Assembly (NCBI RefSeq): GCF_019924045.1
Contig: NZ_JAHXBN010000005.1
Location: forward strand, 248,001 to 312,000
Direction of reading: 5' to 3'
DNA: 64,000 nucleotides
Source of the DNA: Dyadobacter fermentans
GTDB lineage: Bacteria; Bacteroidota; Bacteroidia; Cytophagales; Spirosomataceae
This document shows positions 1 through 64,000 of this stretch, piece by piece. The translations under genes were made by a program, and so were the position numbers. A model generated the notes under the pieces. It did not search any database, had not been told where the DNA came from, and worked only from the letters and a program-made list of their open reading frames with translations. Every line of letters begins with the position of its first letter. The stretch's first letter is position 1.

Positions 1-1628
1 AACGGGTTGAAGAGGCGAAACTTCGAATACCGGGCCCCGGCATTGAATACGAGCGCATTATAATTGAGCGTCCCGCCTTTCACTGCTATGCTGCCTGCTC
101 CGTTTGCACCGGTGGCCAGTGTGTTATAATCGTTAATTTGGATTCTTATGTTTTCCGCCCTGGCTCCGGCTTTCAAATTCAGGTGATCAAACCATTGGAC
201 TGAAAGCTGCGCATAGGGCGCTAGGTTACGCATATCGATTTTGGGGACCCACACCCTTCCGTCTACAAGGCTCTGAGCCGTTTTGTCATTCAAAAGGTCA
301 AAACCATAAGTCACATCACCCGAAATTTTGTCGGTCAATCGCAGGGGAGTATTTAAATTAACTCTCAGGCCTTTTTTGTTGGAAACAATTTCAGACTGGC
401 CGCTGCCGTAGAAGGAGGCGGAATTGGAGTATACAGTCCAGAAATCCTGCAAGTAAACGTTGGCAGTCAGGCTTGTTTTGCCAAAGATTTCTTTGCTGGT
501 ATATTGAAGGTTAAGATTGTGGTTATGCCTTGTGCCTTCATCGATCCCGACCCTCTTTCCAAGAACCCCGATGGCAGGGCTTTTCCCAAACACGCCGTTT
601 TTCAAAACAAAAGCTGAATGCTGATTTGAGCTGTAAAAGTTGTACATCAGCTCCAATCTCTGATTTTGCGAAAAATTGTAGGCCAGCTTTGTAAAGGCAT
701 TGTATATTTTCGTTTCGCCAAGGCCATATTCAGGCGAAATCACCTGCCCTTCGGCATCACGATAAACGCCCGTTTTTTCATACATGCCACTGACCACATA
801 ATCGAATTTGTTGAGCTGCCCGAAAAGTTGCTGGGACACGCGAAATCCGATTGTGCTATCCCCTTTGGTATTTCCGGTCAAGCCGACTTGAGAAAGCCCA
901 CCGATTTTACTGCCGCCTCTGGGTACTTTGGTGATGTAGTTTATCAATCCTCCATCGGCCCCGTTTCCGTATATGGCCGTCGCCCCTTTTATTACTTCAA
1001 CCCGTTCAATCACAGAAGGATCAATCGAGCGAATGTCCCTTCCGCCTGCGCGAAGCGGTGTGGATTGCGGGATGCCGTCGATTAGCACAAGCAGATTCCT
1101 TCCACGAAGGGTTTGGCCGTAATTACCGGTTTGATTGGTCGGGGAGCCCAACCCTGGAACGGCATATCCTACGATGTTGGCAATATTGGGGCTGACCGTA
1201 GAAAGAGCATCGATTTCCCTGGGGCTGATTACCGTCACAGAGGATGGTGTTTCAGAGAGTGATTCAACCCTTCGGCTGGCCGAGACGATTATCTCGTCCA
1301 GTTGGGATGTGTTTTGTTCGAGATTGAATTCGATGGTCGTGACCTCTCCTGAGCCGACCCGGACTTTTTTCTCCTGCGGAGCAAAGCCCAGCGAGGATAC
1401 TGTGAAGACCACGGCGCCGGGAGCGAGGTCCGTTACGACAAAAGACCCATTTTCATCGGTCTGAGCGCCTACGCCGCTTCCTTTAATCAGAACATGGGCT
1501 GACGGGACGGGTTGGTTGAACGAATTTTTAACGATGCCCTTTACCGTTCCTTTTTCTGTTTGAGCTAAGAGATTTTGGGATAATACAAAAATGAATAGTA
1601 GAAAAACTAGTATAACTCTCGAGTGCAT
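1..1628 (-). CDS. TonB-dependent siderophore-type receptor (C-terminus cut by window edge)
   Basis: This is an outer-membrane receptor that would take up an iron chelate or similar ligand using TonB energy. My translation of the minus strand from the ATG at 1628 gives a signal peptide ending in LLAQ, then a CarboxypepD_reg-like beta-sandwich (about residues 25-105). The plug domain follows, with VLIDGIPQS and VEVIKGATAIYGNGADGG, and then the first barrel strands. The frame is open to base 1, so 542 codons are present; the family usually has 750-800. The plug resembles siderophore/catecholate receptors rather than SusC proteins, since there is no long SusC insertion. A TATTTTTG -7-like box and an AT-rich inverted repeat lie just upstream. 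The substrate cannot be read from the sequence. Confidence 0.9.
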   Translation of the reverse strand, partial: MHSRVILVFLLFIFVLSQNLLAQTEKGTVKGIVKNSFNQPVPSAHVLIKGSGVGAQTDENGSFVVTDLAPGAVVFTVSSLGFAPQEKKVRVGSGEVTTIEFNLEQNTSQLDEIIVSASRRVESLSETPSSVTVISPREIDALSTVSPNIANIVGYAVPGLGSPTNQTGNYGQTLRGRNLLVLIDGIPQSTPLRAGGRDIRSIDPSVIERVEVIKGATAIYGNGADGGLINYITKVPRGGSKIGGLSQVGLTGNTKGDSTIGFRVSQQLFGQLNKFDYVVSGMYEKTGVYRDAEGQVISPEYGLGETKIYNAFTKLAYNFSQNQRLELMYNFYSSNQHSAFVLKNGVFGKSPAIGVLGKRVGIDEGTRHNHNLNLQYTSKEIFGKTSLTANVYLQDFWTVYSNSASFYGSGQSEIVSNKKGLRVNLNTPLRLTDKISGDVTYGFDLLNDKTAQSLVDGRVWVPKIDMRNLAPYAQLSVQWFDHLNLKAGARAENIRIQINDYNTLATGANGAGSIAVKGGTLNYNALVFNAGARYSKFRLFNP

Positions 1629-1656
1629 TGATGTTGGGAATAAATAGAAATTTCTG

Positions 1657-1664
1657 CAAAAATA
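1657..1664 (-). promoter_or_regulatory. -7 promoter element of the TonB receptor
   Basis: On the minus strand this reads TATTTTTG, a full match to the Bacteroidota -7 consensus TAnnTTTG. It lies about 29 bases ahead of the receptor ATG. No clear -33 TTG was found at the usual distance. Confidence 0.45.
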
Positions 1665-1667
1665 GTT

Positions 1668-1688
1668 TATTTAGACTTATTATAAATA
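1668..1688. promoter_or_regulatory. candidate iron-responsive operator
   Basis: A TATTTA / TAAATA inverted repeat with a 9-base spacer lies directly upstream of the -7 box of the siderophore-type receptor. Position and AT-rich palindromic form suit a Fur-type repressor site, but the assignment to Fur is inference. Confidence 0.3.
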
Positions 1689-1856
1689 TTTTTATCGAAA
1701 AAATCAACCCTTGCCCGGAAAAGGCACTCTGGGCCTTGTGAAGGCATGTTACACCGCAGTTTTCCACAAATGAATGAGACGGAAACTGCGGTATAATGAT
1801 CATTTCCCCCTGATCTTTATTCGCTTCTCAGACCCCTCACCGGATTCTTGAAGGCG

Positions 1857-2765
1857 TCAGTTGAAGGACTGCCGGAAATCCAGTGGGCTTTGTTGGGTCT
1901 TGTTTTTAAATAACTTGTTGAAAGACTGAGGATGTACGAAGCCCAGTTGATAGGCGATCTCACTGACGGACAACGTGGTCGTAGATAATTTTTCTTTTGC
2001 CTTCTCGATCAGTTTCTCGTGAATGATCTGTTGCATCGTCTGGCCGGTGAGTTGTTTTAACAGGCTAGTTAAATATTTGGAGGAGATGTTCAGCGTGTCG
2101 GCAAAGTATGCTACGGTTGGCAGCCCTTCAGAAAGCAGGTCTTCATCGTTTAAATAGGTAGCTAAGATCTCTTCCACCTGGTTTAGGATCTGGTGGTTAG
2201 TGATTTTTCGGGTGATGAACTGACGCTGGTAGAAACGTTCGGCATATTTTAGCAAGGTTTCCAGGTGCGAGACAATAATATCCTGGCTGAACTTATCCAT
2301 ATTGGAATAATATTCAGCTTTAATATTGTTGACCAGGTCGTTGATTACAATTTCTTCCTTGTCCGATAGGAACAGCGCTTCATGGGTAGCATAGCTAAAG
2401 TATTCGTATCGCTTGATTTTGGTAGCAAGCGATGTGTTCCAAAGAAAATCAGGGTGCACGAACAGCATCCAACCCGCCAGCCCCTCAGGCACACCGTTCT
2501 CTTCGCCGCGCAAGATCTGGCCGGGAGACAAAAAGGCCATCAGCCCTTCGTCAAAGTCGTATTTCTGCTGCCCGTAGTGTAAGCCGTCACATCCTCTCTT
2601 CATCGATATCACATATAAATCGAAAATGACCGCCTCTATGCCCGTATCGTTTTTCAGGCCTTTCAGGTCAACGATGCTGATCAGCGGGTGATGGGGTTTG
2701 GGGAGCCCCATCAAACGGTGTATCTCCGTGATGGAGCCGATCCGGTAAGGTTTGCTGTTTGCCAT
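1857..2765 (-). CDS. AraC-family transcriptional regulator
   Basis: This is a 302-residue regulator. An N-terminal cupin-like sensing region (about 1-190) is followed by an AraC double helix-turn-helix. The second helix pair shows VSEIAYQLGFVHPQSFNKLFK near the C-terminus. It is the last gene of a minus-strand run after an SDR oxidoreductase (3171-3953) and a DoxX-like membrane protein (2774-3127), with only 8 bases to the latter. It is clearly paralogous to the AraC protein at 40647-41552: both begin with an H-P-LIS core (HPLISIVDL / HPLISLIDN) and share the layout throughout. That second copy also sits next to an SDR gene, so the pair is probably a repeated functional module. The inducer is unknown. 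Confidence 0.92.
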   Translation of the reverse strand: MANSKPYRIGSITEIHRLMGLPKPHHPLISIVDLKGLKNDTGIEAVIFDLYVISMKRGCDGLHYGQQKYDFDEGLMAFLSPGQILRGEENGVPEGLAGWMLFVHPDFLWNTSLATKIKRYEYFSYATHEALFLSDKEEIVINDLVNNIKAEYYSNMDKFSQDIIVSHLETLLKYAERFYQRQFITRKITNHQILNQVEEILATYLNDEDLLSEGLPTVAYFADTLNISSKYLTSLLKQLTGQTMQQIIHEKLIEKAKEKLSTTTLSVSEIAYQLGFVHPQSFNKLFKNKTQQSPLDFRQSFN

Positions 2766-2773
2766 GCTGCCGG

Positions 2774-3127
2774 TTACTTAAATTTAAACGGATATTTGAG
2801 CCATATCATGACCAATGGTATGACTAGAAATGGGATCTCCATCAATGCCATACGGTAATTTCCCGCTCGCAGCGCCAGCCCCATGATGATAACAATCAGG
2901 ACCGCATTGAGCATATTGCCCAGGAAAAAGGTACCAGGAATGAGCAAAAGTACGCCAACCGCTATGGCTATACCAGCCAGATAGGGAATGAACATTTCGC
3001 TGATCCCTAAACTTTCCATCATCTTAACGGACTCCGGATTGTCTTTGTAATGTAGGGTATCCCAGGCATGTTTGAAGCTGAGTGCTACCGAAATAAGTAG
3101 CAGCACAACGGAAATGATGTTTTTCAT
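2774..3127 (-). CDS. DoxX-like small integral membrane protein
   Basis: This 117-residue protein has four hydrophobic segments (about 4-20, 48-65, 68-88 and 95-110) and ends in a basic tail, KYPFKFK. Length and topology fit the DoxX-like family of four-helix inner-membrane proteins, though no catalytic motif confirms it. It lies between the SDR gene (44 bases upstream) and the AraC gene (8 bases downstream), so the three are probably co-transcribed. The physiological role is not known. Confidence 0.7.
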   Translation of the reverse strand: MKNIISVVLLLISVALSFKHAWDTLHYKDNPESVKMMESLGISEMFIPYLAGIAIAVGVLLLIPGTFFLGNMLNAVLIVIIMGLALRAGNYRMALMEIPFLVIPLVMIWLKYPFKFK

Positions 3128-3170
3128 GATGATTTATTAAGGACAAACCTTGATTTCTTCATACCCAATT

Positions 3171-3953
3171 TTATTGGCGATTATTCAGTTTTTTGAATTT
3201 CTCAAATTCCCTATGCCCCACTTTCATCAATTGATTAGGCATCAAGCGGCTTAAAAATTTGATCACGTTCACCAGGAATGGCTTGATCTCGGGTGTGTCG
3301 TTCAGGAGTCCTTTGATGGCTACCTTGACCAGTTTATCTACATCCATCATTTGGCCTGGATTTGGAGGCATCACCCAATCATTCTGGAGATTGGTATTCA
3401 CCCCCGGGGGGACCAGTTCGAATACCCTGACACTGGTTTTGTTTAATTGCAGGCGCAGGGCCAGCGTGTAAGCATGAACCCCTGCTTTTGAAGCGCTGTA
3501 AACCGGAGCGGTGGAATAAGGCATAAAAGCAATCGCCGAGGACACGTTCACAATTGCCGCAGAAGGCATCCTTATCAAATGCGGTAAAAATTGATGGACC
3601 ATCCGGATCGTTCCTGCCAGATTGATATCGATCTCACGGGTGATGTTTTCCAGATCCTGGCTGGCGTCCTGAATGTCAAGCAACCGCATTTCACCTGCAT
3701 TGTTAACGATCATATTCAGATCGGGGAATTGTTGTGTCACATCTTTATACAGGCGCTTAATGGCTTGCGGATCGCTTACATCGCTCTGAAAGACGTGTAT
3801 TTTAGGGAAACGCTTTTTAGTATCGTTTAAGGCCTTTTGTTTACGACCCGTCACGATGATTGTTGATCCTTGCTGGGTAAGTTGCTTGACAAGTTCCAGC
3901 CCTATACCGCTGGTTCCACCAGTGATAAGGATGGTGCTGTTCTTTAAGTCCAT
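3171..3953 (-). CDS. short-chain dehydrogenase/reductase
   Basis: This is a 260-residue NAD(P)-dependent SDR oxidoreductase. The N-terminal Rossmann motif TGGTSGIG (TGxxxGxG), the NNAG motif and the active-site YSASK (YxxxK) with its preceding catalytic serine region (VNVSSA) are all present. I start at the ATG at 3953, because it places the first beta strand (DLKNSTILITGG) at the usual distance. The longer open frame back to 4067 adds 38 residues without domain character. It resembles the DltE/YqjQ-like SDR group, but the substrate is unknown. It is probably the first gene of the SDR/DoxX-like/AraC operon. Confidence 0.9.
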   Translation of the reverse strand: MDLKNSTILITGGTSGIGLELVKQLTQQGSTIIVTGRKQKALNDTKKRFPKIHVFQSDVSDPQAIKRLYKDVTQQFPDLNMIVNNAGEMRLLDIQDASQDLENITREIDINLAGTIRMVHQFLPHLIRMPSAAIVNVSSAIAFMPYSTAPVYSASKAGVHAYTLALRLQLNKTSVRVFELVPPGVNTNLQNDWVMPPNPGQMMDVDKLVKVAIKGLLNDTPEIKPFLVNVIKFLSRLMPNQLMKVGHREFEKFKKLNNRQ

Positions 3954-4122
3954 ATTTTTCTCGCTGTTGTTGATGCAAAGTTCAGCCAATGTCAATTGGC
4001 AGATGTATCCAAAAGTCGCGAGGTTGTAGTTGAAAGGAGGATTACCAGCATGGGGATTTGGTCGCATTGACCATCGGATTCTTCAATGTCATTGCAAATT
4101 GCTAGGTTCTAGTGAAGTATTT

Positions 4123-5127
4123 CTAGCTTCTGATCTCTCTTCGCATGAATAAGTAATAAGAATATGCAAAACAAAGAAAAGTTGCGGCTAATAATCCGGA
4201 CAATTGAGGCCAGACCACCATCAGGCTCTCCGTAAATGGAAGTGGTGCGGGAATAGCCCCTGCCATTTGCTCCATCGTCATAGGACCCAGGCTTCGGACC
4301 GATGGCATCAGCAGAGTGGTCGTCGCATCGGAAAACAGCTGGCTTGGTGCCAGGCGGAGTATATTCAGCACCATTTCGTTGTATCCGACGATGTCGGCCT
4401 CGGTCAGGATTGCCTGTCTGGGAACGAGCGCGCCGATCACCAAATTGACAACAATCTGATAGAATACCGTAAAAAATAACCATACGCCGATCGCTGCAAG
4501 TGCCGAAGTTGCCGTTTGTTTGAACGCTATGGAAAACAGTATCGACAAGCTCAGCCAAAACCCGACATAAACCACAGTCAGGACGGCGAAAGTGAAGATC
4601 CGGAGCACTTCGACCGGCTCGATCCAGACACCAGTAATACACAAGCCTGCTCCAATCATAAGCAAGACGAGGGTAAAAAACAGGGCGCCTACAAGAATTA
4701 ATGCACTCGCGAATTTTGCCAGGATCAGATTGTCGCGATATATGGGCTGAGCCATCAGTCGAATCAAGGTGCCGTTATTCTGTTCGGAATTGATCGCATC
4801 AAAGCCCAGCGCTATTCCGAGCAATGGACCGAGAAAATTCAGAAAGACATGAAACGTCGGCATCGTACCGTCTGTGGTGGTAAGCAGTTTCAGATAAAGA
4901 AACGTGCTATCCGGATCCTGCGTATTTGAAACTGCAACCCTGATGTTGCTTAGCGATACATACAAAGCCCCCAAAAATGTGAGTACCAGCAAGACCAGCA
5001 GCAGGATAAGTCGCCAGCTCCGGATGTGGTCCGCCACTTCTTTATCGACCATCACCCGGAATGCGGTAGCCGCGGTGGGTTTACTTTTTATTGAAGTACC
5101 TTTTGAAAATACTGCGAGACTTTTCAT
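4123..5127 (-). CDS. ABC-2 type transporter permease
   Basis: This 334-residue integral membrane protein has a cytoplasmic N-terminus, a first TM helix at about residues 38-58, a large extracytoplasmic loop, and five further TM helices ending near 325. The loop plus helix pattern is that of NosY/GldF-like ABC-2 permeases. The upstream ATPase gene ends at 5081, so the 5127 start overlaps it by 47 bases. An internal ATG at 5052 (MVDKEVADHIRSW) would avoid the overlap and cannot be excluded. It works with the ATPase at 5081-6088 and the NEW3 protein at 6094-6945; the substrate is unknown. Confidence 0.88.
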   Translation of the reverse strand: MKSLAVFSKGTSIKSKPTAATAFRVMVDKEVADHIRSWRLILLLVLLVLTFLGALYVSLSNIRVAVSNTQDPDSTFLYLKLLTTTDGTMPTFHVFLNFLGPLLGIALGFDAINSEQNNGTLIRLMAQPIYRDNLILAKFASALILVGALFFTLVLLMIGAGLCITGVWIEPVEVLRIFTFAVLTVVYVGFWLSLSILFSIAFKQTATSALAAIGVWLFFTVFYQIVVNLVIGALVPRQAILTEADIVGYNEMVLNILRLAPSQLFSDATTTLLMPSVRSLGPMTMEQMAGAIPAPLPFTESLMVVWPQLSGLLAATFLCFAYSYYLFMRREIRS

Positions 5128-6088
5128 TGGTATTGTTTTCGATTAAATGGTTATCAAAATACTTTTGATAAATTTCATCAAGTCCGAATTCCTTCTTATG
5201 GACACCCATTACGTCAAGCCCTTTGGCGACGAAGAAACGTACAATGTCGGGCGTAACATCCGAGGCGCACGCGATCCGCACAAGGTTTTCGGTAATGTGC
5301 AATTCTCGCACATCACGGATATTCCGTAGTTCATCACTATACTCCCAGCAGGCTGGTAAAGGTTCTCTCACTGTGACACTCACCGAATAGGAATCTTCGT
5401 CAAAAAGGGTCCGTGAAAGCTCATGTATATTTCCTTCCATCTGCATTTTACCAGCAGCGAAAATACCGACACGGTCACAAACCATCTGCACCTGATGCAA
5501 ATGGTGGGAAGATAATAAGACGGTCAATCCCTGTTCCCTGCTCAGCTGGCGTATCAGACTGAGGAACTCTTTAACGCCTGCGGGGTCGATGCCGAGCGTG
5601 GGCTCGTCGAGGATAATTACTTCCGGCCGCTTGATTAAAACTTCCGCCAGACCGAGCCTTTGTTTCATACCGCGGGAAAAGACGGACGTTCTTTTGTTGG
5701 CCGAATCGTCCAGGCCGACCAGATCCATCAGATCCAGTGCACGTTGGTGTGCCTCATTTTCAGGGATGCCGTTTAGTTTTCCGGTATATATCAGGTTCTC
5801 TAGGGCCGTCATGCTTTCGTAAAAACCGATACTGTCGGGCATGTAACCTACCTTACGTTTTACCAGAATGGGATGGGTCGTCGCATCGATTCCGCAGACC
5901 AGCGCGTTGCCCGACGTGGGTTCGGTAAGCCCCAGCATCATCAGGATGGTCGTAGTCTTCCCTGCTCCGTTCGGGCCTAGCAAACCGAATATTTCGCCTT
6001 TTTCGATTTTCAGGTTCAGATCATCGACTGCCTTCAGAGAACCATAACATTTAGTCAACCCCTTCAAATCAATGACAGGATTTTCCAT
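5081..6088 (-). CDS. ABC transporter ATP-binding protein
   Basis: This 335-residue ATPase pairs with the ABC-2 permease downstream. Walker A GPNGAGKT (about residues 38-45), the signature FSRGMKQRLGLAE, Walker B VIILDEP and the switch histidine (SSHH) are all visible. A C-terminal extension of about 110 residues follows the nucleotide-binding domain, as in the CcmA/NosF-like group. The stop overlaps the permease start and the start lies 5 bases after the NEW3 gene, so the three are one operon. It acts at the inner face of the cytoplasmic membrane. Confidence 0.93.
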   Translation of the reverse strand: MENPVIDLKGLTKCYGSLKAVDDLNLKIEKGEIFGLLGPNGAGKTTTILMMLGLTEPTSGNALVCGIDATTHPILVKRKVGYMPDSIGFYESMTALENLIYTGKLNGIPENEAHQRALDLMDLVGLDDSANKRTSVFSRGMKQRLGLAEVLIKRPEVIILDEPTLGIDPAGVKEFLSLIRQLSREQGLTVLLSSHHLHQVQMVCDRVGIFAAGKMQMEGNIHELSRTLFDEDSYSVSVTVREPLPACWEYSDELRNIRDVRELHITENLVRIACASDVTPDIVRFFVAKGLDVMGVHKKEFGLDEIYQKYFDNHLIENNTNEKSRSIFKRYFNKK

Positions 6089-6093
6089 GCTGC

Positions 6094-6945
6094 TTATCGT
6101 CTACCGTATTTTCTGATTAGCTTGAATATTAATCCGATGGCAAGTAAAATCACGAGAATGCCGAGCCAACCGGATAGTGGGGAAGTTTTAACGGTGATAC
6201 GGAAAGCAGCATCAGCGTTGGCATTCGGGCTCTTGGCCGTCAACGTGGAAACGTAATCCCCCGCTATTGTTTTGTCGGGCACATGTACCTTGGCTGTTAC
6301 CTCGATAAAACCGGAGGGGTCTATACGCTCTACTTTGGCCGGCTCAAAGGTAACCTGCCATTTGGGGGGTGTCTGGGCTGTCAGCTCCACATCAGCGAGC
6401 GGCAGGGTTCCCGTGTTCTTGACTGTGCACACGATTTGCTTCACACTGCCTTCGGTGACATTTTCACTAAGCCGTCCGGAAGGAGTTGTCAATTCAATCT
6501 TGTAAGCACCTTTGAGAACTGCTTCAAGATTGAGTCTAAGCGTGTCAACCGGCGAAACGGCTGTTACCGGAATCGCATACTTCCCCGGCTTGGAATAGGG
6601 ATTTGCGGTGAATTCTACGGATACTTCCTGTGCCGCGCCTGGTTCGACACGGACTGAGGTGACCGGACTGCCCATGGTGCGAAAGGATACCAACCAGCCG
6701 GCGGGTACTTTCGCATCCAACGCATAAACCTTTGCCTGGCCAGACCCGTTTTTAAGCGTTGCAGAATAACGGAATGGCTCGTTGGCGCTGGCTTGCAGGT
6801 TAAATAAGTTGGTTTGAAAGGTAGGGCCTCCGCTTGGTTTACCCGAAGGCTGCGCTTGTGAATTTACCGAAAGTGCGGCTAAGAAAAGAAAACCGCAAAT
6901 AGAATAAGCGTTGTACGTTTTGATAAGTGGACAAAAAAGAGACAT
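6094..6945 (-). CDS. NEW3-domain membrane-anchored protein
   Basis: This is a 283-residue exported protein. A signal peptide (about 1-31, ending SQAQ) is followed by two immunoglobulin-like NEW3/COG1470-type repeats. The second runs through TVKNTGTLPLADVELTAQ and WQVTFEPAKVERIDPSG. A single C-terminal TM helix (LGILVILLAIGLIFKLI) and a basic tail complete it. Such proteins are commonly encoded next to ABC-2 ATPase/permease pairs, as here, and probably act as the extracytoplasmic partner. It is the first gene of the operon. Confidence 0.82.
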   Translation of the reverse strand: MSLFCPLIKTYNAYSICGFLFLAALSVNSQAQPSGKPSGGPTFQTNLFNLQASANEPFRYSATLKNGSGQAKVYALDAKVPAGWLVSFRTMGSPVTSVRVEPGAAQEVSVEFTANPYSKPGKYAIPVTAVSPVDTLRLNLEAVLKGAYKIELTTPSGRLSENVTEGSVKQIVCTVKNTGTLPLADVELTAQTPPKWQVTFEPAKVERIDPSGFIEVTAKVHVPDKTIAGDYVSTLTAKSPNANADAAFRITVKTSPLSGWLGILVILLAIGLIFKLIRKYGRR

Positions 6946-7149
6946 AATCTAACAAACAAAAGTTATCACTAAGTTTCATTTATTAAAGAATGATTGCAAA
7001 GCCTCGTTCGGCCTATGCACCCTAATTGCCGCGAAAATAAAAAATGAGTGAATTTTTCAAAAATCCGTTCAACAAAATTTCACTTCCTGGGCTTGATTAT
7101 CTCGCTCATCAAAAGAAAAGGGCTGGATTTGGAAAGGCTGAGACATGGG

Positions 7150-8037
7150 TTAAATGCGAATTTTACCTTCCATAACAATGACGGCCGATCCGCTGATCCA
7201 AATGCCTTCGGAGGTGGCGTTGAAGTGAATAACCGATGGTCGTCCGATTTGGGCACCTTGTAGTACTTTGTAGTCAGTCTCTGATCTCACATACCCTTTT
7301 TGTAACAGATAGCCGGCCAGCGGTCCGGCGGCGCTTCCGGTTGCCGGGTCCTCATCGATTCCGATGCCTGGATTGAAAAATCGTGCATGGGCAAGGTATT
7401 CAGGATCGTTATTCGGGATGGTGAAACAATAAAATCCCTCAAAGCCATACTGTTCTGCGATCTGAATCAAAAGTTTTTTCTCCACCCTTGCATCTCTAAG
7501 CGCAGCAGCGTCTTTCAATGGCACCATTAGATGAGTAGCTTCGGTGGAAACCACTGTCGGGGACAGCTGCTGGAATAAAACCTGTTCGGTGTTAAGAGAA
7601 AGGGCGCGCGCAACATCTTCCCTGGATACCTGAGCTTCAATCACAGCCGGAATCTGCCGCATACCAATGATGGGGGAGGCAGGGCTGGATTGGTCAACAT
7701 GCAAAGCAATAATATCGTCCTTCATAACGACATATTGTTTTCCCTGTTGCTGTGAAAAAATGTCCATGCCGGTAAGCAGAGCTGCGGCCACCGCACCGAG
7801 CAGGTTGTGACCTGCACCGCCGACTTCGAATCCGGTGGGGGTAAACGAGCGTACTTTTAGCGCATTTTCTTTTTGCGAATAATAAATGAAAGACGTTTCC
7901 GAGTAGCCAAACTCGCGGGCAATATCCGCGTAATTTTCAACTAGCAAGTCTGAATCGGTCAGCACCACCGCCAGTGGGTTACCCTTGTATCTCACATCTG
8001 AAAAAACATCGAGCACGTAGTAGGAGTAGCTTTTCAT
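7150..8037 (-). CDS. PhzF-family isomerase/epimerase
   Basis: This 295-residue protein has the two-lobed diaminopimelate-epimerase-like fold of the PhzF family. Visible marks are the N-terminal YYVLDVFSDVRYKGNPLAVV, the active-site region GYSETSFI with the conserved glutamate, GFEVGGAGHNLLGA in the first lobe, and the second-lobe signature DEDPATGSAAGPLAGYL. I start at the ATG at 8037 because family members begin almost exactly at this strand; the frame extends 15 codons further upstream. The substrate in most members is unknown. It stands alone between the ABC operon and the HxlR remnant. Confidence 0.92.
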   Translation of the reverse strand: MKSYSYYVLDVFSDVRYKGNPLAVVLTDSDLLVENYADIAREFGYSETSFIYYSQKENALKVRSFTPTGFEVGGAGHNLLGAVAAALLTGMDIFSQQQGKQYVVMKDDIIALHVDQSSPASPIIGMRQIPAVIEAQVSREDVARALSLNTEQVLFQQLSPTVVSTEATHLMVPLKDAAALRDARVEKKLLIQIAEQYGFEGFYCFTIPNNDPEYLAHARFFNPGIGIDEDPATGSAAGPLAGYLLQKGYVRSETDYKVLQGAQIGRPSVIHFNATSEGIWISGSAVIVMEGKIRI

Positions 8038-8088
8038 AATGCAATATAATCTATTAAGCCCATAAACCCGGCCCGCACACAAGCTTGC

Positions 8089-8304
8089 TCAAATAACCTT
8101 TCGGTGCTGCTTTCCCCATTCGATCATGGCGCTAATCACAGGTTCAAACGAATGGCAGTATTCTTGCACCTCATATTCCATAGCGGCAAAACCTTCGGCA
8201 TGCGGCTTGCGAATAATGATTTTATTCATTTCAAGTTCGCGGAGCTCGCGTGTGAGCGTACGGGATGGGTGATTGATGCGTTTGGTCAGACATGTTTTTA
8301 AAAG
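8089..8304 (-). pseudogene. HxlR-family regulator remnant, N-terminus lost
   Basis: Reading the minus strand gives 71 codons without a proper start, beginning just after an in-frame TAA. They include SRTLTRELRELEMNKII, followed by an acidic wing region and FEPVISAMIEWGKQH. This is the second half of an HxlR-type winged helix (the usual form is L-T-x-x-L-R-x-L-E then a C-terminal I-x-x-M-x-x-W-G). The first 35 or so residues, holding the first helices, are missing. The remnant faces a SnoaL-like gene, also broken, across about 70 bases. This is the classical arrangement of an HxlR regulator and its target. Confidence 0.7.
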
Positions 8305-8374
8305 TTAGGTATCCCCAAGGATACCGTTTAATGATAGTGCCTTTTTTCATCGTATTCTTGCCAAAAAAGAAACG

Positions 8375-8836
8375 ATGAAAGCAGCACATTCAAAAATAAG
8401 CATTCAGCAGGACCCGGCAGCATTCATCGCCATCCATCAGCTTTTGCAGCGCTACACTGATGTCATCAACCGGCGGGATTGGGAAGCATTGCCGGAACTG
8501 TTTTGGGAGGATGCGATTTGGCAGGCATTGAAACCTGTTGACATGCAGCTTGCCGGTCTTGCTGCGATCCGCGAAGGCATACCGGCAAGTGTTAGCAGAA
8601 CCAGTTTTCTGGTGCAGTTTGCGACGGGCGTCGTGATCGAACTGGACAATGGGTTTAGCGCGAAAGTGCGCTCGCACCTGAGCGAGTTAGGGGCATTTCT
8701 TCAAACTGGTAAAGGATTGTAGGCAGTAGGTGTATACCGGGATGTAGTTACCAGCCGTGACGGGGTTTGGAAATTCAGCGTGCGTGAATTTGAGCTGCGT
8801 TACAATGCAGATAGCATGCCGGCGTTGCTGCCTTAG
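8375..8836 (+). pseudogene. SnoaL/NTF2-like protein with in-frame amber stop
   Basis: The first 115 codons encode a SnoaL_4-type alpha+beta barrel (LLQRYTDVINRRDWEALPELF, then DAIWQALKPVDMQLAG). A TAG at 8720-8722 interrupts the frame. The same frame continues for 37 further codons (VGVYRDVVTSRDGVWKFS) to a TAG at 8834, and this second part completes the last strands of the domain. A single nonsense change therefore seems to have inactivated it. A functional 115-residue short form is possible but would lack two strands of the barrel. It lies divergent to the HxlR remnant. Confidence 0.72.
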
Positions 8837-8930
8837 ATTTCTGATTTTCCGGCCAAAATGATTGATAACGTTCGTATGGCATTGCGATTGGTGAATTGAA
8901 AAAATAGCGCATTGATTCAGTGGAAGGAAA

Positions 8931-9749
8931 TTACCAGCCTTTGATCGCGCCGCCCTGGAAAACCGCGGCAGCTGCTGCTTCCACTTCTTTTGACTGATAC
9001 GCTTTTACATAATTTTTTACCTTCTGTTCGTCCTTGTTATCCTCCCGCGCCACGATCAGGTTCACGTATGGCGAGTCTTTGTCCTCGATAAGCAAGCCGT
9101 CGCGGGTGGAGATCAGGCCGGCTTTGCCTGCGAAGTTATTGTTGATGATGGCCAGCGTCACATTGGCATCGTCGAGGGTGCGGGGGAGTTGTGGTGCTTC
9201 GAGTTCCAGAATTTTGAGGTTTTTGGGGTTTTCTACAATGTCTATCACTTTGGGAAGTAGGCCTACACCTTCTTTGAGCTTGATGAGGCCGTATTTTTGA
9301 AGCAGCAGCAAGGAACGGCCTCCGTTGGTCGGGTCGTTAGGGATTACGACCGTGTCGCCGGGTTTGAGGGCTTCAAGGCTCTTGATTTTCCTAGAATAAC
9401 CGGCAATCGGATACACAAATGTGTTGCCCACGATGGCGAGCTTATAGCCGCGCTGCTTCACCTGCTCGTCGAGGTAGGGTTTATGCTGGAATGCATTCAC
9501 GTCCACGTCGCCGTGGCTCAGGGCTTCGTTGGGCACCACGTAGTCGTTGAACGTGATCAGCTCCACATCGAGACCATACTTATCCTTCGCGACTTTCTGC
9601 GCGGCCACCGCCACGTCGTACTCAGGACCGACGGCGATGCCTACCTTAATGTGGTTCGGGTCCTGGTCCTGCGCCGCTTTCTTCTTGCAGCCGGTCAGTA
9701 GAGCGGTTCCGAGTGTGAGTAACAGGAGAATATTTTTACCGTAATTCAT
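8931..9749 (-). CDS. metQ: methionine ABC transporter substrate-binding lipoprotein MetQ
   Basis: This 272-residue NlpA-family lipoprotein has a signal peptide with lipobox LLTGC (Cys at about 21). The mature part follows the MetQ plan: IKVGIAVGPEYDVA, then FNDYVVPNEALSHGDVDVNAFQHKPYL, which contains the conserved QH ligand region. GDTVVIPNDPTNGGRSL and NNNFAGKAGL come next. It is the third gene of metN-metI-metQ, 26 bases behind metI. It would capture D/L-methionine and pass it to MetI. In Gram-negative cells the protein is anchored at the membrane facing the periplasm. Confidence 0.95.
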   Translation of the reverse strand: MNYGKNILLLLTLGTALLTGCKKKAAQDQDPNHIKVGIAVGPEYDVAVAAQKVAKDKYGLDVELITFNDYVVPNEALSHGDVDVNAFQHKPYLDEQVKQRGYKLAIVGNTFVYPIAGYSRKIKSLEALKPGDTVVIPNDPTNGGRSLLLLQKYGLIKLKEGVGLLPKVIDIVENPKNLKILELEAPQLPRTLDDANVTLAIINNNFAGKAGLISTRDGLLIEDKDSPYVNLIVAREDNKDEQKVKNYVKAYQSKEVEAAAAAVFQGGAIKGW

Positions 9750-9775
9750 ATTGCTTTATGTTTAATTTAATATGC

Positions 9776-10429
9776 TTACCGATGGTCAACCCGCTTGGAA
9801 AGCCGGTCGCCTAAAAATTGGATCACAAATACAAGTCCGATCAGCAGCACGAGCACGATATTCATGATCACTGCATCATAACCAATATAACCATACTGGT
9901 AGCCGATTTGACCTAAACCTCCCGCGCCCACTGCGCCGCCCATGGCCGAGTAACCCACGAGGGTAATAAGGGTAATGGTGGCGACATTCACCAGCGAAGG
10001 AAACGCCTCCGGTAGCAGCACCTTGTACACGATCTGAAATGGCGTAGCACCCATGGCCCGCGCGGCTTCCACGAGTCCGCCGGGGACTTCGATCAGGCTG
10101 TTTTCGACCATGCGCGCGATAAATGGCGCCGCGCCCACGCTCAATGGCACCAATGCCGCACTCACGCCGATAGAGGTACCTACCACGGCCCGCGTGAATG
10201 GTATCATCCATACAATGAGGATGATAAATGGAATGGCCCTGAAAACGTTGATCACAACGGAAATCACGCCGTTGAGGGTGCGGTTTTCCAAGACCTGCCC
10301 CTGGCGCGTCAGAAAAAGGATAATGCCGGTCGGCAGACCGAGGATAAACCCGAAAATGCCAGCGGTAATAGTCATAAATACGGTTTCGCCCAGGCCCGAA
10401 AGCAGCAGCGACACGACAGGGTCAGACAT
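9776..10429 (-). CDS. metI: methionine ABC transporter permease MetI
   Basis: This 217-residue permease has five TM helices. The conserved EAA loop appears as [21 protein letters not shown], the cytoplasmic contact for MetN. Length matches E. coli MetI. The start overlaps the end of metN by 8 bases, so translation is likely coupled, and metQ follows after 26 bases. Confidence 0.95.
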
Positions 10430-11453
10430 AGCCTAGCAATTCAACTTTAATATGATGGTAAATGAAGAAATCGATCGCTTTCTGATAGTTTTCGGACCGG
10501 CCGGAAAGCGCGGCAAGTATCACGCCGAAATGCTTGTCGCCGATGTGGTCCATTTGCGCGCTGATGATCTTCGTATCGATCTCGAACAGCCGCGCGGCCT
10601 GCGAAAGTAATGGCTGGTCGGCCGTGTCTCCGGTCAATTGCAGCCGTAGCAGGGGCGACATGCCTCCTTCGTTAATGGCCGTCACGCGTTGCCGGTAATG
10701 CTCGGGAATCTCCACGTGCAGGGACGCACTGATAAACGACCGCGCGAGTTCCGTCCTGGGATTGGAGAAAACCGCATGCACTGCACCTTTCTCCACCAGC
10801 TTGCCATGACTGATTACGGCCACATCGTGGCAAATCGATTTCACGACATTCATTTCGTGGGTAATGAGCAGGATGGTAATTTTCAAACGGCGGTTAATGT
10901 CTTTCAAGAGCGCAAGAATGGAGGCCGTCGTGCCCGGGTCGAGGGCGCTGGTGGCTTCGTCGCACAGGAGTATTTTCGGGTTATTGGCCAAGGTACGGGC
11001 AATGGCTACACGCTGTTTTTGTCCGCCCGAAAGTGCCGCCGGATAATCGCCCGCCTTATCCTGTAAACCCACGAGCCGCAACAGTTCCGAGACACGCTCT
11101 TTAATTTCGTGCCTGGGGCGGTTGTCCAGTTCGAGCGGGAATGCCACATTGTCGAAAACCGTCCGCGAAGCAAGCAGGTTGAAATGCTGGAATATCATTC
11201 CGATCTGCCGGCGTTCCAGAGCCAGCTCGCGATCGGAGAGCGTGGTAAGGCTTTTTCCGTCGATGATCACATCCCCACTCGTAGGTTTTTCCAGCAGGTT
11301 CACACAGCGGATGAGCGTACTTTTGCCCGCGCCCGACTGCCCGATCACCCCGAAAATCTTACCCCGCTCCACTTTCAGCGACACGCCGGCAAGGGCGGTT
11401 ACATCCCGGTCTTTCTGTTTGAAAATTTTGGTAACGTTTTTAAGCTCGATCAT
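10422..11453 (-). CDS. metN: methionine import ATP-binding protein MetN
   Basis: This 343-residue ATPase carries Walker [10 protein letters not shown] (about 37-45), Q-loop MIFQHFNLL, signature [15 protein letters not shown], Walker [14 protein letters not shown] and switch [11 protein letters not shown]-terminal NIL/ACT-type domain (about 265-343) follows. In MetN this domain binds methionine and inhibits transport when the pool is full. It is the first gene of the operon. A 9+9 base imperfect palindrome lies 39 bases upstream (11492-11514). I saw no SAM riboswitch in the short space before the start. Confidence 0.95.
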
Positions 11454-11491
11454 GGATCAAAAAAAGGCATGCTGCTAATCGGCCTGCAATG

Positions 11492-11514
11492 TAATCTATA
11501 AAGTCTATGGATTA
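11492..11514. promoter_or_regulatory. candidate operator of metNIQ
   Basis: TAATCTATA and TATGGATTA form an inverted repeat with one mismatch and a 5-base spacer. It lies 39 bases before the metN ATG, in the space between metN and the divergent gene at 11584. A dimeric regulator could bind here; which one cannot be told. Confidence 0.4.
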
Positions 11515-11583
11515 ATAATATTTTTGATTTTCTTTGAGGCCGGTCTCGATTCATATTTGCACAAGGAACAACACCATCTTGTT

Positions 11584-12054
11584 ATGAAAGCCCAAAACAT
11601 TTACCTCAGTATCATTTTTTCACTATCCGTGCTGACCGTAACGTATGCTCAAGGCGACGGCTCGCACCAAATTTCCAAAGACGATCAGGTTCAAATCAAC
11701 GCTGTCCTGGATGCTTATCTGAATACCTTCAATGCCAGGGATCTGAAAGGCTGGGAGGGGACTTATCATTTCCCGCATTACCGGCTCGCCAGCGGTAAAA
11801 TGTCGGTGCTGGAAAAAGCCGGCTTGCGGGATTCTGCCAATGTTTTCGGTCCGCTGATCAAGGCCGGCTGGGATTACAGTAAATGGGACCACCGCAATGT
11901 TATCCAGGCTTCCGAAAACAAAGTACATGTTGATACCAGGTTCACGCGATACCGCAAAGATGGCAGCGTGGTAGCGTCCTATGAGAGCCTGTACGTGTTG
12001 ACAAGGGAAGCGGGCCGCTGGGCGGTGAAGTTGCGGTCGAGTTTTGCCGAATAG
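11584..12054 (+). CDS. secreted SnoaL/NTF2-like protein
   Basis: This 156-residue protein has a signal peptide (about 1-21, ending VTYAQ) followed by an NTF2-like cone (VLDAYLNTFNARDLKGWEGTYHFPH, then DTRFTRYRKDGSVVASYESLYVLTREAGRWAVK). It fits the DUF4440/SnoaL-like group of periplasmic proteins, for which no common reaction is known. I use the ATG at 11584 because it begins a good signal peptide; the frame is open 20 codons further. It is transcribed away from metN. Confidence 0.75.
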   Translation: MKAQNIYLSIIFSLSVLTVTYAQGDGSHQISKDDQVQINAVLDAYLNTFNARDLKGWEGTYHFPHYRLASGKMSVLEKAGLRDSANVFGPLIKAGWDYSKWDHRNVIQASENKVHVDTRFTRYRKDGSVVASYESLYVLTREAGRWAVKLRSSFAE

Positions 12055-12104
12055 TTTTTAGTGATTTTGATTGATTCTCTTTACCTATTAACTCTCCCAG
12101 AAAA

Positions 12105-12473
12105 GTGGCATCCAAAACCCGCATTCGTAAACCGATTTTCATCTCTCTTTTACTCGTTGCAGCCCTGGCTTTGTGGGCGTTCTGGCCATTGGACAGCGAC
12201 AGCTTCCTGATTCCGCAGGACAAAAATGCGGTCGACCGCAAGGAGGCTTTCCTGAATGAACCTGTGCGTGACTCCGCTTTCAGAAAGCCCAATATCATCG
12301 TCCTGGTGGCCGACGATCTTGGTAAAACCGACCTTCCCATTTACGGTAATACCGTCGTAGAAGCGCCGCATATCACCGCATTATCGCGTGAAGGGGCATT
12401 GTTCAACCAGGCCTACGTAACGGCGCCCATCTGTTCGCCTTCGCGGGCGGGACTGCTAACGGGCCGGTACTAG
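12105..12473 (+). pseudogene. truncated sulfatase (N-terminal fragment)
   Basis: The 122-codon frame encodes a membrane signal anchor (about 10-25) and the first part of a type I sulfatase. It has KPNIIVLVADDLGKTDL (metal-binding DD), then TAPICSPSRAGLLTGRY, which includes the CxPSR sequence whose cysteine becomes formylglycine. A TAG follows directly. Family members have some 400 further residues carrying the remaining metal and sulfate ligands, and none is found after the stop. The start is a GTG at 12105; no ATG gives the anchor. The fragment cannot be an active sulfatase. Confidence 0.85.
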
Positions 12474-12486
12474 TTGAATCCTCCGG

Positions 12487-12663
12487 TCAGAATGGATCGG
12501 TGGATGGGATGATTTTAGGGTGAAACAGCAGCTTTGCTTCGGCGATATCCCTGTACAATGTGTAGTTATATGGAGCCTGCCTGAGTAGCTTCGAAGTCTC
12601 CCGTAGCAGATTGAGCATCGATACATCCTTCGCCAGTCAGTATGCTTCAAGTAAACGCCGGTC
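12487..12663 (-). pseudogene. C-terminal fragment of an unidentified gene
   Basis: The minus strand holds about 58 codons, with one internal TGA, that read like real protein: LIDRRLLEAY, stop, then LAKDVSMLNLLRETSKLL and YRDIAEAKLLFHPKIIPS, ending at a TGA at 12487-12489. No start and no match to a family I recognise. It abuts the broken sulfatase, so both may be debris of the same rearrangement. The rest of 12474-12770 shows nothing else. Confidence 0.3.
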
Positions 12664-12770
12664 AATAAGTTACCTTAAGTGTTAATCGCCAAAAACGATA
12701 CCTTGTGAATGTACAAGTAGTTTGATTAAAAAATGAAACTACATCTAACCTTCACTCTAAATTTTCTCCA

Positions 12771-14699
12771 ATGGCTTTCAAACCCAGACCAGATCAGCAG
12801 TACTATCTTATTCCTAAACACAGTGAAAAAGAGAAGGAAGTAATGGCGCTTGGCATCGACAACGGCGACCGTGGCACACGGTTGCGGCTGAAAAAATTCA
12901 ATCCTGAATCGGCTAAACAGAAATTCAGATTCGACAGGTCGCCCGGCTTTTGCTGGATCAAGCTGCCTGCCTATGATCTCTACATGGACGTGGCTTCCGA
13001 ATCTCAGGCAGATGGTGCCGATGTTGTAGCATGGGCGTGGTTTCCAAGAGGCCAGAATCAAATGTTCGAGCTTGTCCCGGCCGGAGACGGCTATTACCGT
13101 ATCATGGCCAGACACAGCCGGAAATACATGGATGTTTACGGCGCTGAGAAAACAGAAAAGGGTGTTTTGGTGCAGCACCGGCTGATGGGATCGGATAACC
13201 AGCTATTCAAGCCTGTTCTGGTGGCGAACCAGCCCGTTGGTGCAAGTCCCGTCTCATTTAAGGAATCCAACGAGCTTTTGCGGACCGGCGTGCTGGGCGT
13301 CATAGGACTTGTCCCCGAGGTAGGTGCAGGATTAAAGTTTATTGTAGGTTATTTCTGGAAGGAAGAAAATAAACTGGCCGCCATTTGGGAACAGATGAAG
13401 AGCTATGTTGACAACCGGATTGTTGAATTTATCATGGCCGACAAGCTCAAATCCATGGGCGAAGAACTGGTTGGAAAAATCAATTCCATCAAACAGATCC
13501 ACGAATCAAAAAGTACTGACAAGGGTATCAGGTTGATGGGCGTCCTTGACCGTTTAATCGAAATGGAGCCGCGTTATGTTAACCAATCGCACGAAGTATT
13601 GCCTTACCTGGTCGGATTTGGAACGATCGTAATTACGCTGTGCCATACGATAGCGACAGAGTTCGAAACGCTTTACCATCGGAAGCCGACTGAGGACGAA
13701 AAGGAGGAAAACCTCAAAAAGCTGTTAGAAAAAATCAGCTACTATTCCACGAAAGTCGAGGAAAACAGGACCCGTATTATGGCACTCCGCATGGAGAAGA
13801 TTCCGGAGGTGTCTTTATTTAGGGCAGGGAACGACAATGATTCCAGGGGTAAAATGCGATGGGAAGACAATGATACTATTCAAAGGGAAATAGCGGACTT
13901 TGAAAACAGGGAGTGCCCGCTGCTCAACGATTCCGAAGGCCAGACAGCCGGACAGTTCTTTTCAGATGAAACCGGTGAAATTATCAGGACCGGCGACACC
14001 GCGCAACCCAATGCGCGTGATTGGTCGAGGGCTGATGATTATTACGATGGGTGGCAACTGTATTGGGACCGGTACTGGTCCAAAGAGCACCCCTACGTTT
14101 TTACCGACCACAAAGAGCGCGCGGATTTCGCCTTGAAGCAACGCAGGAAACAGGTGGAAGTCCAGTATAGTGCCGAGCTTGATGAGTTCCTTTCGGCAGC
14201 CAGGTTCTGGAAATATTTTGATTCTTCGGTACCTCGCTATCAGGAAGTTAAAATATCGAAATCTGTCGGCAAGTTTGGCGGGATGGACGCCAATACATCA
14301 TTTGAGGGTGTTGAGGACAAACCAATTACCTCAGTTAAATTCTTCTCGAACGACGGGAAAATTTGTGGAATAGAGGTCTTTTACGACCGGGCCTCCGAGG
14401 GGTTGAAGGGTAGTAGAGGAAATGCCGAAACAACCTTGGAATTAGGCGCAGGAGAGTATATCAGCTCGGTCTATGGGTTTGCATGGAATAAAATTTCGGG
14501 GCTGTATTTCTCAACCAATAAAGGCAATGTAAAAGGTACGGGAAGGCTTGATACCTGGTATGCTGGCTATAAAGACGATAGCCATTTCTTTACTGCGGAT
14601 TTACCGGACACGCTGAACGCAAAGTTGGTGCGGGTTTCGGGGGCCCATAATGGAGAGGTGCTGCAACAACTTACTTTTCATTGGGAATATATGTACTAA
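12771..14699 (+). CDS. ricin-lectin / Cry-like helical / jacalin-like protein
   Basis: This 642-residue protein has three recognisable parts. Residues 1-150 look like a ricin-type beta-trefoil lectin, with three Q-x-F motifs (KQKF, NQMF, NQLF) and YMDV repeats. Residues about 165-360 are helical and resemble the pore-forming N-domain of Cry delta-endotoxins. The similarity lies in a hydrophobic hairpin (GVLGVIGLVPEVGAGLKFIV) and a following W-x-Q-M-K-x-Y-V-D-N-R-I-V-E-F helix. Residues about 490-642 look like a jacalin-type lectin (GKFGGMD, ITSVKFFSNDGKICGIEVFY). A charged linker joins the last two. No signal peptide is seen, so release would need lysis or another route. Domain calls are by eye. 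Confidence 0.65.
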   Translation: MAFKPRPDQQYYLIPKHSEKEKEVMALGIDNGDRGTRLRLKKFNPESAKQKFRFDRSPGFCWIKLPAYDLYMDVASESQADGADVVAWAWFPRGQNQMFELVPAGDGYYRIMARHSRKYMDVYGAEKTEKGVLVQHRLMGSDNQLFKPVLVANQPVGASPVSFKESNELLRTGVLGVIGLVPEVGAGLKFIVGYFWKEENKLAAIWEQMKSYVDNRIVEFIMADKLKSMGEELVGKINSIKQIHESKSTDKGIRLMGVLDRLIEMEPRYVNQSHEVLPYLVGFGTIVITLCHTIATEFETLYHRKPTEDEKEENLKKLLEKISYYSTKVEENRTRIMALRMEKIPEVSLFRAGNDNDSRGKMRWEDNDTIQREIADFENRECPLLNDSEGQTAGQFFSDETGEIIRTGDTAQPNARDWSRADDYYDGWQLYWDRYWSKEHPYVFTDHKERADFALKQRRKQVEVQYSAELDEFLSAARFWKYFDSSVPRYQEVKISKSVGKFGGMDANTSFEGVEDKPITSVKFFSNDGKICGIEVFYDRASEGLKGSRGNAETTLELGAGEYISSVYGFAWNKISGLYFSTNKGNVKGTGRLDTWYAGYKDDSHFFTADLPDTLNAKLVRVSGAHNGEVLQQLTFHWEYMY

Positions 14700-14724
14700 T
14701 GTAGTTCCGGCTTTTATTACTTGC

Positions 14725-14754
14725 AGGGGCACCAATGGGAACACTGGTGCCTCT
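14725..14754. terminator. hairpin between convergent genes
   Basis: GGCACCA and TGGTGCC form a perfect 7-bp stem that extends to 10 pairs with one wobble, around a 10-base loop. It lies 25 bases after the toxin-like gene and before the converging gene end at 14777. There is no U-tract, so termination is only suggested. Confidence 0.4.
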
Positions 14755-14776
14755 GCATGGACGCTGAGAAATCGCA

Positions 14777-17068
14777 TCATCCATTTAACCTGATCGGAAG
14801 CTGATACACCCGTTTTCCGGTCGCGGCGTAGACAGCGTTGCAAAGTGCCGGGGCGAAGGGCGGAACGGGCGGTTCACCCACGCCTGTCGGCTTGTCTTCG
14901 CTGTCGATAATGTGCACATGAATCTCTTTGGGCGAGTCGGGCATGCGGATGATTTCGTAACCATCAAAGTTGTTCTGCTCTACGCGGCCGTTCTTGAATG
15001 TGATCGCGCTTTTTAGTGCAAAACTTGCTGCAAACTGTGCCCCGCCTTCAAACTGGGATTTGATCCGGTCGATGTTGACTGCCGTCCCGCAATCAACCGC
15101 GTAGTGAACGTGAGGAATGGAAATCTTGCCGGATGCGTCTACTGTGACTCGTACAACGCATGCGACATAAGTCAGAAAGCTTTTATGCGCGGCAAAACCA
15201 AGTCCCGAGCCTTTGGGAAGCTTTTTACCCCATCCTGATTCTTTGGCGACGCGCTCGATGACGGCTTTCATACGCCGCGTCTCCCACGGATAGTTGGCAA
15301 TGTCCTCGCCGTAATTTGGGTAGGTACCTTTGACTATTTCTTCATTGAAGGTGATATTCCGGTCCGGGCCAAGTAAATCCAGTGCATGCGCAACCGGGTC
15401 CATGCCCCTGGCTTCGGCAACCTCGTCGAGCATGGTAGCGATCGCGAAAACCTGCGGGATATTCCTGACCGATCTTAGCCAGCCCACACGGAGCTGCGTT
15501 TTGGCGTCATGGGTCTCAATACGGATAGCCGGTACATCATAGGGAAAGTCAACCGCGCCGAGCATCATTTCGCCATCGTCGGGTTGCATGACGGAGATGT
15601 CGGAGGTGGCTGAAATGGATGGATATGCAATATGGTGGTTCCAGCCCGATAGCTTGTTGTCCTTGTCAATGGTGGCTACCACATGCTGTACGCTCAATGC
15701 GTGGAAGTAGTCGTGATGGATATCGTCCTCTCTGGTCCATTGTACTTTAATAGGTAGGCCGGTCTGTTTGGCCAGCATCGCAGCTTCTACAATAAAATCA
15801 GGTTTGGATTTACGGCCAAACCCACCGCCAAGCAAGGTCACATTGACTTTTACCTTCTCGACGGGAAATCCCAGTACTTCCGCTACCACATCGCGGGCGC
15901 CCTGTGGATTCTGGGTGCAGGCCCAGATTTCACAAAAGCCATCCTTGACTACCGCCAATGCACAGGGTGGTTCCATTGTGGCATGCGCCAGGTGAGGGGC
16001 GATGTAAGTTCGTTCGATGGTTTTCCTGGCGTTGGCCCTGGCGGATTTGAAATCTCCGCGGTTACGACGCGGGGTACCTTCTCCGCCCGACACCTTTTGG
16101 ACCAGTTCCTTAATTTGCTGATTGGAATCGTAAGACGCGTTCGGGCCCAGGTCCCAAGTTACTTCCAGCAGATCGCGGCCCTTAATGGCGGCCCAAGTGT
16201 TTTCCGCGATCACGGCCACGCCGGCCAAAGGCTTGTTCAGCGTCGCAGGCAGGCCTGCGCCTTTGATGGAAACCACCTGGAGTACGCCGGGAATAGCCCG
16301 TGTTTTTTCATCGGTAAAAGACTTGACCGATCCTCCCACGACCGGGCAGCGCTTGATGACAGCCACCTTCATACCCTCAACTGCTGCATCGATGCCGAAA
16401 ACCGCCTGGCCGCTGGTGATTGCGGGTAAGTCGATGATGGAAGTGGCTTTGCCAATCATACTGAACTGCGCGCGGCTTTTGAGCTTGATGTCCTTTGCGG
16501 CGGGAACGGGCAGTTCAGCGGCTTCTCCTGCCAGTTCTCCGAAGCCTATCTTCCGGGCGGATGTTTTATGAATGACCTGGCTGCTTTCCGTGTCGCATTC
16601 GGAGACAGGCACGTCCCATCGTTTCGCAGCTACCTGTATGAGCAACTGTTTGGCGACGGCACCAGCCTCGCGCATAGGTTTGTAAAACATCCGGATAGAG
16701 AATGAACCGTCCGTGTTCTGGTTGCCGTACTTTTTCTCATCCCCCTCGGCTTGCACGATTTGCACCTTGCCCCAGTCGGCGCCTAACTCGTCGGCCACCA
16801 CAAGGGGTAGCGATGTGCGGATACCCTGGCCCATTTCAGACCGGTGGGCGATAATGATGACTTCACCGGAATCGGAAATTTTCAGATAAACGTTCGGGGC
16901 GAATGGGCCTTTCTTGTTGCCTTTATTATCACAGCTAAAAAGGCTAACACCCAGTACAAAGCCTCCGGCGAGCATGCCGCCTGCCTTTAAAAAATCCCTT
17001 CTGGTGGCCTTGAAAACTTCCGAAGCTACCCGCTGCTGTTTCTTTTTTGGAAAAGCCAAATATTTCAT
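14777..17068 (-). CDS. molybdopterin-binding subunit of an aldehyde/isoquinoline-type oxidoreductase
   Basis: This is a 763-residue xanthine-dehydrogenase-family large subunit of the isoquinoline 1-oxidoreductase beta (IorB-like) group. A twin-arginine signal (TRRDFLKAGGML) is followed by a hydrophobic stretch and cysteine (SLFSC). The enzyme is therefore probably folded with its cofactor before Tat export, and may be lipid-anchored. Visible cofactor motifs are LGGGFGRKSKPDF and GEPPVPPFAPALCNAV near the C-terminus. It lacks the FAD domain, as expected for this group. The 2Fe-2S subunit gene lies 19 bases upstream. The substrate is unknown. Confidence 0.92.
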   Translation of the reverse strand: MKYLAFPKKKQQRVASEVFKATRRDFLKAGGMLAGGFVLGVSLFSCDNKGNKKGPFAPNVYLKISDSGEVIIIAHRSEMGQGIRTSLPLVVADELGADWGKVQIVQAEGDEKKYGNQNTDGSFSIRMFYKPMREAGAVAKQLLIQVAAKRWDVPVSECDTESSQVIHKTSARKIGFGELAGEAAELPVPAAKDIKLKSRAQFSMIGKATSIIDLPAITSGQAVFGIDAAVEGMKVAVIKRCPVVGGSVKSFTDEKTRAIPGVLQVVSIKGAGLPATLNKPLAGVAVIAENTWAAIKGRDLLEVTWDLGPNASYDSNQQIKELVQKVSGGEGTPRRNRGDFKSARANARKTIERTYIAPHLAHATMEPPCALAVVKDGFCEIWACTQNPQGARDVVAEVLGFPVEKVKVNVTLLGGGFGRKSKPDFIVEAAMLAKQTGLPIKVQWTREDDIHHDYFHALSVQHVVATIDKDNKLSGWNHHIAYPSISATSDISVMQPDDGEMMLGAVDFPYDVPAIRIETHDAKTQLRVGWLRSVRNIPQVFAIATMLDEVAEARGMDPVAHALDLLGPDRNITFNEEIVKGTYPNYGEDIANYPWETRRMKAVIERVAKESGWGKKLPKGSGLGFAAHKSFLTYVACVVRVTVDASGKISIPHVHYAVDCGTAVNIDRIKSQFEGGAQFAASFALKSAITFKNGRVEQNNFDGYEIIRMPDSPKEIHVHIIDSEDKPTGVGEPPVPPFAPALCNAVYAATGKRVYQLPIRLNG

Positions 17069-17087
17069 AGGATTGCTTATTGAGAAG

Positions 17088-17552
17088 TTAAGACTTTAAA
17101 CCCGAAGAAGCGGTCAGTATCGCAGCCTTGATACGGTTGTAGGTGCCGCAGCGACACAGATTCCCTGCCATCGTCTGCTCGATTTCGTCTTCGGAGGGTT
17201 TGGGATTAGATTTTAGCAGCGCGGCTGCATTCATGATTTGTCCTGTCTGGCAATAGCCGCATTGCGGTACGAGGTGCTTTTGCCAGGCGAGCTGCAAAGG
17301 ATGGTCGCCGTGTTCGGAGAGGCCTTCAATGGTGGTGATCTTGTTCTCCCCAACTGCGGAAACCGGGACGCTGCACGAGCGGACGGCCGTGTCATTCAGG
17401 TGAACGGTGCACGCGCCGCACTGGGCAACGCCGCAGCCGAATTTGGTGCCCTTTAGTCCGATCAGGTCCCGCAGCACCCACAGCAGCGGCATATCTTCCA
17501 GCGCCTCTACCATGTGTTGTTTTCCATTAACAGAAATTGAATAGTTCGCCAT
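17088..17552 (-). CDS. 2Fe-2S subunit of the molybdenum hydroxylase
   Basis: This 154-residue protein carries the two 2Fe-2S binding regions of the family. A plant-ferredoxin-like one shows [13 protein letters not shown] (about 41-53). A C-terminal helical one shows [10 protein letters not shown] and [11 protein letters not shown]. It has no signal peptide, so it is probably carried across the membrane with the Tat substrate encoded next (14777-17068). Together they form an IorAB-like enzyme that would pass electrons to a membrane cytochrome. It starts the two-gene operon. Confidence 0.94.
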
Positions 17553-17676
17553 ATGATAAACTATTAGGGGTTACAAAAGATGGGTTTGTCCTATTTCAAC
17601 AAAGGCAAACCATCTGATATTGGCCTTAATATAATTATTTATTAAATGAATTTAATTTTTCAATGTAAACGGCGAA

Positions 17677-17711
17677 TGTCACCAGGTTGCCGGGAACGCA
17701 ACCTGGTGACA
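17677..17711. repeat. perfect 14-bp hairpin in gene-free stretch
   Basis: TGTCACCAGGTTGC and GCAACCTGGTGACA are perfect complements around a 7-base loop. No U-tract follows on either strand, so a simple intrinsic terminator is not well supported. It lies in the 301 bases between the 2Fe-2S gene start and the next gene's end; otherwise I see nothing in 17553-17853. Confidence 0.7.
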
Positions 17712-17853
17712 AAGATACCCGTAGCTGGAACGAACCGGATAAAGACAATCAAACCAAACATTAAGAAATTCAAACCGGTTTTTGGTTGAATGATGCAGCG
17801 GAGCTGATCCGGCGTCAGATACGCTCTCCGCTGAAATTATTTCCGGATCTGCC

Positions 17854-18444
17854 TTATTTCGCATCCGGATATTTTCCCAGGATTTGCATCGCCTCTTTCG
17901 CAAATTGTCTGCTGAGACTGCCCGCATCGTTCACAGGGTTCTCCATGGATCCGCGCCAGAGCAGCTCGTTGTTTTTGGCGTCTATGACATCGATCATCAG
18001 CGTGCCGTCGGTATAGTGTTCCTGATGATAGCCGGTGTTCCAGGGGTTGTAATAGCCCGCGTAGGCTATCGGTATCAACTGACCATGAAAGTAGTAAGCG
18101 CGAGGGCCGAAGCCATAGCCATAATAGGGATAGACGGGCGGGTTGGGGACATTTTCGGTTTTTTGGGTGGTGAAAATGTGGTACATCAGAAGCAGGTCAG
18201 GATGCTGGTCATCTTCGACGATGCCTTTTTTTGCAAACTCGTTTTTCACTGCCGAATGGATGTTTTCTTCGGTGATTGTATTGGATAGCTGGGGAAGCTG
18301 CGAAGTTTTTTCTTCGGGTTTTACCCAGGTGTATTTTTTATAGTTGGCAAGATGGGCCGAATCGACCTGATCTACTTTCACCGAGGCGCAGCTGGCCAGG
18401 GCAAACAGCGTAGTAACTAGCAATGCGTGGATGCCGGTTTTCAT
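17854..18444 (-). CDS. DUF4136-type lipoprotein
   Basis: This is a 196-residue lipoprotein with lipobox LASC (Cys at about 19). The mature part begins VKVDQVDSAHLANYKKYTWV, the typical opening of DUF4136 proteins. A middle section is rich in tyrosine, proline and glycine (VYPYYGYGFGPRAYYFHG), and the end reads LMIDVIDAKNNELLWRGS. Function of the family is unknown. The next gene upstream encodes another small lipoprotein, separated by 43 bases, so the two may be co-transcribed. Confidence 0.8.
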   Translation of the reverse strand: MKTGIHALLVTTLFALASCASVKVDQVDSAHLANYKKYTWVKPEEKTSQLPQLSNTITEENIHSAVKNEFAKKGIVEDDQHPDLLLMYHIFTTQKTENVPNPPVYPYYGYGFGPRAYYFHGQLIPIAYAGYYNPWNTGYHQEHYTDGTLMIDVIDAKNNELLWRGSMENPVNDAGSLSRQFAKEAMQILGKYPDAK

Positions 18445-18487
18445 AACAATGTTGGTTTAAAGTTTGAAATGGAAGTGCTTTGCGCGG

Positions 18488-19180
18488 TCAGATGTTCTTT
18501 TTGATATAAGCTTTCAGCTTTGCGGTTTGGTGTTTCAAATCCTGTTTGGCTTTTTGGACATCTGCCCCTGCGCCGTGCTCTGCTGTTTGTAGAAGGGCCC
18601 GCGTTTCGCTGACGAGCTTTTTGCCTTCTTGCTTTACGGACGCTTCGCTGTAGGCCGTTTTTCTTTCCAGGCCGTCGAGCGTTACCCGCAGGTGGTCATT
18701 GGATTTGACTTCAAACTCGGGCAGGCTTTCCCATTTTTCGATCGCGTAGTGCGTCACCATCATTTCGGCCGGCCAAAAACCTTTTTTGAGCTCGGCAGAC
18801 GTTAATTTTCCTTCCCCGGCAAGCTTTTGCAGCTGTTCAAGGTGTTTGACAGATTTGGAAAATTCGGTTTTCAGCTCTCCTTTGTCCAGGGCTCCTTCGG
18901 TTCGGATAGCCGTAATGCCTTCGCCGATTTCCGTGGCTGCTTGTTTGTATTCTTTACCATCCAGGTATTTTACAGCCGCGTCAAAATGCTTTTCTGATGC
19001 TGCCAACACAGGTTCAGCGATTTCTTCGCTCTTGTAGGTAGTATCGTAGGCGACTTTGTCGTCTTTTAGCGAGTCGGCCTCGTATTTGGCTTCGGCTTTT
19101 TTTCTGCTTTCACATCCTGTTTGCAGAATACCGATGCCCAAAGCTGCCATCGCTGCGGAGAAAATGAATTTCGTTTTCAT
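18488..19180 (-). CDS. YfdX-like helical lipoprotein
   Basis: This is a 230-residue protein with a signal peptide and lipobox LQTGC. The mature part is highly charged and mostly helical (AVKYLDGKEYKQAATEIGEGI, then a long C-terminal coiled stretch with lysine and glutamate). Spacing and the internal KGFWPAEMMVTHYAIEKWE resemble YfdX-like proteins, but this match is weak. I start at the ATG at 19180 because it begins the signal peptide; the upstream 29 codons of open frame do not look coding. It is the first gene of a lipoprotein pair. Confidence 0.65.
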   Translation of the reverse strand: MKTKFIFSAAMAALGIGILQTGCESRKKAEAKYEADSLKDDKVAYDTTYKSEEIAEPVLAASEKHFDAAVKYLDGKEYKQAATEIGEGITAIRTEGALDKGELKTEFSKSVKHLEQLQKLAGEGKLTSAELKKGFWPAEMMVTHYAIEKWESLPEFEVKSNDHLRVTLDGLERKTAYSEASVKQEGKKLVSETRALLQTAEHGAGADVQKAKQDLKHQTAKLKAYIKKNI

Positions 19181-19415
19181 GATTTCAAATTTTGATTGAA
19201 TAGATCTTGCGTTACTTCGGTGGGAACCGAACGAAACGAATGTAGAAGGTGTAGCTGCAACCGACAATGCAGGATCGGCCGAGAGGCTAAAAGTGTCGTT
19301 GAAATCACCTTATGAATCGTTAGGCTCAACGCTCGGATGTGGACCAAGCAGATCCAGGGATTGCCAAGGTGAAATGTGGCGGGAAAATCAAGAAAACGAT
19401 GCTACCTTCACGGTG

Positions 19416-22400
19416 ATGAATCGGTGGGTAATCAATTGGTGGCTGATCCTGATAGGGATTGTTGGTTGGGTGAGAAGTGGTGCTGCCCAGCCTGACGCGT
19501 CGCGGCCGGCGGACTATCAATTTGTTCGCTACAACACCGAAAAAGGACTTTCTCATAATCAGGTCAATTGTTTTTTGAAAGACAGCCGTGGATTCGTGTG
19601 GATAGGCACGGCCAATGGGCTCAACCGCTTCGACGGCTATTCTTTTAGGGTATTCAACCGTGAGCCGGCCGATTCCGCCAGCATTTCAGACCACCAGGTG
19701 AATGCATTGTTTGAAGATCCGGAAGGTTATATCTGGATAAGGACCCTGTTCGGCTTCAATATCTACGACCCGGTTACCGAAACGATCGATCGCAATGCGA
19801 ACCGCGCTGCAAAGCGTTTCGGACTGCCGGACGCCGATTTCAACCGCATTATCAAGACCCGTTCGGGTGATTATTGGATCAGTCACAACAAATTGGGCTT
19901 GCTGAAATATCGTACAGCTTCGAAGCAGCTCATCAAGGTCAGGTTCGGGCCTACACAGGATGTGCCGGGGACGCGTACGATTTCGGATTTCGACGAGGAC
20001 GCACAGGGGAATCTCTGGGTCGTATGCGACGACGGTTTCCTCGCCCGGGTAAATGCCCGCACGCAGGTGGTCGACATCCGAAGCGCATTGTTGCAGCGCC
20101 GTAACCTGGGTAAGCTATCCAATCACAAGGTCTTTGTAGATGAACAGGGCGAGCCCTGGGTGTACATCGTCAAAGCGGCTGTCGGGGCATTTAATTTCGA
20201 TTTTAAAAAGAATACGCTACGCATTGCTGGAACGGCCGGGCCCGATTTTAAGCTCAGTAACAATGCTGTAAGCGCGATGATTTCCGGTCCCGACGGTCGG
20301 ATCTGGATCGGTACCGACCACGGAGGCATCAATATCCTCGACAAGCAAACAGGCAGGGTCTCCACGCTTCGCTCCAATCCCGGTGATCCCCGGACAATTA
20401 GCCAGAACAGCATTCAGGCTTTGTACAAGGACGCTACCGGCATGATCTGGGCGGGTACGTTCAAGCAGGGCTTTTGTAATTACCACCAGCATCTCTTCCG
20501 TTTTTCGCTTGTACGTCATCTGCCCGGCGATGCGGGCAGCTTGCCATTCGATGACGTGAATGTGTTTGCAGAAGACCGTAAGGGGAATCTCTGGGTCGGC
20601 ACCAATGGAGGCGGGCTGATTTACTATGACCGCGGCAACAACAGCTTCCGGCAGTACCGGAACAAGCCAGGAGATGCCGGTAGCCTTAGTAACGACGTGA
20701 TCGTGAGCCTGTTTCTCGACCGGCAGGATGTGCTTTGGATCGGGACTTACTTTGGGGGACTCAACAGTTTCGACGGACAGAAATTTACCCGCTACCTGCA
20801 CGATCCGGCCGATTCGACCAGCCTGATCGACGACCGGGTTTGGGAGCTGTTCGAAGATTCGCAGCGGCGATTGTGGGTAGGTACCATGGCCGATGGGCTA
20901 GATTTGTTCGACCGGTCATCGAAGGTATTCAGGCATTACCGCAACCTGGCGCCCAATTCCGTAAGCTCTGATTACATTTCGGCCATGCTGGAAGACAAGC
21001 AGGGCAATCTCTGGATCGGAACCGCGAATGGGATCGATGTGCTGATGCGTCAGACTGGACGTTTTGTACATTATAAGCATACCGACGGCGATGCTAACAG
21101 CCTCAGCAGCGACGCGGTGACCTCGCTGGCGCAGGATAATGCCGGTACGATCTGGGTAGGGACCTCCGAAGGCCTCAACCGGTTCGATGCCGCACGAAAT
21201 GCATTTGTAACTTATGATACCCGTCACGGACTGCCCGACAATTCCATATTGACCGTAGTGATTGACGCGCGTGGGCAATTATGGCTTGGTACTCCGAAAG
21301 GCGTAGTGAATTTCCGCGCAGGCAAACAGGTACGCACCTATAATGAGGTCGATGGTTTGCAGGGCCGCGGGTTCAACGAGAATGCGGCACTCCGGTTGCG
21401 TTCGGGCGAGTTGGTTTTCGGCGGGGCCAACGGCTTTTCGATTTTTGATCCCGCACGCGTGACGGATGAGCGCGCCGCTGCGAAAGTGATGCTGACCGAT
21501 TTTCAGATTTTCAATAAAAGCATTCATCCCGGAATGCTCGCGGACGGCAGCAGGGTTCTTGAAAAATCCATTTCAACAACGGAACGCATCGTGCTGGAAC
21601 ACAGCCAGAATGTATTCACCATTGAATTTGCAGCGCTGAATTTCCTTCATTCCGAGAAAAATCATTATCTCTATACTTTACAGGGCTTTAATGACCAGTG
21701 GTTTGAGGCCGATAACACCCGTCGCGTCACCTACACCAACCTTGACCCGGGCAATTATGTATTCAAGGTTAAAACGAAAGAAGGCGGCGCAGTGACTGAA
21801 CGCCGGCTGGAAATCAGGGTATTGCCGCCGTTCTGGCGGACGCCCTGGGCCTATTTACTGTATTTCTTGCTGATCGCGGGCGCATTGATGATCGCCCGCT
21901 GGATACTGATCGAGCGGGAACGGATGAATTTCAAGCTCGAACAGGAGCGGCGCTATGCCCAGCAAATGCATGAGCTGGATTTGATGAAAATCAAGTTTTT
22001 TACCAATGTAAGCCACGAGTTCCGGACGCCGCTGACGCTTATGCTCACGCCGCTCGAAAATCTGTTGCGCGGTATCCGTTCGGACCATACCGTACACCGG
22101 CAGCTCTCGCTCATACACCGCAATGCGCAGCGGCTGCTCAATCTGGTAACGCAGATGCTCGATTTTAAAAAGCTCGAAGTCGAAGAGACCCGTTTCATGC
22201 CCGAGCGCGGAGATATCGTGCAGTTTATAAGGCAAATCACGCAGACGTTCTCCGACCTTTCAGAGCACAAGCATATCCGGTACCGGTTCGAAAGCGACCT
22301 CGAATCGCGCTATGCCGATTTTGACCAGGATAAACTCTCGAAAGTGATGTATAACCTGCTGTCGAATGCATTCAAATTCACGCCCGAAAACGGCCAGGTG

Positions 22401-23534
22401 ACCGTGCGGCTGCGGACGGCGGAGCAGGAGGGCAGAGAGGCTCTGGAAATCAGCGTCGAAGACTCCGGCATCGGAATCCCGCCCGACGCGCAGCAGAAAG
22501 TTTTCGACCGTTTTTACCAGCACCCGATGCCCGGCCATATCATGAACCAGGGCAGCGGTATCGGCCTTTCCATCGCCGGGGAATTTGTGAAAATGCATGG
22601 CGGAACCATTGACCTGGAAAGTGAAGTAGGCAAGGGCAGCACGTTCATCATCACATTGCCCCTGCGCGAAAGCCTTGCGCGGGAGTTCCCTGCGCACATA
22701 ACGGAGGCAGCCCCCGTGGACGCGGAGCGCATCGAAATTGATCTTACCGAGGAAAAAGCAAGTAAAGAAAAGCCCCTGATCCTGCTCGTGGAAGACAACG
22801 ACGAGTTCCGGGAGTATCTCCATGAAGTGTTCCGGAAAAAGTACCGCATCCTGCAAGCCGCTAATGGCCGCGCAGGCCTGGACATGACCCTTGAACACAT
22901 CCCTGACCTGATCGTGAGTGATGTGATGATGCCGGAAATGGATGGGATCGAGCTCTGCCGGATCATTAAAACCGACCGGCGTGTGTCCCACATTCCGGTG
23001 GTGTTACTCACTGCGCGCGCAGAGGACGAGCAGCAATTGCAGGGATATCAAACCGGCGCCGATGCCTACGTGACCAAGCCGTTCAGGCTGGATATTTTGC
23101 TGGTCAGGATCTCGAACCTGATCATGCAGCGCGAGCAGTTGCAGAAGCAGTTCCAGCAGCACGTGCAGATTCGCCCGAATGAAGTGGCCGTGCGGTCGAT
23201 GGACGAGCAATTTGTTAATAGCGCCGTAAAAGTAGTGGAGGACAACCTCGCTAATGCCGAATACACCGTGGAACAGCTAAGCGAGGCGATGTCGATGAGC
23301 CGGGTTTATTTGTATAAAAAAATACTTTCACTCACGGGTAAAACACCGGTCGAGTTCATCCGCATTATCCGCATCCGCAGGGCAGCCGGTTTGCTGGAAA
23401 AAAGCCAGCTGACGGTCTCTGAGATCGCTTACCAGGTAGGCTTCAACAATCCCAAGTACTTCGCTAAGCTCTTCAAGGAGGAATATCAGATGCTGCCGAC
23501 CGAGTACCGCAAAAAGCAAGGCGCAGAGGCGTAG
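19416..23534 (+). CDS. hybrid two-component sensor/regulator (HTCS)
   Basis: This 1372-residue one-protein signalling system has a signal peptide and a large periplasmic double beta-propeller of repeated W-x-G-T/N motifs (LWVGTNGGGL, LWIGTYFGGL). A Y_Y_Y domain (about 720-795) and one TM helix (about 810-832) follow. Next come HisKA with the phospho-histidine in VSHEFRTPLT (about 865), HATPase_c with a GIGIPPDAQQKVFDRFY box, and a receiver domain with phospho-Asp in LIVSDVMMPEMDG (about 1168). The end is an AraC HTH (VSEIAYQVGFNNPKYFAKLFK). It lies directly before a SusC/SusD/GH31 locus, which it probably switches on when a glycan fragment binds the propeller. The start at 19416 begins the signal peptide. 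Confidence 0.95.
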   Translation: MNRWVINWWLILIGIVGWVRSGAAQPDASRPADYQFVRYNTEKGLSHNQVNCFLKDSRGFVWIGTANGLNRFDGYSFRVFNREPADSASISDHQVNALFEDPEGYIWIRTLFGFNIYDPVTETIDRNANRAAKRFGLPDADFNRIIKTRSGDYWISHNKLGLLKYRTASKQLIKVRFGPTQDVPGTRTISDFDEDAQGNLWVVCDDGFLARVNARTQVVDIRSALLQRRNLGKLSNHKVFVDEQGEPWVYIVKAAVGAFNFDFKKNTLRIAGTAGPDFKLSNNAVSAMISGPDGRIWIGTDHGGINILDKQTGRVSTLRSNPGDPRTISQNSIQALYKDATGMIWAGTFKQGFCNYHQHLFRFSLVRHLPGDAGSLPFDDVNVFAEDRKGNLWVGTNGGGLIYYDRGNNSFRQYRNKPGDAGSLSNDVIVSLFLDRQDVLWIGTYFGGLNSFDGQKFTRYLHDPADSTSLIDDRVWELFEDSQRRLWVGTMADGLDLFDRSSKVFRHYRNLAPNSVSSDYISAMLEDKQGNLWIGTANGIDVLMRQTGRFVHYKHTDGDANSLSSDAVTSLAQDNAGTIWVGTSEGLNRFDAARNAFVTYDTRHGLPDNSILTVVIDARGQLWLGTPKGVVNFRAGKQVRTYNEVDGLQGRGFNENAALRLRSGELVFGGANGFSIFDPARVTDERAAAKVMLTDFQIFNKSIHPGMLADGSRVLEKSISTTERIVLEHSQNVFTIEFAALNFLHSEKNHYLYTLQGFNDQWFEADNTRRVTYTNLDPGNYVFKVKTKEGGAVTERRLEIRVLPPFWRTPWAYLLYFLLIAGALMIARWILIERERMNFKLEQERRYAQQMHELDLMKIKFFTNVSHEFRTPLTLMLTPLENLLRGIRSDHTVHRQLSLIHRNAQRLLNLVTQMLDFKKLEVEETRFMPERGDIVQFIRQITQTFSDLSEHKHIRYRFESDLESRYADFDQDKLSKVMYNLLSNAFKFTPENGQVTVRLRTAEQEGREALEISVEDSGIGIPPDAQQKVFDRFYQHPMPGHIMNQGSGIGLSIAGEFVKMHGGTIDLESEVGKGSTFIITLPLRESLAREFPAHITEAAPVDAERIEIDLTEEKASKEKPLILLVEDNDEFREYLHEVFRKKYRILQAANGRAGLDMTLEHIPDLIVSDVMMPEMDGIELCRIIKTDRRVSHIPVVLLTARAEDEQQLQGYQTGADAYVTKPFRLDILLVRISNLIMQREQLQKQFQQHVQIRPNEVAVRSMDEQFVNSAVKVVEDNLANAEYTVEQLSEAMSMSRVYLYKKILSLTGKTPVEFIRIIRIRRAAGLLEKSQLTVSEIAYQVGFNNPKYFAKLFKEEYQMLPTEYRKKQGAEA

Positions 23535-23746
23535 TGCCTGTTCCGGAGCGGCCGGAAAACTCCAATTTGCAGAACAGTAATTTCTCAGGCCTTTTGGTGA
23601 TTGATATTGGAATAGTGCAACATGCTATTCTGATACTCTTATTGCCGTTCGCTAACGCATGCTCATTACTTGCTCACCTATTCGTGCCGTTTGTACATGC
23701 TCAAACTGGAATAAAGGGTGAAAAAATAGCCCGATTTTTCGCGCTG

Positions 23747-23774
23747 GTTTACAAATGATGCCCTATTTGTAAAC
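23747..23774. promoter_or_regulatory. candidate operator of the sus-like locus
   Basis: GTTTACAAAT and ATTTGTAAAC are perfect 10-base inverted arms around 8 bases, 146 bases before the SusC ATG. A smaller palindrome, GGACA-CATT-TGTCC, follows at 23804-23817. The site is well placed for the HTCS AraC domain or another repressor. The rest of 23535-23919 shows only a weak 74-codon frame that I do not call a gene. Confidence 0.45.
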
Positions 23775-23919
23775 ATTTGGATCCCTTGCCGCATGGTTTT
23801 AAAGGACACATTTGTCCAACTATTCATTCGATTGATCCCATTGTCCGGTGCGCAACCCCGGGATATCGGAAATGTCTAAATCGGGATGAAGCGATAGTCA
23901 CTTTTTAAAACAAAACAAC

Positions 23920-26900
23920 ATGCAACAAAATTTGTACGAAACAAGGCGGGCAAAGCGGCGTTTGCGCTTTCTGGCCGGGTTGCTGCGACCTCTCCTTCTG
24001 TCACTCGGGATCATGAGTACAGCCGTCGGCGCATTTGCGCAGTCGGAAACTAAAAGAGTTATTACGGGGACGGTCGTTGCCCTGGAACGAGGTGATGAAA
24101 TCCCCGGCGTGAGTGTGGTGGTAAAGGGCACGTCCAACGGTACGACAACCAATACCAATGGGGCGTTTTCGATTGAAGCGGCGTCGGGCGGCACGCTCGT
24201 GTTTTCCTTCATCGGGTATGAGACGCAGGAGGTGGCGATCGGAAACAAAACCAAAATCGACATTAAACTGAAAGAAAGCATTTCCTCGCTGGAAGAAGTG
24301 GTGGTAGTAGGGTACGGGGAAATGAAAAAGACGGACGTTTCCAGCTCACAGGTCACGGTATCGGGTAAGGATTTGAGCAAAACCATCAATACCTCGCTCG
24401 AACAAGGCTTGCAGGGCCGCGCAGCGAACGTGCTCGTGCAGCAGAACTCCGGCCAGCCCGGGGCGGCACCGTCGGTACTGATCCGCGGGTTGAGCTCGCT
24501 CACCGGTACCACGCAGCCACTATATGTGATTGATGGTGTGCAGATCAAGCCTGATAACATGAAGGACGATCCCAACAACCGTCCGACAGGCTTTTCGAAC
24601 ATTCTTTCGAGCATTAACCCCGACGATATCGAGACCATCAACGTTTTGCAGGGCCCTTCCGCCACCGCCATTTACGGTGCAGTAGGTGCGAACGGTGTTG
24701 TGATGATCACCACCAAGCGTGGTAAGGCAGGCGAGGCGAAGATCACCTTCAATTCACTGGTGACCGTGCAGGCGGAGCCTAAGCATATCAATGTGATGAA
24801 CCTGCGCGAATATGCGCAGTTCAGAAACGAAGCTGCGGCGGTAGGCAGCACGGCGAGCGAGCCGCAGTTTGCCGATCCATCGGTGCTGGGCGATGGTACC
24901 GACTGGCAGAGCGCGCTTTTCCGGCCTACGACCCTTCAAAAATACTCGTTGGGACTCAGCGGCGGTACCGAAAAATCGACCTATTATCTGTCGGGGGAAT
25001 ATTTCAATCAGAAAGGGATCGTGGAAGGTTCGGGTTTCAAACGCTACAACAGCCGTTTGAACCTTGAAAACCAGACCCGCAGCTGGCTGAAAATCGGTGC
25101 GAATATGAGTGTGGGTATCACCGAGGAAAAAGTGAATACCAACAACGGCGGCATTATCCAGCTGGCTCTGGACCAGAACCCAAGCGTGCCCGTTACCAAT
25201 CCCGACGGGAGCTGGGGAGGACCTACTTCCACGCAATTCCAGTTTTCGAACCCGGTGATGATCTCAAAGATTTACAACGATTACAACCGCCGTACGTCGA
25301 TCCTGGGAAGCCTTTTTGCCGATGTGAAGCTGGCCAAAAACCTTACCTGGCACACCGAAGCGAACGGTAGCGCCGAATTTTTGAAATACTATTCATTTCA
25401 CCCGTCGTATACCATTGGCGGTTACGTGGTGTCACAGGATGCGGCCACCTCGACCCGCTCAGTGAATACCAATACCTGGTGGAGCTTGCATAGCCGATTA
25501 ACCTATGATTTGAAACTCGGCCGCCATGGAATCAACCTTATGGCAGGTCACGAGGCGCAGGAGTTTGCTTACGAGTCGCTCTCGGGCACGCGTAAGAAGT
25601 TTATTACCAATACCATCGAAGAGCTTTCCGGCGGTGATGCTTCGGTGATTTCCAATGTGAGCAACAATAGCGGCAAGGGTGGCGGCTCGCGCGAATCGTA
25701 TTTCGCCCGTGTGAATTACAGCTTCAACGAACGCTATTTCTTGCAGGGAACTTACCGGATGGATGGTTCCTCCTCATTCCGTGAAGGCCGTCGCTGGGGT
25801 AATTTCCCGGCGGTATCGGTGGCGTGGCGCGTGTCGGAGGAGCCTTTCCTGAAAAATGTGAAAGAGATTAATGATCTGAAACTGCGTTTTGAGGTAGGTC
25901 GCTCGGGTAACCAGGGCAGCGGCGGCAATGCGATTTACTCGACTTTGCAAACTGTGCCTACCGGCTGGGGAACGGGCTTCCTGGCCTCCAATTTCGCCAA
26001 CCAGTTTCTGACCTGGGAAAAGGACGATGTGATCAACGGCGGGCTCGACCTGCACATGTTCGGCAACCGCGTGGAGCTGATCGTAGATGCGTACATCAAG
26101 AACATTACCAGCCTCATTACCGTCAACTCCTATCCATTTACCTACGGCGGCGACATCGCTTACTCGCCCGGCTACCTGAGCTGGCCGGCAGTGAATGCAG
26201 GTTCGATGAAAAACCGCGGTATCGGCTTCACGTTGAACACCGTGAATATCGATAAGGGCGGTTTTTACTGGAAAACGGGGATTAATCTCTCCTTTGACCG
26301 CAATAAGGTAACTTCGCTCCTGAACCCGATTACACCGATCTGGAATGCCACATCGGTAGGTTTCAAAACAGAGGTTGGTCAGCCCGCCAGCATGATTACC
26401 GGCTACATTGCCGACGGTCTTTTCCAGGATGCCAATGATATCAAGAACCACGCCATACAGACCTCGAATGGTCAATTGACGATCAACCCGGCAACCGGCA
26501 GCTGGGTAGGAGATACCAAGTTCCGCGACCTGAACGGCGATGGCGTGATCGACGCCGAAGACCGTACCGTGATCGGTAACCCCTGGCCGAAATTTACCCT
26601 CGGTTTCAATAACAACTTGACCTACAAGAATTTCGAACTGAATGCCTTCCTGACCGGAAGTTTTAAAAACGATATTCTCAACTATCCGCGCTACCGGGCC
26701 GAAATACCTGGCAACGGCGGGGTGTTCGGCAACCAGTGGAAATCGGTGGCGAACTACGCCAGGCCAAGCAGCTACAATGCGGCCGATGCGGAGACGGTGA
26801 CGCTCACCAACCCGGGTTACGCCATTCCGCGCATCGCGCCGGGTGATCCGAACGCCAACAATCGTATGAATACTAATTTCATCGAGGACGGCACCTATGT

Positions 26901-27138
26901 ACGCCTGAAAAACATCACGATCAGCTACAACTTCCCGAAATCCATGCTGAAAGACTTCTTCATCAGAGGTTTGCGGGCGTCTGTGGGAGCGCAGAACCTG
27001 TTCACGATCACGAAATATAAAGGCTACGACCCGGAGATCGGGATGGTGAACTATGGCGGTACCGTGATGGCCGGCATCGATACGGGCCGTTACCCCTCGG
27101 TGCGCATGTATTCATTCGGTTTGCTGGCTGATTTCTAA
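23920..27138 (+). CDS. SusC/RagA-family TonB-linked outer membrane protein
   Basis: This 1072-residue glycan importer has a signal peptide ending in FAQ, and a CarboxypepD_reg-like domain (about 45-125: GVSVVVKGTSNGTTTNTNG). A TonB box-like region (LEEVVVVGYGEMKKTD) precedes the plug (VLIRGLSSLTGTTQPLYVIDG and VLQGPSATAIYGAVGANGVV). The long barrel ends ...GLLADF. There is no STN domain, so it is not wired to an anti-sigma factor. With SusD (27177-28802) it would form the lidded pedal-bin transporter in the outer membrane. The substrate is probably an oligosaccharide suited to the GH31 enzyme encoded last in the locus. Confidence 0.96.
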   Translation: MQQNLYETRRAKRRLRFLAGLLRPLLLSLGIMSTAVGAFAQSETKRVITGTVVALERGDEIPGVSVVVKGTSNGTTTNTNGAFSIEAASGGTLVFSFIGYETQEVAIGNKTKIDIKLKESISSLEEVVVVGYGEMKKTDVSSSQVTVSGKDLSKTINTSLEQGLQGRAANVLVQQNSGQPGAAPSVLIRGLSSLTGTTQPLYVIDGVQIKPDNMKDDPNNRPTGFSNILSSINPDDIETINVLQGPSATAIYGAVGANGVVMITTKRGKAGEAKITFNSLVTVQAEPKHINVMNLREYAQFRNEAAAVGSTASEPQFADPSVLGDGTDWQSALFRPTTLQKYSLGLSGGTEKSTYYLSGEYFNQKGIVEGSGFKRYNSRLNLENQTRSWLKIGANMSVGITEEKVNTNNGGIIQLALDQNPSVPVTNPDGSWGGPTSTQFQFSNPVMISKIYNDYNRRTSILGSLFADVKLAKNLTWHTEANGSAEFLKYYSFHPSYTIGGYVVSQDAATSTRSVNTNTWWSLHSRLTYDLKLGRHGINLMAGHEAQEFAYESLSGTRKKFITNTIEELSGGDASVISNVSNNSGKGGGSRESYFARVNYSFNERYFLQGTYRMDGSSSFREGRRWGNFPAVSVAWRVSEEPFLKNVKEINDLKLRFEVGRSGNQGSGGNAIYSTLQTVPTGWGTGFLASNFANQFLTWEKDDVINGGLDLHMFGNRVELIVDAYIKNITSLITVNSYPFTYGGDIAYSPGYLSWPAVNAGSMKNRGIGFTLNTVNIDKGGFYWKTGINLSFDRNKVTSLLNPITPIWNATSVGFKTEVGQPASMITGYIADGLFQDANDIKNHAIQTSNGQLTINPATGSWVGDTKFRDLNGDGVIDAEDRTVIGNPWPKFTLGFNNNLTYKNFELNAFLTGSFKNDILNYPRYRAEIPGNGGVFGNQWKSVANYARPSSYNAADAETVTLTNPGYAIPRIAPGDPNANNRMNTNFIEDGTYVRLKNITISYNFPKSMLKDFFIRGLRASVGAQNLFTITKYKGYDPEIGMVNYGGTVMAGIDTGRYPSVRMYSFGLLADF

Positions 27139-27176
27139 GCCGTCAGGTCCAACATTTATTTCAAAAAGATATTCAT

Positions 27177-28802
27177 ATGCAATTCAAATTCAGATTCATA
27201 GCGGCTATCGCGGCAATGATGCTCTTGCAGGGATGCGGCGAGGAGTTCCTCAACCACCCGCCGCTGGACGCGATGACGTCGGGTAACTTTTACAAAACCG
27301 ACGACGAGATACTGGCCGGAACAGCGCCGCTCTACAATATCGTTTGGTTCGACTTCAATGATAAGGCCAATATGGCGTTTCAGGAAGCGCGTGCCGGTAA
27401 CCTCAATTCCAATGACCGCACGGCCTACATTAAGCACGCCATTCCGTCGACTGACGTGAATACGCTGCTGCCGGGGTACAAGTCGTTTTACAAGATCATC
27501 GCCCAAAGCAACAATGCCTACAAAGCCATTAAGGAGGCCCAGGGCAGCACCGCTTCGGCAGCTGTAAAAGCGCAGGGCCTGGGCGAATGCCGCTTCATGC
27601 GCGCTACGGCCTATTATTACCTGGTAACCTCCTGGGGAGCCGTGCCCATCGTGTACGACAATGTGGCGCAGCTCAACACGCCGCCCGTCCGTAATCGGAT
27701 CGAGGATGTCTGGAAACTGGTCATCAGTGACTACCGCTTTGCTGCCGAAAATTTGCCGGTAACGGCGGTGCAGGGCCGCCTTACCAAATACTCGGCGGAA
27801 GGAATGCTTGCACGCATGTATCTGATGCGCTCGGGCCTGAACCAGAAAGGCACCCGCAACCAGTCGGACCTGGACAGTGCGAAGTTCTATGCGGAAAGCG
27901 TGATCACCAAAAGCGGCCTTGCGCTCGCTCCTACGTATGCGGAGCTGTTCGAGAGCGCCAACCACAATGCATCGAAAAACAATCCGGAAAGCCTTTTCTC
28001 CCTGCAATGGATGCCGGTAAGCAGCCCGTGGGGCGTGAACAACTCGTTCCAGGCGTATTTCGCCTACGACGCCAACATTACCGGTCAGGGCGACGGCTGG
28101 GGCGCGGCACAGGGGCTCTCGGCCGACCTCGTGAAGTATTTTACCGAAAATCCGGCCGATTCATTGCGCAGGAAGGCAATCGCGATGTTTGATACCGATG
28201 TTTATCCTAACATTCAAAAGGCGACCGGCGGATTGAAATACAACCGTCCTGGTGCATTGTCGGCCATTAAGAAGTACATTATCGGCTCACCGGCGGATAA
28301 TGGTGGCCTCGGCGGCTTCATGGCGGCGTACATCAACTCCTACATGCTGCGTCTGGCGGAGGTGTACCTGATCTACGCCGACGCGGTGTTGGGCAACAAC
28401 GCAACCACAGCCGATGCGAAAGCACTGGAGTATTTTAATGCCGTGCGTAAACGGGCGGGTATGCCTGCGAAAACTTCGCTCACTTTCGAGGATATCTTCC
28501 GGGAAAGAAGGGTGGAAACTGTGTTTGAGGGTAATTCGTGGAACGAAATCGTGCGCTGGTATTACTTCAATCCTGCCAAAGCGATCGCTTACACGGCTGC
28601 GCAGCATAAGGAAAACTACACGATGACCTATACGGCGGGCTCTATCAATCCCAAGAAGTACAATGTGACCTATTCTCCGGCAGAGTATTACCCGCTGACC
28701 GACGCCACGCTGTACCTGCCGTTCCCTGAAAGTGAGATCGTAAATGCGCCTACTTTGAAGAACGAACCGGTCGCTTTTGATTTCAGCAAACTAGTCGATT
28801 AA
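27177..28802 (+). CDS. RagB/SusD-family nutrient-binding lipoprotein
   Basis: This is a 541-residue surface lipoprotein with lipobox LLQGC (Cys at about 20). It has the helical TPR-like N-terminal SusD half (FYKTDDEILAGTAPLYNIV, then ECRFMRATAYYYLVTSWGAVPIVYD) and the usual C-terminal close (YLPFPESEIVNAPTL). It acts as the lid and ligand-binding partner of the SusC barrel encoded 38 bases upstream. Length is typical. It would help bind the glycan at the cell surface before import. Confidence 0.96.
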   Translation: MQFKFRFIAAIAAMMLLQGCGEEFLNHPPLDAMTSGNFYKTDDEILAGTAPLYNIVWFDFNDKANMAFQEARAGNLNSNDRTAYIKHAIPSTDVNTLLPGYKSFYKIIAQSNNAYKAIKEAQGSTASAAVKAQGLGECRFMRATAYYYLVTSWGAVPIVYDNVAQLNTPPVRNRIEDVWKLVISDYRFAAENLPVTAVQGRLTKYSAEGMLARMYLMRSGLNQKGTRNQSDLDSAKFYAESVITKSGLALAPTYAELFESANHNASKNNPESLFSLQWMPVSSPWGVNNSFQAYFAYDANITGQGDGWGAAQGLSADLVKYFTENPADSLRRKAIAMFDTDVYPNIQKATGGLKYNRPGALSAIKKYIIGSPADNGGLGGFMAAYINSYMLRLAEVYLIYADAVLGNNATTADAKALEYFNAVRKRAGMPAKTSLTFEDIFRERRVETVFEGNSWNEIVRWYYFNPAKAIAYTAAQHKENYTMTYTAGSINPKKYNVTYSPAEYYPLTDATLYLPFPESEIVNAPTLKNEPVAFDFSKLVD

Positions 28803-28820
28803 CCCAAATCTGTAATCACG

Positions 28821-29990
28821 ATGAATTTTAAAAATATATGCAAAACAGGGCTGGGACTTCTCCTGGCAGCAGGTATGCTGCTGTCGTTCCAGAGCTGTAA
28901 TGACGATGATATCGACGGTGCGCCGTCTATCAGCAATGTGCGGCTGCTCGACCCGACGAAAGCCGACAGCTCGCTGACTGCGGCCGAGCCGGGCAGTCTG
29001 ATCGTGATCCAGGGGCAGAACCTGGGCAGCGTGCTGAAAGTGTATTTCAATGATTTCGAGGCGAACTTCAACTCGGCATTGGGCAGCAGCTCGAATATTG
29101 TCATTACCATTCCTGCCAATGCGCCTACAAAAGCCGTGGACGCGGCTGTGCCCAACAAGATCAAAGTCGTTACCAAGGGCGGAGAGGCTACTTACGATTT
29201 CGTGCTGACAGCTCCGGTACCCGTCATTTCGGGCTTGTATTCCGAGTTTGTAAAGGCCAACGGGACGGTGGTGATCAATGGTGATTACTTCTATAATATC
29301 AAATCGGTGAAGCTGGGCAGCACCAGTTTGCAGGTCGTGGGCGCGACGGTGAAGCAGATTACCGCTAAAATGCCTGCCACCACTGCTACGGACATTATCA
29401 CCGTGGAAGGAGAGTTTGGTACTGCCAAAACGACCTTCAAAATGAACGACCTGGTTACAGGAAACATGGTTAATTTCGATGTGCCTGCCACCACCTGGGA
29501 TGCGGCAGTGTGCTGGGGCGGTGCGCCCATCGTGGCAGCTACCGACGCGCAAGCCATTTCGGGCAAGTTTTCCAGGATTAAGCAAACCAAACTGCCCGCG
29601 GCAGGTTATAATGACGGCTGGGTATTCTCGACCTGCTATTTCGACTTCAAATTAGCGGCCGGAGATGCTTCGACACGCCAATTCAAATTCGAACATAACA
29701 TTGCGGAGCCCTGGAAAGCAGGAAGGTACGAGATTACCATTGGCGCCGGGGGTACCGAGTACGTCTATTCATTCCAGCCCTGGAACTCCACCGAATACGC
29801 TTCGGCGGGCTACCTGACCAACGGATGGAAGACCGCCGTTATCGAGCTCTCCGAGTTTAAAAGTGCTTCGGGATCCACCATTGCCGACGTTTCCAAAATC
29901 ACCGACCTGAAAGTGTCGTTCGGTTCGCCCGACGTGGCTATTGCTTCCTTCAACGGTAGCGTGGACAATTTCCGGATCGTGAAAAAATAG
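28821..29990 (+). CDS. surface glycan-binding lipoprotein with IPT/TIG repeats
   Basis: This 389-residue lipoprotein has lipobox FQSC directly followed by an acidic NDDD stretch, which resembles the surface-export signal known for Bacteroidota lipoproteins. At least two IPT/TIG-type immunoglobulin modules follow (PGSLIVIQGQNLGSVLKVYFN; NGTVVINGDYFYNIKSVKLG). The C-terminal beta-sandwich carries several exposed tryptophans. This is the layout of surface glycan-binding proteins that sit at the SusD+1 position. It lies 18 bases after susD, in the same operon. Confidence 0.85.
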   Translation: MNFKNICKTGLGLLLAAGMLLSFQSCNDDDIDGAPSISNVRLLDPTKADSSLTAAEPGSLIVIQGQNLGSVLKVYFNDFEANFNSALGSSSNIVITIPANAPTKAVDAAVPNKIKVVTKGGEATYDFVLTAPVPVISGLYSEFVKANGTVVINGDYFYNIKSVKLGSTSLQVVGATVKQITAKMPATTATDIITVEGEFGTAKTTFKMNDLVTGNMVNFDVPATTWDAAVCWGGAPIVAATDAQAISGKFSRIKQTKLPAAGYNDGWVFSTCYFDFKLAAGDASTRQFKFEHNIAEPWKAGRYEITIGAGGTEYVYSFQPWNSTEYASAGYLTNGWKTAVIELSEFKSASGSTIADVSKITDLKVSFGSPDVAIASFNGSVDNFRIVKK

Positions 29991-29995
29991 GTACG

Positions 29996-30115
29996 ATGCC
30001 GAAAAATACATTATCCGCCATCGGTTGGGCGCTCGCAACACTATTGCCGGGTTGCCCTCCGGTGGCCGGACAAATACAGGTATCACATTTGAAAAGCACT
30101 CCATGTTCTACTTAA
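29996..30115 (+). pseudogene. signal-peptide-like gene scar
   Basis: An ATG at 29996, 5 bases after the previous stop, opens 39 codons. They read like a signal peptide and the first mature residues (IGWALATLLPGC then VAGQIQVSHLK) and end at a TAA inside the start of the GH31 gene. It may be the stump of a deleted enzyme or simply a translated spacer. Confidence 0.3.
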
Positions 30116-32544
30116 AGCGTCCAACCCACCAGATACCTTACAGTTTACAGCCTGATGCTTATAGCTTAAAGCGTATCGCTTACACCTTACAACTTATTGC
30201 TTTCAGCCTCTTACTAACGCTACTAGTCAGTTTCCAAGCCGGCGCCCAGCATAGTAAACTCGTTAACGAGCCGGTCGACATCAGCGGTGATTTCCGCGAT
30301 TTTTCCAACACTATTTTCTTTGCAGACAGCCTCGCCGCATTCGACCCGGCTACCGGTGCGGGGAAAATCAAATGGAAAAGAAATGAGCCGTTTTCGGCCC
30401 ATAACTTCAATAACTCGATGCTGAGCTACAAGCGCTCGTTCAGTAACGAGTTCCCGGCGATTGAATATGCCCAGGATCCTGTTTTGCCATTTTCCATCGA
30501 ATTCACTTCTCCGCGGACGGTGCGTATCCGTGCGAACACGGGCGCGCAGGGGCCTGCGTCGGGTGCGTCGCTCATGCTTACCGGCGAGCCCGGGAAGGAT
30601 GCTTCGTGGAGATACAGCCGTATCAGCGGGGGGCATCAGTATACCGGGGCCTACGGTTCGGTGACCATTTATGAAAACCCGTGGAAGATTGTGATTCGCG
30701 ATGCGAGCGGCAAGGTATTGACCCAAACCCGCAGCCAGGCTGACGGCAAGGCTTCGTACACACCTACATTACCCTTTTCGTTCGTTCGTCGGGCATCCGA
30801 CTATTCGCGCAGCGTAGCGGCGGTGTTTTCTATTTCGCCCGATGAGAAGATTTTCGGCTGCGGTGAGTCATTTACCCGCCTGGACAAAAACGGGCAGAAA
30901 CTGGTGCTCTGGACCCACGACCCGAACGGCGTCGAAACCCAGACGATGTATAAACCCATTCCGTTTTACATGAGCTCGCGCGGTTACGGTATGTTCATGC
31001 ATACCACATCGCCCATTACTTGCGATTTCGGGGCTACTTATGGTGAGTCGAATGCGATGCAGATCGGCGATGAAAACCTGGACCTGTTCGTATTCCTGGG
31101 GCAACCCAAAGACATCCTGGATGCCTACACCGACCTTACCGGAAAGGCTTCCATGCCGCCATTGTGGTCGTTCGGGCTGTGGATGAGCCGCATTACCTAT
31201 TTCTCCGAAGAGGATGGCCGGAATGTAGCCGCCAAACTTCGCCAGAACCGTATTCCTTCCGACGTGATCCATTTCGATACCGGCTGGTTTGAAACGGATT
31301 GGCGTTGCGATTACCGCTTCGCACCAAGCCGTTTCAAGGACCCTGAGGGCATGATCGCCGATCTGAAAAAGCAGGGTTTCCGTACCTCGCTATGGCAGCT
31401 TCCTTATTTTGTGCCTAAAAATGAGTTGTATTCCGAAATTGTGACAAATGGTTTGGCAGTTAAAAATGCCAACGGCACCCTTCCTTATGAGGACGCCGTG
31501 CTCGACTTTTCGAACCCGAATACGGTTAAATGGTATGAAGATAAAATCGCGGGATTGCTCAAACTCGGTGTTTCGGCCATTAAGGTCGATTTCGGGGAGG
31601 CAGCGCCATTATCCGGCATTTACGCGTCCGGGCGAACCGGTTTTTACGAGCATAATCTCTATCCGCTGCGTTACAACAAAATCGTCTCCGAGCTGACCCG
31701 CCAAATGACCGGCGACAACATTATCTGGGCCCGCAGCACCTGGGCCGGCAGCCAGCGCTACCCGATCCACTGGGGAGGTGACGCCGAAACGACCAACAAA
31801 GGCATGGAAGCGCAGCTGCGCGGTGGTTTGTCGCTGGGGTTGTCGGGTTTTACGTTTTGGAGCCATGATATCGGCGGGTTTACCATGAAAACCCCGGAAG
31901 ATCTGTACCGCCGCTGGCTGCCGATGGGACTGCTCGCCTCGCATTCCCGTACGCACGGGCAGGCGCCCAAGGAGCCCTGGGAGTATGGAGAGGCCTTTCA
32001 GAATTATTTCCGAAAGGCCGTAGAGATGAAGTACAAGCTCATGCCCTACATTTACACCCAATCGAAACTCGCGTCGGAAAAAGGGTTGCCGATGGTGCGC
32101 GCATTGCTGGTAGAGTTCCCCGACGACGCCGGAGCATGGCTGGTGGATAATCAATATATGCTGGGTTCAGACCTGCTTGTTGCGCCACTTTTCGAAAACG
32201 GCAAAACCCGCAGCGTTTATCTGCCCAAAGGCAAATGGACCGACTACCAAACCGGCAAAATCTACGGAAGCGGCTGGCACGAAATCGCAGCCGGGAATCT
32301 GGACGTGGTGATCATGGTGCGCGAACGAGCAGTGCTCCCGCACGTTAGCGTAGCACAGTCCACGGGTGATATCGACTGGTCACACATCACATTGGCGATC
32401 TATGGCGGCGGCGCCACGGCCAGCGTGCAACTTTTTCTGCCTGGCCAGGAGCACGCGCAGGAGCTCATCCTCACGAAAAAGGGTAGTAAGTATGTGGTAA
32501 ATACCGACCCGTTCGGAGGGAAAATCAAATGGGAAATCCGGTGA
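30103..32544 (+). CDS. GH31 alpha-xylosidase/alpha-glucosidase
   Basis: This 813-residue exported glycoside hydrolase of family 31 has the N-terminal beta-sandwich and then the catalytic barrel. IKVDFGEAAP holds the nucleophile Asp (about 496), and WARSTWAGSQRYPIHWGGD ends with the acid/base Asp (about 557). The motif after the nucleophile and the RSTWAGSQR stretch are closer to alpha-xylosidases of the YicI type than to maltase-like enzymes, so alpha-xylosidase is the better guess. It would release xylose or glucose from oligosaccharides captured by the SusCD pair. I start at the ATG at 30103; its signal sequence is built of a degenerate 21-base repeat. Confidence 0.9.
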   Translation: MFYLKRPTHQIPYSLQPDAYSLKRIAYTLQLIAFSLLLTLLVSFQAGAQHSKLVNEPVDISGDFRDFSNTIFFADSLAAFDPATGAGKIKWKRNEPFSAHNFNNSMLSYKRSFSNEFPAIEYAQDPVLPFSIEFTSPRTVRIRANTGAQGPASGASLMLTGEPGKDASWRYSRISGGHQYTGAYGSVTIYENPWKIVIRDASGKVLTQTRSQADGKASYTPTLPFSFVRRASDYSRSVAAVFSISPDEKIFGCGESFTRLDKNGQKLVLWTHDPNGVETQTMYKPIPFYMSSRGYGMFMHTTSPITCDFGATYGESNAMQIGDENLDLFVFLGQPKDILDAYTDLTGKASMPPLWSFGLWMSRITYFSEEDGRNVAAKLRQNRIPSDVIHFDTGWFETDWRCDYRFAPSRFKDPEGMIADLKKQGFRTSLWQLPYFVPKNELYSEIVTNGLAVKNANGTLPYEDAVLDFSNPNTVKWYEDKIAGLLKLGVSAIKVDFGEAAPLSGIYASGRTGFYEHNLYPLRYNKIVSELTRQMTGDNIIWARSTWAGSQRYPIHWGGDAETTNKGMEAQLRGGLSLGLSGFTFWSHDIGGFTMKTPEDLYRRWLPMGLLASHSRTHGQAPKEPWEYGEAFQNYFRKAVEMKYKLMPYIYTQSKLASEKGLPMVRALLVEFPDDAGAWLVDNQYMLGSDLLVAPLFENGKTRSVYLPKGKWTDYQTGKIYGSGWHEIAAGNLDVVIMVRERAVLPHVSVAQSTGDIDWSHITLAIYGGGATASVQLFLPGQEHAQELILTKKGSKYVVNTDPFGGKIKWEIR
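30136..30219 (+). repeat. degenerate 21-base tandem repeat coding the signal peptide
   Basis: Four units of 21 bases start with GCTTA-like sequence (30136, 30157, 30178, 30199). In the GH31 frame they give heptads PYSLQPD, AYSLKRI, AYTLQLI and AFSLLLT, so the export signal itself is a repeat. Units differ at several positions. Confidence 0.6.
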
Positions 32545-32696
32545 GACTCCGGCTGAAGTTCATAGTGCAATAGCACGCTCAAATGCTCATCGAGTTTTAA
32601 GGCAAGGCTGGCCATTTCCCGGAGATCAACTTCCGTAAATGAAGAATGTTCAGTAAAATGATCTCTGGTAAGCAATAACGGCTCTTTGTTATTCAT
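32400..32696 (-). CDS. short unidentified reading frame, probably disrupted
   Basis: The frame starts at an ATG at 32696, overlapping the end of the DUF7660-like gene by 8 bases, which suggests coupled translation. The first 50 codons (NNKEPLLLTRDHFTEHSSF, then EVDLREMASLALKLDEHLSVL) look like protein. The last 48 codons run antisense through the end of the GH31 gene and read like a shadow. The true gene was probably cut by a rearrangement at about 32545. I recognise no family. Confidence 0.35.
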   Translation of the reverse strand: MNNKEPLLLTRDHFTEHSSFTEVDLREMASLALKLDEHLSVLLHYELQPESHRISHLIFPPNGSVFTTYLLPFFVRMSSCACSWPGRKSCTLAVAPPP

Positions 32697-32946
32697 AGAT
32701 AGTTGCTCCCTTAAAGATGTCGGCAAAGATTTGCCAATCAGCGAGATCTGCATTTGCGCCCGCCGAAGTATTATCATAGTAGCCTTGAATATCTTCAGTG
32801 TAAGAGCTTTCGGCTGCTAGGAAGTCGTCCAGCGTTTTATTCTCCCAGTTCTGGGGGTTTTGGGCTAAATCCTGCCTCAGCAACTCTATGAACTGGGAGA
32901 ATGCTTGTCGGCTGGTTGCTTTGAAGTGTAAAATTGTATCTGTCAT
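32689..32946 (-). CDS. DUF7660-like small protein
   Basis: This acidic protein has 85 residues from the second of two adjacent ATGs. It carries NWENKTLDDFLAAESSYTED and GYYDN, and ends WQIFADIFKGATIYE. This W-E-N-x-x-L-x-x-F-L-x-A ... D-x-x-G-Y-Y-x-N ... A-D-I-x-x-x-A-x-x-Y-E pattern fits DUF7660. Many such small acidic proteins are found near polymorphic-toxin immunity genes, but no toxin is seen here. Function is unknown. It lies on the opposite strand to both neighbours. Confidence 0.6.
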   Translation of the reverse strand: MTDTILHFKATSRQAFSQFIELLRQDLAQNPQNWENKTLDDFLAAESSYTEDIQGYYDNTSAGANADLADWQIFADIFKGATIYE

Positions 32947-33201
32947 CAAGTCGAAGTTGATTTACCAAATTTAGGAAACAGTCATTATTTGAGGAGTAAA
33001 AAGGTTAAATAGTCTTTCGGTAAATTTCCTAAATATTGTTTTAATTTATTGATAACGAGTGTAGTATCCTTGCCTTGTGCGTGTGCGAGCACTTGATAAA
33101 AGTAACCATAAATTCATTTTGTTTCATTTAATCTTGAATTGTTGATAATTTTTGTTTGGTATGGCTGAAATGAATTACTTTGTGCGATTACAGTTTGCAC
33201 A

Positions 33202-33783
33202 ATGGAACCATTTAACGACCAGGCTACGGATGAGCTGCTGATTTGGAGGGCATTCAAGTCGGGAGATGAGGCAGCTTTCGGGGAAATATACCGGGCCCAA
33301 GTGCAGGCGCTGCTGAACTACGGAAATAAGATCAACCCGGATAGGCAGCAGGTGCAGGATAGCGTTCAGGATCTGTTTATCGAGTTGTGGAACAGCCGGG
33401 AACGGTTGAAGGATACGACCTCCATTAAATTCTATCTGTTCAGGTCATTGCGTAACAAGCTGAGCAAGCTGTCGAAACCCGATCATTCGTTTCCCCTCGA
33501 TAACGCCTACGAGACGTTATCAGACCCGTCGGTCACCTTCTACTTTTTCGATCATGAAATTGAAGCGGAGCGGATAGAGCGGTTGCAGAAAACTATTTTG
33601 AAACTGTCCCGACGACAGCAGGAGGCTATAAACCTCCGGTATTTTCACGATTTCAGCAATGACGAAATAGCCGAGATCATGGGTTTGAATTACCAGTCGG
33701 CATGCAAGCTCATTTATAGCGGACTTAAATTTCTTAAAGAAAATGTGAAATTATTTACATTCATTATGCTCTTGCTGAGGTAG
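33202..33783 (+). CDS. ECF sigma-70 factor (FecI-like)
   Basis: This 193-residue extracytoplasmic-function sigma factor has region 2 with DSVQDLFIELWNSRERL (about 50-66). Region 4 has LSRRQQEAINLRYFHDFSND and the HTH EIAEIMGLNYQSACKLIYSG. It is followed by a FecR anti-sigma factor and an STN-domain TonB receptor, so a substrate signal is likely to pass from the outer membrane to this factor. The receptor and phosphatase genes downstream are its probable targets. The 250 bases upstream are AT-rich and hold no gene. Confidence 0.94.
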   Translation: MEPFNDQATDELLIWRAFKSGDEAAFGEIYRAQVQALLNYGNKINPDRQQVQDSVQDLFIELWNSRERLKDTTSIKFYLFRSLRNKLSKLSKPDHSFPLDNAYETLSDPSVTFYFFDHEIEAERIERLQKTILKLSRRQQEAINLRYFHDFSNDEIAEIMGLNYQSACKLIYSGLKFLKENVKLFTFIMLLLR

Positions 33784-33869
33784 TTGAAAAATTTTTGTAA
33801 TTATTTTTTAAATAAAATGGACTAAAAAAGGCTGTTTTCTCCATTAGGTGTTAAAAAACACATGACCTG

Positions 33870-34955
33870 ATGGAAGGAGATCGCTCTTCATATAAACTCA
33901 ACGATTTTATCGCCGACGATTCTTTCAAGGAATGGGCCTTGGGAATGGCTAGTTCGAATTTCTGGGATAGTTATTGGATACAATATCCTGCGCAACAGCC
34001 GGTGGTCGAAGAGGCCAGGCTGTTGCTTTTGTCGTTAAGAGCTTCGCAGCACAGCCGCGAGGATGACCAGGTAATCGAAACGATTTGGGAAAACATTCAA
34101 ACAGGCAAGGCCCGCAAGTCGCGGACTGTGATTTTCAGGCCCGTGTTTTGGAGGGTTGCAGCCGCGGCCGCGGTATTGCTGATTTGTTGGAGCGGATACC
34201 ACTTTGGCGGCAGGAAGGAACCAGGGTTCGGATGGCAGGACCGCATTGCAGCCCTGTCGGATATGACGGAGGAAAGCAATACTTCGGGGAAACCAAGAGA
34301 CATCAAGTTACCCGACGGGAGCGTTATCACGCTGGAAAACAATACCGTTCTGAAATACGACAAGGATTTTAATGCAGTTACCAGGACTGTTTTCCTCCGT
34401 GGAAAGGCATTTTTCGATGTCGCAAAGAATGCTCAGAAACCCTTTATCATTCATTCCAATGGGCTGGTTACCAAGGTTCTGGGGACCAGCTTTGCGATCG
34501 CAGCGAATGAGGACGAGGAGGATGTGACGGTGTCGGTAGTGACCGGCAAAGTGGCCGTGGTCCCGCAGGACAGGTTCGAAGCCCTGCCCGAAAAGCAAAG
34601 CACCCAACTTTCGGGACTTGTGCTGACCCCCAATCAAAAGGCTGTCTACTCCCGCGAAAGCGCGCATTTGGCCAAAACATTGGTTGAAAACCCTGTCGTG
34701 GTTGACAAGTCGCTCGTGCCCGATCACTTCACTTTTGAAAACACGCCGGTCAATGAGGTGTTTGCTGTTTTGTCGAAAGCATATGGGATTAACCTGGTGT
34801 ACGATAGCGCAACCTTCCAGGGCTGCTCGCTGATTGTGGCGCTGGAAGACGAGAGCCTCTACGACAAGCTCCGCGTCATTTGCAAAACGCTGAATGCTAC
34901 GTATAGGGTAATGGGTAGCGAAATTCTGATTGAAGGTAAAGGATGTAAACAGTAA
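33870..34955 (+). CDS. FecR-family anti-sigma factor
   Basis: This 361-residue inner-membrane regulator has a cytoplasmic N-terminal sigma-binding part (1-88) and one TM helix (about 90-108). The periplasmic FecR domain follows (DIKLPDGSVITLENNTVLKYD, RTVFLRGKAFFDVAKNAQKPF, TKVLGTSFAIAA). A C-terminal DUF4974/STN-like domain (about 275-360) ends it. It would hold or activate the sigma factor encoded 86 bases upstream, depending on contact with the STN domain of the receptor encoded next. Confidence 0.94.
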   Translation: MEGDRSSYKLNDFIADDSFKEWALGMASSNFWDSYWIQYPAQQPVVEEARLLLLSLRASQHSREDDQVIETIWENIQTGKARKSRTVIFRPVFWRVAAAAAVLLICWSGYHFGGRKEPGFGWQDRIAALSDMTEESNTSGKPRDIKLPDGSVITLENNTVLKYDKDFNAVTRTVFLRGKAFFDVAKNAQKPFIIHSNGLVTKVLGTSFAIAANEDEEDVTVSVVTGKVAVVPQDRFEALPEKQSTQLSGLVLTPNQKAVYSRESAHLAKTLVENPVVVDKSLVPDHFTFENTPVNEVFAVLSKAYGINLVYDSATFQGCSLIVALEDESLYDKLRVICKTLNATYRVMGSEILIEGKGCKQ

Positions 34956-34975
34956 TAAATACAGGTGTAAAAAAA

Positions 34976-35002
34976 CCGGAAATGCTCGCAACATTTCCGG
35001 TC
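34976..35002. repeat. 10-bp hairpin between fecR-like and receptor genes
   Basis: ACCGGAAATG and CATTTCCGGT are perfect complements around CTCGCAA. A run of six A lies before it, so a U-tract exists only for transcripts from the minus strand, where no gene ends. It may weaken or process the transcript between regulator and receptor. Confidence 0.6.
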
Positions 35003-35091
35003 ATAAGGCCCTTTCCTGCTCCCTCGCAAGGATAGGAAAGGTGTAGTTCGTCAATCGTTTCTTAATTAATTAACAAAACCAGTTCAAATTT

Positions 35092-37980
35092 ATGGAAAAA
35101 CATCGACAATTTTTCTCTACCCTGTTGACAGTTATGAAGATCGCCGGGCCGCCATTGTTCATTGTTTTGCTCACTTTCAGTCTGGGTGTGGCTAAGGACG
35201 TATATAGCCAGGAGTTATTGAAAAGACGAATGAGTATCGATGTCAGCAACGAAGAGTTCCGGAACGTTTTGTCCAGGATTGAAAAAACGGCGGATGTCAA
35301 ATTTTCCTTCGTGCCGCAACTGATTTCAGTCCATGAAAAAGTATCTGTTTCGGCTCAGGGTGAGACACTTGAAAGCGTGCTGGACGAGGTGTTGTCGCCG
35401 CTCAAAATCAGCTATGAGGTATCCGGGAAATATATTGTTCTTAAAAAAAACGTCATAAGCCTGCCCACAACCCTGGTGCTGCCCCGGCCAATGATAGAGG
35501 GAAGCACGGTCCGTGGTAAGGTAACCGACGTGAAGGGCGAGTTATTGATCGGTACCACCGTGTTCTTGAATCAGACCCGGAACCAGATCGTTGACCAGGA
35601 GGGAATGTTTGTTTTCAATAACGTGCTCGACGGCAAGTATACGATCCAGTTTACCAGCGTCGGATTCAAAAGCCTCAAAAAGGAAATAGATGTAAAAGGA
35701 GGTGATTTAAGGCTTGACATTGTGATGATGGAAGATAATTTGCAGCTGGATCAGGTAGTGGTGACCTCGGGCGGTTCCCCTAAGAAAAAGATCGAATCGA
35801 GCGTTGCGGTGACTACCATCAGTGCCAAACAACTTACGCAAAGACCGCCGTTGAACAGTACGGATATGCTCAAAGCCATTCCCGGCCTTTCGGTGGAAAG
35901 CAGCGGGGGCGACGGCCCGGGTAGCGTGCGCGTGCGCGGTTTGCCCGGAGGCGGATATGTGTTCATGGGCGTCATGGAAGACGGGCTGCCTGTGCTCCCT
36001 ACCGGATTTACTACCAGCCCGTCGGCTGACCAATACTACAAGGTCGACTTGACCGTCAAGAATGTGGAGGCTGTTCGGGGAGGCAATGCGTCGGTGATTC
36101 TGGCGAATACGCCCGGCGCGCTGATCAACGTGCTGTCCAATACAGGCGGAGAGACGTTTGGCGGTAAGGTGAAATATACACGCGGCCTTTCCCAGAATGC
36201 AAACCGGGTGGATTTGAATCTGGGCGGGCCGCTTAGTTCTAAGGTAAAATTCAATGTAGGAGGGTTTTACCGCGGCGATGCCGGGATTCGGCCGCCGTCG
36301 TACCGGGCCAATGAAGGCGGACAGCTGAAAATGAACCTGACTTATCAAATCAAACCCAACAGCTACATTCGTTTTTACGGCAAGTACCTGAACGACAAAA
36401 CTACCTGGCTTGTGCCGGCTTATTATAGCTACGATGGCTCAGGACAAGGAAGAGCTTTACCAGGATTCGATCCACTGACGGAAATCCTGGCAACCAGGGA
36501 CACGAAAGTAGACCTGACTGGTCCCGACGGGAAAAAGCGCAGCTATGATTTTGCCGATGGCGTTCATCTGAAATCGGTTTCAGGCGGCATGGAGTTCAAG
36601 CATACCACAAGCGGTGAATGGACATTTAAAAACAGTATGCGCTACCAAAGCACGAAAGGCGGTTTTGTAGGCGCTGTTGTGACCTCGCCATCGACCTACA
36701 AGAGTTCGGTGAAATACTATTACCCCGGTGGGCAGGAACTGGTGAACCCAACCGGATATTATACCGGGCAAAATTTCACGGGTACAACCACCAGAGACAA
36801 CCAGTTTGTAGATATCCTGGACATCGGTAAGCAAATCGGCCGGCATTCCTTGTCTTTTGGCGGAGCATTCCATTCCTATGACGTAAACACGTATACGCTC
36901 GGCGCGACTTTCTACACCGAAATTAAAGACAAGCCGCATACCCTGCTGATTGGCGATAACAAGGGAAATGGTTATAGCGGCGTGAATATCGCCAACTATC
37001 GGGATGGATTGACGACGATATCTTCGGTGACAGTGAGTGACGAAATCAATCTGGGCAAATTAACGACGGATCTGGGTTTGCGGGTTGACCGCTTTCATGT
37101 GAAGGGTAATCGTTTGCAAAATGTAGCTCCATTTACGAATGTCACAGCTTTTGATGAAAGTAATACCTACTTCACCGGTTCATTAGGTCTCAATTACAAG
37201 GTTAACGATGAGCACGCGCTGTTTGCAAGAGCTACCAAAACTTACAGCGCATTGAATATCAACGATTACTCTAACTTTAATTTCAATCCTGAAACTGTAA
37301 AGGACCGTGGTGTTTTTATGGCGGAAGGCGGGTACAAAGTCAATACCTCCCGGTTTGCGCTGTTCAGCTCGCTGATTTATGCAAGATTGACCAACATCGC
37401 CTCCACGATGGCGATCCCGAATACGACAGCCGGTTTTATCAATATCGGAACATTTGCTTCAAGCCGTAACCTGAGTGCGGAAATTGAAGCGATTTACACC
37501 CCCTCCAAAATGCTGAATTTCAGATTGACGACCACCTTCCAGAACAGCAAGTATACCAAATACGAGGTTACTGCTCCCGAGAATGCCCGCGAGGACCTGG
37601 CCGGGAAGCCGTACATCTGGTCGGGGAACAATGCCGAGCGTATACCGAGCTACATTATCGAGCTTTCGGCCAGTTACACTTACAAGGTCTTCGATGCATT
37701 CCTGAGCTTCCGCCAGATCGGAAAGCGCTATACATCGCCCAGCAATGTGTACCGTCTGAATGGCTACAATGAAATTTCGGCGGGACTGGACTGCAAGATC
37801 ACCAAGGCGATTGGTTTGCGGGTCTGGGCCGACAACCTGGCCAATAGCCGTGGTCTTACCGAAGGTAATATCCGTGGGGATCAGTTTCTGGCCAATGGCG
37901 CTTTCGAAAAGGGCTCCCTGCAAATTGGCCGGGTTATTTTGCCAAGAAGCTTCTGGACTGCCCTGACCATTTCTTTCTAA
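35092..37980 (+). CDS. TonB-dependent receptor with STN signalling domain
   Basis: This is a 962-residue outer-membrane transducer. A signal region is followed by an STN/secretin-like domain (about 40-120: MSIDVSNEEFRNVLSRIEKT), a CarboxypepD_reg domain (about 145-215), plug and barrel. The plug shows STDMLKAIPGLSVES and RVRGLPGGGYVFMGVMEDGLP. The barrel ends RSFWTALTISF, the usual aromatic close. The STN domain links it to the FecR protein upstream. The next gene codes a secreted alkaline phosphatase, so the imported ligand might be a phosphorylated compound, but this is inference from position only. Confidence 0.94.
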   Translation: MEKHRQFFSTLLTVMKIAGPPLFIVLLTFSLGVAKDVYSQELLKRRMSIDVSNEEFRNVLSRIEKTADVKFSFVPQLISVHEKVSVSAQGETLESVLDEVLSPLKISYEVSGKYIVLKKNVISLPTTLVLPRPMIEGSTVRGKVTDVKGELLIGTTVFLNQTRNQIVDQEGMFVFNNVLDGKYTIQFTSVGFKSLKKEIDVKGGDLRLDIVMMEDNLQLDQVVVTSGGSPKKKIESSVAVTTISAKQLTQRPPLNSTDMLKAIPGLSVESSGGDGPGSVRVRGLPGGGYVFMGVMEDGLPVLPTGFTTSPSADQYYKVDLTVKNVEAVRGGNASVILANTPGALINVLSNTGGETFGGKVKYTRGLSQNANRVDLNLGGPLSSKVKFNVGGFYRGDAGIRPPSYRANEGGQLKMNLTYQIKPNSYIRFYGKYLNDKTTWLVPAYYSYDGSGQGRALPGFDPLTEILATRDTKVDLTGPDGKKRSYDFADGVHLKSVSGGMEFKHTTSGEWTFKNSMRYQSTKGGFVGAVVTSPSTYKSSVKYYYPGGQELVNPTGYYTGQNFTGTTTRDNQFVDILDIGKQIGRHSLSFGGAFHSYDVNTYTLGATFYTEIKDKPHTLLIGDNKGNGYSGVNIANYRDGLTTISSVTVSDEINLGKLTTDLGLRVDRFHVKGNRLQNVAPFTNVTAFDESNTYFTGSLGLNYKVNDEHALFARATKTYSALNINDYSNFNFNPETVKDRGVFMAEGGYKVNTSRFALFSSLIYARLTNIASTMAIPNTTAGFINIGTFASSRNLSAEIEAIYTPSKMLNFRLTTTFQNSKYTKYEVTAPENAREDLAGKPYIWSGNNAERIPSYIIELSASYTYKVFDAFLSFRQIGKRYTSPSNVYRLNGYNEISAGLDCKITKAIGLRVWADNLANSRGLTEGNIRGDQFLANGAFEKGSLQIGRVILPRSFWTALTISF

Positions 37981-38073
37981 ATCTTTCATTTCAATGCAGG
38001 CGCAGTCGGGAAAGCCCTTTCCGGCTGGCTTCTGCTTTCAGAAAATACTTGTTTTTAATTTCAGCGATTCGCT

Positions 38074-39726
38074 ATGAAATATGTAACCTTCGCTTTCGCG
38101 ATTGCCGGACTGTTTTGCACCATAACAGGCAAGGCCGGCCAGCCTGATCAGGGAAATACACTCAAACGCCCCCGGCTGGTGGTGGGGATTGTCGTGGATC
38201 AAATGCGCTATGACTACTTGTACAGATATTACGATAAGTATTCTGCGGGCGGTTTCAAGAGAATCCTTGGAGAGGGTTTCAATTGCCGCAATCACCATTA
38301 CCACTACGCGCTTACGGTAACTGCGGCCGGTCATGCCTCGGTGTATACCGGTTCGGCGCCTGCTGTTCATGGCATCGTCGGCAACGACTGGTATGACGCC
38401 CATGCCGGTAAGAAAACGTATTGCGTTGGTGACAGCAGCGTCGAAACGGTCGGAAGTTCCAACCCGGTTGCAGGTAAAATGTCGCCCAAAAACCTGCTGG
38501 TAAGTACCATTACCGATCAACTGCGGCTGGCGACCAATTTCCGGTCAAAAGTAATTGGTATTGCGCTCAAAGACCGGGGCGCGATTCTTCCGGCCGGCCA
38601 TACGGCCAACGGTGCCTACTGGTTCGATAGCAAGACCGGGAACTGGATTACCAGCAGTTTCTACACACGGGAACTGCCCGGCTGGGTACGCCAATACAAT
38701 GCCCGGAAGCGGGCCTCTCAACTTATCACCGAAGGCTGGGCGACGTTGCTGCCTGTTGATGAATATGCGGAGAGTACAGCCGACGATCAGCTCTATGAAG
38801 CCAAAATGGGGCCGGCCAGGAAATCGGTGTTCCCGTACGAGCTTGCAGGAACGGCGGGAGACGCTTTTGGCATACTTTCCTCCACACCCCACGGGAACAC
38901 GCTGACCAAGGAGATGGCATTCGAAGCTTTGGAAAATGAAAAGTTGGGTACGGGAGATTTTACCGATTTTCTGGCGGTCAGCTTTTCATCCCCGGATTAT
39001 GTAGGTCATGGTTTTGGCCCAAATTCGGTGGAGGCGGAAGATATTTACCTTAGGCTGGACAGGGATATTGCCGAAATGCTCAGCAAGCTGGACAGCAAGC
39101 TTGGAAAGGGAAACTACCTGTTTTTTCTCACCGCCGATCACGGTATTATGGATGTGGCGGATTTCTGGAAGGAGCACAAACTGCCTGCCGGCCGCTTAGA
39201 TTATGTACAAATGAATGCAACCGTAAAGGCGGCCTTGAAAGCCAGGTTCGGAGAAGGGGATTTTATCGCAGCAAGTGAGAATTTTCAGCTATACCTCAAT
39301 CATCGGTTGCTCGCAGAAAGGGGCATTGCGACCGAAGCCGTTTTTCAGACCATCCGTCAGGCGCTCGGCCATTTTGAAGGTGTGGCGGACATTCTCAACC
39401 TGCCGGAGCTATATAAATCGGGACTGAACGAGTTCCAAACCACTTTATTCAAAAATAACTACAACCGGAAGCGAAGCGGGGATATTCAGATCGTCGTCGA
39501 GCCGGGCTGGATGGCCGGCCCTATTGCAGCAAACCACGGATCGCCTTACAACAACGATACGCATATCCCGCTTTTGTTTTATGGCTGGGGAATAAAACCG
39601 GGTGAAACTTTCCGCAGAACCTCGGTAGCGGATACTTCACCGACGCTCGCGGCCCTGCTGAGCATTTTGGAGCCGAATGGCAACATCGGAAATCCGATTG
39701 AAGAATTGATTGACAAGGTGCGTTGA
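38074..39726 (+). CDS. PafA-like alkaline phosphatase
   Basis: This 550-residue exported phosphomonoesterase is of the alkaline-phosphatase superfamily. The signal peptide ends near GKAGQ. RPRLVVGIVVDQMRYDYLYRY gives the first metal-binding Asp, and ALTVTAAGHASVYTGSAP holds the nucleophile threonine (about 81-83). SPDYVGHGFGP and FLTADHGIMDV give further zinc ligands. A threonine nucleophile and a length near 550 fit PafA of Flavobacteriia rather than E. coli PhoA, which uses serine. It would release phosphate in the periplasm or at the surface. It lies 93 bases behind the TonB receptor and may be part of that sigma-controlled unit. Confidence 0.88.
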   Translation: MKYVTFAFAIAGLFCTITGKAGQPDQGNTLKRPRLVVGIVVDQMRYDYLYRYYDKYSAGGFKRILGEGFNCRNHHYHYALTVTAAGHASVYTGSAPAVHGIVGNDWYDAHAGKKTYCVGDSSVETVGSSNPVAGKMSPKNLLVSTITDQLRLATNFRSKVIGIALKDRGAILPAGHTANGAYWFDSKTGNWITSSFYTRELPGWVRQYNARKRASQLITEGWATLLPVDEYAESTADDQLYEAKMGPARKSVFPYELAGTAGDAFGILSSTPHGNTLTKEMAFEALENEKLGTGDFTDFLAVSFSSPDYVGHGFGPNSVEAEDIYLRLDRDIAEMLSKLDSKLGKGNYLFFLTADHGIMDVADFWKEHKLPAGRLDYVQMNATVKAALKARFGEGDFIAASENFQLYLNHRLLAERGIATEAVFQTIRQALGHFEGVADILNLPELYKSGLNEFQTTLFKNNYNRKRSGDIQIVVEPGWMAGPIAANHGSPYNNDTHIPLLFYGWGIKPGETFRRTSVADTSPTLAALLSILEPNGNIGNPIEELIDKVR

Positions 39727-39809
39727 AAAGTATAAGTCTTGCATAGAAATCTATAAGCCCGCCGGCCCTGCACCTGCCAACTTTGCATCAGTCAATTAAA
39801 CAAACCAAA

Positions 39810-40619
39810 ATGATGACAAAGACAGTTTTGATTACAGGTGCTTCTTCGGGATTTGGGAAGGATGCGGTAAGGTTGTTTCAAAAAAACGGATGGAATGTAA
39901 TCGCTTCCATGCGTTCACCGGAAAAAGAGACGGAATTGGGCGGGCTTGACCGCGTGGCGCTGGTGCGCCTGGACGTGACAGACAGCGCAAGTATACAAAA
40001 AGCAGTGGAAGAAGGGATTGCGCGCTTCGGGAGTATTGACGTGCTGGTCAACAATGCAGGATTTGGCTCACTGGGCGTGCTGGAAGCGGCTCCCGTGGAA
40101 GTGGTGCGGCAGCAATTCGATGTGAACGTGTTTGGTGTGATCGGGGTGATCAAAGCGGTGCTGCCGCATATGCGCAGAAACAAGAGCGGCGTGATCATCA
40201 ATGTGGCGTCGATGGGCGGCCGGATCGCCTTTCCGTTCTCAACATTATATCATGCTACCAAATATGCGGTGGAGGGACTTTCGGAGTCGCTGCAATACGA
40301 GCTCGAACCACTGGGTATCCGGGTGAAAATCGTGGAGCCGGGCGGCTATAAGACGGATTTCGCAGGCCGGTCGCTGGCAACTTTTGGCGCTGGCGATTTG
40401 TTGGACTACCTGCCGGCCTACGACGCTTTTGCCGGGCAGGTTGACAACTGGCCGATGTCCGAGCGGGTGTGGGAGGTAGCGGAAGCTATTTTTGAAGCGG
40501 CCAGCGACGGTTCGCAGCAGTTGCGTTACCCGGTAGGCGCAGATGCGGTGCAGTTGCTTCAAGCCCGGAAAGACATGGATGATCTCGCGATCAAAAACCT
40601 GATCGCCGGCCATATTTAG
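39810..40619 (+). CDS. short-chain dehydrogenase/reductase
   Basis: This 269-residue SDR shows TGASSGFGKDA (cofactor motif), NNAGFGSLG, the catalytic serine in INVASMGGR and YHATKYAVEG (YxxxK). The SMGGRIAFPFSTLYHATK pattern is common in Bacteroidota SDRs of the retinol-dehydrogenase-like group. Two adjacent ATGs (39810, 39813) fit the start; the frame is open 9 codons further. It is followed after 27 bases by an AraC regulator, the same pairing as at 1857-3953. The substrate is unknown. Confidence 0.9.
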   Translation: MMTKTVLITGASSGFGKDAVRLFQKNGWNVIASMRSPEKETELGGLDRVALVRLDVTDSASIQKAVEEGIARFGSIDVLVNNAGFGSLGVLEAAPVEVVRQQFDVNVFGVIGVIKAVLPHMRRNKSGVIINVASMGGRIAFPFSTLYHATKYAVEGLSESLQYELEPLGIRVKIVEPGGYKTDFAGRSLATFGAGDLLDYLPAYDAFAGQVDNWPMSERVWEVAEAIFEAASDGSQQLRYPVGADAVQLLQARKDMDDLAIKNLIAGHI

Positions 40620-40646
40620 CATTAAACATTCAACTGTTTCCCTGTT

Positions 40647-41552
40647 ATGACCAGCCAGTACCTCGATATCGAAACCATCAGCGGCCTGCACAATTACGTA
40701 GGTGCACCCGGGCCCAGGCACCCGCTGATCAGCCTGATTGACAATACCCGATTCTACGCGCAATGCCCTCGCGCGCTGACGGCCTTTCGGTTCGGGTTCT
40801 ATACGATCTCCTGCAAGCGTATTCACGGTGTTTTGAAGTATGGGAAAGGGCATTACGATTTCAGTGAGGGCTCTCTGATGTTCACCGCGCCCTGGCAGGT
40901 CATAACAGGCAGCATCGAAGAAACCGGCGTCGAGGAGGGGTGGGCGCTTTTTATCCACCCCGATTTGCTTAATGCAACCGAACTTGGGAAAAAGATGCAT
41001 CAATATTCGTTTTTTAACTACGATGTCAATGAAGCATTGCATATTTCCGAGGACGAAAAGCAGGTGATCCGCGACTGTGTGGACAAAATCGAACGGGAGT
41101 ATTCCCAGAATATCGACAAGCATACGCTACGGCTCATTACAGGTAATATCGAGCTGCTCCTCAATTACTGCGAACGGTTCTACGACCGCCAGTTTTACAC
41201 CCGTGCGAAGGTGAGCAATGATCTTGTACAGCATTTTGAGCGATTGCTGAACGACTATTTTGCCAAGGACACATTGATCGAGACGGGCTTGCCCAGTGTT
41301 AGGTACTTTGCCTCCGAGCTGAACCTTTCGCCCAACTACCTGTCCGACCTGCTCAACCGCTTTACCGGCAAAACTACCCAGGAGCACATTCATTTACGGC
41401 TGATCGATAAAGCGAAATCACTTCTGTGGGGGACTGAGCAGTCGATCAGCGAAATAGCCTATGATCTGGGTTTTGAGCATCCTTCTCATTTTACCAAAAT
41501 CTTTAAGACCAAAACCGGTAAATCGCCCAGCGCATTCAGGAATTTGAACTGA
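40647..41552 (+). CDS. AraC-family transcriptional regulator
   Basis: This 301-residue regulator is paralogous to the one at 1857-2765, with the same cupin-like N-terminal region (HPLISLIDNTRFYAQCPRAL) and the C-terminal AraC HTH pair (ISEIAYDLGFEHPSHFTKIFK). It lies 27 bases behind an SDR gene on the same strand, so the regulator and the enzyme are probably co-transcribed. The effector is unknown. Confidence 0.92.
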   Translation: MTSQYLDIETISGLHNYVGAPGPRHPLISLIDNTRFYAQCPRALTAFRFGFYTISCKRIHGVLKYGKGHYDFSEGSLMFTAPWQVITGSIEETGVEEGWALFIHPDLLNATELGKKMHQYSFFNYDVNEALHISEDEKQVIRDCVDKIEREYSQNIDKHTLRLITGNIELLLNYCERFYDRQFYTRAKVSNDLVQHFERLLNDYFAKDTLIETGLPSVRYFASELNLSPNYLSDLLNRFTGKTTQEHIHLRLIDKAKSLLWGTEQSISEIAYDLGFEHPSHFTKIFKTKTGKSPSAFRNLN

Positions 41553-41597
41553 CGAATGGCTAACTTTATAGGTTGTGATACCTTTAATCGACAGCCT

Positions 41598-41945
41598 ATG
41601 ACTATCAAAACAAAACGCATTTACGAACCCGCAACGGCCACTGATGGCTACCGTGTACTGGTAGATCGACTGTGGCCGCGCGGACTTACGAAGGAAGCGG
41701 CCGGCATTGACCGCTGGATGAAAGAAGTGGCGCCGTCCAACGAGTTGCGAACGTGGTTTCACGCCCATATGGACGAATGGGATGAGTTCAGTGCCCGCTA
41801 CAAGGCTGAACTGAAAGATTCCGACGCATTGACTACGTTGCGCGAAATTGTTTCAGATCATGAAGTTACTACCCTTCTTTTTGCCGCGAAAACAGAAGAC
41901 CGCAATCAGGCGCTGGTCTTGAAAGAGCTGCTTGAAAGAGCCTGA
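41598..41945 (+). CDS. DUF488 family protein (YeaO-like)
   Basis: This 115-residue protein has the DUF488 signature: IKTKRIYEPATATDGYRVLV then DRLWPRGLTKEAAGIDRW, with a later R-x-W-F-H ... F-S-A-R-Y block. I use the ATG at 41598, which places the first strand correctly; the frame is open 14 codons upstream. The biochemical role of the family is not established. It follows the AraC gene by 45 bases and may belong to the same transcript. Confidence 0.88.
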   Translation: MTIKTKRIYEPATATDGYRVLVDRLWPRGLTKEAAGIDRWMKEVAPSNELRTWFHAHMDEWDEFSARYKAELKDSDALTTLREIVSDHEVTTLLFAAKTEDRNQALVLKELLERA

Positions 41946-42080
41946 TCCCCACTCAACGTTCCGATATTACCCAGCTGGTGTGCCGCCTTCAAGCGAAAAT
42001 TTTATAGGAATTATTTGATAAAAAATAGGTGTAATCGAAGTGAATTGATTATATTTAAGTAAATCAAAAATCCTCAGACC

Positions 42081-42272
42081 ATGATGCCATTCATTAAAGT
42101 TACCGGCGAATTCGACGAAAGCCTGAACGTAAGTGTGGAGAAGATTCTGTACTACATGGGGTATAGCCATGGGAGCACGATCTGGCTTGCTACCAGTATT
42201 TCCCTTCGTGTGAAGGAATGCGAAGAGGATATAAAAAGGCTCATCGAAGAAGCATATATGCAGGAGGCATAA
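42081..42272 (+). CDS. small FlbD-like protein
   Basis: This 63-residue protein reads FIKVTGEFDESLNVSVEKIL, then YSHGSTIWLATSISLRVKE, then a helical end. The short beta-rich body followed by CEEDIKRLIEEA resembles the small FlbD-like proteins that are common outside flagellar loci in Bacteroidota. The first of two ATGs is at 42081; the second, at 42084, is equally possible. A clear terminator follows. Confidence 0.6.
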   Translation: MMPFIKVTGEFDESLNVSVEKILYYMGYSHGSTIWLATSISLRVKECEEDIKRLIEEAYMQEA

Positions 42273-42280
42273 GCCGGAAC

Positions 42281-42300
42281 GCTGCATCACTGTATGCAGC
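42281..42300. repeat. short hairpin after the small FlbD-like gene
   Basis: GCTGCAT and ATGCAGC flank a 6-base loop, starting 8 bases after the stop of the 63-residue gene. It may stabilise the transcript end together with the terminator that follows. Confidence 0.45.
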
Positions 42301-42324
42301 ATCGACCTGTACCCAACAGTGATT

Positions 42325-42367
42325 AATCGCTGGCGGAAGCGTATAGCCCCCGTCAGCGATTTTTTTG
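42325..42367 (+). terminator. rho-independent terminator
   Basis: AATCGCTGGCGG pairs with CCGTCAGCGATT (12 pairs, one G-T) and is followed by a run of seven T. It ends the transcript of the 63-residue gene. The following 42368-42655 is AT-rich and contains a TAAATTTG -7-like box at 42473 and a small inverted repeat at 42484-42502, but no gene. Confidence 0.85.
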
Positions 42368-42655
42368 TGCTGTCGCTGGTCGCTGGTATGCCGGGAAATT
42401 GCAATAATAGGATTATTTCAATAAATTGAAATGTCAATAGAAAGAATTTTAAGTAAATGAAAAAGGAATCTTTAAATTTGTAAACTATTGATATACAATA
42501 GTAGTTTAGGGAAATGATGTGAAAGGTGATTCCGTTAATGTAATGTGGCTAACTAATGTTATTTAGTACTTTACCATTATGTAGGATTGTCTTAAAAATT
42601 GACTAAAAACCTCCTGAAAATGTTGCCCTGAGGGCGTTCAGTAAAATTCAATACC

Positions 42656-43072
42656 ATGAAACAAGTAAAAAAGAGTAAAAGCAATCATGCGCCGGTAGGT
42701 TTCCGGGCATTTTTCGGTCAGTTTTTCGCGGACCACACACCACTACAAGAAGAAGGTTATGCAGCAAACCGGTACTCGGTCCTATATACTTTGAATGAGC
42801 AGTATCAGCATGTTGGTTGCCCGACGCAGGAAGAAGCGCAGTTGGTGCAAGGCCTGATGCTGACGGATGAAAACCGTGTTCCGGTGGGGATTTATGACTC
42901 GCGTACAGATTCTTTCGAATGGGAGATTGTAGGAGAGTATCTCGCTGCCCGTGATTCCGATGCGCATCAGCGCGACCGCGAGGAGGCTATTCTGACCATC
43001 GCGCGTGCCTTGCGCCGCCGTGATGCGAGCTGGCATCCCGAACATCTGCAGCGTCCAAGCTTTTTTGCCTAA
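42656..43072 (+). CDS. hypothetical protein, 138 residues
   Basis: I do not recognise a family. The basic N-terminus (KQVKKSKSNH) is followed by FRAFFGQFFADHTPLQEEG, then a beta-rich centre (RYSVLYTLNEQYQHV, RVPVGIYDSRTDSFEWEIVG) and an arginine-rich helical end (AILTIARALRRRDASW). No signal peptide or TM helix is present, so it is likely cytosolic. It stands alone and is closed by a strong terminator. Confidence 0.65.
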   Translation: MKQVKKSKSNHAPVGFRAFFGQFFADHTPLQEEGYAANRYSVLYTLNEQYQHVGCPTQEEAQLVQGLMLTDENRVPVGIYDSRTDSFEWEIVGEYLAARDSDAHQRDREEAILTIARALRRRDASWHPEHLQRPSFFA

Positions 43073-43108
43073 ACGCAGGAAGAAATTTTTGTTATCGTAT
43101 CAAAAGAA

Positions 43109-43146
43109 ACTAGGCCGTCTCCTGAGGAGTACGGCCTAGTCTTTTT
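43109..43146 (+). terminator. rho-independent terminator
   Basis: ACTAGGCCGT and ACGGCCTAGT pair perfectly, with an inner CTCC/GGAG pairing round TGA, followed by CTTTTT. It lies 36 bases after the 138-residue gene. Confidence 0.9.
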
Positions 43147-43652
43147 AATGTCTTAATCTATTACCAGGTAAGGATAACAGAAACATTAGGAAGAATAGAA
43201 TCAAGCCACAAAAGAAGCTGAGTAAGAGAAAGTCCAATTCCTACCATGATATTGATGAGGTTAATGTTTTTGTTGCCTACTCGATTCCAGTGGTTTTCGG
43301 CTGTCCCACACCTTGCAAGATGTTGTAATATTAATCCGACACTGTATTAAAAGCAAATTCGATAGTTTAACGTTCTGCTACTGCTGGATTTGATCTTGTT
43401 GATTTGTGCGTGTTGTTCGGCGACTCAGTCATAAATAGACTTCTACAACAAGAGTATTTTTTAATTAATTGATTATAAGTGAATTGTAATTAATTAGGGT
43501 CGGATGTTGTTTTTTATTGAAAAAGTTGAAGTTGTAAAATAGTGCCGGATTTTTGTAGAATAAATTTATCTACTATGAATTAAATTTGACCTTCTTGCGC
43601 GATTTATGCCACAATGACCAGGGGATGCTCCGGACTTTTTTAGGGGGAATGG
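43147..43652. other. gene-free AT-rich stretch
   Basis: No complete gene is seen. On the minus strand 43161-43346 is open for 62 codons without a start and reads GLILQHLARCGTAENHW then INLINIMVGIGLSLTQLLLW, which could be a decayed membrane protein end. The rest is AT-rich spacer leading to the promoter of the SGNH hydrolase. Confidence 0.4.
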
Positions 43653-43660
43653 TAAATTTG
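43653..43660 (+). promoter_or_regulatory. -7 promoter element of the SGNH hydrolase gene
   Basis: TAAATTTG matches the Bacteroidota TAnnTTTG consensus in all fixed positions, 56 bases before the chosen ATG. No convincing -33 TTG is found. Confidence 0.4.
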
Positions 43661-43715
43661 CAACGTCTGAATGCGTGACTTAACTTTCAGGAAAATTCCA
43701 AATCCCTTTCAATTG

Positions 43716-44543
43716 ATGAAAAGATTTTTGCTCCTGCTCGTCCTTACGATCGCCTTTGTGGCTTCCAAACCGCGCAAAATCACCTGGGTGGCCATCGGTG
43801 ATTCCATTACTTATCTCAACGACCACCAGAATGAAACCGGGAACCGGGTCACAAGGGGTTATCTGACGTTGATTTCTGAGAAATTTTCGCAAGTTACCTA
43901 CGTCAATCAGGGTCATAATGGCTGGACGTCGGTGAACATTGCCGATAAAATCGAGTCGCTCGGGCTTGTGAAGGCGGATGTTTACACGGTATTTCTGGGG
44001 ACGAACGACTGGTGGCAGGGAAAACCGCTGGGCACGATCGCGGATTATGAGCAGGGGAAAGGAAGTGGAACGGTGTATGGAGCGTTCAGGGTCATAACCG
44101 ACAAATTGAATCAACTCAATAAAAAAGCCAGGATTATCCTTATTACGCCCATGCAGCGCGGGGATTTCGTGTATATCAATAGCTATAAAAACAATGCATT
44201 CGGATCCTACAAACCTAAAAAGGACCAGACTTTGGAGCAGTTTGCGAATGCGGTGGTGGAAATAGGGAAGAAAGGAAAGATGCCGGTGGTGGATCTATAT
44301 CATGACAGCGGTATTAATTTGGACAACATGGTCCGTTTCAAACGCCTGAAAGACCCGCAAAGCGGCAGCTACAAGGATTTTAAGTACCCTGACTACATTG
44401 ACGTTCCTTTCAATCCGGAGACAGACGAGTATCCATACCCGGAGCAATCCATCGATATGACCTACGACGGCCTGCATCCATCCGATAAGGGGTATGAGGT
44501 AATTGCTGAAATGCTGATCAAAAAGTGGAAGGGGCTGAAATAA
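43716..44543 (+). CDS. exported SGNH/GDSL hydrolase
   Basis: This 275-residue esterase/lipase-like enzyme has a signal peptide (about 1-18). The catalytic blocks are intact: WVAIGDSITYL (nucleophile Ser), QGHNGWTS (Gly/Asn region), VFLGTNDWW (block III Asn) and DGLHPSDKGYEV (Asp and His). I use the ATG at 43716, which opens the signal peptide; an ATG 15 codons earlier does not. The substrate, perhaps an acylated sugar, is unknown. It contrasts with the SGNH-like pair at 52193-55052, which lacks these residues. Confidence 0.9.
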   Translation: MKRFLLLLVLTIAFVASKPRKITWVAIGDSITYLNDHQNETGNRVTRGYLTLISEKFSQVTYVNQGHNGWTSVNIADKIESLGLVKADVYTVFLGTNDWWQGKPLGTIADYEQGKGSGTVYGAFRVITDKLNQLNKKARIILITPMQRGDFVYINSYKNNAFGSYKPKKDQTLEQFANAVVEIGKKGKMPVVDLYHDSGINLDNMVRFKRLKDPQSGSYKDFKYPDYIDVPFNPETDEYPYPEQSIDMTYDGLHPSDKGYEVIAEMLIKKWKGLK

Positions 44544-44554
44544 TGCCCCCATTG

Positions 44555-45157
44555 TTAGTCCGCTTTGGGGTTGGTAATATAGGTTTTGAGGTCGCCAAGC
44601 AGATTATATAGTGATGCATTGATGCCATCATTGTCTGCTTTCGCGGTTTGCAGCGCTAATTCTGCATCCTTGCGTTTTTTGCGGCTGCTTTCAGTTTTAA
44701 TGATCTGCTCTTTGGCGGTGATATTGTCATTTTCCTTTGAGCTCAAACGGATGGGGCTGTGCTCTGCGGAGACGCCATCGAGCGTTGTAATGCGGGCGTC
44801 ATACTGATTATCCTTGTACTGAATACCGAGATCGAACCGGATATACTGGTAGTCCGAATGGATGACCGGAATGTAGCTGGTGATGAGTATGATGCCTGCC
44901 TGGGTGTCGTCGCTGGTGATCGCATTTTGCGCATTTCCAAACTTCCTGTCGACCCACGCCCTGACTTTCTGGTGGAGTTCCGTCTTGGTCAACCTGGGGT
45001 GCCCGGAATCGGTATAGCTAATGTTGTTTTTCGAATCGAGTGGCAGTTTGCCATCCTGTGCGAAAGTGTGGGTCGCCGCTGCGAGCAGCGCGCAAAGAAG
45101 CAAATGTTTCAAGACAAAGTGTTGAATTGGTGACCGGGCAAATATAGCGGAAAACAT
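44555..45157 (-). CDS. exported DUF4468-like protein
   Basis: This 200-residue protein has a signal peptide (about 17-34, ending HTFAQ). The body TKTELHQKVRAWVDRKFGNA, then SDDTQAGIILITSYIPV, follows the DUF4468 pattern (a TBP-like fold in periplasmic proteins). A charged helical tail closes it. The ATG at 45157 gives a slightly long signal peptide, and an internal TTG is possible. Function is unknown. It converges on the SGNH hydrolase gene, with 11 bases between them. Confidence 0.65.
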   Translation of the reverse strand: MFSAIFARSPIQHFVLKHLLLCALLAAATHTFAQDGKLPLDSKNNISYTDSGHPRLTKTELHQKVRAWVDRKFGNAQNAITSDDTQAGIILITSYIPVIHSDYQYIRFDLGIQYKDNQYDARITTLDGVSAEHSPIRLSSKENDNITAKEQIIKTESSRKKRKDAELALQTAKADNDGINASLYNLLGDLKTYITNPKAD

Positions 45158-45248
45158 TTTGGCGGTGCTTTCGGCGACTTTGTATTTGGCCCGGTTTTTT
45201 AAAAAGTGATGAATTGGTTACTTTTAACTGCACTAAACTCAATAGGTT

Positions 45249-45602
45249 ATGGCTAGATTCAAAAACGTTTCGCTTGCGATTGCGCTGCTTATTTGTGCTT
45301 CGTTTACTGTACTGCACCACGGCTGGGCTGATTATGACCAGACCAAACCGGCCGATTTTAAGGCCAAAATCGAGGACCTCACCTACGAAAACCCGCATGT
45401 ACTCGCGAAAGTCAAGTACAATAAGGAGCTTACGACTGTGTATCTCGCGCCCGTTACCCGCATGGAGTCGCGCGGATTAAATGCGGACATGATTAAAAAG
45501 GGCACAATGATTCGGTTTGTGGCTTATCCGCACAAGACCGAGAAAAACGAAATGCGTGCCGAACGCATTTTTGTTGGGAATGACAAGTACGAGCTTCGTT
45601 AG
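45249..45602 (+). CDS. DUF6152 family exported protein
   Basis: This 117-residue protein has a signal peptide and then HHGWADYDQTKPADFKAKI and VLAKVKYNKELTTVYLAPV. The HHGW start of the mature part and the small OB-like barrel match DUF6152 proteins, whose role is unknown. The next gene starts 2 bases after the stop and codes a membrane protein commonly found with it, so the two are a cistron pair. Confidence 0.82.
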   Translation: MARFKNVSLAIALLICASFTVLHHGWADYDQTKPADFKAKIEDLTYENPHVLAKVKYNKELTTVYLAPVTRMESRGLNADMIKKGTMIRFVAYPHKTEKNEMRAERIFVGNDKYELR

Positions 45603-45604
45603 GT

Positions 45605-46090
45605 GTGCCAGCGTATTATCAATGGCTTGAATGGCTCGAAAAGTCGGCATGGGCCGTGGGGATCCGGCAGTCTTTGTGGCTGTATCCGGGCCTTGAAATA
45701 GTTCATATTTTAGGTATTGTGCTCCTGGTAGGTGCAGCTTTCCTCTTTGACCTGCGCCTGTTGGGCTTTTCGCCTAACCTGCCTGTTACTGCGCTTTCAA
45801 AGCATTTACTTCCCTGGTCGCGCCGCGGACTGATCTTGATCGTCCCCTCAGGCGTCTTATTATTTTTGACGAATGCACAGGCTTTGGGCGTCGACCCGGT
45901 TTTCTGGACGAAAGTCGGCTTGATCCTGGTTGCCGCGCTAAATGTATTTGTATTTCATCGGTTTGTTTATGAGCCGTTCAAGCGGCACGGGGCGCGTGGA
46001 GATTTGCCTGGGATGGCACGGTTGTGTGCGGGTATTTCCATTGTGGTTTGGGTAGCGGTGGTGGCTTGCGGGAGGTTGCTGGCTTATTGA
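45605..46090 (+). CDS. DUF6644-like membrane protein
   Basis: This 161-residue protein has four TM helices (about 30-48, 75-92, 100-118 and 138-158). It reads LEKSAWAVGIRQSLWLYPGL, then EIVHILGIVLLVGAAFLFD, with a histidine in the second block that might bind heme. The start is a GTG at 45605, two bases after the upstream stop; no ATG is available at this place. It is very probably co-translated with the DUF6152 protein. Confidence 0.8.
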   Translation: MPAYYQWLEWLEKSAWAVGIRQSLWLYPGLEIVHILGIVLLVGAAFLFDLRLLGFSPNLPVTALSKHLLPWSRRGLILIVPSGVLLFLTNAQALGVDPVFWTKVGLILVAALNVFVFHRFVYEPFKRHGARGDLPGMARLCAGISIVVWVAVVACGRLLAY

Positions 46091-46168
46091 GCCGTCGCCG
46101 TTCGCTCATTGTATTTTAATGTTCGGACTTACGTCATTAGCTTTTTGCTGAACGTAAATTCCCGACCG

Positions 46169-46424
46169 ATGGGCAACAGCTATTCTCAAATCTTTATTCA
46201 GTGTGTTTTTGCAGTGAAATACCGTGCGGCCCTGCTGCGGAAGCCGTGGAGATATGAGCTGTTTGGGGTTATCGGCAATCTCATTAATGAAGCGGCTTTA
46301 CAAATACATTGAGAATCAGGAAGAGCATCATTATGGAATTTCCTTTCCCGAAGAATATCTGGAAATGCTCGTAAAAAACGGCGTCGAATTCCAGGAACAA
46401 TATCTTTTTCATGCGCCCCTCTGA
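46169..46424 (+). pseudogene. REP-associated (IS200-type) transposase remnant
   Basis: The first 41 codons (GNSYSQIFIQCVFAVKYRAA, then RKPWRYELFGVIGNLINE) match the N-terminus of RAYT/IS200-like transposases. A second piece in another frame, from about 46290, gives YKYIENQEEHHYGISFPEEY and LEMLVKNGVEF, the family's C-terminus. The middle is gone, including the HUH histidines and probably the catalytic tyrosine, and the two parts are out of frame. The remnant is inactive. A perfect 18-bp palindrome follows 9 bases after it, as expected near such elements. Confidence 0.85.
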
Positions 46425-46433
46425 TTCCTTTTT

Positions 46434-46451
46434 CAGGGATTTAAATCCCTG
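46434..46451. repeat. REP-like perfect palindrome
   Basis: CAGGGATTT-AAATCCCTG is a perfect 18-bp palindrome lying 9 bases after the transposase remnant. It may be the end structure recognised by the transposase. Confidence 0.7.
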
Positions 46452-46459
46452 GCTGGAGT

Positions 46460-46517
46460 ATCGGTCGTGCCTCCGGACTTGTCATCTGCAAGTGCCGGAA
46501 GTACGACCGATTTTTTT
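46460..46517 (+). terminator. long hairpin with U-tract
   Basis: ATCGGTCGT pairs with ACGACCGAT, the inner TCCGG with CCGGA, and ACTTG with CAAGT round a short loop. Seven T follow. This is a strong rho-independent terminator, or the outer hairpin of the mobile element, ahead of purL. Confidence 0.75.
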
Positions 46518-46559
46518 GACCAGGGCATTCATTGTCTGGTTTAAAAAGTAAAAAAGACG

Positions 46560-46567
46560 TACCTTTG
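46560..46567 (+). promoter_or_regulatory. -7 promoter element of purL
   Basis: TACCTTTG fits TAnnTTTG and lies 18 bases before the purL ATG. A TTG occurs 25 bases upstream of it (46532), slightly further than usual for a -33 box. Confidence 0.5.
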
Positions 46568-46584
46568 CGCCTTAATTGGACATC

Positions 46585-49500
46585 ATGATTTACTTCTTCA
46601 CTGGCGGAGACGAAACCGTCTTTGCACTACAAACCGAGCGAACGCTCACTGCCTCCGATTCCTCTAAATTAAGCTGGCTTTTCGGCGGCGCAGAACTCCG
46701 GAAGGAGACCGTTCTCACAGACTTTTTCGTCGGGCCGCGCGCTGCTATGATCACGCCGTGGAGCACCAATGCCGTCGAAATCACCCAGAATATGGGCCTG
46801 GAAGGCATTGTTCGCATCGAGGAATTCAAGAAAGTAAGTGCTGATTTCACGGATTTCGATCCGATGCTTTCGCAGAAATACAGCGAACTGAACCAGGAAA
46901 TTTACACCATCAATATCAAACCTGAACCCATTCAGGAAATCGACGATATTGCTGCCTATAACAAACAGGAAGGCCTCGCATTGAGCGACGAGGAGGTTGA
47001 CTATCTTAATGGCCTCGCCGAAAAGCTCGGCCGTAAACTGACCGACTCCGAGGTATTCGGTTTCTCACAAGTGAACTCCGAACATTGTCGTCACAAGATC
47101 TTCAACGGGGTTTTCGTGATTGACGGCCAGGAACAGCCGGTTTCACTTTTCAAGCTGATCCGCAAAACTTCGGAAACGAACCCGAACTCGATCGTTTCGG
47201 CCTATAAAGACAACGTAGCATTTCTGAAAGGCCCGGTCGTGCAGCAGTTTGCGCCCAAGCGCCCGGATGTTCCTGAATACTACGAAATCAAGGATTTTGA
47301 ATCCGTACTTTCATTGAAAGCAGAAACACACAACTTCCCGACCACTGTGGAGCCATTTAATGGGGCTGCAACCGGGTCGGGTGGTGAGATCCGCGACCGC
47401 CTCGCAGGCGGGCAGGGCGCGATCCCGCTCGCAGGTACGGCAGTATATATGACCGCGCTCTCGCGCCTGGAAGAAAATCGTCCCTGGGAGAAAGGCGTCG
47501 AGGAACGCCAATGGTTGTACCAAACACCGATGGACATCCTGATCAAGGCTTCCAATGGTGCTACCGATTTTGGTAACAAATTTGGTCAGCCGCTGATCGT
47601 CGGTTCTGTGTTGACATTCGAGCACGAAGAGGACGGCCGCAAGCTGGGTTACGACAAAGTGATCATGCAGGCTGGCGGTATCGGTTACGGAAAGGCCGAT
47701 CAAGCCAAAAAACACACGCCGGCCACTGGCGACAAAGTGGTAGTAATGGGTGGTGAAAACTACCGGATCGGGATGGGCGGCGCGGCTGTTTCGTCAGCGG
47801 ATACCGGTGCATTTGGTTCGGGTATCGAATTGAATGCGATTCAGCGCTCCAACCCTGAAATGCAGAAACGTGTGGCTAATGCCGTGCGCGGGATGGTGGA
47901 AAGCGGTAACAATACCATCGTTTCCATCCACGACCACGGTGCAGGTGGACACTTGAACTGCTTGTCTGAGCTGGTGGAAGAAACAGGCGGCAAGATCGAC
48001 CTCGACAAGCTGCCGGTAGGCGACCCTACACTTTCGGCCAAAGAAATCATTGGTAACGAGTCCCAGGAAAGAATGGGCCTCGTGATCAGCCAGGACGATA
48101 TCGACTTTCTCCAACGCATTGCCGACCGCGAGCGCGCGCCGATGTACACGGTAGGAGAGGTAACCGGTGACCATCGTTTCACATTCGAATCCTCGACAAG
48201 CGGTGCCAAACCGATGGACCTGGCGATGGACGAAATGTTTGGAAGCTCGCCCAAGACTTACATGCGCGATAAAACCGTGGAGCGCACTTATGAGGCGGTT
48301 CAGTACGATGCAGCGAAACTGCACGAGTACCTTGAACAAATGCTGCAACTCGAAGCCGTTGCGTCGAAGGACTGGTTGACTAACAAAGTTGACCGTTGCG
48401 TGGGCGGCCATGTAGCCAAGCAGCAAACTGCGGGACCGCTGCAATTGCCTTTGAACAACGTTGGTGTAATGGCCCTCGATTTCCAGGGCAAGGACGGTAT
48501 CGCAACTTCGATAGGTCACGCGCCGCTTTCGGCATTGATCGATCCGGCAGCCGGTAGCCGCAATGCGGTAGCAGAAGCGCTGTCCAACATCGTTTGGGCA
48601 CCATTGAAAGACGGACTCGCAACAGTTTCGCTTTCCGCCAACTGGATGTGGGCCTGTAAAAACGAAGGCGAGGACGCTCGTTTGTACAAAGCGGTACAAG
48701 CCTGCTCCGACTTCGCGATTAGCCTGGGCATCAACATCCCGACAGGAAAAGATTCCCTGTCGATGAAACAGAAATATAAAGACGGTGATGTAATCGCGCC
48801 GGGTACTGTCATCATTTCGGCAGGCGGGCATTGCGACGACATTACTGCCGTTGTAGAGCCGGTACTGCGGAAGTCAGGCGGTTCTATCTACTATATCAAC
48901 CTCTCGGGAGACCGTTTCAAACTCGGCGGATCGTCATTTGCACAAATCCTGAACAAGGTTGGTTCCGAGACGCCGGATATCCAGGATGCAGCGCAGTTTA
49001 AGGCGACATTCAATGCGATTCAGCAACTGATTAAAGCCGGTAAAATCCAGGCTGGCCACGATATAGGCAGCGGTGGTCTGATTACCACATTGCTCGAAAT
49101 GTGTTTCGCTGACCGCGATTTGGGTGCTTCCATTGACTTGTCGGTGCTTGGCGATCAGGATATTATCGAGAAACTGTTCTCCGAAAATATCGGTATAGTA
49201 TTCCAGGCTGAGGAATCAGTAGAGGCTGTACTCGAAGGAAACGGCATTGTATTCCATAAAATCGGAACTGTGAACCTCGCTTCTACACTGACCGTGAAAG
49301 ATGCGACCGGCAAATGGGATTTTGATATCGACCACCTGCGTGATGTTTGGTTCAAAACTTCTTATTTGTTGGATCAGAAACAAACCGGTAACGGTCTGGC
49401 GAAAGAGCGTTTTGATAACTACAAGCACCACGTGCTGCGTTATAAATTCCCGGCACAGTTTGACGGTAAAAAGCCGGCAATCGACGCTTCGAAACCACGT

Positions 49501-50250
49501 CCCAAGGCCGCAGTACTCCGCGAAAAGGGTAGCAACTCTGAACGCGAACTGGCCAATGCCATGTACCTGGCGGGCTTCGACGTCAAGGACGTCCATATGA
49601 CCGACCTTATTTCTGGCCGTGAGACTTTGGAAGACATTCAGTTCATCGGTGCTGTGGGCGGTTTCTCGAACTCTGACGTGTTGGGTTCCGCCAAAGGCTG
49701 GGCAGGAGCATTCCTGTACAACGAAAAAGCTAAAATCGCACTAGAGAACTTCTTCAAACGGGAAGACACGCTTTCTGTCGGTATCTGTAATGGCTGCCAG
49801 CTTTTCATCGAGCTTGGCCTGATCAATCCGGATCACGAAGAGAAGCCGAAGATGCTGCATAATGCGAGCCATAAGCACGAAAGTATTTTTACTTCCATGA
49901 CTGTTCAGCCGAATAACTCGGTGATGCTGTCTTCGCTTGCAGGTAGCACGCTGGGCGTATGGGTTTCACACGGAGAAGGTCGTTTCCAACTTCCGCTGGC
50001 CGAAAGCGAATACAATATCGTTTCCAAATATGGTTACGAGACATATCCTGCCAATCCGAATGGTTCGGATTATAACACTGCCATTCTTTGCGATAACACC
50101 GGCCGCCATTTGGTAACCATGCCGCATATCGAACGTTCGCTATTCCAGTGGCACTGGGCACACTATCCGGAAGGGCGCAAAGACGAAGTTTCGCCGTGGA
50201 TGGAAGCATTCGTGAATGCCCGGACGTGGATTGAGGAGCGGAATAAGTAA
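46585..50250 (+). CDS. purL: phosphoribosylformylglycinamidine synthase
   Basis: This 1221-residue large-type FGAM synthase performs the fourth step of purine synthesis (FGAR + glutamine + ATP to FGAM). Visible marks are FSQVNSEHCRHKIF and LKAETHNFPTTVEPFNGAAT, with GSGGEIRDR following. IHDHGAGGHLNCLSE lies in the synthase halves. The C-terminal glutaminase has SVGICNGCQLF (nucleophile Cys) and FQWHWAHYP. Length is normal for Bacteroidota. I start at the ATG at 46585; a TTG three codons earlier is in frame. It stands alone with its own -7 box and a terminator, so it is a single-gene unit. Confidence 0.97.
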   Translation: MIYFFTGGDETVFALQTERTLTASDSSKLSWLFGGAELRKETVLTDFFVGPRAAMITPWSTNAVEITQNMGLEGIVRIEEFKKVSADFTDFDPMLSQKYSELNQEIYTINIKPEPIQEIDDIAAYNKQEGLALSDEEVDYLNGLAEKLGRKLTDSEVFGFSQVNSEHCRHKIFNGVFVIDGQEQPVSLFKLIRKTSETNPNSIVSAYKDNVAFLKGPVVQQFAPKRPDVPEYYEIKDFESVLSLKAETHNFPTTVEPFNGAATGSGGEIRDRLAGGQGAIPLAGTAVYMTALSRLEENRPWEKGVEERQWLYQTPMDILIKASNGATDFGNKFGQPLIVGSVLTFEHEEDGRKLGYDKVIMQAGGIGYGKADQAKKHTPATGDKVVVMGGENYRIGMGGAAVSSADTGAFGSGIELNAIQRSNPEMQKRVANAVRGMVESGNNTIVSIHDHGAGGHLNCLSELVEETGGKIDLDKLPVGDPTLSAKEIIGNESQERMGLVISQDDIDFLQRIADRERAPMYTVGEVTGDHRFTFESSTSGAKPMDLAMDEMFGSSPKTYMRDKTVERTYEAVQYDAAKLHEYLEQMLQLEAVASKDWLTNKVDRCVGGHVAKQQTAGPLQLPLNNVGVMALDFQGKDGIATSIGHAPLSALIDPAAGSRNAVAEALSNIVWAPLKDGLATVSLSANWMWACKNEGEDARLYKAVQACSDFAISLGINIPTGKDSLSMKQKYKDGDVIAPGTVIISAGGHCDDITAVVEPVLRKSGGSIYYINLSGDRFKLGGSSFAQILNKVGSETPDIQDAAQFKATFNAIQQLIKAGKIQAGHDIGSGGLITTLLEMCFADRDLGASIDLSVLGDQDIIEKLFSENIGIVFQAEESVEAVLEGNGIVFHKIGTVNLASTLTVKDATGKWDFDIDHLRDVWFKTSYLLDQKQTGNGLAKERFDNYKHHVLRYKFPAQFDGKKPAIDASKPRPKAAVLREKGSNSERELANAMYLAGFDVKDVHMTDLISGRETLEDIQFIGAVGGFSNSDVLGSAKGWAGAFLYNEKAKIALENFFKREDTLSVGICNGCQLFIELGLINPDHEEKPKMLHNASHKHESIFTSMTVQPNNSVMLSSLAGSTLGVWVSHGEGRFQLPLAESEYNIVSKYGYETYPANPNGSDYNTAILCDNTGRHLVTMPHIERSLFQWHWAHYPEGRKDEVSPWMEAFVNARTWIEERNK

Positions 50251-50305
50251 TATCTGAGGAAGAAAGGGAAGAAGGGACGATGGAGGAAGGAGCTTCTAGA
50301 ATTTT

Positions 50306-50336
50306 GCCCGTCGCGATGATCGTGACGGGCCTTTTA
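50306..50336. terminator. bidirectional terminator
   Basis: GCCCGTC and GACGGGC flank an 11-base loop, followed by CTTTTAT. It lies between purL and the converging gene that ends at 50340 and may serve both. Confidence 0.75.
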
Positions 50337-50339
50337 TAT

Positions 50340-52154
50340 TTAATTACTCATACGCGCCAATTTTTTGATGGTATAGCTTTCATTTACCTTCAGCCTGCAA
50401 AACAATAACCCATCCGGGTTGTCAGGCAGCTCTTTCACCGTGTACTGCCATTTTCCCTTCGCGTGCGGATTGTTTACCACAGTTTTTACAACACTTCCCT
50501 GCGTATTTACTATTTCCAGTTTGACATAACTATTATCGTCAGGCACATCAAACGCGACGGTGAAGCTTTGCGTGAATGGGTTGGGGTAGGCGTTTAGTTC
50601 GAAGCCGGGTTGTTCTTCTTTTTCATTCAAAACATCGACCCCTTCCCGCTGGTTATCATACTTCCCGACGTTCAGGGATTGTGAAATATGCCAGTTCCCC
50701 GTCGCATCTTTCAAATAGCACCTAATACCGAGGTACTTGTCCTGGGTTGTGAATGTATTTCCGCTTCCGCCTGGTTCGGGAGGACTGTTGATACCAATTT
50801 TACTCCACGAGTACTGAACTGCATTGCCGAAGACGGTAAGCGTCCGTGTCCCGGCATTCATCGAGTAGGTCAGTTGCGGTACCCAACTGGCCGCAATTGG
50901 TGTGCCCAGACTTCCTATGGTAGTAAACCATTTGCCGGCTAGCCAGGTTAACCCTTTGATTTGCCCGGGGCCCTCGTAAAAATGCGTAGTGTCGATGCGG
51001 TATCTGTCGGCGCCGACGGTGCCAGTAGTAGCGCCGGCGCTTCCCGTTACGAAGTCCGTATCAGGGCCATTGAGGTTGGGTGAACCCGTGGCGACATTAC
51101 CCTGCCCGGTTCTAACCGTTGCATTAATGGGCCCGAACTTGCTAAAAGACGCTTTGGATATATACCAGGTTAGATTGGGCGCTCCGAAATCAGCTCGTGA
51201 TTTGGCAATCACAGCTTGTAATTTAGCCTGATAATCTGCCGAGCTGGTGGCTTTGTATATTGAGTTGACGTTTACATCCGCGTCGGCTTCTCCCTGATGC
51301 CATAGTACGGCCCGGACGCCGAATAGCGACCCATAATAGTTCAATGCATTTTTCAGGGTTGTGTAGGGTAGGCCATAGTAGTCCGAAGGATTTGCGGATC
51401 CTCCCTGGTAACCCAAACAGACCTGCGCACCTGTGTAGGGGTGTTTGGCCTCTACACCATCGGCGCCCTGTTTCCATTCGGTGATGCTTGATCCTGCTGT
51501 GGCCGCATTGAAAAATGCTACCGGCATCCCTCCGTTTGAGTCGGAGATCAATTTCCCCAATGTGGCATAAGCCCAAATTCCATTGCCAGACGGCCCTAAT
51601 CTCCCGTGCCGTTTCGCTTCGTCAGGGGTATTCATTGAAAACATTTTTGTGAAAGATGCCGGAAGAGTTTTCGTGCAGGTACCATCTTCCGAAGTGCCTA
51701 CAATCCATTCAGGGATGCCTGCACTGCTCGGTATCGGGTATGCGAGATTTCCAATTCCTTGCGCGTTAGACTGACCCGCGATAATAAACACATCGCCAAT
51801 GCCAAATTTAGCCGTTGCATATACCATTCCATTCAAGAGAACTTCAACGAGATACCAGCCTCTGTTTATCGCCTGAGTAGTATAGAACATACCATTGCTC
51901 GCTATATTCAAATTGGTGGTGGCTCCTGGCACGCCCACAACGCCGGTTGCGCTCACCGGCCTGATCCTGTAAGTCAACGTTACCGCGAGAGTATTGTGAA
52001 CGAGCTGACCTGCAAAAGTGACTACCGCATCATTAAATGTGCCACGTTGCAGTACGGAATTGTTGATCGGATAAGACAGCGACACAGTTTGTGCGTTGCT
52101 AGTGTTTGTCAGGAGGCAAGCGTATATCAATATGTATTCGATATAAATTTTCAT
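50340..52154 (-). CDS. T9SS-exported sialate O-acetylesterase-like protein
   Basis: This 604-residue protein has a signal peptide (about 1-21), a beta-sandwich and then an SGNH-type SASA domain: DVFIIAGQSNAQGIGN (nucleophile Ser in GQSNAQG) and AVLWHQGEADADVN (His-containing block). The last 80 residues (AYPNPFTQSFTVAFD, then FCRLKVNESYTIKKLARM) are a type A T9SS sorting domain, so it is secreted or attached to the surface. It likely removes acetyl groups from sialic acids or plant sugars; the actual substrate is unknown. The next two genes also code exported SGNH-like proteins. Confidence 0.88.
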   Translation of the reverse strand: MKIYIEYILIYACLLTNTSNAQTVSLSYPINNSVLQRGTFNDAVVTFAGQLVHNTLAVTLTYRIRPVSATGVVGVPGATTNLNIASNGMFYTTQAINRGWYLVEVLLNGMVYATAKFGIGDVFIIAGQSNAQGIGNLAYPIPSSAGIPEWIVGTSEDGTCTKTLPASFTKMFSMNTPDEAKRHGRLGPSGNGIWAYATLGKLISDSNGGMPVAFFNAATAGSSITEWKQGADGVEAKHPYTGAQVCLGYQGGSANPSDYYGLPYTTLKNALNYYGSLFGVRAVLWHQGEADADVNVNSIYKATSSADYQAKLQAVIAKSRADFGAPNLTWYISKASFSKFGPINATVRTGQGNVATGSPNLNGPDTDFVTGSAGATTGTVGADRYRIDTTHFYEGPGQIKGLTWLAGKWFTTIGSLGTPIAASWVPQLTYSMNAGTRTLTVFGNAVQYSWSKIGINSPPEPGGSGNTFTTQDKYLGIRCYLKDATGNWHISQSLNVGKYDNQREGVDVLNEKEEQPGFELNAYPNPFTQSFTVAFDVPDDNSYVKLEIVNTQGSVVKTVVNNPHAKGKWQYTVKELPDNPDGLLFCRLKVNESYTIKKLARMSN

Positions 52155-52192
52155 AATGAAGAAAGTGAATGTGTGTAATGATTGTTCCGGGA

Positions 52193-53584
52193 CTACTTTT
52201 TCGGTTCAACAGTGTTGACAAATCCGGCAATGTCGATCAGTGGAATGTTGGCGTCGTAATGCCTGTTGATCGCTTTGATGACCTCATTTGCAATAACGGC
52301 CTGTCCGAGCGCCGTGGGATAGATTCCATCAGAGGAGAAAAAATTGCCATGCGCAGTTCCATCGATTAATATGCCGTCATCTGTTCTATATCCGCCCTGA
52401 TGAATGCGTTGATAGAGGTCAAAAAGGTCAACTACCGCAAGGTCCTTTTCTGTGGCGTACTCCCTGATTTTCGCATTGTAAAAGAGCTGAGGATCGCTTT
52501 CATAGGTTTCTCCATAGTCAATTACCTCAATATCATCGAAATTAGCGGAGAACGCGCGACCTTTAAATCTTTCACAAAGTGCATGAAGTTTGGCTGTGGG
52601 AATCATCGAAAATGGCTTTAAAAAGTCTATGACCCCATCCGCAGTACCATTTCTGTCAAAAGTGATGTATGCATTTTGAAACTCTTTCATCGAATACCAA
52701 TTCATGTAAGGCAAATCCTGGTAGCGGGGAATGGTGAAAATCACGCCCTTTTTACCCCTCAGATGATAATTGATGGAATAATCAGTGATTCTACCGGAAT
52801 CCATGATCGAGCCGTTAAAAGAATAGTCGAAACCTCCGATTTGACGCGTAGTTTGAATCCCAAACATCCAGCGGTCAAAAAATTCCTCAATAACTATAAA
52901 GTTATAAGGCAGCTCATCCGGCGAGCGTCCCTTGAATCTTGAGGCAAGAAGCGTGGGTAAGTCGCAGTTTTCACATCCCCAGCCTGGAACATACCACTCC
53001 GTGCTTCCTTCAAATAGTCCGTAGTTTGAAATTTTTCCTTGGTAAAGCGGTATCGTTGACGGGATCTCAGTAGTAACGGAAATGGTATTGTTTATAACGC
53101 GGTCCCAATTCGGATAACCGCTCTCCGTGTCGCGATATATGTAATAACCCGTCCCATTGAAATGCTCTTTATCAAAAAGCGGCATCGCAAAATTGGTAAT
53201 ACCCATCTGATGGGCGAGTAAATTAGTATAATTGGTTTGCTGACTTTGTCGAGTTATACCGCCATTCATAACCCCGGCCGTCAATCCTCCGCCGAATGCC
53301 GCCATTTCCATTGCTTGTCCGGGTTTCAGGGCCCGCCCGAAATCGGCCAGCGAGACAGGTGTAGACAGCCATTCTTCTATTTTAAGTTCCGGTTGCCTGT
53401 TGACGTTGTCCTTAATCATCTCCGGATATTTGCCCATCGGATGGATGCGAGAGAAAGGACCAAGTATCTTGGCCGAATCTTCGGCCGTGGGTATGTAAAC
53501 AGGCTTTAAGGGAACGGGGTCGGGCCAGCCATTGCCAGGCTGATTGCATCCGATAAGAGCGAGCAGGAATAACATCTTTTTCAT
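52193..53584 (-). CDS. SGNH-like lipoprotein lacking catalytic residues (copy 1)
   Basis: This 463-residue lipoprotein has lipobox ALIGC (Cys at about 13). The fold seems to be SGNH/GDSL: MAAFGGGLTAGVMNGG lies where GDS-x-x-x-G is expected, and SSDGIYPTALGQAVIANEV where D-G-x-H-P-T is expected. The nucleophile Ser and its preceding Asp are replaced by Gly, and the catalytic His by Tyr. It is therefore probably a binding protein or pseudo-enzyme, unless chemistry moved elsewhere. The gene downstream of copy 2 is its close paralog. I start at 53584 to give the lipoprotein signal. Confidence 0.75.
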   Translation of the reverse strand: MKKMLFLLALIGCNQPGNGWPDPVPLKPVYIPTAEDSAKILGPFSRIHPMGKYPEMIKDNVNRQPELKIEEWLSTPVSLADFGRALKPGQAMEMAAFGGGLTAGVMNGGITRQSQQTNYTNLLAHQMGITNFAMPLFDKEHFNGTGYYIYRDTESGYPNWDRVINNTISVTTEIPSTIPLYQGKISNYGLFEGSTEWYVPGWGCENCDLPTLLASRFKGRSPDELPYNFIVIEEFFDRWMFGIQTTRQIGGFDYSFNGSIMDSGRITDYSINYHLRGKKGVIFTIPRYQDLPYMNWYSMKEFQNAYITFDRNGTADGVIDFLKPFSMIPTAKLHALCERFKGRAFSANFDDIEVIDYGETYESDPQLFYNAKIREYATEKDLAVVDLFDLYQRIHQGGYRTDDGILIDGTAHGNFFSSDGIYPTALGQAVIANEVIKAINRHYDANIPLIDIAGFVNTVEPKK

Positions 53585-53600
53585 AGCTTGTTTTATTAGG

Positions 53601-55052
53601 TTAAATGTGTAATTGACTTTTTTCAAACCCTGTCGTCCTCACAAAGCCGGCAATGTCGATCAAAGGAATCTTCGAGCCGTAATGCTTATTAATCGCCTTG
53701 ATGACTTCATTGGCAATAATGGCTTGTCCGAACGGCGTGGGATAGATGCCGTCGGACGAAAAAAAGTTACCGGAAGCGGTTCCATCCACTTCAATACCAT
53801 CATCTGTTTTGTACCCTCCCTGGTGAATGCGCTGATAGAGGTCGAAGAGATCTACCACAGCGAGGTCTTTTTCCGCCGCATATTCCCTAATCTTTCCATT
53901 ATAATGTTGCTGCGGATCGGACATGAAGGTTTCGCCCTCGTCTATTACTTCGAAATCTTCGAAATTGACCCGGAATTCTCCTCCGCGGCTGAAATTTTCG
54001 AAGAGGTGATGCAGTTTAGCTGATGGGATCATCGAAAATGGTCGTGAGGCGTCTACGATCTGATCGGCGATGCCGTTGCGATTAAAGCTGATGTAGAGTC
54101 CCCATCCTCTTTTGATTAGCTTATAGCGGGAATACCATTCCATGTACGGTAAATCCTGATACCGTGGAATGGTGAAGATTACCCCTTTCGGACGGGCTGC
54201 CAAAATGCCATTGAGTGCGTAATCAGTAATTCTGCCGGAGTTTAAAATTGAGCCGTTGAAGTCATAAACACCGATTTGGCCCGTCATTCGAATTGCTCGC
54301 ATCCACCAATCGAAAAATTCCTCAATAACGACAAAATTGTAAGGTACATCCTCCCTGATCTTGCGAAAGGCTTGGGAGGGGTACCGGGGTATATAGCGTT
54401 TGATACGAGTGAGAACGAGCTTATTCAAGCCACAACTCTCACAATCGGCGCCATGTACATACCATTCGGCGTTGCCGTCCGGCAACCCATAATTCGAGAT
54501 CTTACCAAGATACTCAGGCATCGTCGGCGGATCGCCCGGCAAAAGCGAAATGGTATTGTTCACCACCCGGTCCCACTGCGGATACCCGCTTTCCGTATCA
54601 CGATATACGTAATAACCGGTCCCATTGAAATGTTCCTTATCAAAAAGCGGCATTTCAAAATTCTTGATACCCATTTGATGCGCCAGCAAATTGGTGTAAT
54701 TGGTCTGCTGACTTTCCCGGGTAATGCCGCCGTTCATCACACCGGCCGTCAGGCCCCCTCCGAAGGCGACCATTTCCATCTCTTGCCCCGGTTTGAGAAT
54801 ACGCCCGAAATCAGCCAGCTGCGTCGGTGCAGACAGCCATTCCTCTATTCTGAGTGTCGGCTGCCGCTCGATATTGTCATGAATCATCTCCGGATAGTGC
54901 CCCATCGGGTGAATGCGCATAAAGGGCCCGTTCGTCCGGGCCGAATCTTCGGCCGTTGCGACCTCGAATGGCAGGCCGGGAACGGGGTCGGGCCAGCCGT
55001 CACTGGGTTGGTTGCAGGCGATCAAAGCGAGTAGAAACAACATTTTCTTCAT
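53601..55052 (-). CDS. SGNH-like lipoprotein lacking catalytic residues (copy 2)
   Basis: This 483-residue lipoprotein has lipobox ALIAC. It is collinear with the preceding copy: GGGLTAGVMNGGITRESQQT, NYTNLLAHQMGI, and SSDGIYPTPFGQAIIANEV are nearly identical in both. The same GGG and Y substitutions occur. Insertions account for the extra 20 residues. The gap between the two genes is 16 bases, so they are a tandem duplication in one transcript. The start is the ATG at 55052, which opens the signal peptide; the frame continues 27 codons upstream without coding character. Confidence 0.75.
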   Translation of the reverse strand: MKKMLFLLALIACNQPSDGWPDPVPGLPFEVATAEDSARTNGPFMRIHPMGHYPEMIHDNIERQPTLRIEEWLSAPTQLADFGRILKPGQEMEMVAFGGGLTAGVMNGGITRESQQTNYTNLLAHQMGIKNFEMPLFDKEHFNGTGYYVYRDTESGYPQWDRVVNNTISLLPGDPPTMPEYLGKISNYGLPDGNAEWYVHGADCESCGLNKLVLTRIKRYIPRYPSQAFRKIREDVPYNFVVIEEFFDWWMRAIRMTGQIGVYDFNGSILNSGRITDYALNGILAARPKGVIFTIPRYQDLPYMEWYSRYKLIKRGWGLYISFNRNGIADQIVDASRPFSMIPSAKLHHLFENFSRGGEFRVNFEDFEVIDEGETFMSDPQQHYNGKIREYAAEKDLAVVDLFDLYQRIHQGGYKTDDGIEVDGTASGNFFSSDGIYPTPFGQAIIANEVIKAINKHYGSKIPLIDIAGFVRTTGFEKSQLHI

Positions 55053-55314
55053 AGCTGGTTTGTTTAAAAATGAAACATGCTGCACAAATGGACTGAAATC
55101 GAACACGGAGCCGAAGCAAGCGCATACGGCCACGATGGAAGCCGATTTGTACGCCCGTTTTCGAAGGTTGAAGTCCTAGAAGAAATGTTGAGTTTTGACG
55201 AATCGAGTTACTGTTCGTCGGGTGTGGTGCAATAAAAGGTAATTTGAACGGCAAAGGCAAGCGAATGTAGTAGTAGAATGTCCGATCGGTTGACCGATGA
55301 TCAAACGGTTACAT

Positions 55315-56085
55315 TTACGTCCAGACCTCCGCCAGTGTTTCCCTGAAAAGTACATTTAATGCGTCGGTGGCGGGCATCGTCATGGGTGGGAGTTGTTTTG
55401 TATATTCTTTGTAAAACGCGACTTTTTCGGCCAGGAAATCGTGCAGCAGCGGAATGCGCGGCTCCTCAGCGAGTTCTTCGCCGCTGGATTTGCGAACGAG
55501 CAGGGCGTCGATTTCGTGTCGCAGTGCATCGTTTTGCACTTGGCTGTCGAGCAGTTTGACGAACTCCGTAGGCGCCATCGTGTCCGTCGTGCGTATCCAT
55601 TCGCATGCGAGAATGGGCCGCAGCGCATAGAAATACTTTTTCGTACGCACCATGTCTTTAAGCAGGTAATCGTTGTAGTTGGCCTCTGCCATGCTCAGGT
55701 AATGGTGCAGGCAGGCGCGGGGATTGAAATACTGCTTTTGCAGCTCCCGCAGTCTACCGGCAGTTGTAAACCCCTCCCGGTAGACGATCGGACTATCGAG
55801 CCATTCCAGCATCGACGGGTTCGATTTCCTGAAAAGCCGCAACGCCTTCCGCAACTCCCATCCGGCGAAGTCGAGGTCGTTGGGCAACATCTCCTCCTGG
55901 CTGTCCTTCTTATCGTCGATCTGCAAATACCACTCCGGCCGGTGCACATAAATATACCGCACATCCCAATCGCTATTCACCGAAGCAAACCCCCAAGCCC
56001 GGCTGCCGCTCTCGACGGCGTAGAGGATTTGGATGTTGTGTTGGGTTTCCAGGCGGGTGAGTTGTTGATGGATTTCGGTAGTCAT
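55315..56085 (-). CDS. RlaP-type nucleotidyltransferase
   Basis: This 256-residue protein of the RlaP/YcgL (COG3541) nucleotidyltransferase group has the core AVESGSRAWGFASVNSDWDV with G-S-x-x-W-G and S-D-x-D-V. RYIYVHRPEWYL follows, then LDFAGWELRKALRLFRKSNP. The acidic residues for metal binding are in place. Members are linked by context to RNA-repair or related tasks, but the substrate is not settled. It lies alone, opposite to its right neighbour. Confidence 0.88.
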   Translation of the reverse strand: MTTEIHQQLTRLETQHNIQILYAVESGSRAWGFASVNSDWDVRYIYVHRPEWYLQIDDKKDSQEEMLPNDLDFAGWELRKALRLFRKSNPSMLEWLDSPIVYREGFTTAGRLRELQKQYFNPRACLHHYLSMAEANYNDYLLKDMVRTKKYFYALRPILACEWIRTTDTMAPTEFVKLLDSQVQNDALRHEIDALLVRKSSGEELAEEPRIPLLHDFLAEKVAFYKEYTKQLPPMTMPATDALNVLFRETLAEVWT

Positions 56086-56136
56086 TGTATCTAGGCTTCA
56101 AAGTTAAGGAAGCCAATATACTGGCTTTTGCGGTTA

Positions 56137-56208
56137 CTCCCTCATTTGCTCCCTCGTTTGTTCCCTCATATACACCCTCATTTACTCTATCATATACTCT
56201 CTCAAAAC
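56137..56208. repeat. degenerate 12-base tandem repeat
   Basis: Six units of 12 bases of the type CTCCCTCATTTG follow each other (56137, 56149, 56161, 56173, 56185, 56197), with 1-6 changes per unit. They lie between two divergent genes, 90-160 bases ahead of the ATG at 56296. Confidence 0.75.
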
Positions 56209-56295
56209 GGCTCCACTTCGTCCGAGTCGAAACTTATTCAACGGTTTTACTTCAATCCGAATTATTTCTAATTAGCGTCGTAACCTCCTTTAATC

Positions 56296-57030
56296 ATGAC
56301 AGCCGAATCTCTCAATGCGCAGCTCGCGCAATGTTATCAGACTTACACGCAATCCATTTATGCCCGGGAATGGGAAGACAATGTTTCCGCGCCCCTGCTC
56401 ATGCATGTGTATGACGAGTACGTGACGATGGCCCGAAAGATTCTTTTCGTCGGCCAGGAGACGCATAGCTGGGGACAGATGAATTTGAAACCGACGGTGG
56501 AAAAGTTGATGACCACGTATCGGCGGTTCAACCTCGGTAAGGCCGCCGACTATCGCGATGGCAAGCCTTTACGCTATTTGCGGAGCCCATTCTGGAATTT
56601 CAACCGATCCGTATTCTATAATTGCAATTGCGATAACCCCTCCGTGACCCGAAATACGAACGGTTTCCTTTGGACGAACATTTCCAAGTTTGACTGCAAC
56701 AGCACAACGCCTTCACATGATTTGCAAGAGCGAAACAAGGAAGGGTTCGAATTGCTGAAAAGTGAGATCGCCATTTTAAAACCTGATATCGTCGTGTTTC
56801 TGACCGGTTCGAAATATGACGAACGCATTAATAGGGTGTTCAGTCCTATGCGGGAAACTTTATTGTCTGATGGATATTTATACCAGCTTTCAACAGGCGA
56901 TGGGGCTCTGCCGAGGCTTACTTTTCAGACTAAGCATCCCAGGACGTTGTTAGGGTCGCGTAGGAATAAAATGCCAAATCGGTATCGAGAGGTTTTAGAG
57001 AAAGTTATTGAAGCGGTACGAAATTGTTAA
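56296..57030 (+). CDS. uracil-DNA-glycosylase-fold-like protein
   Basis: This 244-residue protein has ARKILFVGQETHSWGQM (similar to the first UDG motif, G-Q-D/E-P), then DIVVFLTGSKYDERI. LTFQTKHPRTLLGSRRN carries an H-P-x near the C-terminus where the second motif would lie. The middle has conserved-looking Cys and Asn residues (FYNCNCDNPS). The match is by motif only, so a true DNA-repair enzyme is not shown; it may be a related hypothetical family. The start at 56296 gives the first helix. Confidence 0.45.
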   Translation: MTAESLNAQLAQCYQTYTQSIYAREWEDNVSAPLLMHVYDEYVTMARKILFVGQETHSWGQMNLKPTVEKLMTTYRRFNLGKAADYRDGKPLRYLRSPFWNFNRSVFYNCNCDNPSVTRNTNGFLWTNISKFDCNSTTPSHDLQERNKEGFELLKSEIAILKPDIVVFLTGSKYDERINRVFSPMRETLLSDGYLYQLSTGDGALPRLTFQTKHPRTLLGSRRNKMPNRYREVLEKVIEAVRNC

Positions 57031-57050
57031 TTGAAGCTAATAACCATGGA

Positions 57051-57233
57051 TCACGATTCGAACGGACGCCCTCGCAATTCCGCTTCCTGCAAGAGCGAGG
57101 CTACGATCGCATTGACCTGCGCCTTTGGAACCTGTTGGTTTTCCAACGCCATGCTGCCTACTACTGATTTGGTGATCACAGAGGTAACATAGGTTTTATG
57201 CCGTAGTTTGGCATATTTTTCGAATAGTTTCAT
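57051..57233 (-). CDS. small helical protein with SxxxEN motif
   Basis: This 60-residue protein reads KLFEKYAKLRHKTYVTSVI, then VVGSMALENQQVPKAQ and a helical end. SMALEN fits S/T-x-x-x-E-G/N, the inhibition motif of Fic-type antitoxins, but no Fic toxin gene is near. It may be an orphan antitoxin, a solo regulator, or a chance match. It lies 120 bases from the end of the reverse transcriptase gene on the same strand and so could be its distal cistron. Confidence 0.45.
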   Translation of the reverse strand: MKLFEKYAKLRHKTYVTSVITKSVVGSMALENQQVPKAQVNAIVASLLQEAELRGRPFES

Positions 57234-57353
57234 AGTTCAAATATACTCAAATTTGTACAAGTAAGACAGCCCAATGGTTACAAATATATATGTTGAAAAC
57301 AGTCACCTGCTTTGGCCATCCACTAACTTAAAGTACGATACTCCACAAATCCA

Positions 57354-58847
57354 TTAGCTGTTTTTCGACTTCGGAGCTTTTGGCAATCCGTATCGTTTTT
57401 CATGCCTTTCAATCTCATTTGCTACTATTTTCCAGTGATTCCGTACCTGCCTATTAATGGATTTCATATGGGTATCTCCCATCACGTGACCAGCATTTTT
57501 TACGTACGATATGTAATTTCCCCAAAATACTCTTCCATCAATTTTCTTTCTCTTAGCACCTAAATGAGTCTTTTTTCTAAATATTCCTGCCCTAAATATC
57601 CAGTCATCCTCTTTGACGTTTGAAAGCTTATTCTTTTCTAGCTGCACTTTTGCATAGAATGCTCTGCGACGAATCGCTCGTTTGAGACCTCGATAATATT
57701 TCGAGATACTGCTATTTCTAATTCTAATGCGACTCCCGTCAAACTCAAAGCCAAGATAGCCAATGGATTGTCCTACGGTTTGCCCCTTCGAATTTGTAGC
57801 GTTTATAGTCCAACTGTCGGTCGGTGAACTACGGGTAAGATTAGCTATGATAGTCTTGTCATCCTGTATTTTTAAGCTTAACTGCCTTTCAATAATATCT
57901 TTGACTGTTTTTATAACGTTCTCAACTTGATCTGTTGGACAAATAAGTAAAATATCGTCAGAATAGCGACGATATAGACCTTCCAAGGGAGAGGTAATTT
58001 TAAGGATTTCGATGTCCGATTGCAGAAAATATAAATTGGATAAGACTGCGCTTATTGGAGTTCCCTGAGGAATCCCTTTCTCGCCATTGTTTGATCCCCC
58101 ATATTTTCGTAGTAATTTGTTCGAGTATACTATTGACCTAAATTGTTGGAAAGAGTCAAATAGAGATGCCCTTTTTGACTTGTTGACTAAATTCAAACTT
58201 CGCTTATCAAAATCAGGTAATAACGGGATGAGTTCTTCTAAATCTATGTAATATGGCCTAGTAATCGCTTTAAAAACCTGGTAATCTTCTTTCGAAAGTA
58301 GAACCTGCTCGAACAACCGACCCCAAGCTGATTTTAGAACAGAATGATTAAGATTATCAAAGAAACTCGCTATATCAAGACACACCACAGAGATGTGATG
58401 TTCCTTATGATTCGAAATAAACTCGAAAACCTCTCTCGCGAAATCGATTGTGCATTTATTGCGACGGGCGTTGGACTGAATTGCACGATAGCCGATCACT
58501 GAGTTGCTGAGATTTATGTCCGATTCATAAATTTCTTGCAACCGTTTATTTATTTTGTCCGCGTAAAAGGCGAAAATCTGTGCATCCAAATGGTTTGCGT
58601 AATAAATAGGCCTAATTTTGACTTTATAAGCCCTTCCAATTTTACCGCTTTCTAGCTTTTTAGAGCCATCACGCTTATAACGGTGATCAACTATTTTATA
58701 GTGAAGTAACGGAGAGAAGCGGTGAATTGCAAGATTTTCACTGTCATTGACATAGGTTGTAACATAGTGTTTGGTTCTCTTTTTTGATTTGCAACCCAGT
58801 CTCGGTGAAATATGAATATAGGGTCTTAGGCGTAGCCAATCTTTCAT
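57354..58847 (-). CDS. defence-type reverse transcriptase (DRT2-like)
   Basis: This 497-residue reverse transcriptase has a special N-terminus (RPIYYANHLDAQIFAFYADK), then motif A VVCLDIASFFDNL (Asp 158), motif B GIPQGTPISAVLSNLYF (about 258-274), motif C YRRYSDDILLIC (YSDD 295-298) and LGFEFDGSRIRI. It lacks the retron VTG motif and the maturase/endonuclease parts of group II intron enzymes. It resembles the UG (unknown-group) reverse transcriptases used in phage defence. The upstream 282-nt segment with an endless-frame unit points to DRT2, in which the enzyme copies that RNA repeatedly. The family assignment is inference; the fold and active site are certain. Confidence 0.85.
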   Translation of the reverse strand: MKDWLRLRPYIHISPRLGCKSKKRTKHYVTTYVNDSENLAIHRFSPLLHYKIVDHRYKRDGSKKLESGKIGRAYKVKIRPIYYANHLDAQIFAFYADKINKRLQEIYESDINLSNSVIGYRAIQSNARRNKCTIDFAREVFEFISNHKEHHISVVCLDIASFFDNLNHSVLKSAWGRLFEQVLLSKEDYQVFKAITRPYYIDLEELIPLLPDFDKRSLNLVNKSKRASLFDSFQQFRSIVYSNKLLRKYGGSNNGEKGIPQGTPISAVLSNLYFLQSDIEILKITSPLEGLYRRYSDDILLICPTDQVENVIKTVKDIIERQLSLKIQDDKTIIANLTRSSPTDSWTINATNSKGQTVGQSIGYLGFEFDGSRIRIRNSSISKYYRGLKRAIRRRAFYAKVQLEKNKLSNVKEDDWIFRAGIFRKKTHLGAKRKKIDGRVFWGNYISYVKNAGHVMGDTHMKSINRQVRNHWKIVANEIERHEKRYGLPKAPKSKNS

Positions 58848-58870
58848 AATTCATTTGCTAGAATAAAAGT

Positions 58871-59152
58871 GTTGGTTGGTTAAAAGCGACGCTATCCTTT
58901 ATTCATGATCTGAATGCAGCCAGTTCGTGTCATAACGCCCATGAAGGGCACGTCTTTTGGAACATGAACTTTGTTACACATATGAACACCCAGATCAACC
59001 TGAGCACCATGATAACCGTTTCACTTTATTTCATAATGGGCGCTCCAACGTGGAACCCGAATGATATAAGTACCACCTATCACATTTGATAGGGTATCTT
59101 CAACCTAAGGTGAAGTAACTCAAACACTGTACTGCGGACTTAACCAACCAAC
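58871..59152 (-). ncRNA. putative template ncRNA of the reverse transcriptase
   Basis: This 282-nt stretch begins and ends with a perfect 13-bp inverted repeat (GTTGGTTGGTTAA / TTAACCAACCAAC), which would close the RNA. Its 3' end is 23 bases before the RT start codon. Inner stems visible are CCTATCA/TGATAGG (59076-59093) and CGCCCAT/ATGGGCG (58936-58942 with 59036-59042). No normal gene fits here. Length and position agree with known DRT2 ncRNAs. A TAATTTG at 59157-59163 (minus sense), just ahead of the stem, could be part of its promoter. Confidence 0.65.
58962..59081 (+). other. predicted rolling-copy unit with endless open frame (neo-like)
   Basis: ACA at 58962-58964 and ACA at 59082-59084 are exactly 120 bases apart. 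Joining the second to the first gives a repeat unit of 40 codons with no stop on this strand. Its first residues are MNFVTHMNTQ, and its middle is LSTMITVSLYFIMGAP. All other five frames of the unit contain stops. In-frame ATGs stand at 58964, 58982, 59009 and 59036. As encoded in the chromosome the frame is open from 58862 to 59086. Whether this strand is the one translated is inferred from the open frame alone. Confidence 0.55.
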
Positions 59153-59176
59153 GTCGCAAATTACGAACTAGTTTAT

Positions 59177-59199
59177 GTGGTTTAAATAACTAAAACCAC
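59177..59199. promoter_or_regulatory. inverted repeat upstream of the ncRNA
   Basis: GTGGTTT and AAACCAC flank a 9-base AT spacer, about 25 bases before the first base of the putative ncRNA. It could be a regulator site for the ncRNA promoter. Confidence 0.35.
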
Positions 59200-59279
59200 A
59201 AGAAATACAGGTTTCACCCCAAATTTGCTTTATTCAACAAAACTTCCGAATATTCCCCCTCCCAACAAATACGTGTAAA

Positions 59280-59363
59280 ATGAAAAATCTCAGAAGTATT
59301 GCCCTGTTATGGTGTGGATCAGGTGAAAGCCCCAAGGCGCTTACACGAGCGCGGGACACCTAA
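59280..59363 (+). CDS. 27-residue leader peptide candidate
   Basis: The ATG at 59280 opens 27 codons (KNLRSIALLWCGSGESP, then KALTRARDT) ending in TAA at 59361. The 23 bases up to and including its ATG are nearly identical (3 changes) to those of the 80-residue gene at 59407, sharing AAATACGTGTA. The peptide frame runs through a terminator-like hairpin. This suggests translation-dependent control of the next gene, but no codon run shows what is sensed. Confidence 0.35.
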   Translation: MKNLRSIALLWCGSGESPKALTRARDT

Positions 59364-59378
59364 GACAGGGCATTTTTT
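59300..59378 (+). terminator. branched hairpin with U-tract (attenuator-like RNA)
   Basis: TGCCCTGT (59300) pairs with ACAGGGCA (59365), GGTGT (59311) with ACACC (59356), and GCGCT (59337) with AGCGC (59348). Six T follow. It stands 29 bases ahead of the ATG at 59407. The structure would stop transcription unless disturbed by ribosomes or a ligand. Confidence 0.6.
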
Positions 59379-59406
59379 ACATTTCATCCCAATAAATACG
59401 TGTATT

Positions 59407-59649
59407 ATGGAAACAAAATTAATTCCCGAATCCCCGGATTCGACCACGCTCGCCTATGCCGGGCACGTAAAAGACCTCCTAACCATGAACGCACCCGCAG
59501 AATGGGTCGAAGACCTCTGGACGATCTACACCGGCTTTATGATTGCGCAGGGAGAGCTGGGCCACAACCCAAGAGCAAGCGACCTGTTCTGCACGTTCCG
59601 CGAGCTGATTTTTTTCTTTCAAAAGCTTGAAGAACGAAAGGCAGCGTAG
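59407..59649 (+). CDS. hypothetical 80-residue protein
   Basis: I do not recognise the family. It reads METKLIPESPDSTTLAYAGH, then APAEWVEDLWTIYTGFMIAQ and a helical end FRELIFFFQKLEERKAA. It looks all-helical, acidic and cytosolic. I use the ATG at 59407, which sits behind the same leader sequence as the small peptide upstream. Upstream hairpin and duplicated leader suggest controlled expression. The frame could also begin at 59299 without good reason. Confidence 0.6.
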   Translation: METKLIPESPDSTTLAYAGHVKDLLTMNAPAEWVEDLWTIYTGFMIAQGELGHNPRASDLFCTFRELIFFFQKLEERKAA

Positions 59650-59772
59650 GACCAATGGATAATTAATGCAGCCTTTTTGCACATTCGTAATCACTCACGT
59701 TCCCTATTACTTCAAACAATAAATGGAGACCACCCAGGCAGCCTCCATTCAATCGCATCAAAGCAATGCGCG

Positions 59773-61125
59773 CTATTGCGCCCCGTCGATCCCTGATTTC
59801 GAAGTCTTCTTCTCCTCAGGAGCCTTAAACTTCGCATTGGAAATCTTCAAAACCACCGCATTAGGCCAGGTCCGGTTCGTGTAAAATCGCTGACCATTCA
59901 CGGCACTTACCGCGAGCCCCAGCGGGGTAGAAGCGGAGCGGATCGAAGCGTCGAAATTGTTCACATATTCTACCAGTTCGCTGCCGTAACCCAGTACCTC
60001 GACTTTGGTGGAGGCGGTACCTTCGATCATCGGAAAGAGGAACTCCCGGCGCTGGCCATATTTCCATTCGTCGTCACGCTTTTTGGTGACGAATGCGTAA
60101 ATGGCTTTGTCGTCATTGGATTGCGTGAACCAGATGTCCTTGTCGCGGATGAGGGGTAGTGGCTTCACGGCGTATATAGATTCTCCGTTCGCGAAGTTCC
60201 AGAGCGCAATTTCGCGGAGCAGGGCTTCCTGTTCGATCTGGATCTCGCCGTTCGGTTTCGGGCCGACGTTCAACAGGAAGTTACCGCCCTTGGCGCGAAT
60301 TTCGATGAGCATGTTGATGATCTCGGTGCCCGATTTGTGCGGGTCGTTGGTGGGTTTGTATTGCCAGTCGGTGCCCATCGTGTAGCAGGCTTCCCACGGG
60401 CGGGGCGAGGCTTTGTCAGGAATGTTCTGCTCGGGCGTGTTCATGGCGTCGCGCGTGATCACGAGCTCGGGTTGCAGGTTCCACGCGTACTCGCGCAGGC
60501 CGTCGCCCGGGCCGTCGAAAAACATGATGTCGATTTTACCGTAATTGGTGAGGAGCTCTTTGATCTGCGCCTTGTCGTATTCCATCAGTTTGGGGTTGTT
60601 CATCGGAAACTGGCGCTTGTCTTGCAAGCGGCCGAGCGGGATGCCGTTCTGGTGGAAAAACAGGAAATCTTCCGGCGAAAAATACAGCCCGATGGCAATG
60701 CCTTGCTTACGGAATGCTTCGATGATCTCCTTCGTCACGTCCCGTTTGAAAGGTGTGTTCATCACATTGAAAGTCGTCGTTTTGGTATCGAACATGCAGA
60801 AACCGGCATGGTGCTTGGTCGTGAAGACGACATACTTCATCCCCGCAAGCCGCGCCATCGTGGCCCATTCGTCGGGATCGAACTTTTTGGGGTTGAAGAA
60901 CGTCGGCAGCTCTTTCATGTACCGGTTCACATAATCTTCGGAAGCCCCGGCGAGCGAATGGCTGATCACCGTCCCGAGCGAAACATCCACATTCCAGTGA
61001 ATGAACATTCCGAAACCCAAGTCCTGGAACCATTTGACGCGTTCGGGTTTGTTGGTGGTTTGCTGGGCGTAGCTGCCTGCGGCGAAGCCGAGGAATAGGA
61101 GGAGTGTTAGAAGTCTGGTGCGCAT
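59773..61125 (-). CDS. GH29 alpha-L-fucosidase
   Basis: This 450-residue exported enzyme has a signal peptide (about 1-20). The GH29 barrel shows LGFGMFIHWNVDVSLG, then YVVFTTKHHAGFCMFDTKTT and KIDIMFFDGPGDG, where the Asp of MFFDG is the nucleophile. A C-terminal beta-sandwich follows. It would remove alpha-L-fucose from glycans in the periplasm or at the surface. It is not in a SusCD locus within this window; its neighbours are unrelated, so regulation is unclear. Length is typical of bacterial members. Confidence 0.93.
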   Translation of the reverse strand: MRTRLLTLLLFLGFAAGSYAQQTTNKPERVKWFQDLGFGMFIHWNVDVSLGTVISHSLAGASEDYVNRYMKELPTFFNPKKFDPDEWATMARLAGMKYVVFTTKHHAGFCMFDTKTTTFNVMNTPFKRDVTKEIIEAFRKQGIAIGLYFSPEDFLFFHQNGIPLGRLQDKRQFPMNNPKLMEYDKAQIKELLTNYGKIDIMFFDGPGDGLREYAWNLQPELVITRDAMNTPEQNIPDKASPRPWEACYTMGTDWQYKPTNDPHKSGTEIINMLIEIRAKGGNFLLNVGPKPNGEIQIEQEALLREIALWNFANGESIYAVKPLPLIRDKDIWFTQSNDDKAIYAFVTKKRDDEWKYGQRREFLFPMIEGTASTKVEVLGYGSELVEYVNNFDASIRSASTPLGLAVSAVNGQRFYTNRTWPNAVVLKISNAKFKAPEEKKTSKSGIDGAQ

Positions 61126-61251
61126 TGTTTTTGAAAAGGTCTTTTTGGAAAGACTGGATTTGGCGCTCGCGATACTCTGTTTCGGGCTGTTTTTCGCAAA
61201 TAGTTTCAGGGTCAGTGGTTATATTAGAGTTTTCGAAAACACTTCATCCTC

Positions 61252-61878
61252 ATGATGATCTTCAAACTGACATTGGCGTTTGTCTTCGCTCTTGTAACGG
61301 CTGCGGCAGCCCAGACCGATGAAATTTACCGGCTTACATTCAGCGAGGCGACTAACTTTGACATTATGAATAGTCTGTCGCACAAACAGCCGAAGACCAT
61401 TCTGATCTCAAATGTGACGGATGCCTGGGATTATACCGTTTTCTGGAATGGGTTTGTGGGTGGGGAAACTCAGGAGCAGATTGAAACAGAAACGAAGACG
61501 AGTCGTCACGAATCCTACGACCCGGAATACCTCTTCCGTGACCCGCAAATGCTGAAAGCTATAAGTACTACCGAGCGTAAATCGCTTCGAAAACGAACTT
61601 TGAAGCCGGCAACAGCCAAGAAAATAGCCTTAAAAGGAGTTGGCTATCGAACGGTATCATCGACCAGAGATATCAAAGGTTTTTACGTATCCTCTACCGA
61701 GCCTCTTTTTACTTCGGACGGCCAGTACGCATTTATCGAACTGCTGGTTTTTCTCAAAGGCCATATTGAAATCGGTGGAAGAACGTTTGACGATTTCGGC
61801 TCCGTGACGATCGTATATCAAAAGCAGGCGGATGGTAAATGGAAGAAATTTAAGAAGTATGATTATTTAATTTTGTAA
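61252..61878 (+). CDS. exported hypothetical protein
   Basis: This 208-residue protein has a signal peptide (about 1-20, ending AAAAQ). The body starts TDEIYRLTFSEATNF, continues with a basic stretch KSLRKRTLKPATAKKIAL, and ends in a beta-rich half (YAFIELLVFLKGHIEIGG, then SVTIVYQKQADGKWKKFK). The layout is that of a periplasmic protein with an NTF2-like or lipocalin-like end, but I recognise no family. The next gene starts 6 bases after its stop. Confidence 0.7.
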   Translation: MMIFKLTLAFVFALVTAAAAQTDEIYRLTFSEATNFDIMNSLSHKQPKTILISNVTDAWDYTVFWNGFVGGETQEQIETETKTSRHESYDPEYLFRDPQMLKAISTTERKSLRKRTLKPATAKKIALKGVGYRTVSSTRDIKGFYVSSTEPLFTSDGQYAFIELLVFLKGHIEIGGRTFDDFGSVTIVYQKQADGKWKKFKKYDYLIL

Positions 61879-61884
61879 AAAAAG

Positions 61885-62493
61885 TTGCCCTTTATGTCAA
61901 ATCTTTGCTCATATTCCCTTGCTATTATGCCTCCGCCGCCCATCGCTGACGACGTGCGTGGACTGAAATTAGATTTCCGCAATGCCATCGGCAAAAGCTA
62001 CGGCAGCGCTAACGCCGACGGCCATATTTCCCTGGATGGGTTCGACGCGGCAGAAGCGGATTATCCGTTAATTCTCGCCGAATACACCCGATTAATAGCC
62101 CCATTAACCCCATTTCAACTCAACTTCTCAGGCTTCGGCGACTTCGACCGGGCCAATTTCTCAGCATTCTACATCAAGCCCACAGAAGAATCTTCCGATG
62201 CGATCCGCGAGCGTACGCAGGCAGTCATGAAGAGTTTCGATAAGAAATTCAAAAAGAAGTACATGCAGAAATGGGCCGACGAGTCGAAGAACCCCCACGT
62301 GTCCATAGGGCGCAGGCTTACGCGCGAGTGGATTGCATTGGCCTATTCACTGTTTACGGAATATGAAGCCGGGTTTCTCTGTGAATCGTTCGCGATCCGG
62401 AAATATAACGAGAAGCGTCGGCAGTATGATGTGATTGATACGATTCCCTTGCTGGGACAGAATGGAGCAGGAGAGCAAATCAGTTTGTTCTAG
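61885..62493 (+). CDS. 2H phosphoesterase (2'-5' RNA ligase-like)
   Basis: This is a protein of up to 202 residues with the two H-x-S motifs of the 2H superfamily. GHISLDGFDAAEADYPL lies about 46-62 and NPHVSIGRRLTREW about 135-148; these are the catalytic histidines of LigT-like enzymes. Typical strands lie between them. The start is uncertain: the ATG at 61885, at 61894 or at 61927 (PPPPIADDVRGLKLDF) would all keep both motifs. The enzyme would cleave or join 2'-5' or cyclic phosphodiesters of RNA or nucleotides; the true substrate is unknown. Confidence 0.75.
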   Translation: MPFMSNLCSYSLAIMPPPPIADDVRGLKLDFRNAIGKSYGSANADGHISLDGFDAAEADYPLILAEYTRLIAPLTPFQLNFSGFGDFDRANFSAFYIKPTEESSDAIRERTQAVMKSFDKKFKKKYMQKWADESKNPHVSIGRRLTREWIALAYSLFTEYEAGFLCESFAIRKYNEKRRQYDVIDTIPLLGQNGAGEQISLF

Positions 62494-62801
62494 TCTGGGA
62501 GGCTCTCCACATTAAGTTTGCTGTTGGTCCGGTAAGACTTGGCCCGGATCATTCTGATATTGTTAAATTCTTCGATAATAAGAGTATCGTCTTCTGGCAC
62601 AATGCCGCACTTGATCCAGTTGCTGACGGTTTCGGTGTTTTTGATACCAAACCGTCGGCAATATTCCTTGATGGTTACCCATTCGGTTAGATCGACTACG
62701 ACTCCTTGCCGGATCAGATAGTCGTTTGCCTTCTTGATCGCCTTGTCGGCCTGCTTCATTAAATCCTGAATCCGGGCTTGAAATTCTTCTCGTGTTTCCA
62801 T
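62490..62801 (-). CDS. small helix-turn-helix-like protein
   Basis: This 103-residue protein has a helical N-terminus (EEFQARIQDLMKQADKAIKK), then WVTIKEYCRRFGIKNTETV and SNWIKCGIVPEDDTLIIEEF. The centre resembles a MerR/excisionase-type winged helix, so DNA binding is likely. Its end overlaps the converging 2H gene by 4 bases. A 50-residue gene lies 6 bases upstream, and the two look like one operon. Confidence 0.7.
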   Translation of the reverse strand: METREEFQARIQDLMKQADKAIKKANDYLIRQGVVVDLTEWVTIKEYCRRFGIKNTETVSNWIKCGIVPEDDTLIIEEFNNIRMIRAKSYRTNSKLNVESLPD

Positions 62802-62807
62802 CGTAGT

Positions 62808-62960
62808 TTATGGCCGTTTTTCTAATTTGTCAATCACTTTGGTCAACCGGGATATTTGTTCCAGTATTTCGTCAATTTGCCGGGGAGTCAACATTTCACC
62901 TTGATCTCTCAGGGCTTGTTTCAATGCTGCTCTCAGCATTCTCAGTTCGAAGAGGTTCAT
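62808..62960 (-). CDS. 50-residue helical protein
   Basis: The minus strand opens at an ATG at 62960: NLFELRMLRAALKQALRDQG, then EMLTPRQIDEILEQISRLTK and VIDKLEKRP, with a stop at 62808. The whole protein looks like a two-helix or coiled-coil unit. It lies directly ahead of the helix-turn-helix gene, so it could be its partner. No family is recognised. Confidence 0.6.
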   Translation of the reverse strand: MNLFELRMLRAALKQALRDQGEMLTPRQIDEILEQISRLTKVIDKLEKRP

Positions 62961-63112
62961 TTGGGCCTATATCAAATTTACAAATTGTTATTCAACATAA
63001 CAAGTCCTGGAATTCAGAGAAATGTGCATTTAGAGCTTGAAACTGAGTAAACGCTGCTTTACTACTGCTAAAAAATGATCAAAGAGGTGATTTAAATGAT
63101 CAATCGGAGATA

Positions 63113-63141
63113 TTACGGATACCACTATACTTTATCCGTAA
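63113..63141. promoter_or_regulatory. inverted repeat upstream of the DUF3592-like gene
   Basis: TTACGGATA and TATCCGTAA are perfect 9-base arms round an 11-base spacer, 78 bases ahead of the ATG at 63219. It could be an operator or a hairpin. ATGATCAA also occurs twice just upstream. The rest of 62961-63218 shows nothing else. Confidence 0.4.
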
Positions 63142-63218
63142 ATATGTAATTTGTCGTTTTCGTGCTGTGAAAGGTTAAGACCACTGCCAAATACATACTA
63201 AACATTCCTCCCGACCCA

Positions 63219-63797
63219 ATGCTTCAAAATTACGCCCCCAACGAATTCTACGCCGATCGCCTTTCGCACCGCCTCGCTCTGGCTAAAAAATGGTGGGACA
63301 GGATCCTCTTTTTTACGATTGCCGCCGTGTTTGCGACAGTCTGGCTGGGGTTGGTTTTGAAAAAGGAAGATACAGGCGCGTTAATGGATCAATTTGGCGG
63401 AAGGTTTGCGAAATGGTTTTTTGAAGAGCCCTATTCCCAGGAGCGTATGTTCGGGATTTTTGCGTTGGTATTCCTGGCGAACGTAGGACCATCGATAGCA
63501 TTTTTCGTGCGGAAAAACTGGGTTTTTCCAAAGGCATCTATGCGCCTACGCGGATATGCCACCGTTCAATCCAAAGAGGTGACTAAACTGCCAAGAAGTA
63601 GGGGAGCAACCAAAACGTCGAAGGCGTTTTATGTGTATGTCGGAAATCCGGTGAGCGGAAAAGTGGTGCCGGTGGAAATTTCGGAGGATTGGTATAACAC
63701 GCTTAACGCCGGAAGCCAGGTGGACGTATTCTACCATCCGGGCAGCGATAATGTCTTGTACCTGGTGTATAATCAACATTCGACTGCCATGAACTGA
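63219..63797 (+). CDS. DUF3592-like membrane protein
   Basis: This 192-residue protein has two TM helices (about 28-46 and 85-103). The soluble C-terminal domain reads RGYATVQSKEVTKLPRSR, then KVVPVEISEDWYNTL, and ends AGSQVDVFYHPGSDNVLYL. The small beta domain after TM segments with a closing V-x-V-x-Y-x-P resembles DUF3592. Function is unknown. It stands alone before a sigma-factor gene. Confidence 0.6.
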   Translation: MLQNYAPNEFYADRLSHRLALAKKWWDRILFFTIAAVFATVWLGLVLKKEDTGALMDQFGGRFAKWFFEEPYSQERMFGIFALVFLANVGPSIAFFVRKNWVFPKASMRLRGYATVQSKEVTKLPRSRGATKTSKAFYVYVGNPVSGKVVPVEISEDWYNTLNAGSQVDVFYHPGSDNVLYLVYNQHSTAMN

Positions 63798-63919
63798 TCA
63801 TGTTCTGACCATTCCTGATCAAATTTTGATAAAATTCCCGGGAACGGTGTCGGGTTGGCCGCCGGATTCCTCGTCTATGCCTGTTAATCAATCACTGCGT
63901 ATTCAATCTTTTGGGAAAT

Positions 63920-64000
63920 TTGGAAAGGACAGCGGACGACAGCGCGCTTTGGCTGGCTTACCGCAATGGCGACAATGAGGCGTTGGGCGTGCTCGCCGAG
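63920..64000 (+). CDS. start of an ECF sigma factor (cut by window edge)
   Basis: The last 27 codons read DDSALWLAYRNGDNEALGVL then AE, the usual opening of Bacteroidota ECF sigma factors (compare LLIWRAFKSGDEAAFGEIY in the factor at 33202). The start is probably the TTG at 63920 or the TTG at 63911; no ATG is in frame. The rest lies beyond the window. Confidence 0.65.
   Translation, partial: MERTADDSALWLAYRNGDNEALGVLAE

Follow-up and report, generated by a model that had tools for sequence, protein, structure and literature searches.

The window analysed here, a 64,000-nt stretch of Dyadobacter fermentans DNA, holds a reverse transcriptase (RT) gene with a gene-free space upstream of it, and the question that this locus raises is whether the two make up a DRT2-type system and, if they do, which stretch of RNA would be copied and what the copies would encode. 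In DRT2 as published, the RNA strand carries two motifs, ACA-1 and ACA-2, and the template between them is copied into its reverse complement; the length of this template is divisible by three in the 42 close orthologues studied (PMC12039810, PMC11100668). For more divergent DRT2 clades, the published survey describes the RNA as predictable and the annotation of Neo, the endless repeat protein, as more challenging, and it suggests alternative mechanisms (PMC11100668).

The RT gene lies at positions 57354 to 58847 on the minus strand, encodes 497 aa and is single-copy in its Dyadobacter genome. The residues by which it was first recognised (D158, PQG and YSDD) are all present, and across 52 aligned relatives their columns are invariant, with P260 nearly so. 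The best PADLOC model for the RT is Drt2 (2e-118), followed among other families by RT_UG17 (1.6e-24), with the DRT9 model at 2.8e-14; UG17 is the family described as DRT10 (PMC12483538, PMC12632851). The NCBIfam Drt2 model matches at 2.9e-95 with 319.9 bits, which is under its curated cut-off of 390, and since NCBI's own definition of Drt2 asks for a score above that cut-off, the window RT falls outside it; a relative, P0019, carries the name Drt2 in NCBI. A comparison with solved PDB chains retrieved three strong matches (3.8e-47 to 6.3e-45), all of them DRT2 chains, one of which is deposited only as an RNA-dependent DNA polymerase, and the next match stood at 9.2e-5. An AlphaFold2 model of the RT built from 52 sequences (mean pLDDT 88.3) is nearest to 9c0i, with a TM-score of 0.90 on the target, and the next fold, that of DRT9, reaches 0.47. 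Retron, group II intron and DGR folds rank far under 9c0i, the group II model gives 71.7 bits where its cut-off is 300, and the retron models score 24-44 bits below their cut-offs; the RT is thus not closest to any of these families. With a best profile match and a best structure match that are both DRT2, the RT is, almost beyond doubt, a member of the DRT2 family in the broad sense, and the proposal of a Bacteroidota DRT2-like system is borne out by profile, sequence and predicted fold alike.

Judged by sequence, the RT sits in a Bacteroidota clade separate from the canonical Klebsiella-type clade. Among the best 120 of 651 proteins considered, P0001-P0061 are 38-98% identical to the RT, after which the score falls from 332 to 270 bits, and the named members of this group come from Dyadobacter, Emticicia, Haliscomenobacter, Salmonirosea and Saprospiraceae; one of them, P0059 (Salmonirosea aquatica), is annotated as a 407-aa piece. 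In a tree of 42 rows, where the window's clade is represented by L018-L021 and the window's own row is absent, that clade has a support of 100/100, and seven canonical or canonical-like DRT2 rows separate with 100/98. Genomes of the same family contain an RT relative at E <= 1e-40 in 17 of 222 cases, six of which (the window's included) are 46-100% identical and 11 of which are 32-37% identical. At stricter cut-offs, and with the window's own genome counted each time, relatives were found in 4 of 395 genomes of the phylum, in 6 of 390 of the order and, with P0050 as the query, in 1 of 395 of the class. Viral contigs gave no RT relative by single-protein query and two at 28-29% by alignment query, and plasmids and phages gave relatives only below 60% identity. 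The relative L006, with an RT about 46% identical to the window's, has an in-frame TAA in its RT gene (1501-2982) despite a conserved RNA, and this may be a broken gene or a sequencing error. Searches of the open-licence literature brought up no article about DRT2 from Bacteroidota.

The flank upstream of the cassette, from about position 59243 outward, is common to L042-L045 and L048 at 80-86% (76% for one L043 piece); these come from Dyadobacter genomes in which the family search gave no RT relative, except for one at 35% elsewhere in L043's genome. Beyond this common flank the DNA that follows differs, by eye, in each of the five, and the cassette therefore seems to be placed in a variable site, likely a defence site. 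The loci L018 and L019 have the same site and the same neighbours on both sides, except for a UDG-like gene, and L020 and L021 have only the cassette in common with the window. PADLOC found no match in eight neighbouring ORFs, and it is from the DRT2 family that we infer a role of the cassette in phage defence. Just upstream of the cassette, Rfam places a c4-2 RNA (54.1 bits) at 59298-59376 on the plus strand. Elsewhere in the window, two adjacent minus-strand ORFs (52193-53626 and 53601-55133) encode similar proteins and are apparently a tandem duplication.

The space ahead of the RT spans 451 bp (58848-59298) and contains no ORF of at least 60 aa, in agreement with the gene-free 450 bp first noted. 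A region upstream of the RT is alignable in six homologues (hereafter clade A), which represent only three lineages, and alignment and covariation predict there a noncoding RNA of about 282 nt on the minus strand (58871-59152) with handle hairpins, the template and a 3' domain. The boundaries originally proposed for this RNA were nearly right, 59152 being the first base of a closing stem. In this stem, GTTGGTTGGTTAA in the 5' arm (59140-59152) pairs with TTAACCAACCAAC in the 3' arm (58871-58883) over 13 pairs, and 0 of 200 shuffles were as good; in L006 the stem is formed by GTCGATTAGCTAA with TTAGCTAATCGAC, with 4 of the 13 pairs differing on both sides. The predicted structure comprises 54 named pairs, for which 96.3% of cells are paired across the six homologues, and its minimum free energy z-score is -2.34. 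Seven pairs are changed on both sides, a count that 0 of 500 shuffles reach and that stands at 1-4 in slid versions, a slide control that is flattered because the structure was derived from the same sequences; the count of further pair types is not above that of shuffles, 468 of 500 of which reach it. The DRT2 mechanism calls for a folded RNA directly ahead of the RT gene, and alignment and covariation predict one there. The locus is a two-part DRT2-type cassette of RT and upstream RNA that lies outside the canonical group. That the conserved region would fold as an RNA whose two ends pair is, on this modelling, nearly certain.

The end-to-end stem was also sought in other loci, and a locus passed if no more than 2 of 200 shuffles did equally well. 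All six clade A loci passed, as did all three of a sister clade (clade B) and L015, L022, L026 and L034, and L008-L013, L023 and L024 failed (12-147 of 200 shuffles as good). In seven canonical or canonical-like loci the stem was not significant either (51-186 of 200). An RNA model, R1, turned up no new members: over 29 sources its matches at E under 0.01 were limited to the window, L002 and L006, which had all served as training sequences, and over 296 genomes three matches reached E <= 0.01, one in the window's own genome and two others that were weak and partial (18-20 bits).

To place the ends of the template, we screened for direct repeats of at least 3 nt that are present in all six homologues and 60-230 columns apart. 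TTCC alone gave lengths that are multiples of three, together with an antisense frame that never stops, in 6/6; among the conserved direct repeats only AAAG is as long, and AAAG fails. Both copies are kept in all six homologues and lie on the minus strand: TTCC-1 (59052-59055) is the predicted 5' end of the template, and TTCC-2 (58959-58962) is the predicted landing site just 3' of it. The template predicted between them (58963-59055, minus strand) is 93 nt long in five homologues and 99 nt in L006. Its sole indel is one of 6 nt, and the indels in the flanks are mostly not multiples of three. Compared with L006 the template is the least conserved part of the RNA, and compared with L004 its conservation is 0.80, not the lowest (5' part 0.78). 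The chance of finding a qualifying repeat is about 1 in 20 for the two conserved 4-nt repeats and about 3 in 10 if thirteen further 3-nt repeats are also counted. Searching one sequence at a time was uninformative, the GTTCCA (6 nt) of L001 not being its longest repeat. ACA pairs on the RNA strand were tried as template ends and dropped, as none is conserved in the homologues (L002 has a single one, at 199 nt), and a template of the canonical kind, bounded by ACA-1 and ACA-2 on the RNA strand, was not found. As a control, the published ACA rule was tried on four canonical loci: in L036 and L037 it marked out 105 and 117 nt, both open, and in L030 and L031 it gave no pair.

These comparisons of homologues make it somewhat probable that the template ends at TTCC. 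The alternative that survives best is a neo from the same region and frame with ends other than TTCC, set by the structure of the RNA and not by a repeat. It draws on the frame staying open well past TTCC, with 749 of 31430 windows of the aligned RNA (2.4%) combining a length that is a multiple of three with an open antisense frame in every homologue, and on the ACA rule finding no pair in two of the four canonical controls. Nevertheless, it leaves the standing of TTCC among the conserved repeats unaccounted for, and jumping as published needs matching ACA motifs (PMC12039810, PMC11100668), so we consider it rather unlikely, if a serious contender.

The predicted neo frame (58964-59053, plus strand) has 30 codons, with codon 31 lying across the junction 59055/58963, and encodes the unit MNFVTHMNTQINLSTMITVSLYFIMGAPTWN, whose L006 counterpart is NNCVTIMNILPEVFTMLTATIELVTAVVLTERN. 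Given TTCC ends, it is endless with a unit divisible by three in 6/6 homologues, which holds for no other frame; another frame stays open in five homologues and is stopped in L006, and its window version is strongly hydrophilic (-1.56). GRAVY for the chosen frame is 0.47 in the window and 0.45-0.98 in clade A, compared with 0.82 and 0.69 for two E. coli control units. Set against random-codon peptides, no more than two of five clade A units are hydrophobic at the 5% level, and 3.9% of the open frames in shuffles of the window unit are equally hydrophobic. Changes relative to L004 fall at codon third positions in 9-11 of 19-21 cases, slightly favouring the chosen frame, and those relative to L006 (14 of 45) lend it no support. 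We consider the plus strand and this frame likely to be correct for Neo. The repeat protein first proposed agrees with this prediction in its strand, its start at MNFVTHMNTQ and its first 31 of 40 residues, and its last nine (PNDISTTYH) lie outside the TTCC-bounded template.

In the mechanism that we propose, the RT would copy the 93-nt stretch of the minus-strand RNA from 59055 to 58963 repeatedly, likely jumping from the TTCC at the template end back to the TTCC at its start, and the product would be a tandem-repeat gene that is read from the plus strand as an endless and probably toxic protein built of a 31-residue repeat. The steps around this, from triggering by phage through priming at the RNA 3' end and synthesis of a second strand to transcription over the junction, translation and finally abortive infection, come from published DRT2 and would apply by analogy. 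As a whole, the reading of a DRT2-type cassette whose TTCC-bounded 93-nt template yields such a protein is the one that we favour, with a fair margin of doubt; it draws on the RT family, the covarying RNA, the stop-free frame in 6/6 and the length divisible by three, and on TTCC ends suggested by the homologues. Counting against it are a junction promoter that went unrecognised, weak codon evidence, hydrophobicity that stays within the range of random-codon peptides in three of five units, the chance of a qualifying repeat, the in-frame stop in the RT gene of L006 and the small number of lineages behind the six homologues.

A DRT2-like RT might instead make repetitive cDNA that codes for no protein, the DNA itself acting. 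This would suit the weak codon signal and the outcome of a promoter scan, in which no junction promoter was recognised in the six units: a Bacteroidota -7 box with one mismatch, 3 nt past the junction, was seen in two and was absent in four (the consensus scan covered the -7 box, and the -33 region was judged by eye). The related DRT9 is described as producing a homopolymer that has no coding function, and the part that DRT10 repeats play in immunity as unclear (PMC12483538, PMC12632851). The template length divisible by three, the 6-nt indel, the frame endless in 6/6 and the hydrophobic bias speak against it, and we think it improbable.

The reading first put forward, a canonical DRT2 with plus-strand ACA ends at 58962 and 59082, a 120-nt unit and a 40-residue Neo, has the two motifs exactly 120 nt apart as claimed, exactly one endless frame of six in the 120-nt circle and a Klebsiella repeat length that is also given as 120 nt, and it is nevertheless very nearly dismissed, as an endless frame occurs in 41% of 5000 shuffles (at least one each), the pair is found in only 3/6 homologues and on the wrong strand (it reads TGT on the RNA strand, where the published ACA-1 and ACA-2 themselves lie), and the spacing, whose divisibility by three in relatives the original prediction had made its own yardstick, reaches 128 nt in L006 against 120 nt in the other five homologues, which refutes the 120-nt unit; the homologues point to 93 nt and 31 residues.

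With the TTCC-bounded reading in place, the cassette can be set beside known systems. As far as the Klebsiella pneumoniae DRT2 (UG2) is described in PMC12039810 and PMC11100668, the window shares with it the RT family and fold, an upstream RNA of about 280 nt and, as predicted, an antisense-copied template with a length divisible by three and an endless hydrophobic frame. In contrast to it, the window RT is about 70 residues longer and belongs to a separate clade, the RNA has an end-to-end closing stem, the predicted repeat is TTCC and not ACA, the unit is 93-99 nt against 111-129 nt, and no junction promoter was recognised in the units. The E. coli DRT2 loci L036 and L037 likewise have an endless antisense frame between repeats and a hydrophobic unit, but they differ from the window in their ACA ends, their units of 105 or 117 nt and their lack of a significant closing stem. 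With DRT9 and DRT10, as those are described (PMC12483538, PMC12632851), the system would share a Class 2 RT that copies an RNA template into repetitive DNA; the profile comparison given above sets its RT apart from both, and the fold comparison sets it apart from DRT9.

Clade B (L007, L014 and L025) fits the same rule. In 3/3 of its loci the 6-nt AATTTC recurs 141 nt apart around an endless hydrophobic frame; by chance alone 9.7% of windows there would do as well, and changes in the three sequences are not biased by codon position. Two copies of the 8-nt repeat TTTCATTA lie 102 nt from each other upstream of the RT in L022 alone and bound an antisense frame that is open and hydrophobic, a further candidate neo. 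A further clade (clade C) does not fit the rule: no common end repeat was found in it, and the lengths between fixed flanks are equal modulo three in L010, L011 and L012 and not in L009. The RT DNA of L011 and L012 is 99.1% identical and their RNA flanks are nearly so, and their templates, the stretch between a conserved 5' hairpin and GTGACTCAAG, bear no clear resemblance to each other, one being 39 nt longer. The templates of L009 and L010 look likewise dissimilar and unequal in length, with RT DNA 87.5% identical and conserved RNA flanks. Each pair gives the impression that one Neo cassette has been exchanged for another.

For this one divergent DRT2 clade, the locus offers a concrete prediction: TTCC, 93 nt, and a named frame and junction. 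If this prediction is right, ACA would be one solution among several, and hidden endless genes could be searched for by the rule of a conserved direct repeat that is spaced by a multiple of three and bounds an endless antisense frame. More tentatively, and with the balance somewhat against us, we suggest that the Bacteroidota DRT2 systems form separate branches with end-closed RNAs, in which clade-specific jump repeats (TTCC, AATTTC) would free the length of Neo (31, 33 or 47 residues), and that a further clade would swap the whole template, cassette-like, between near-identical systems, so that one defence enzyme could be armed with unrelated endless proteins.
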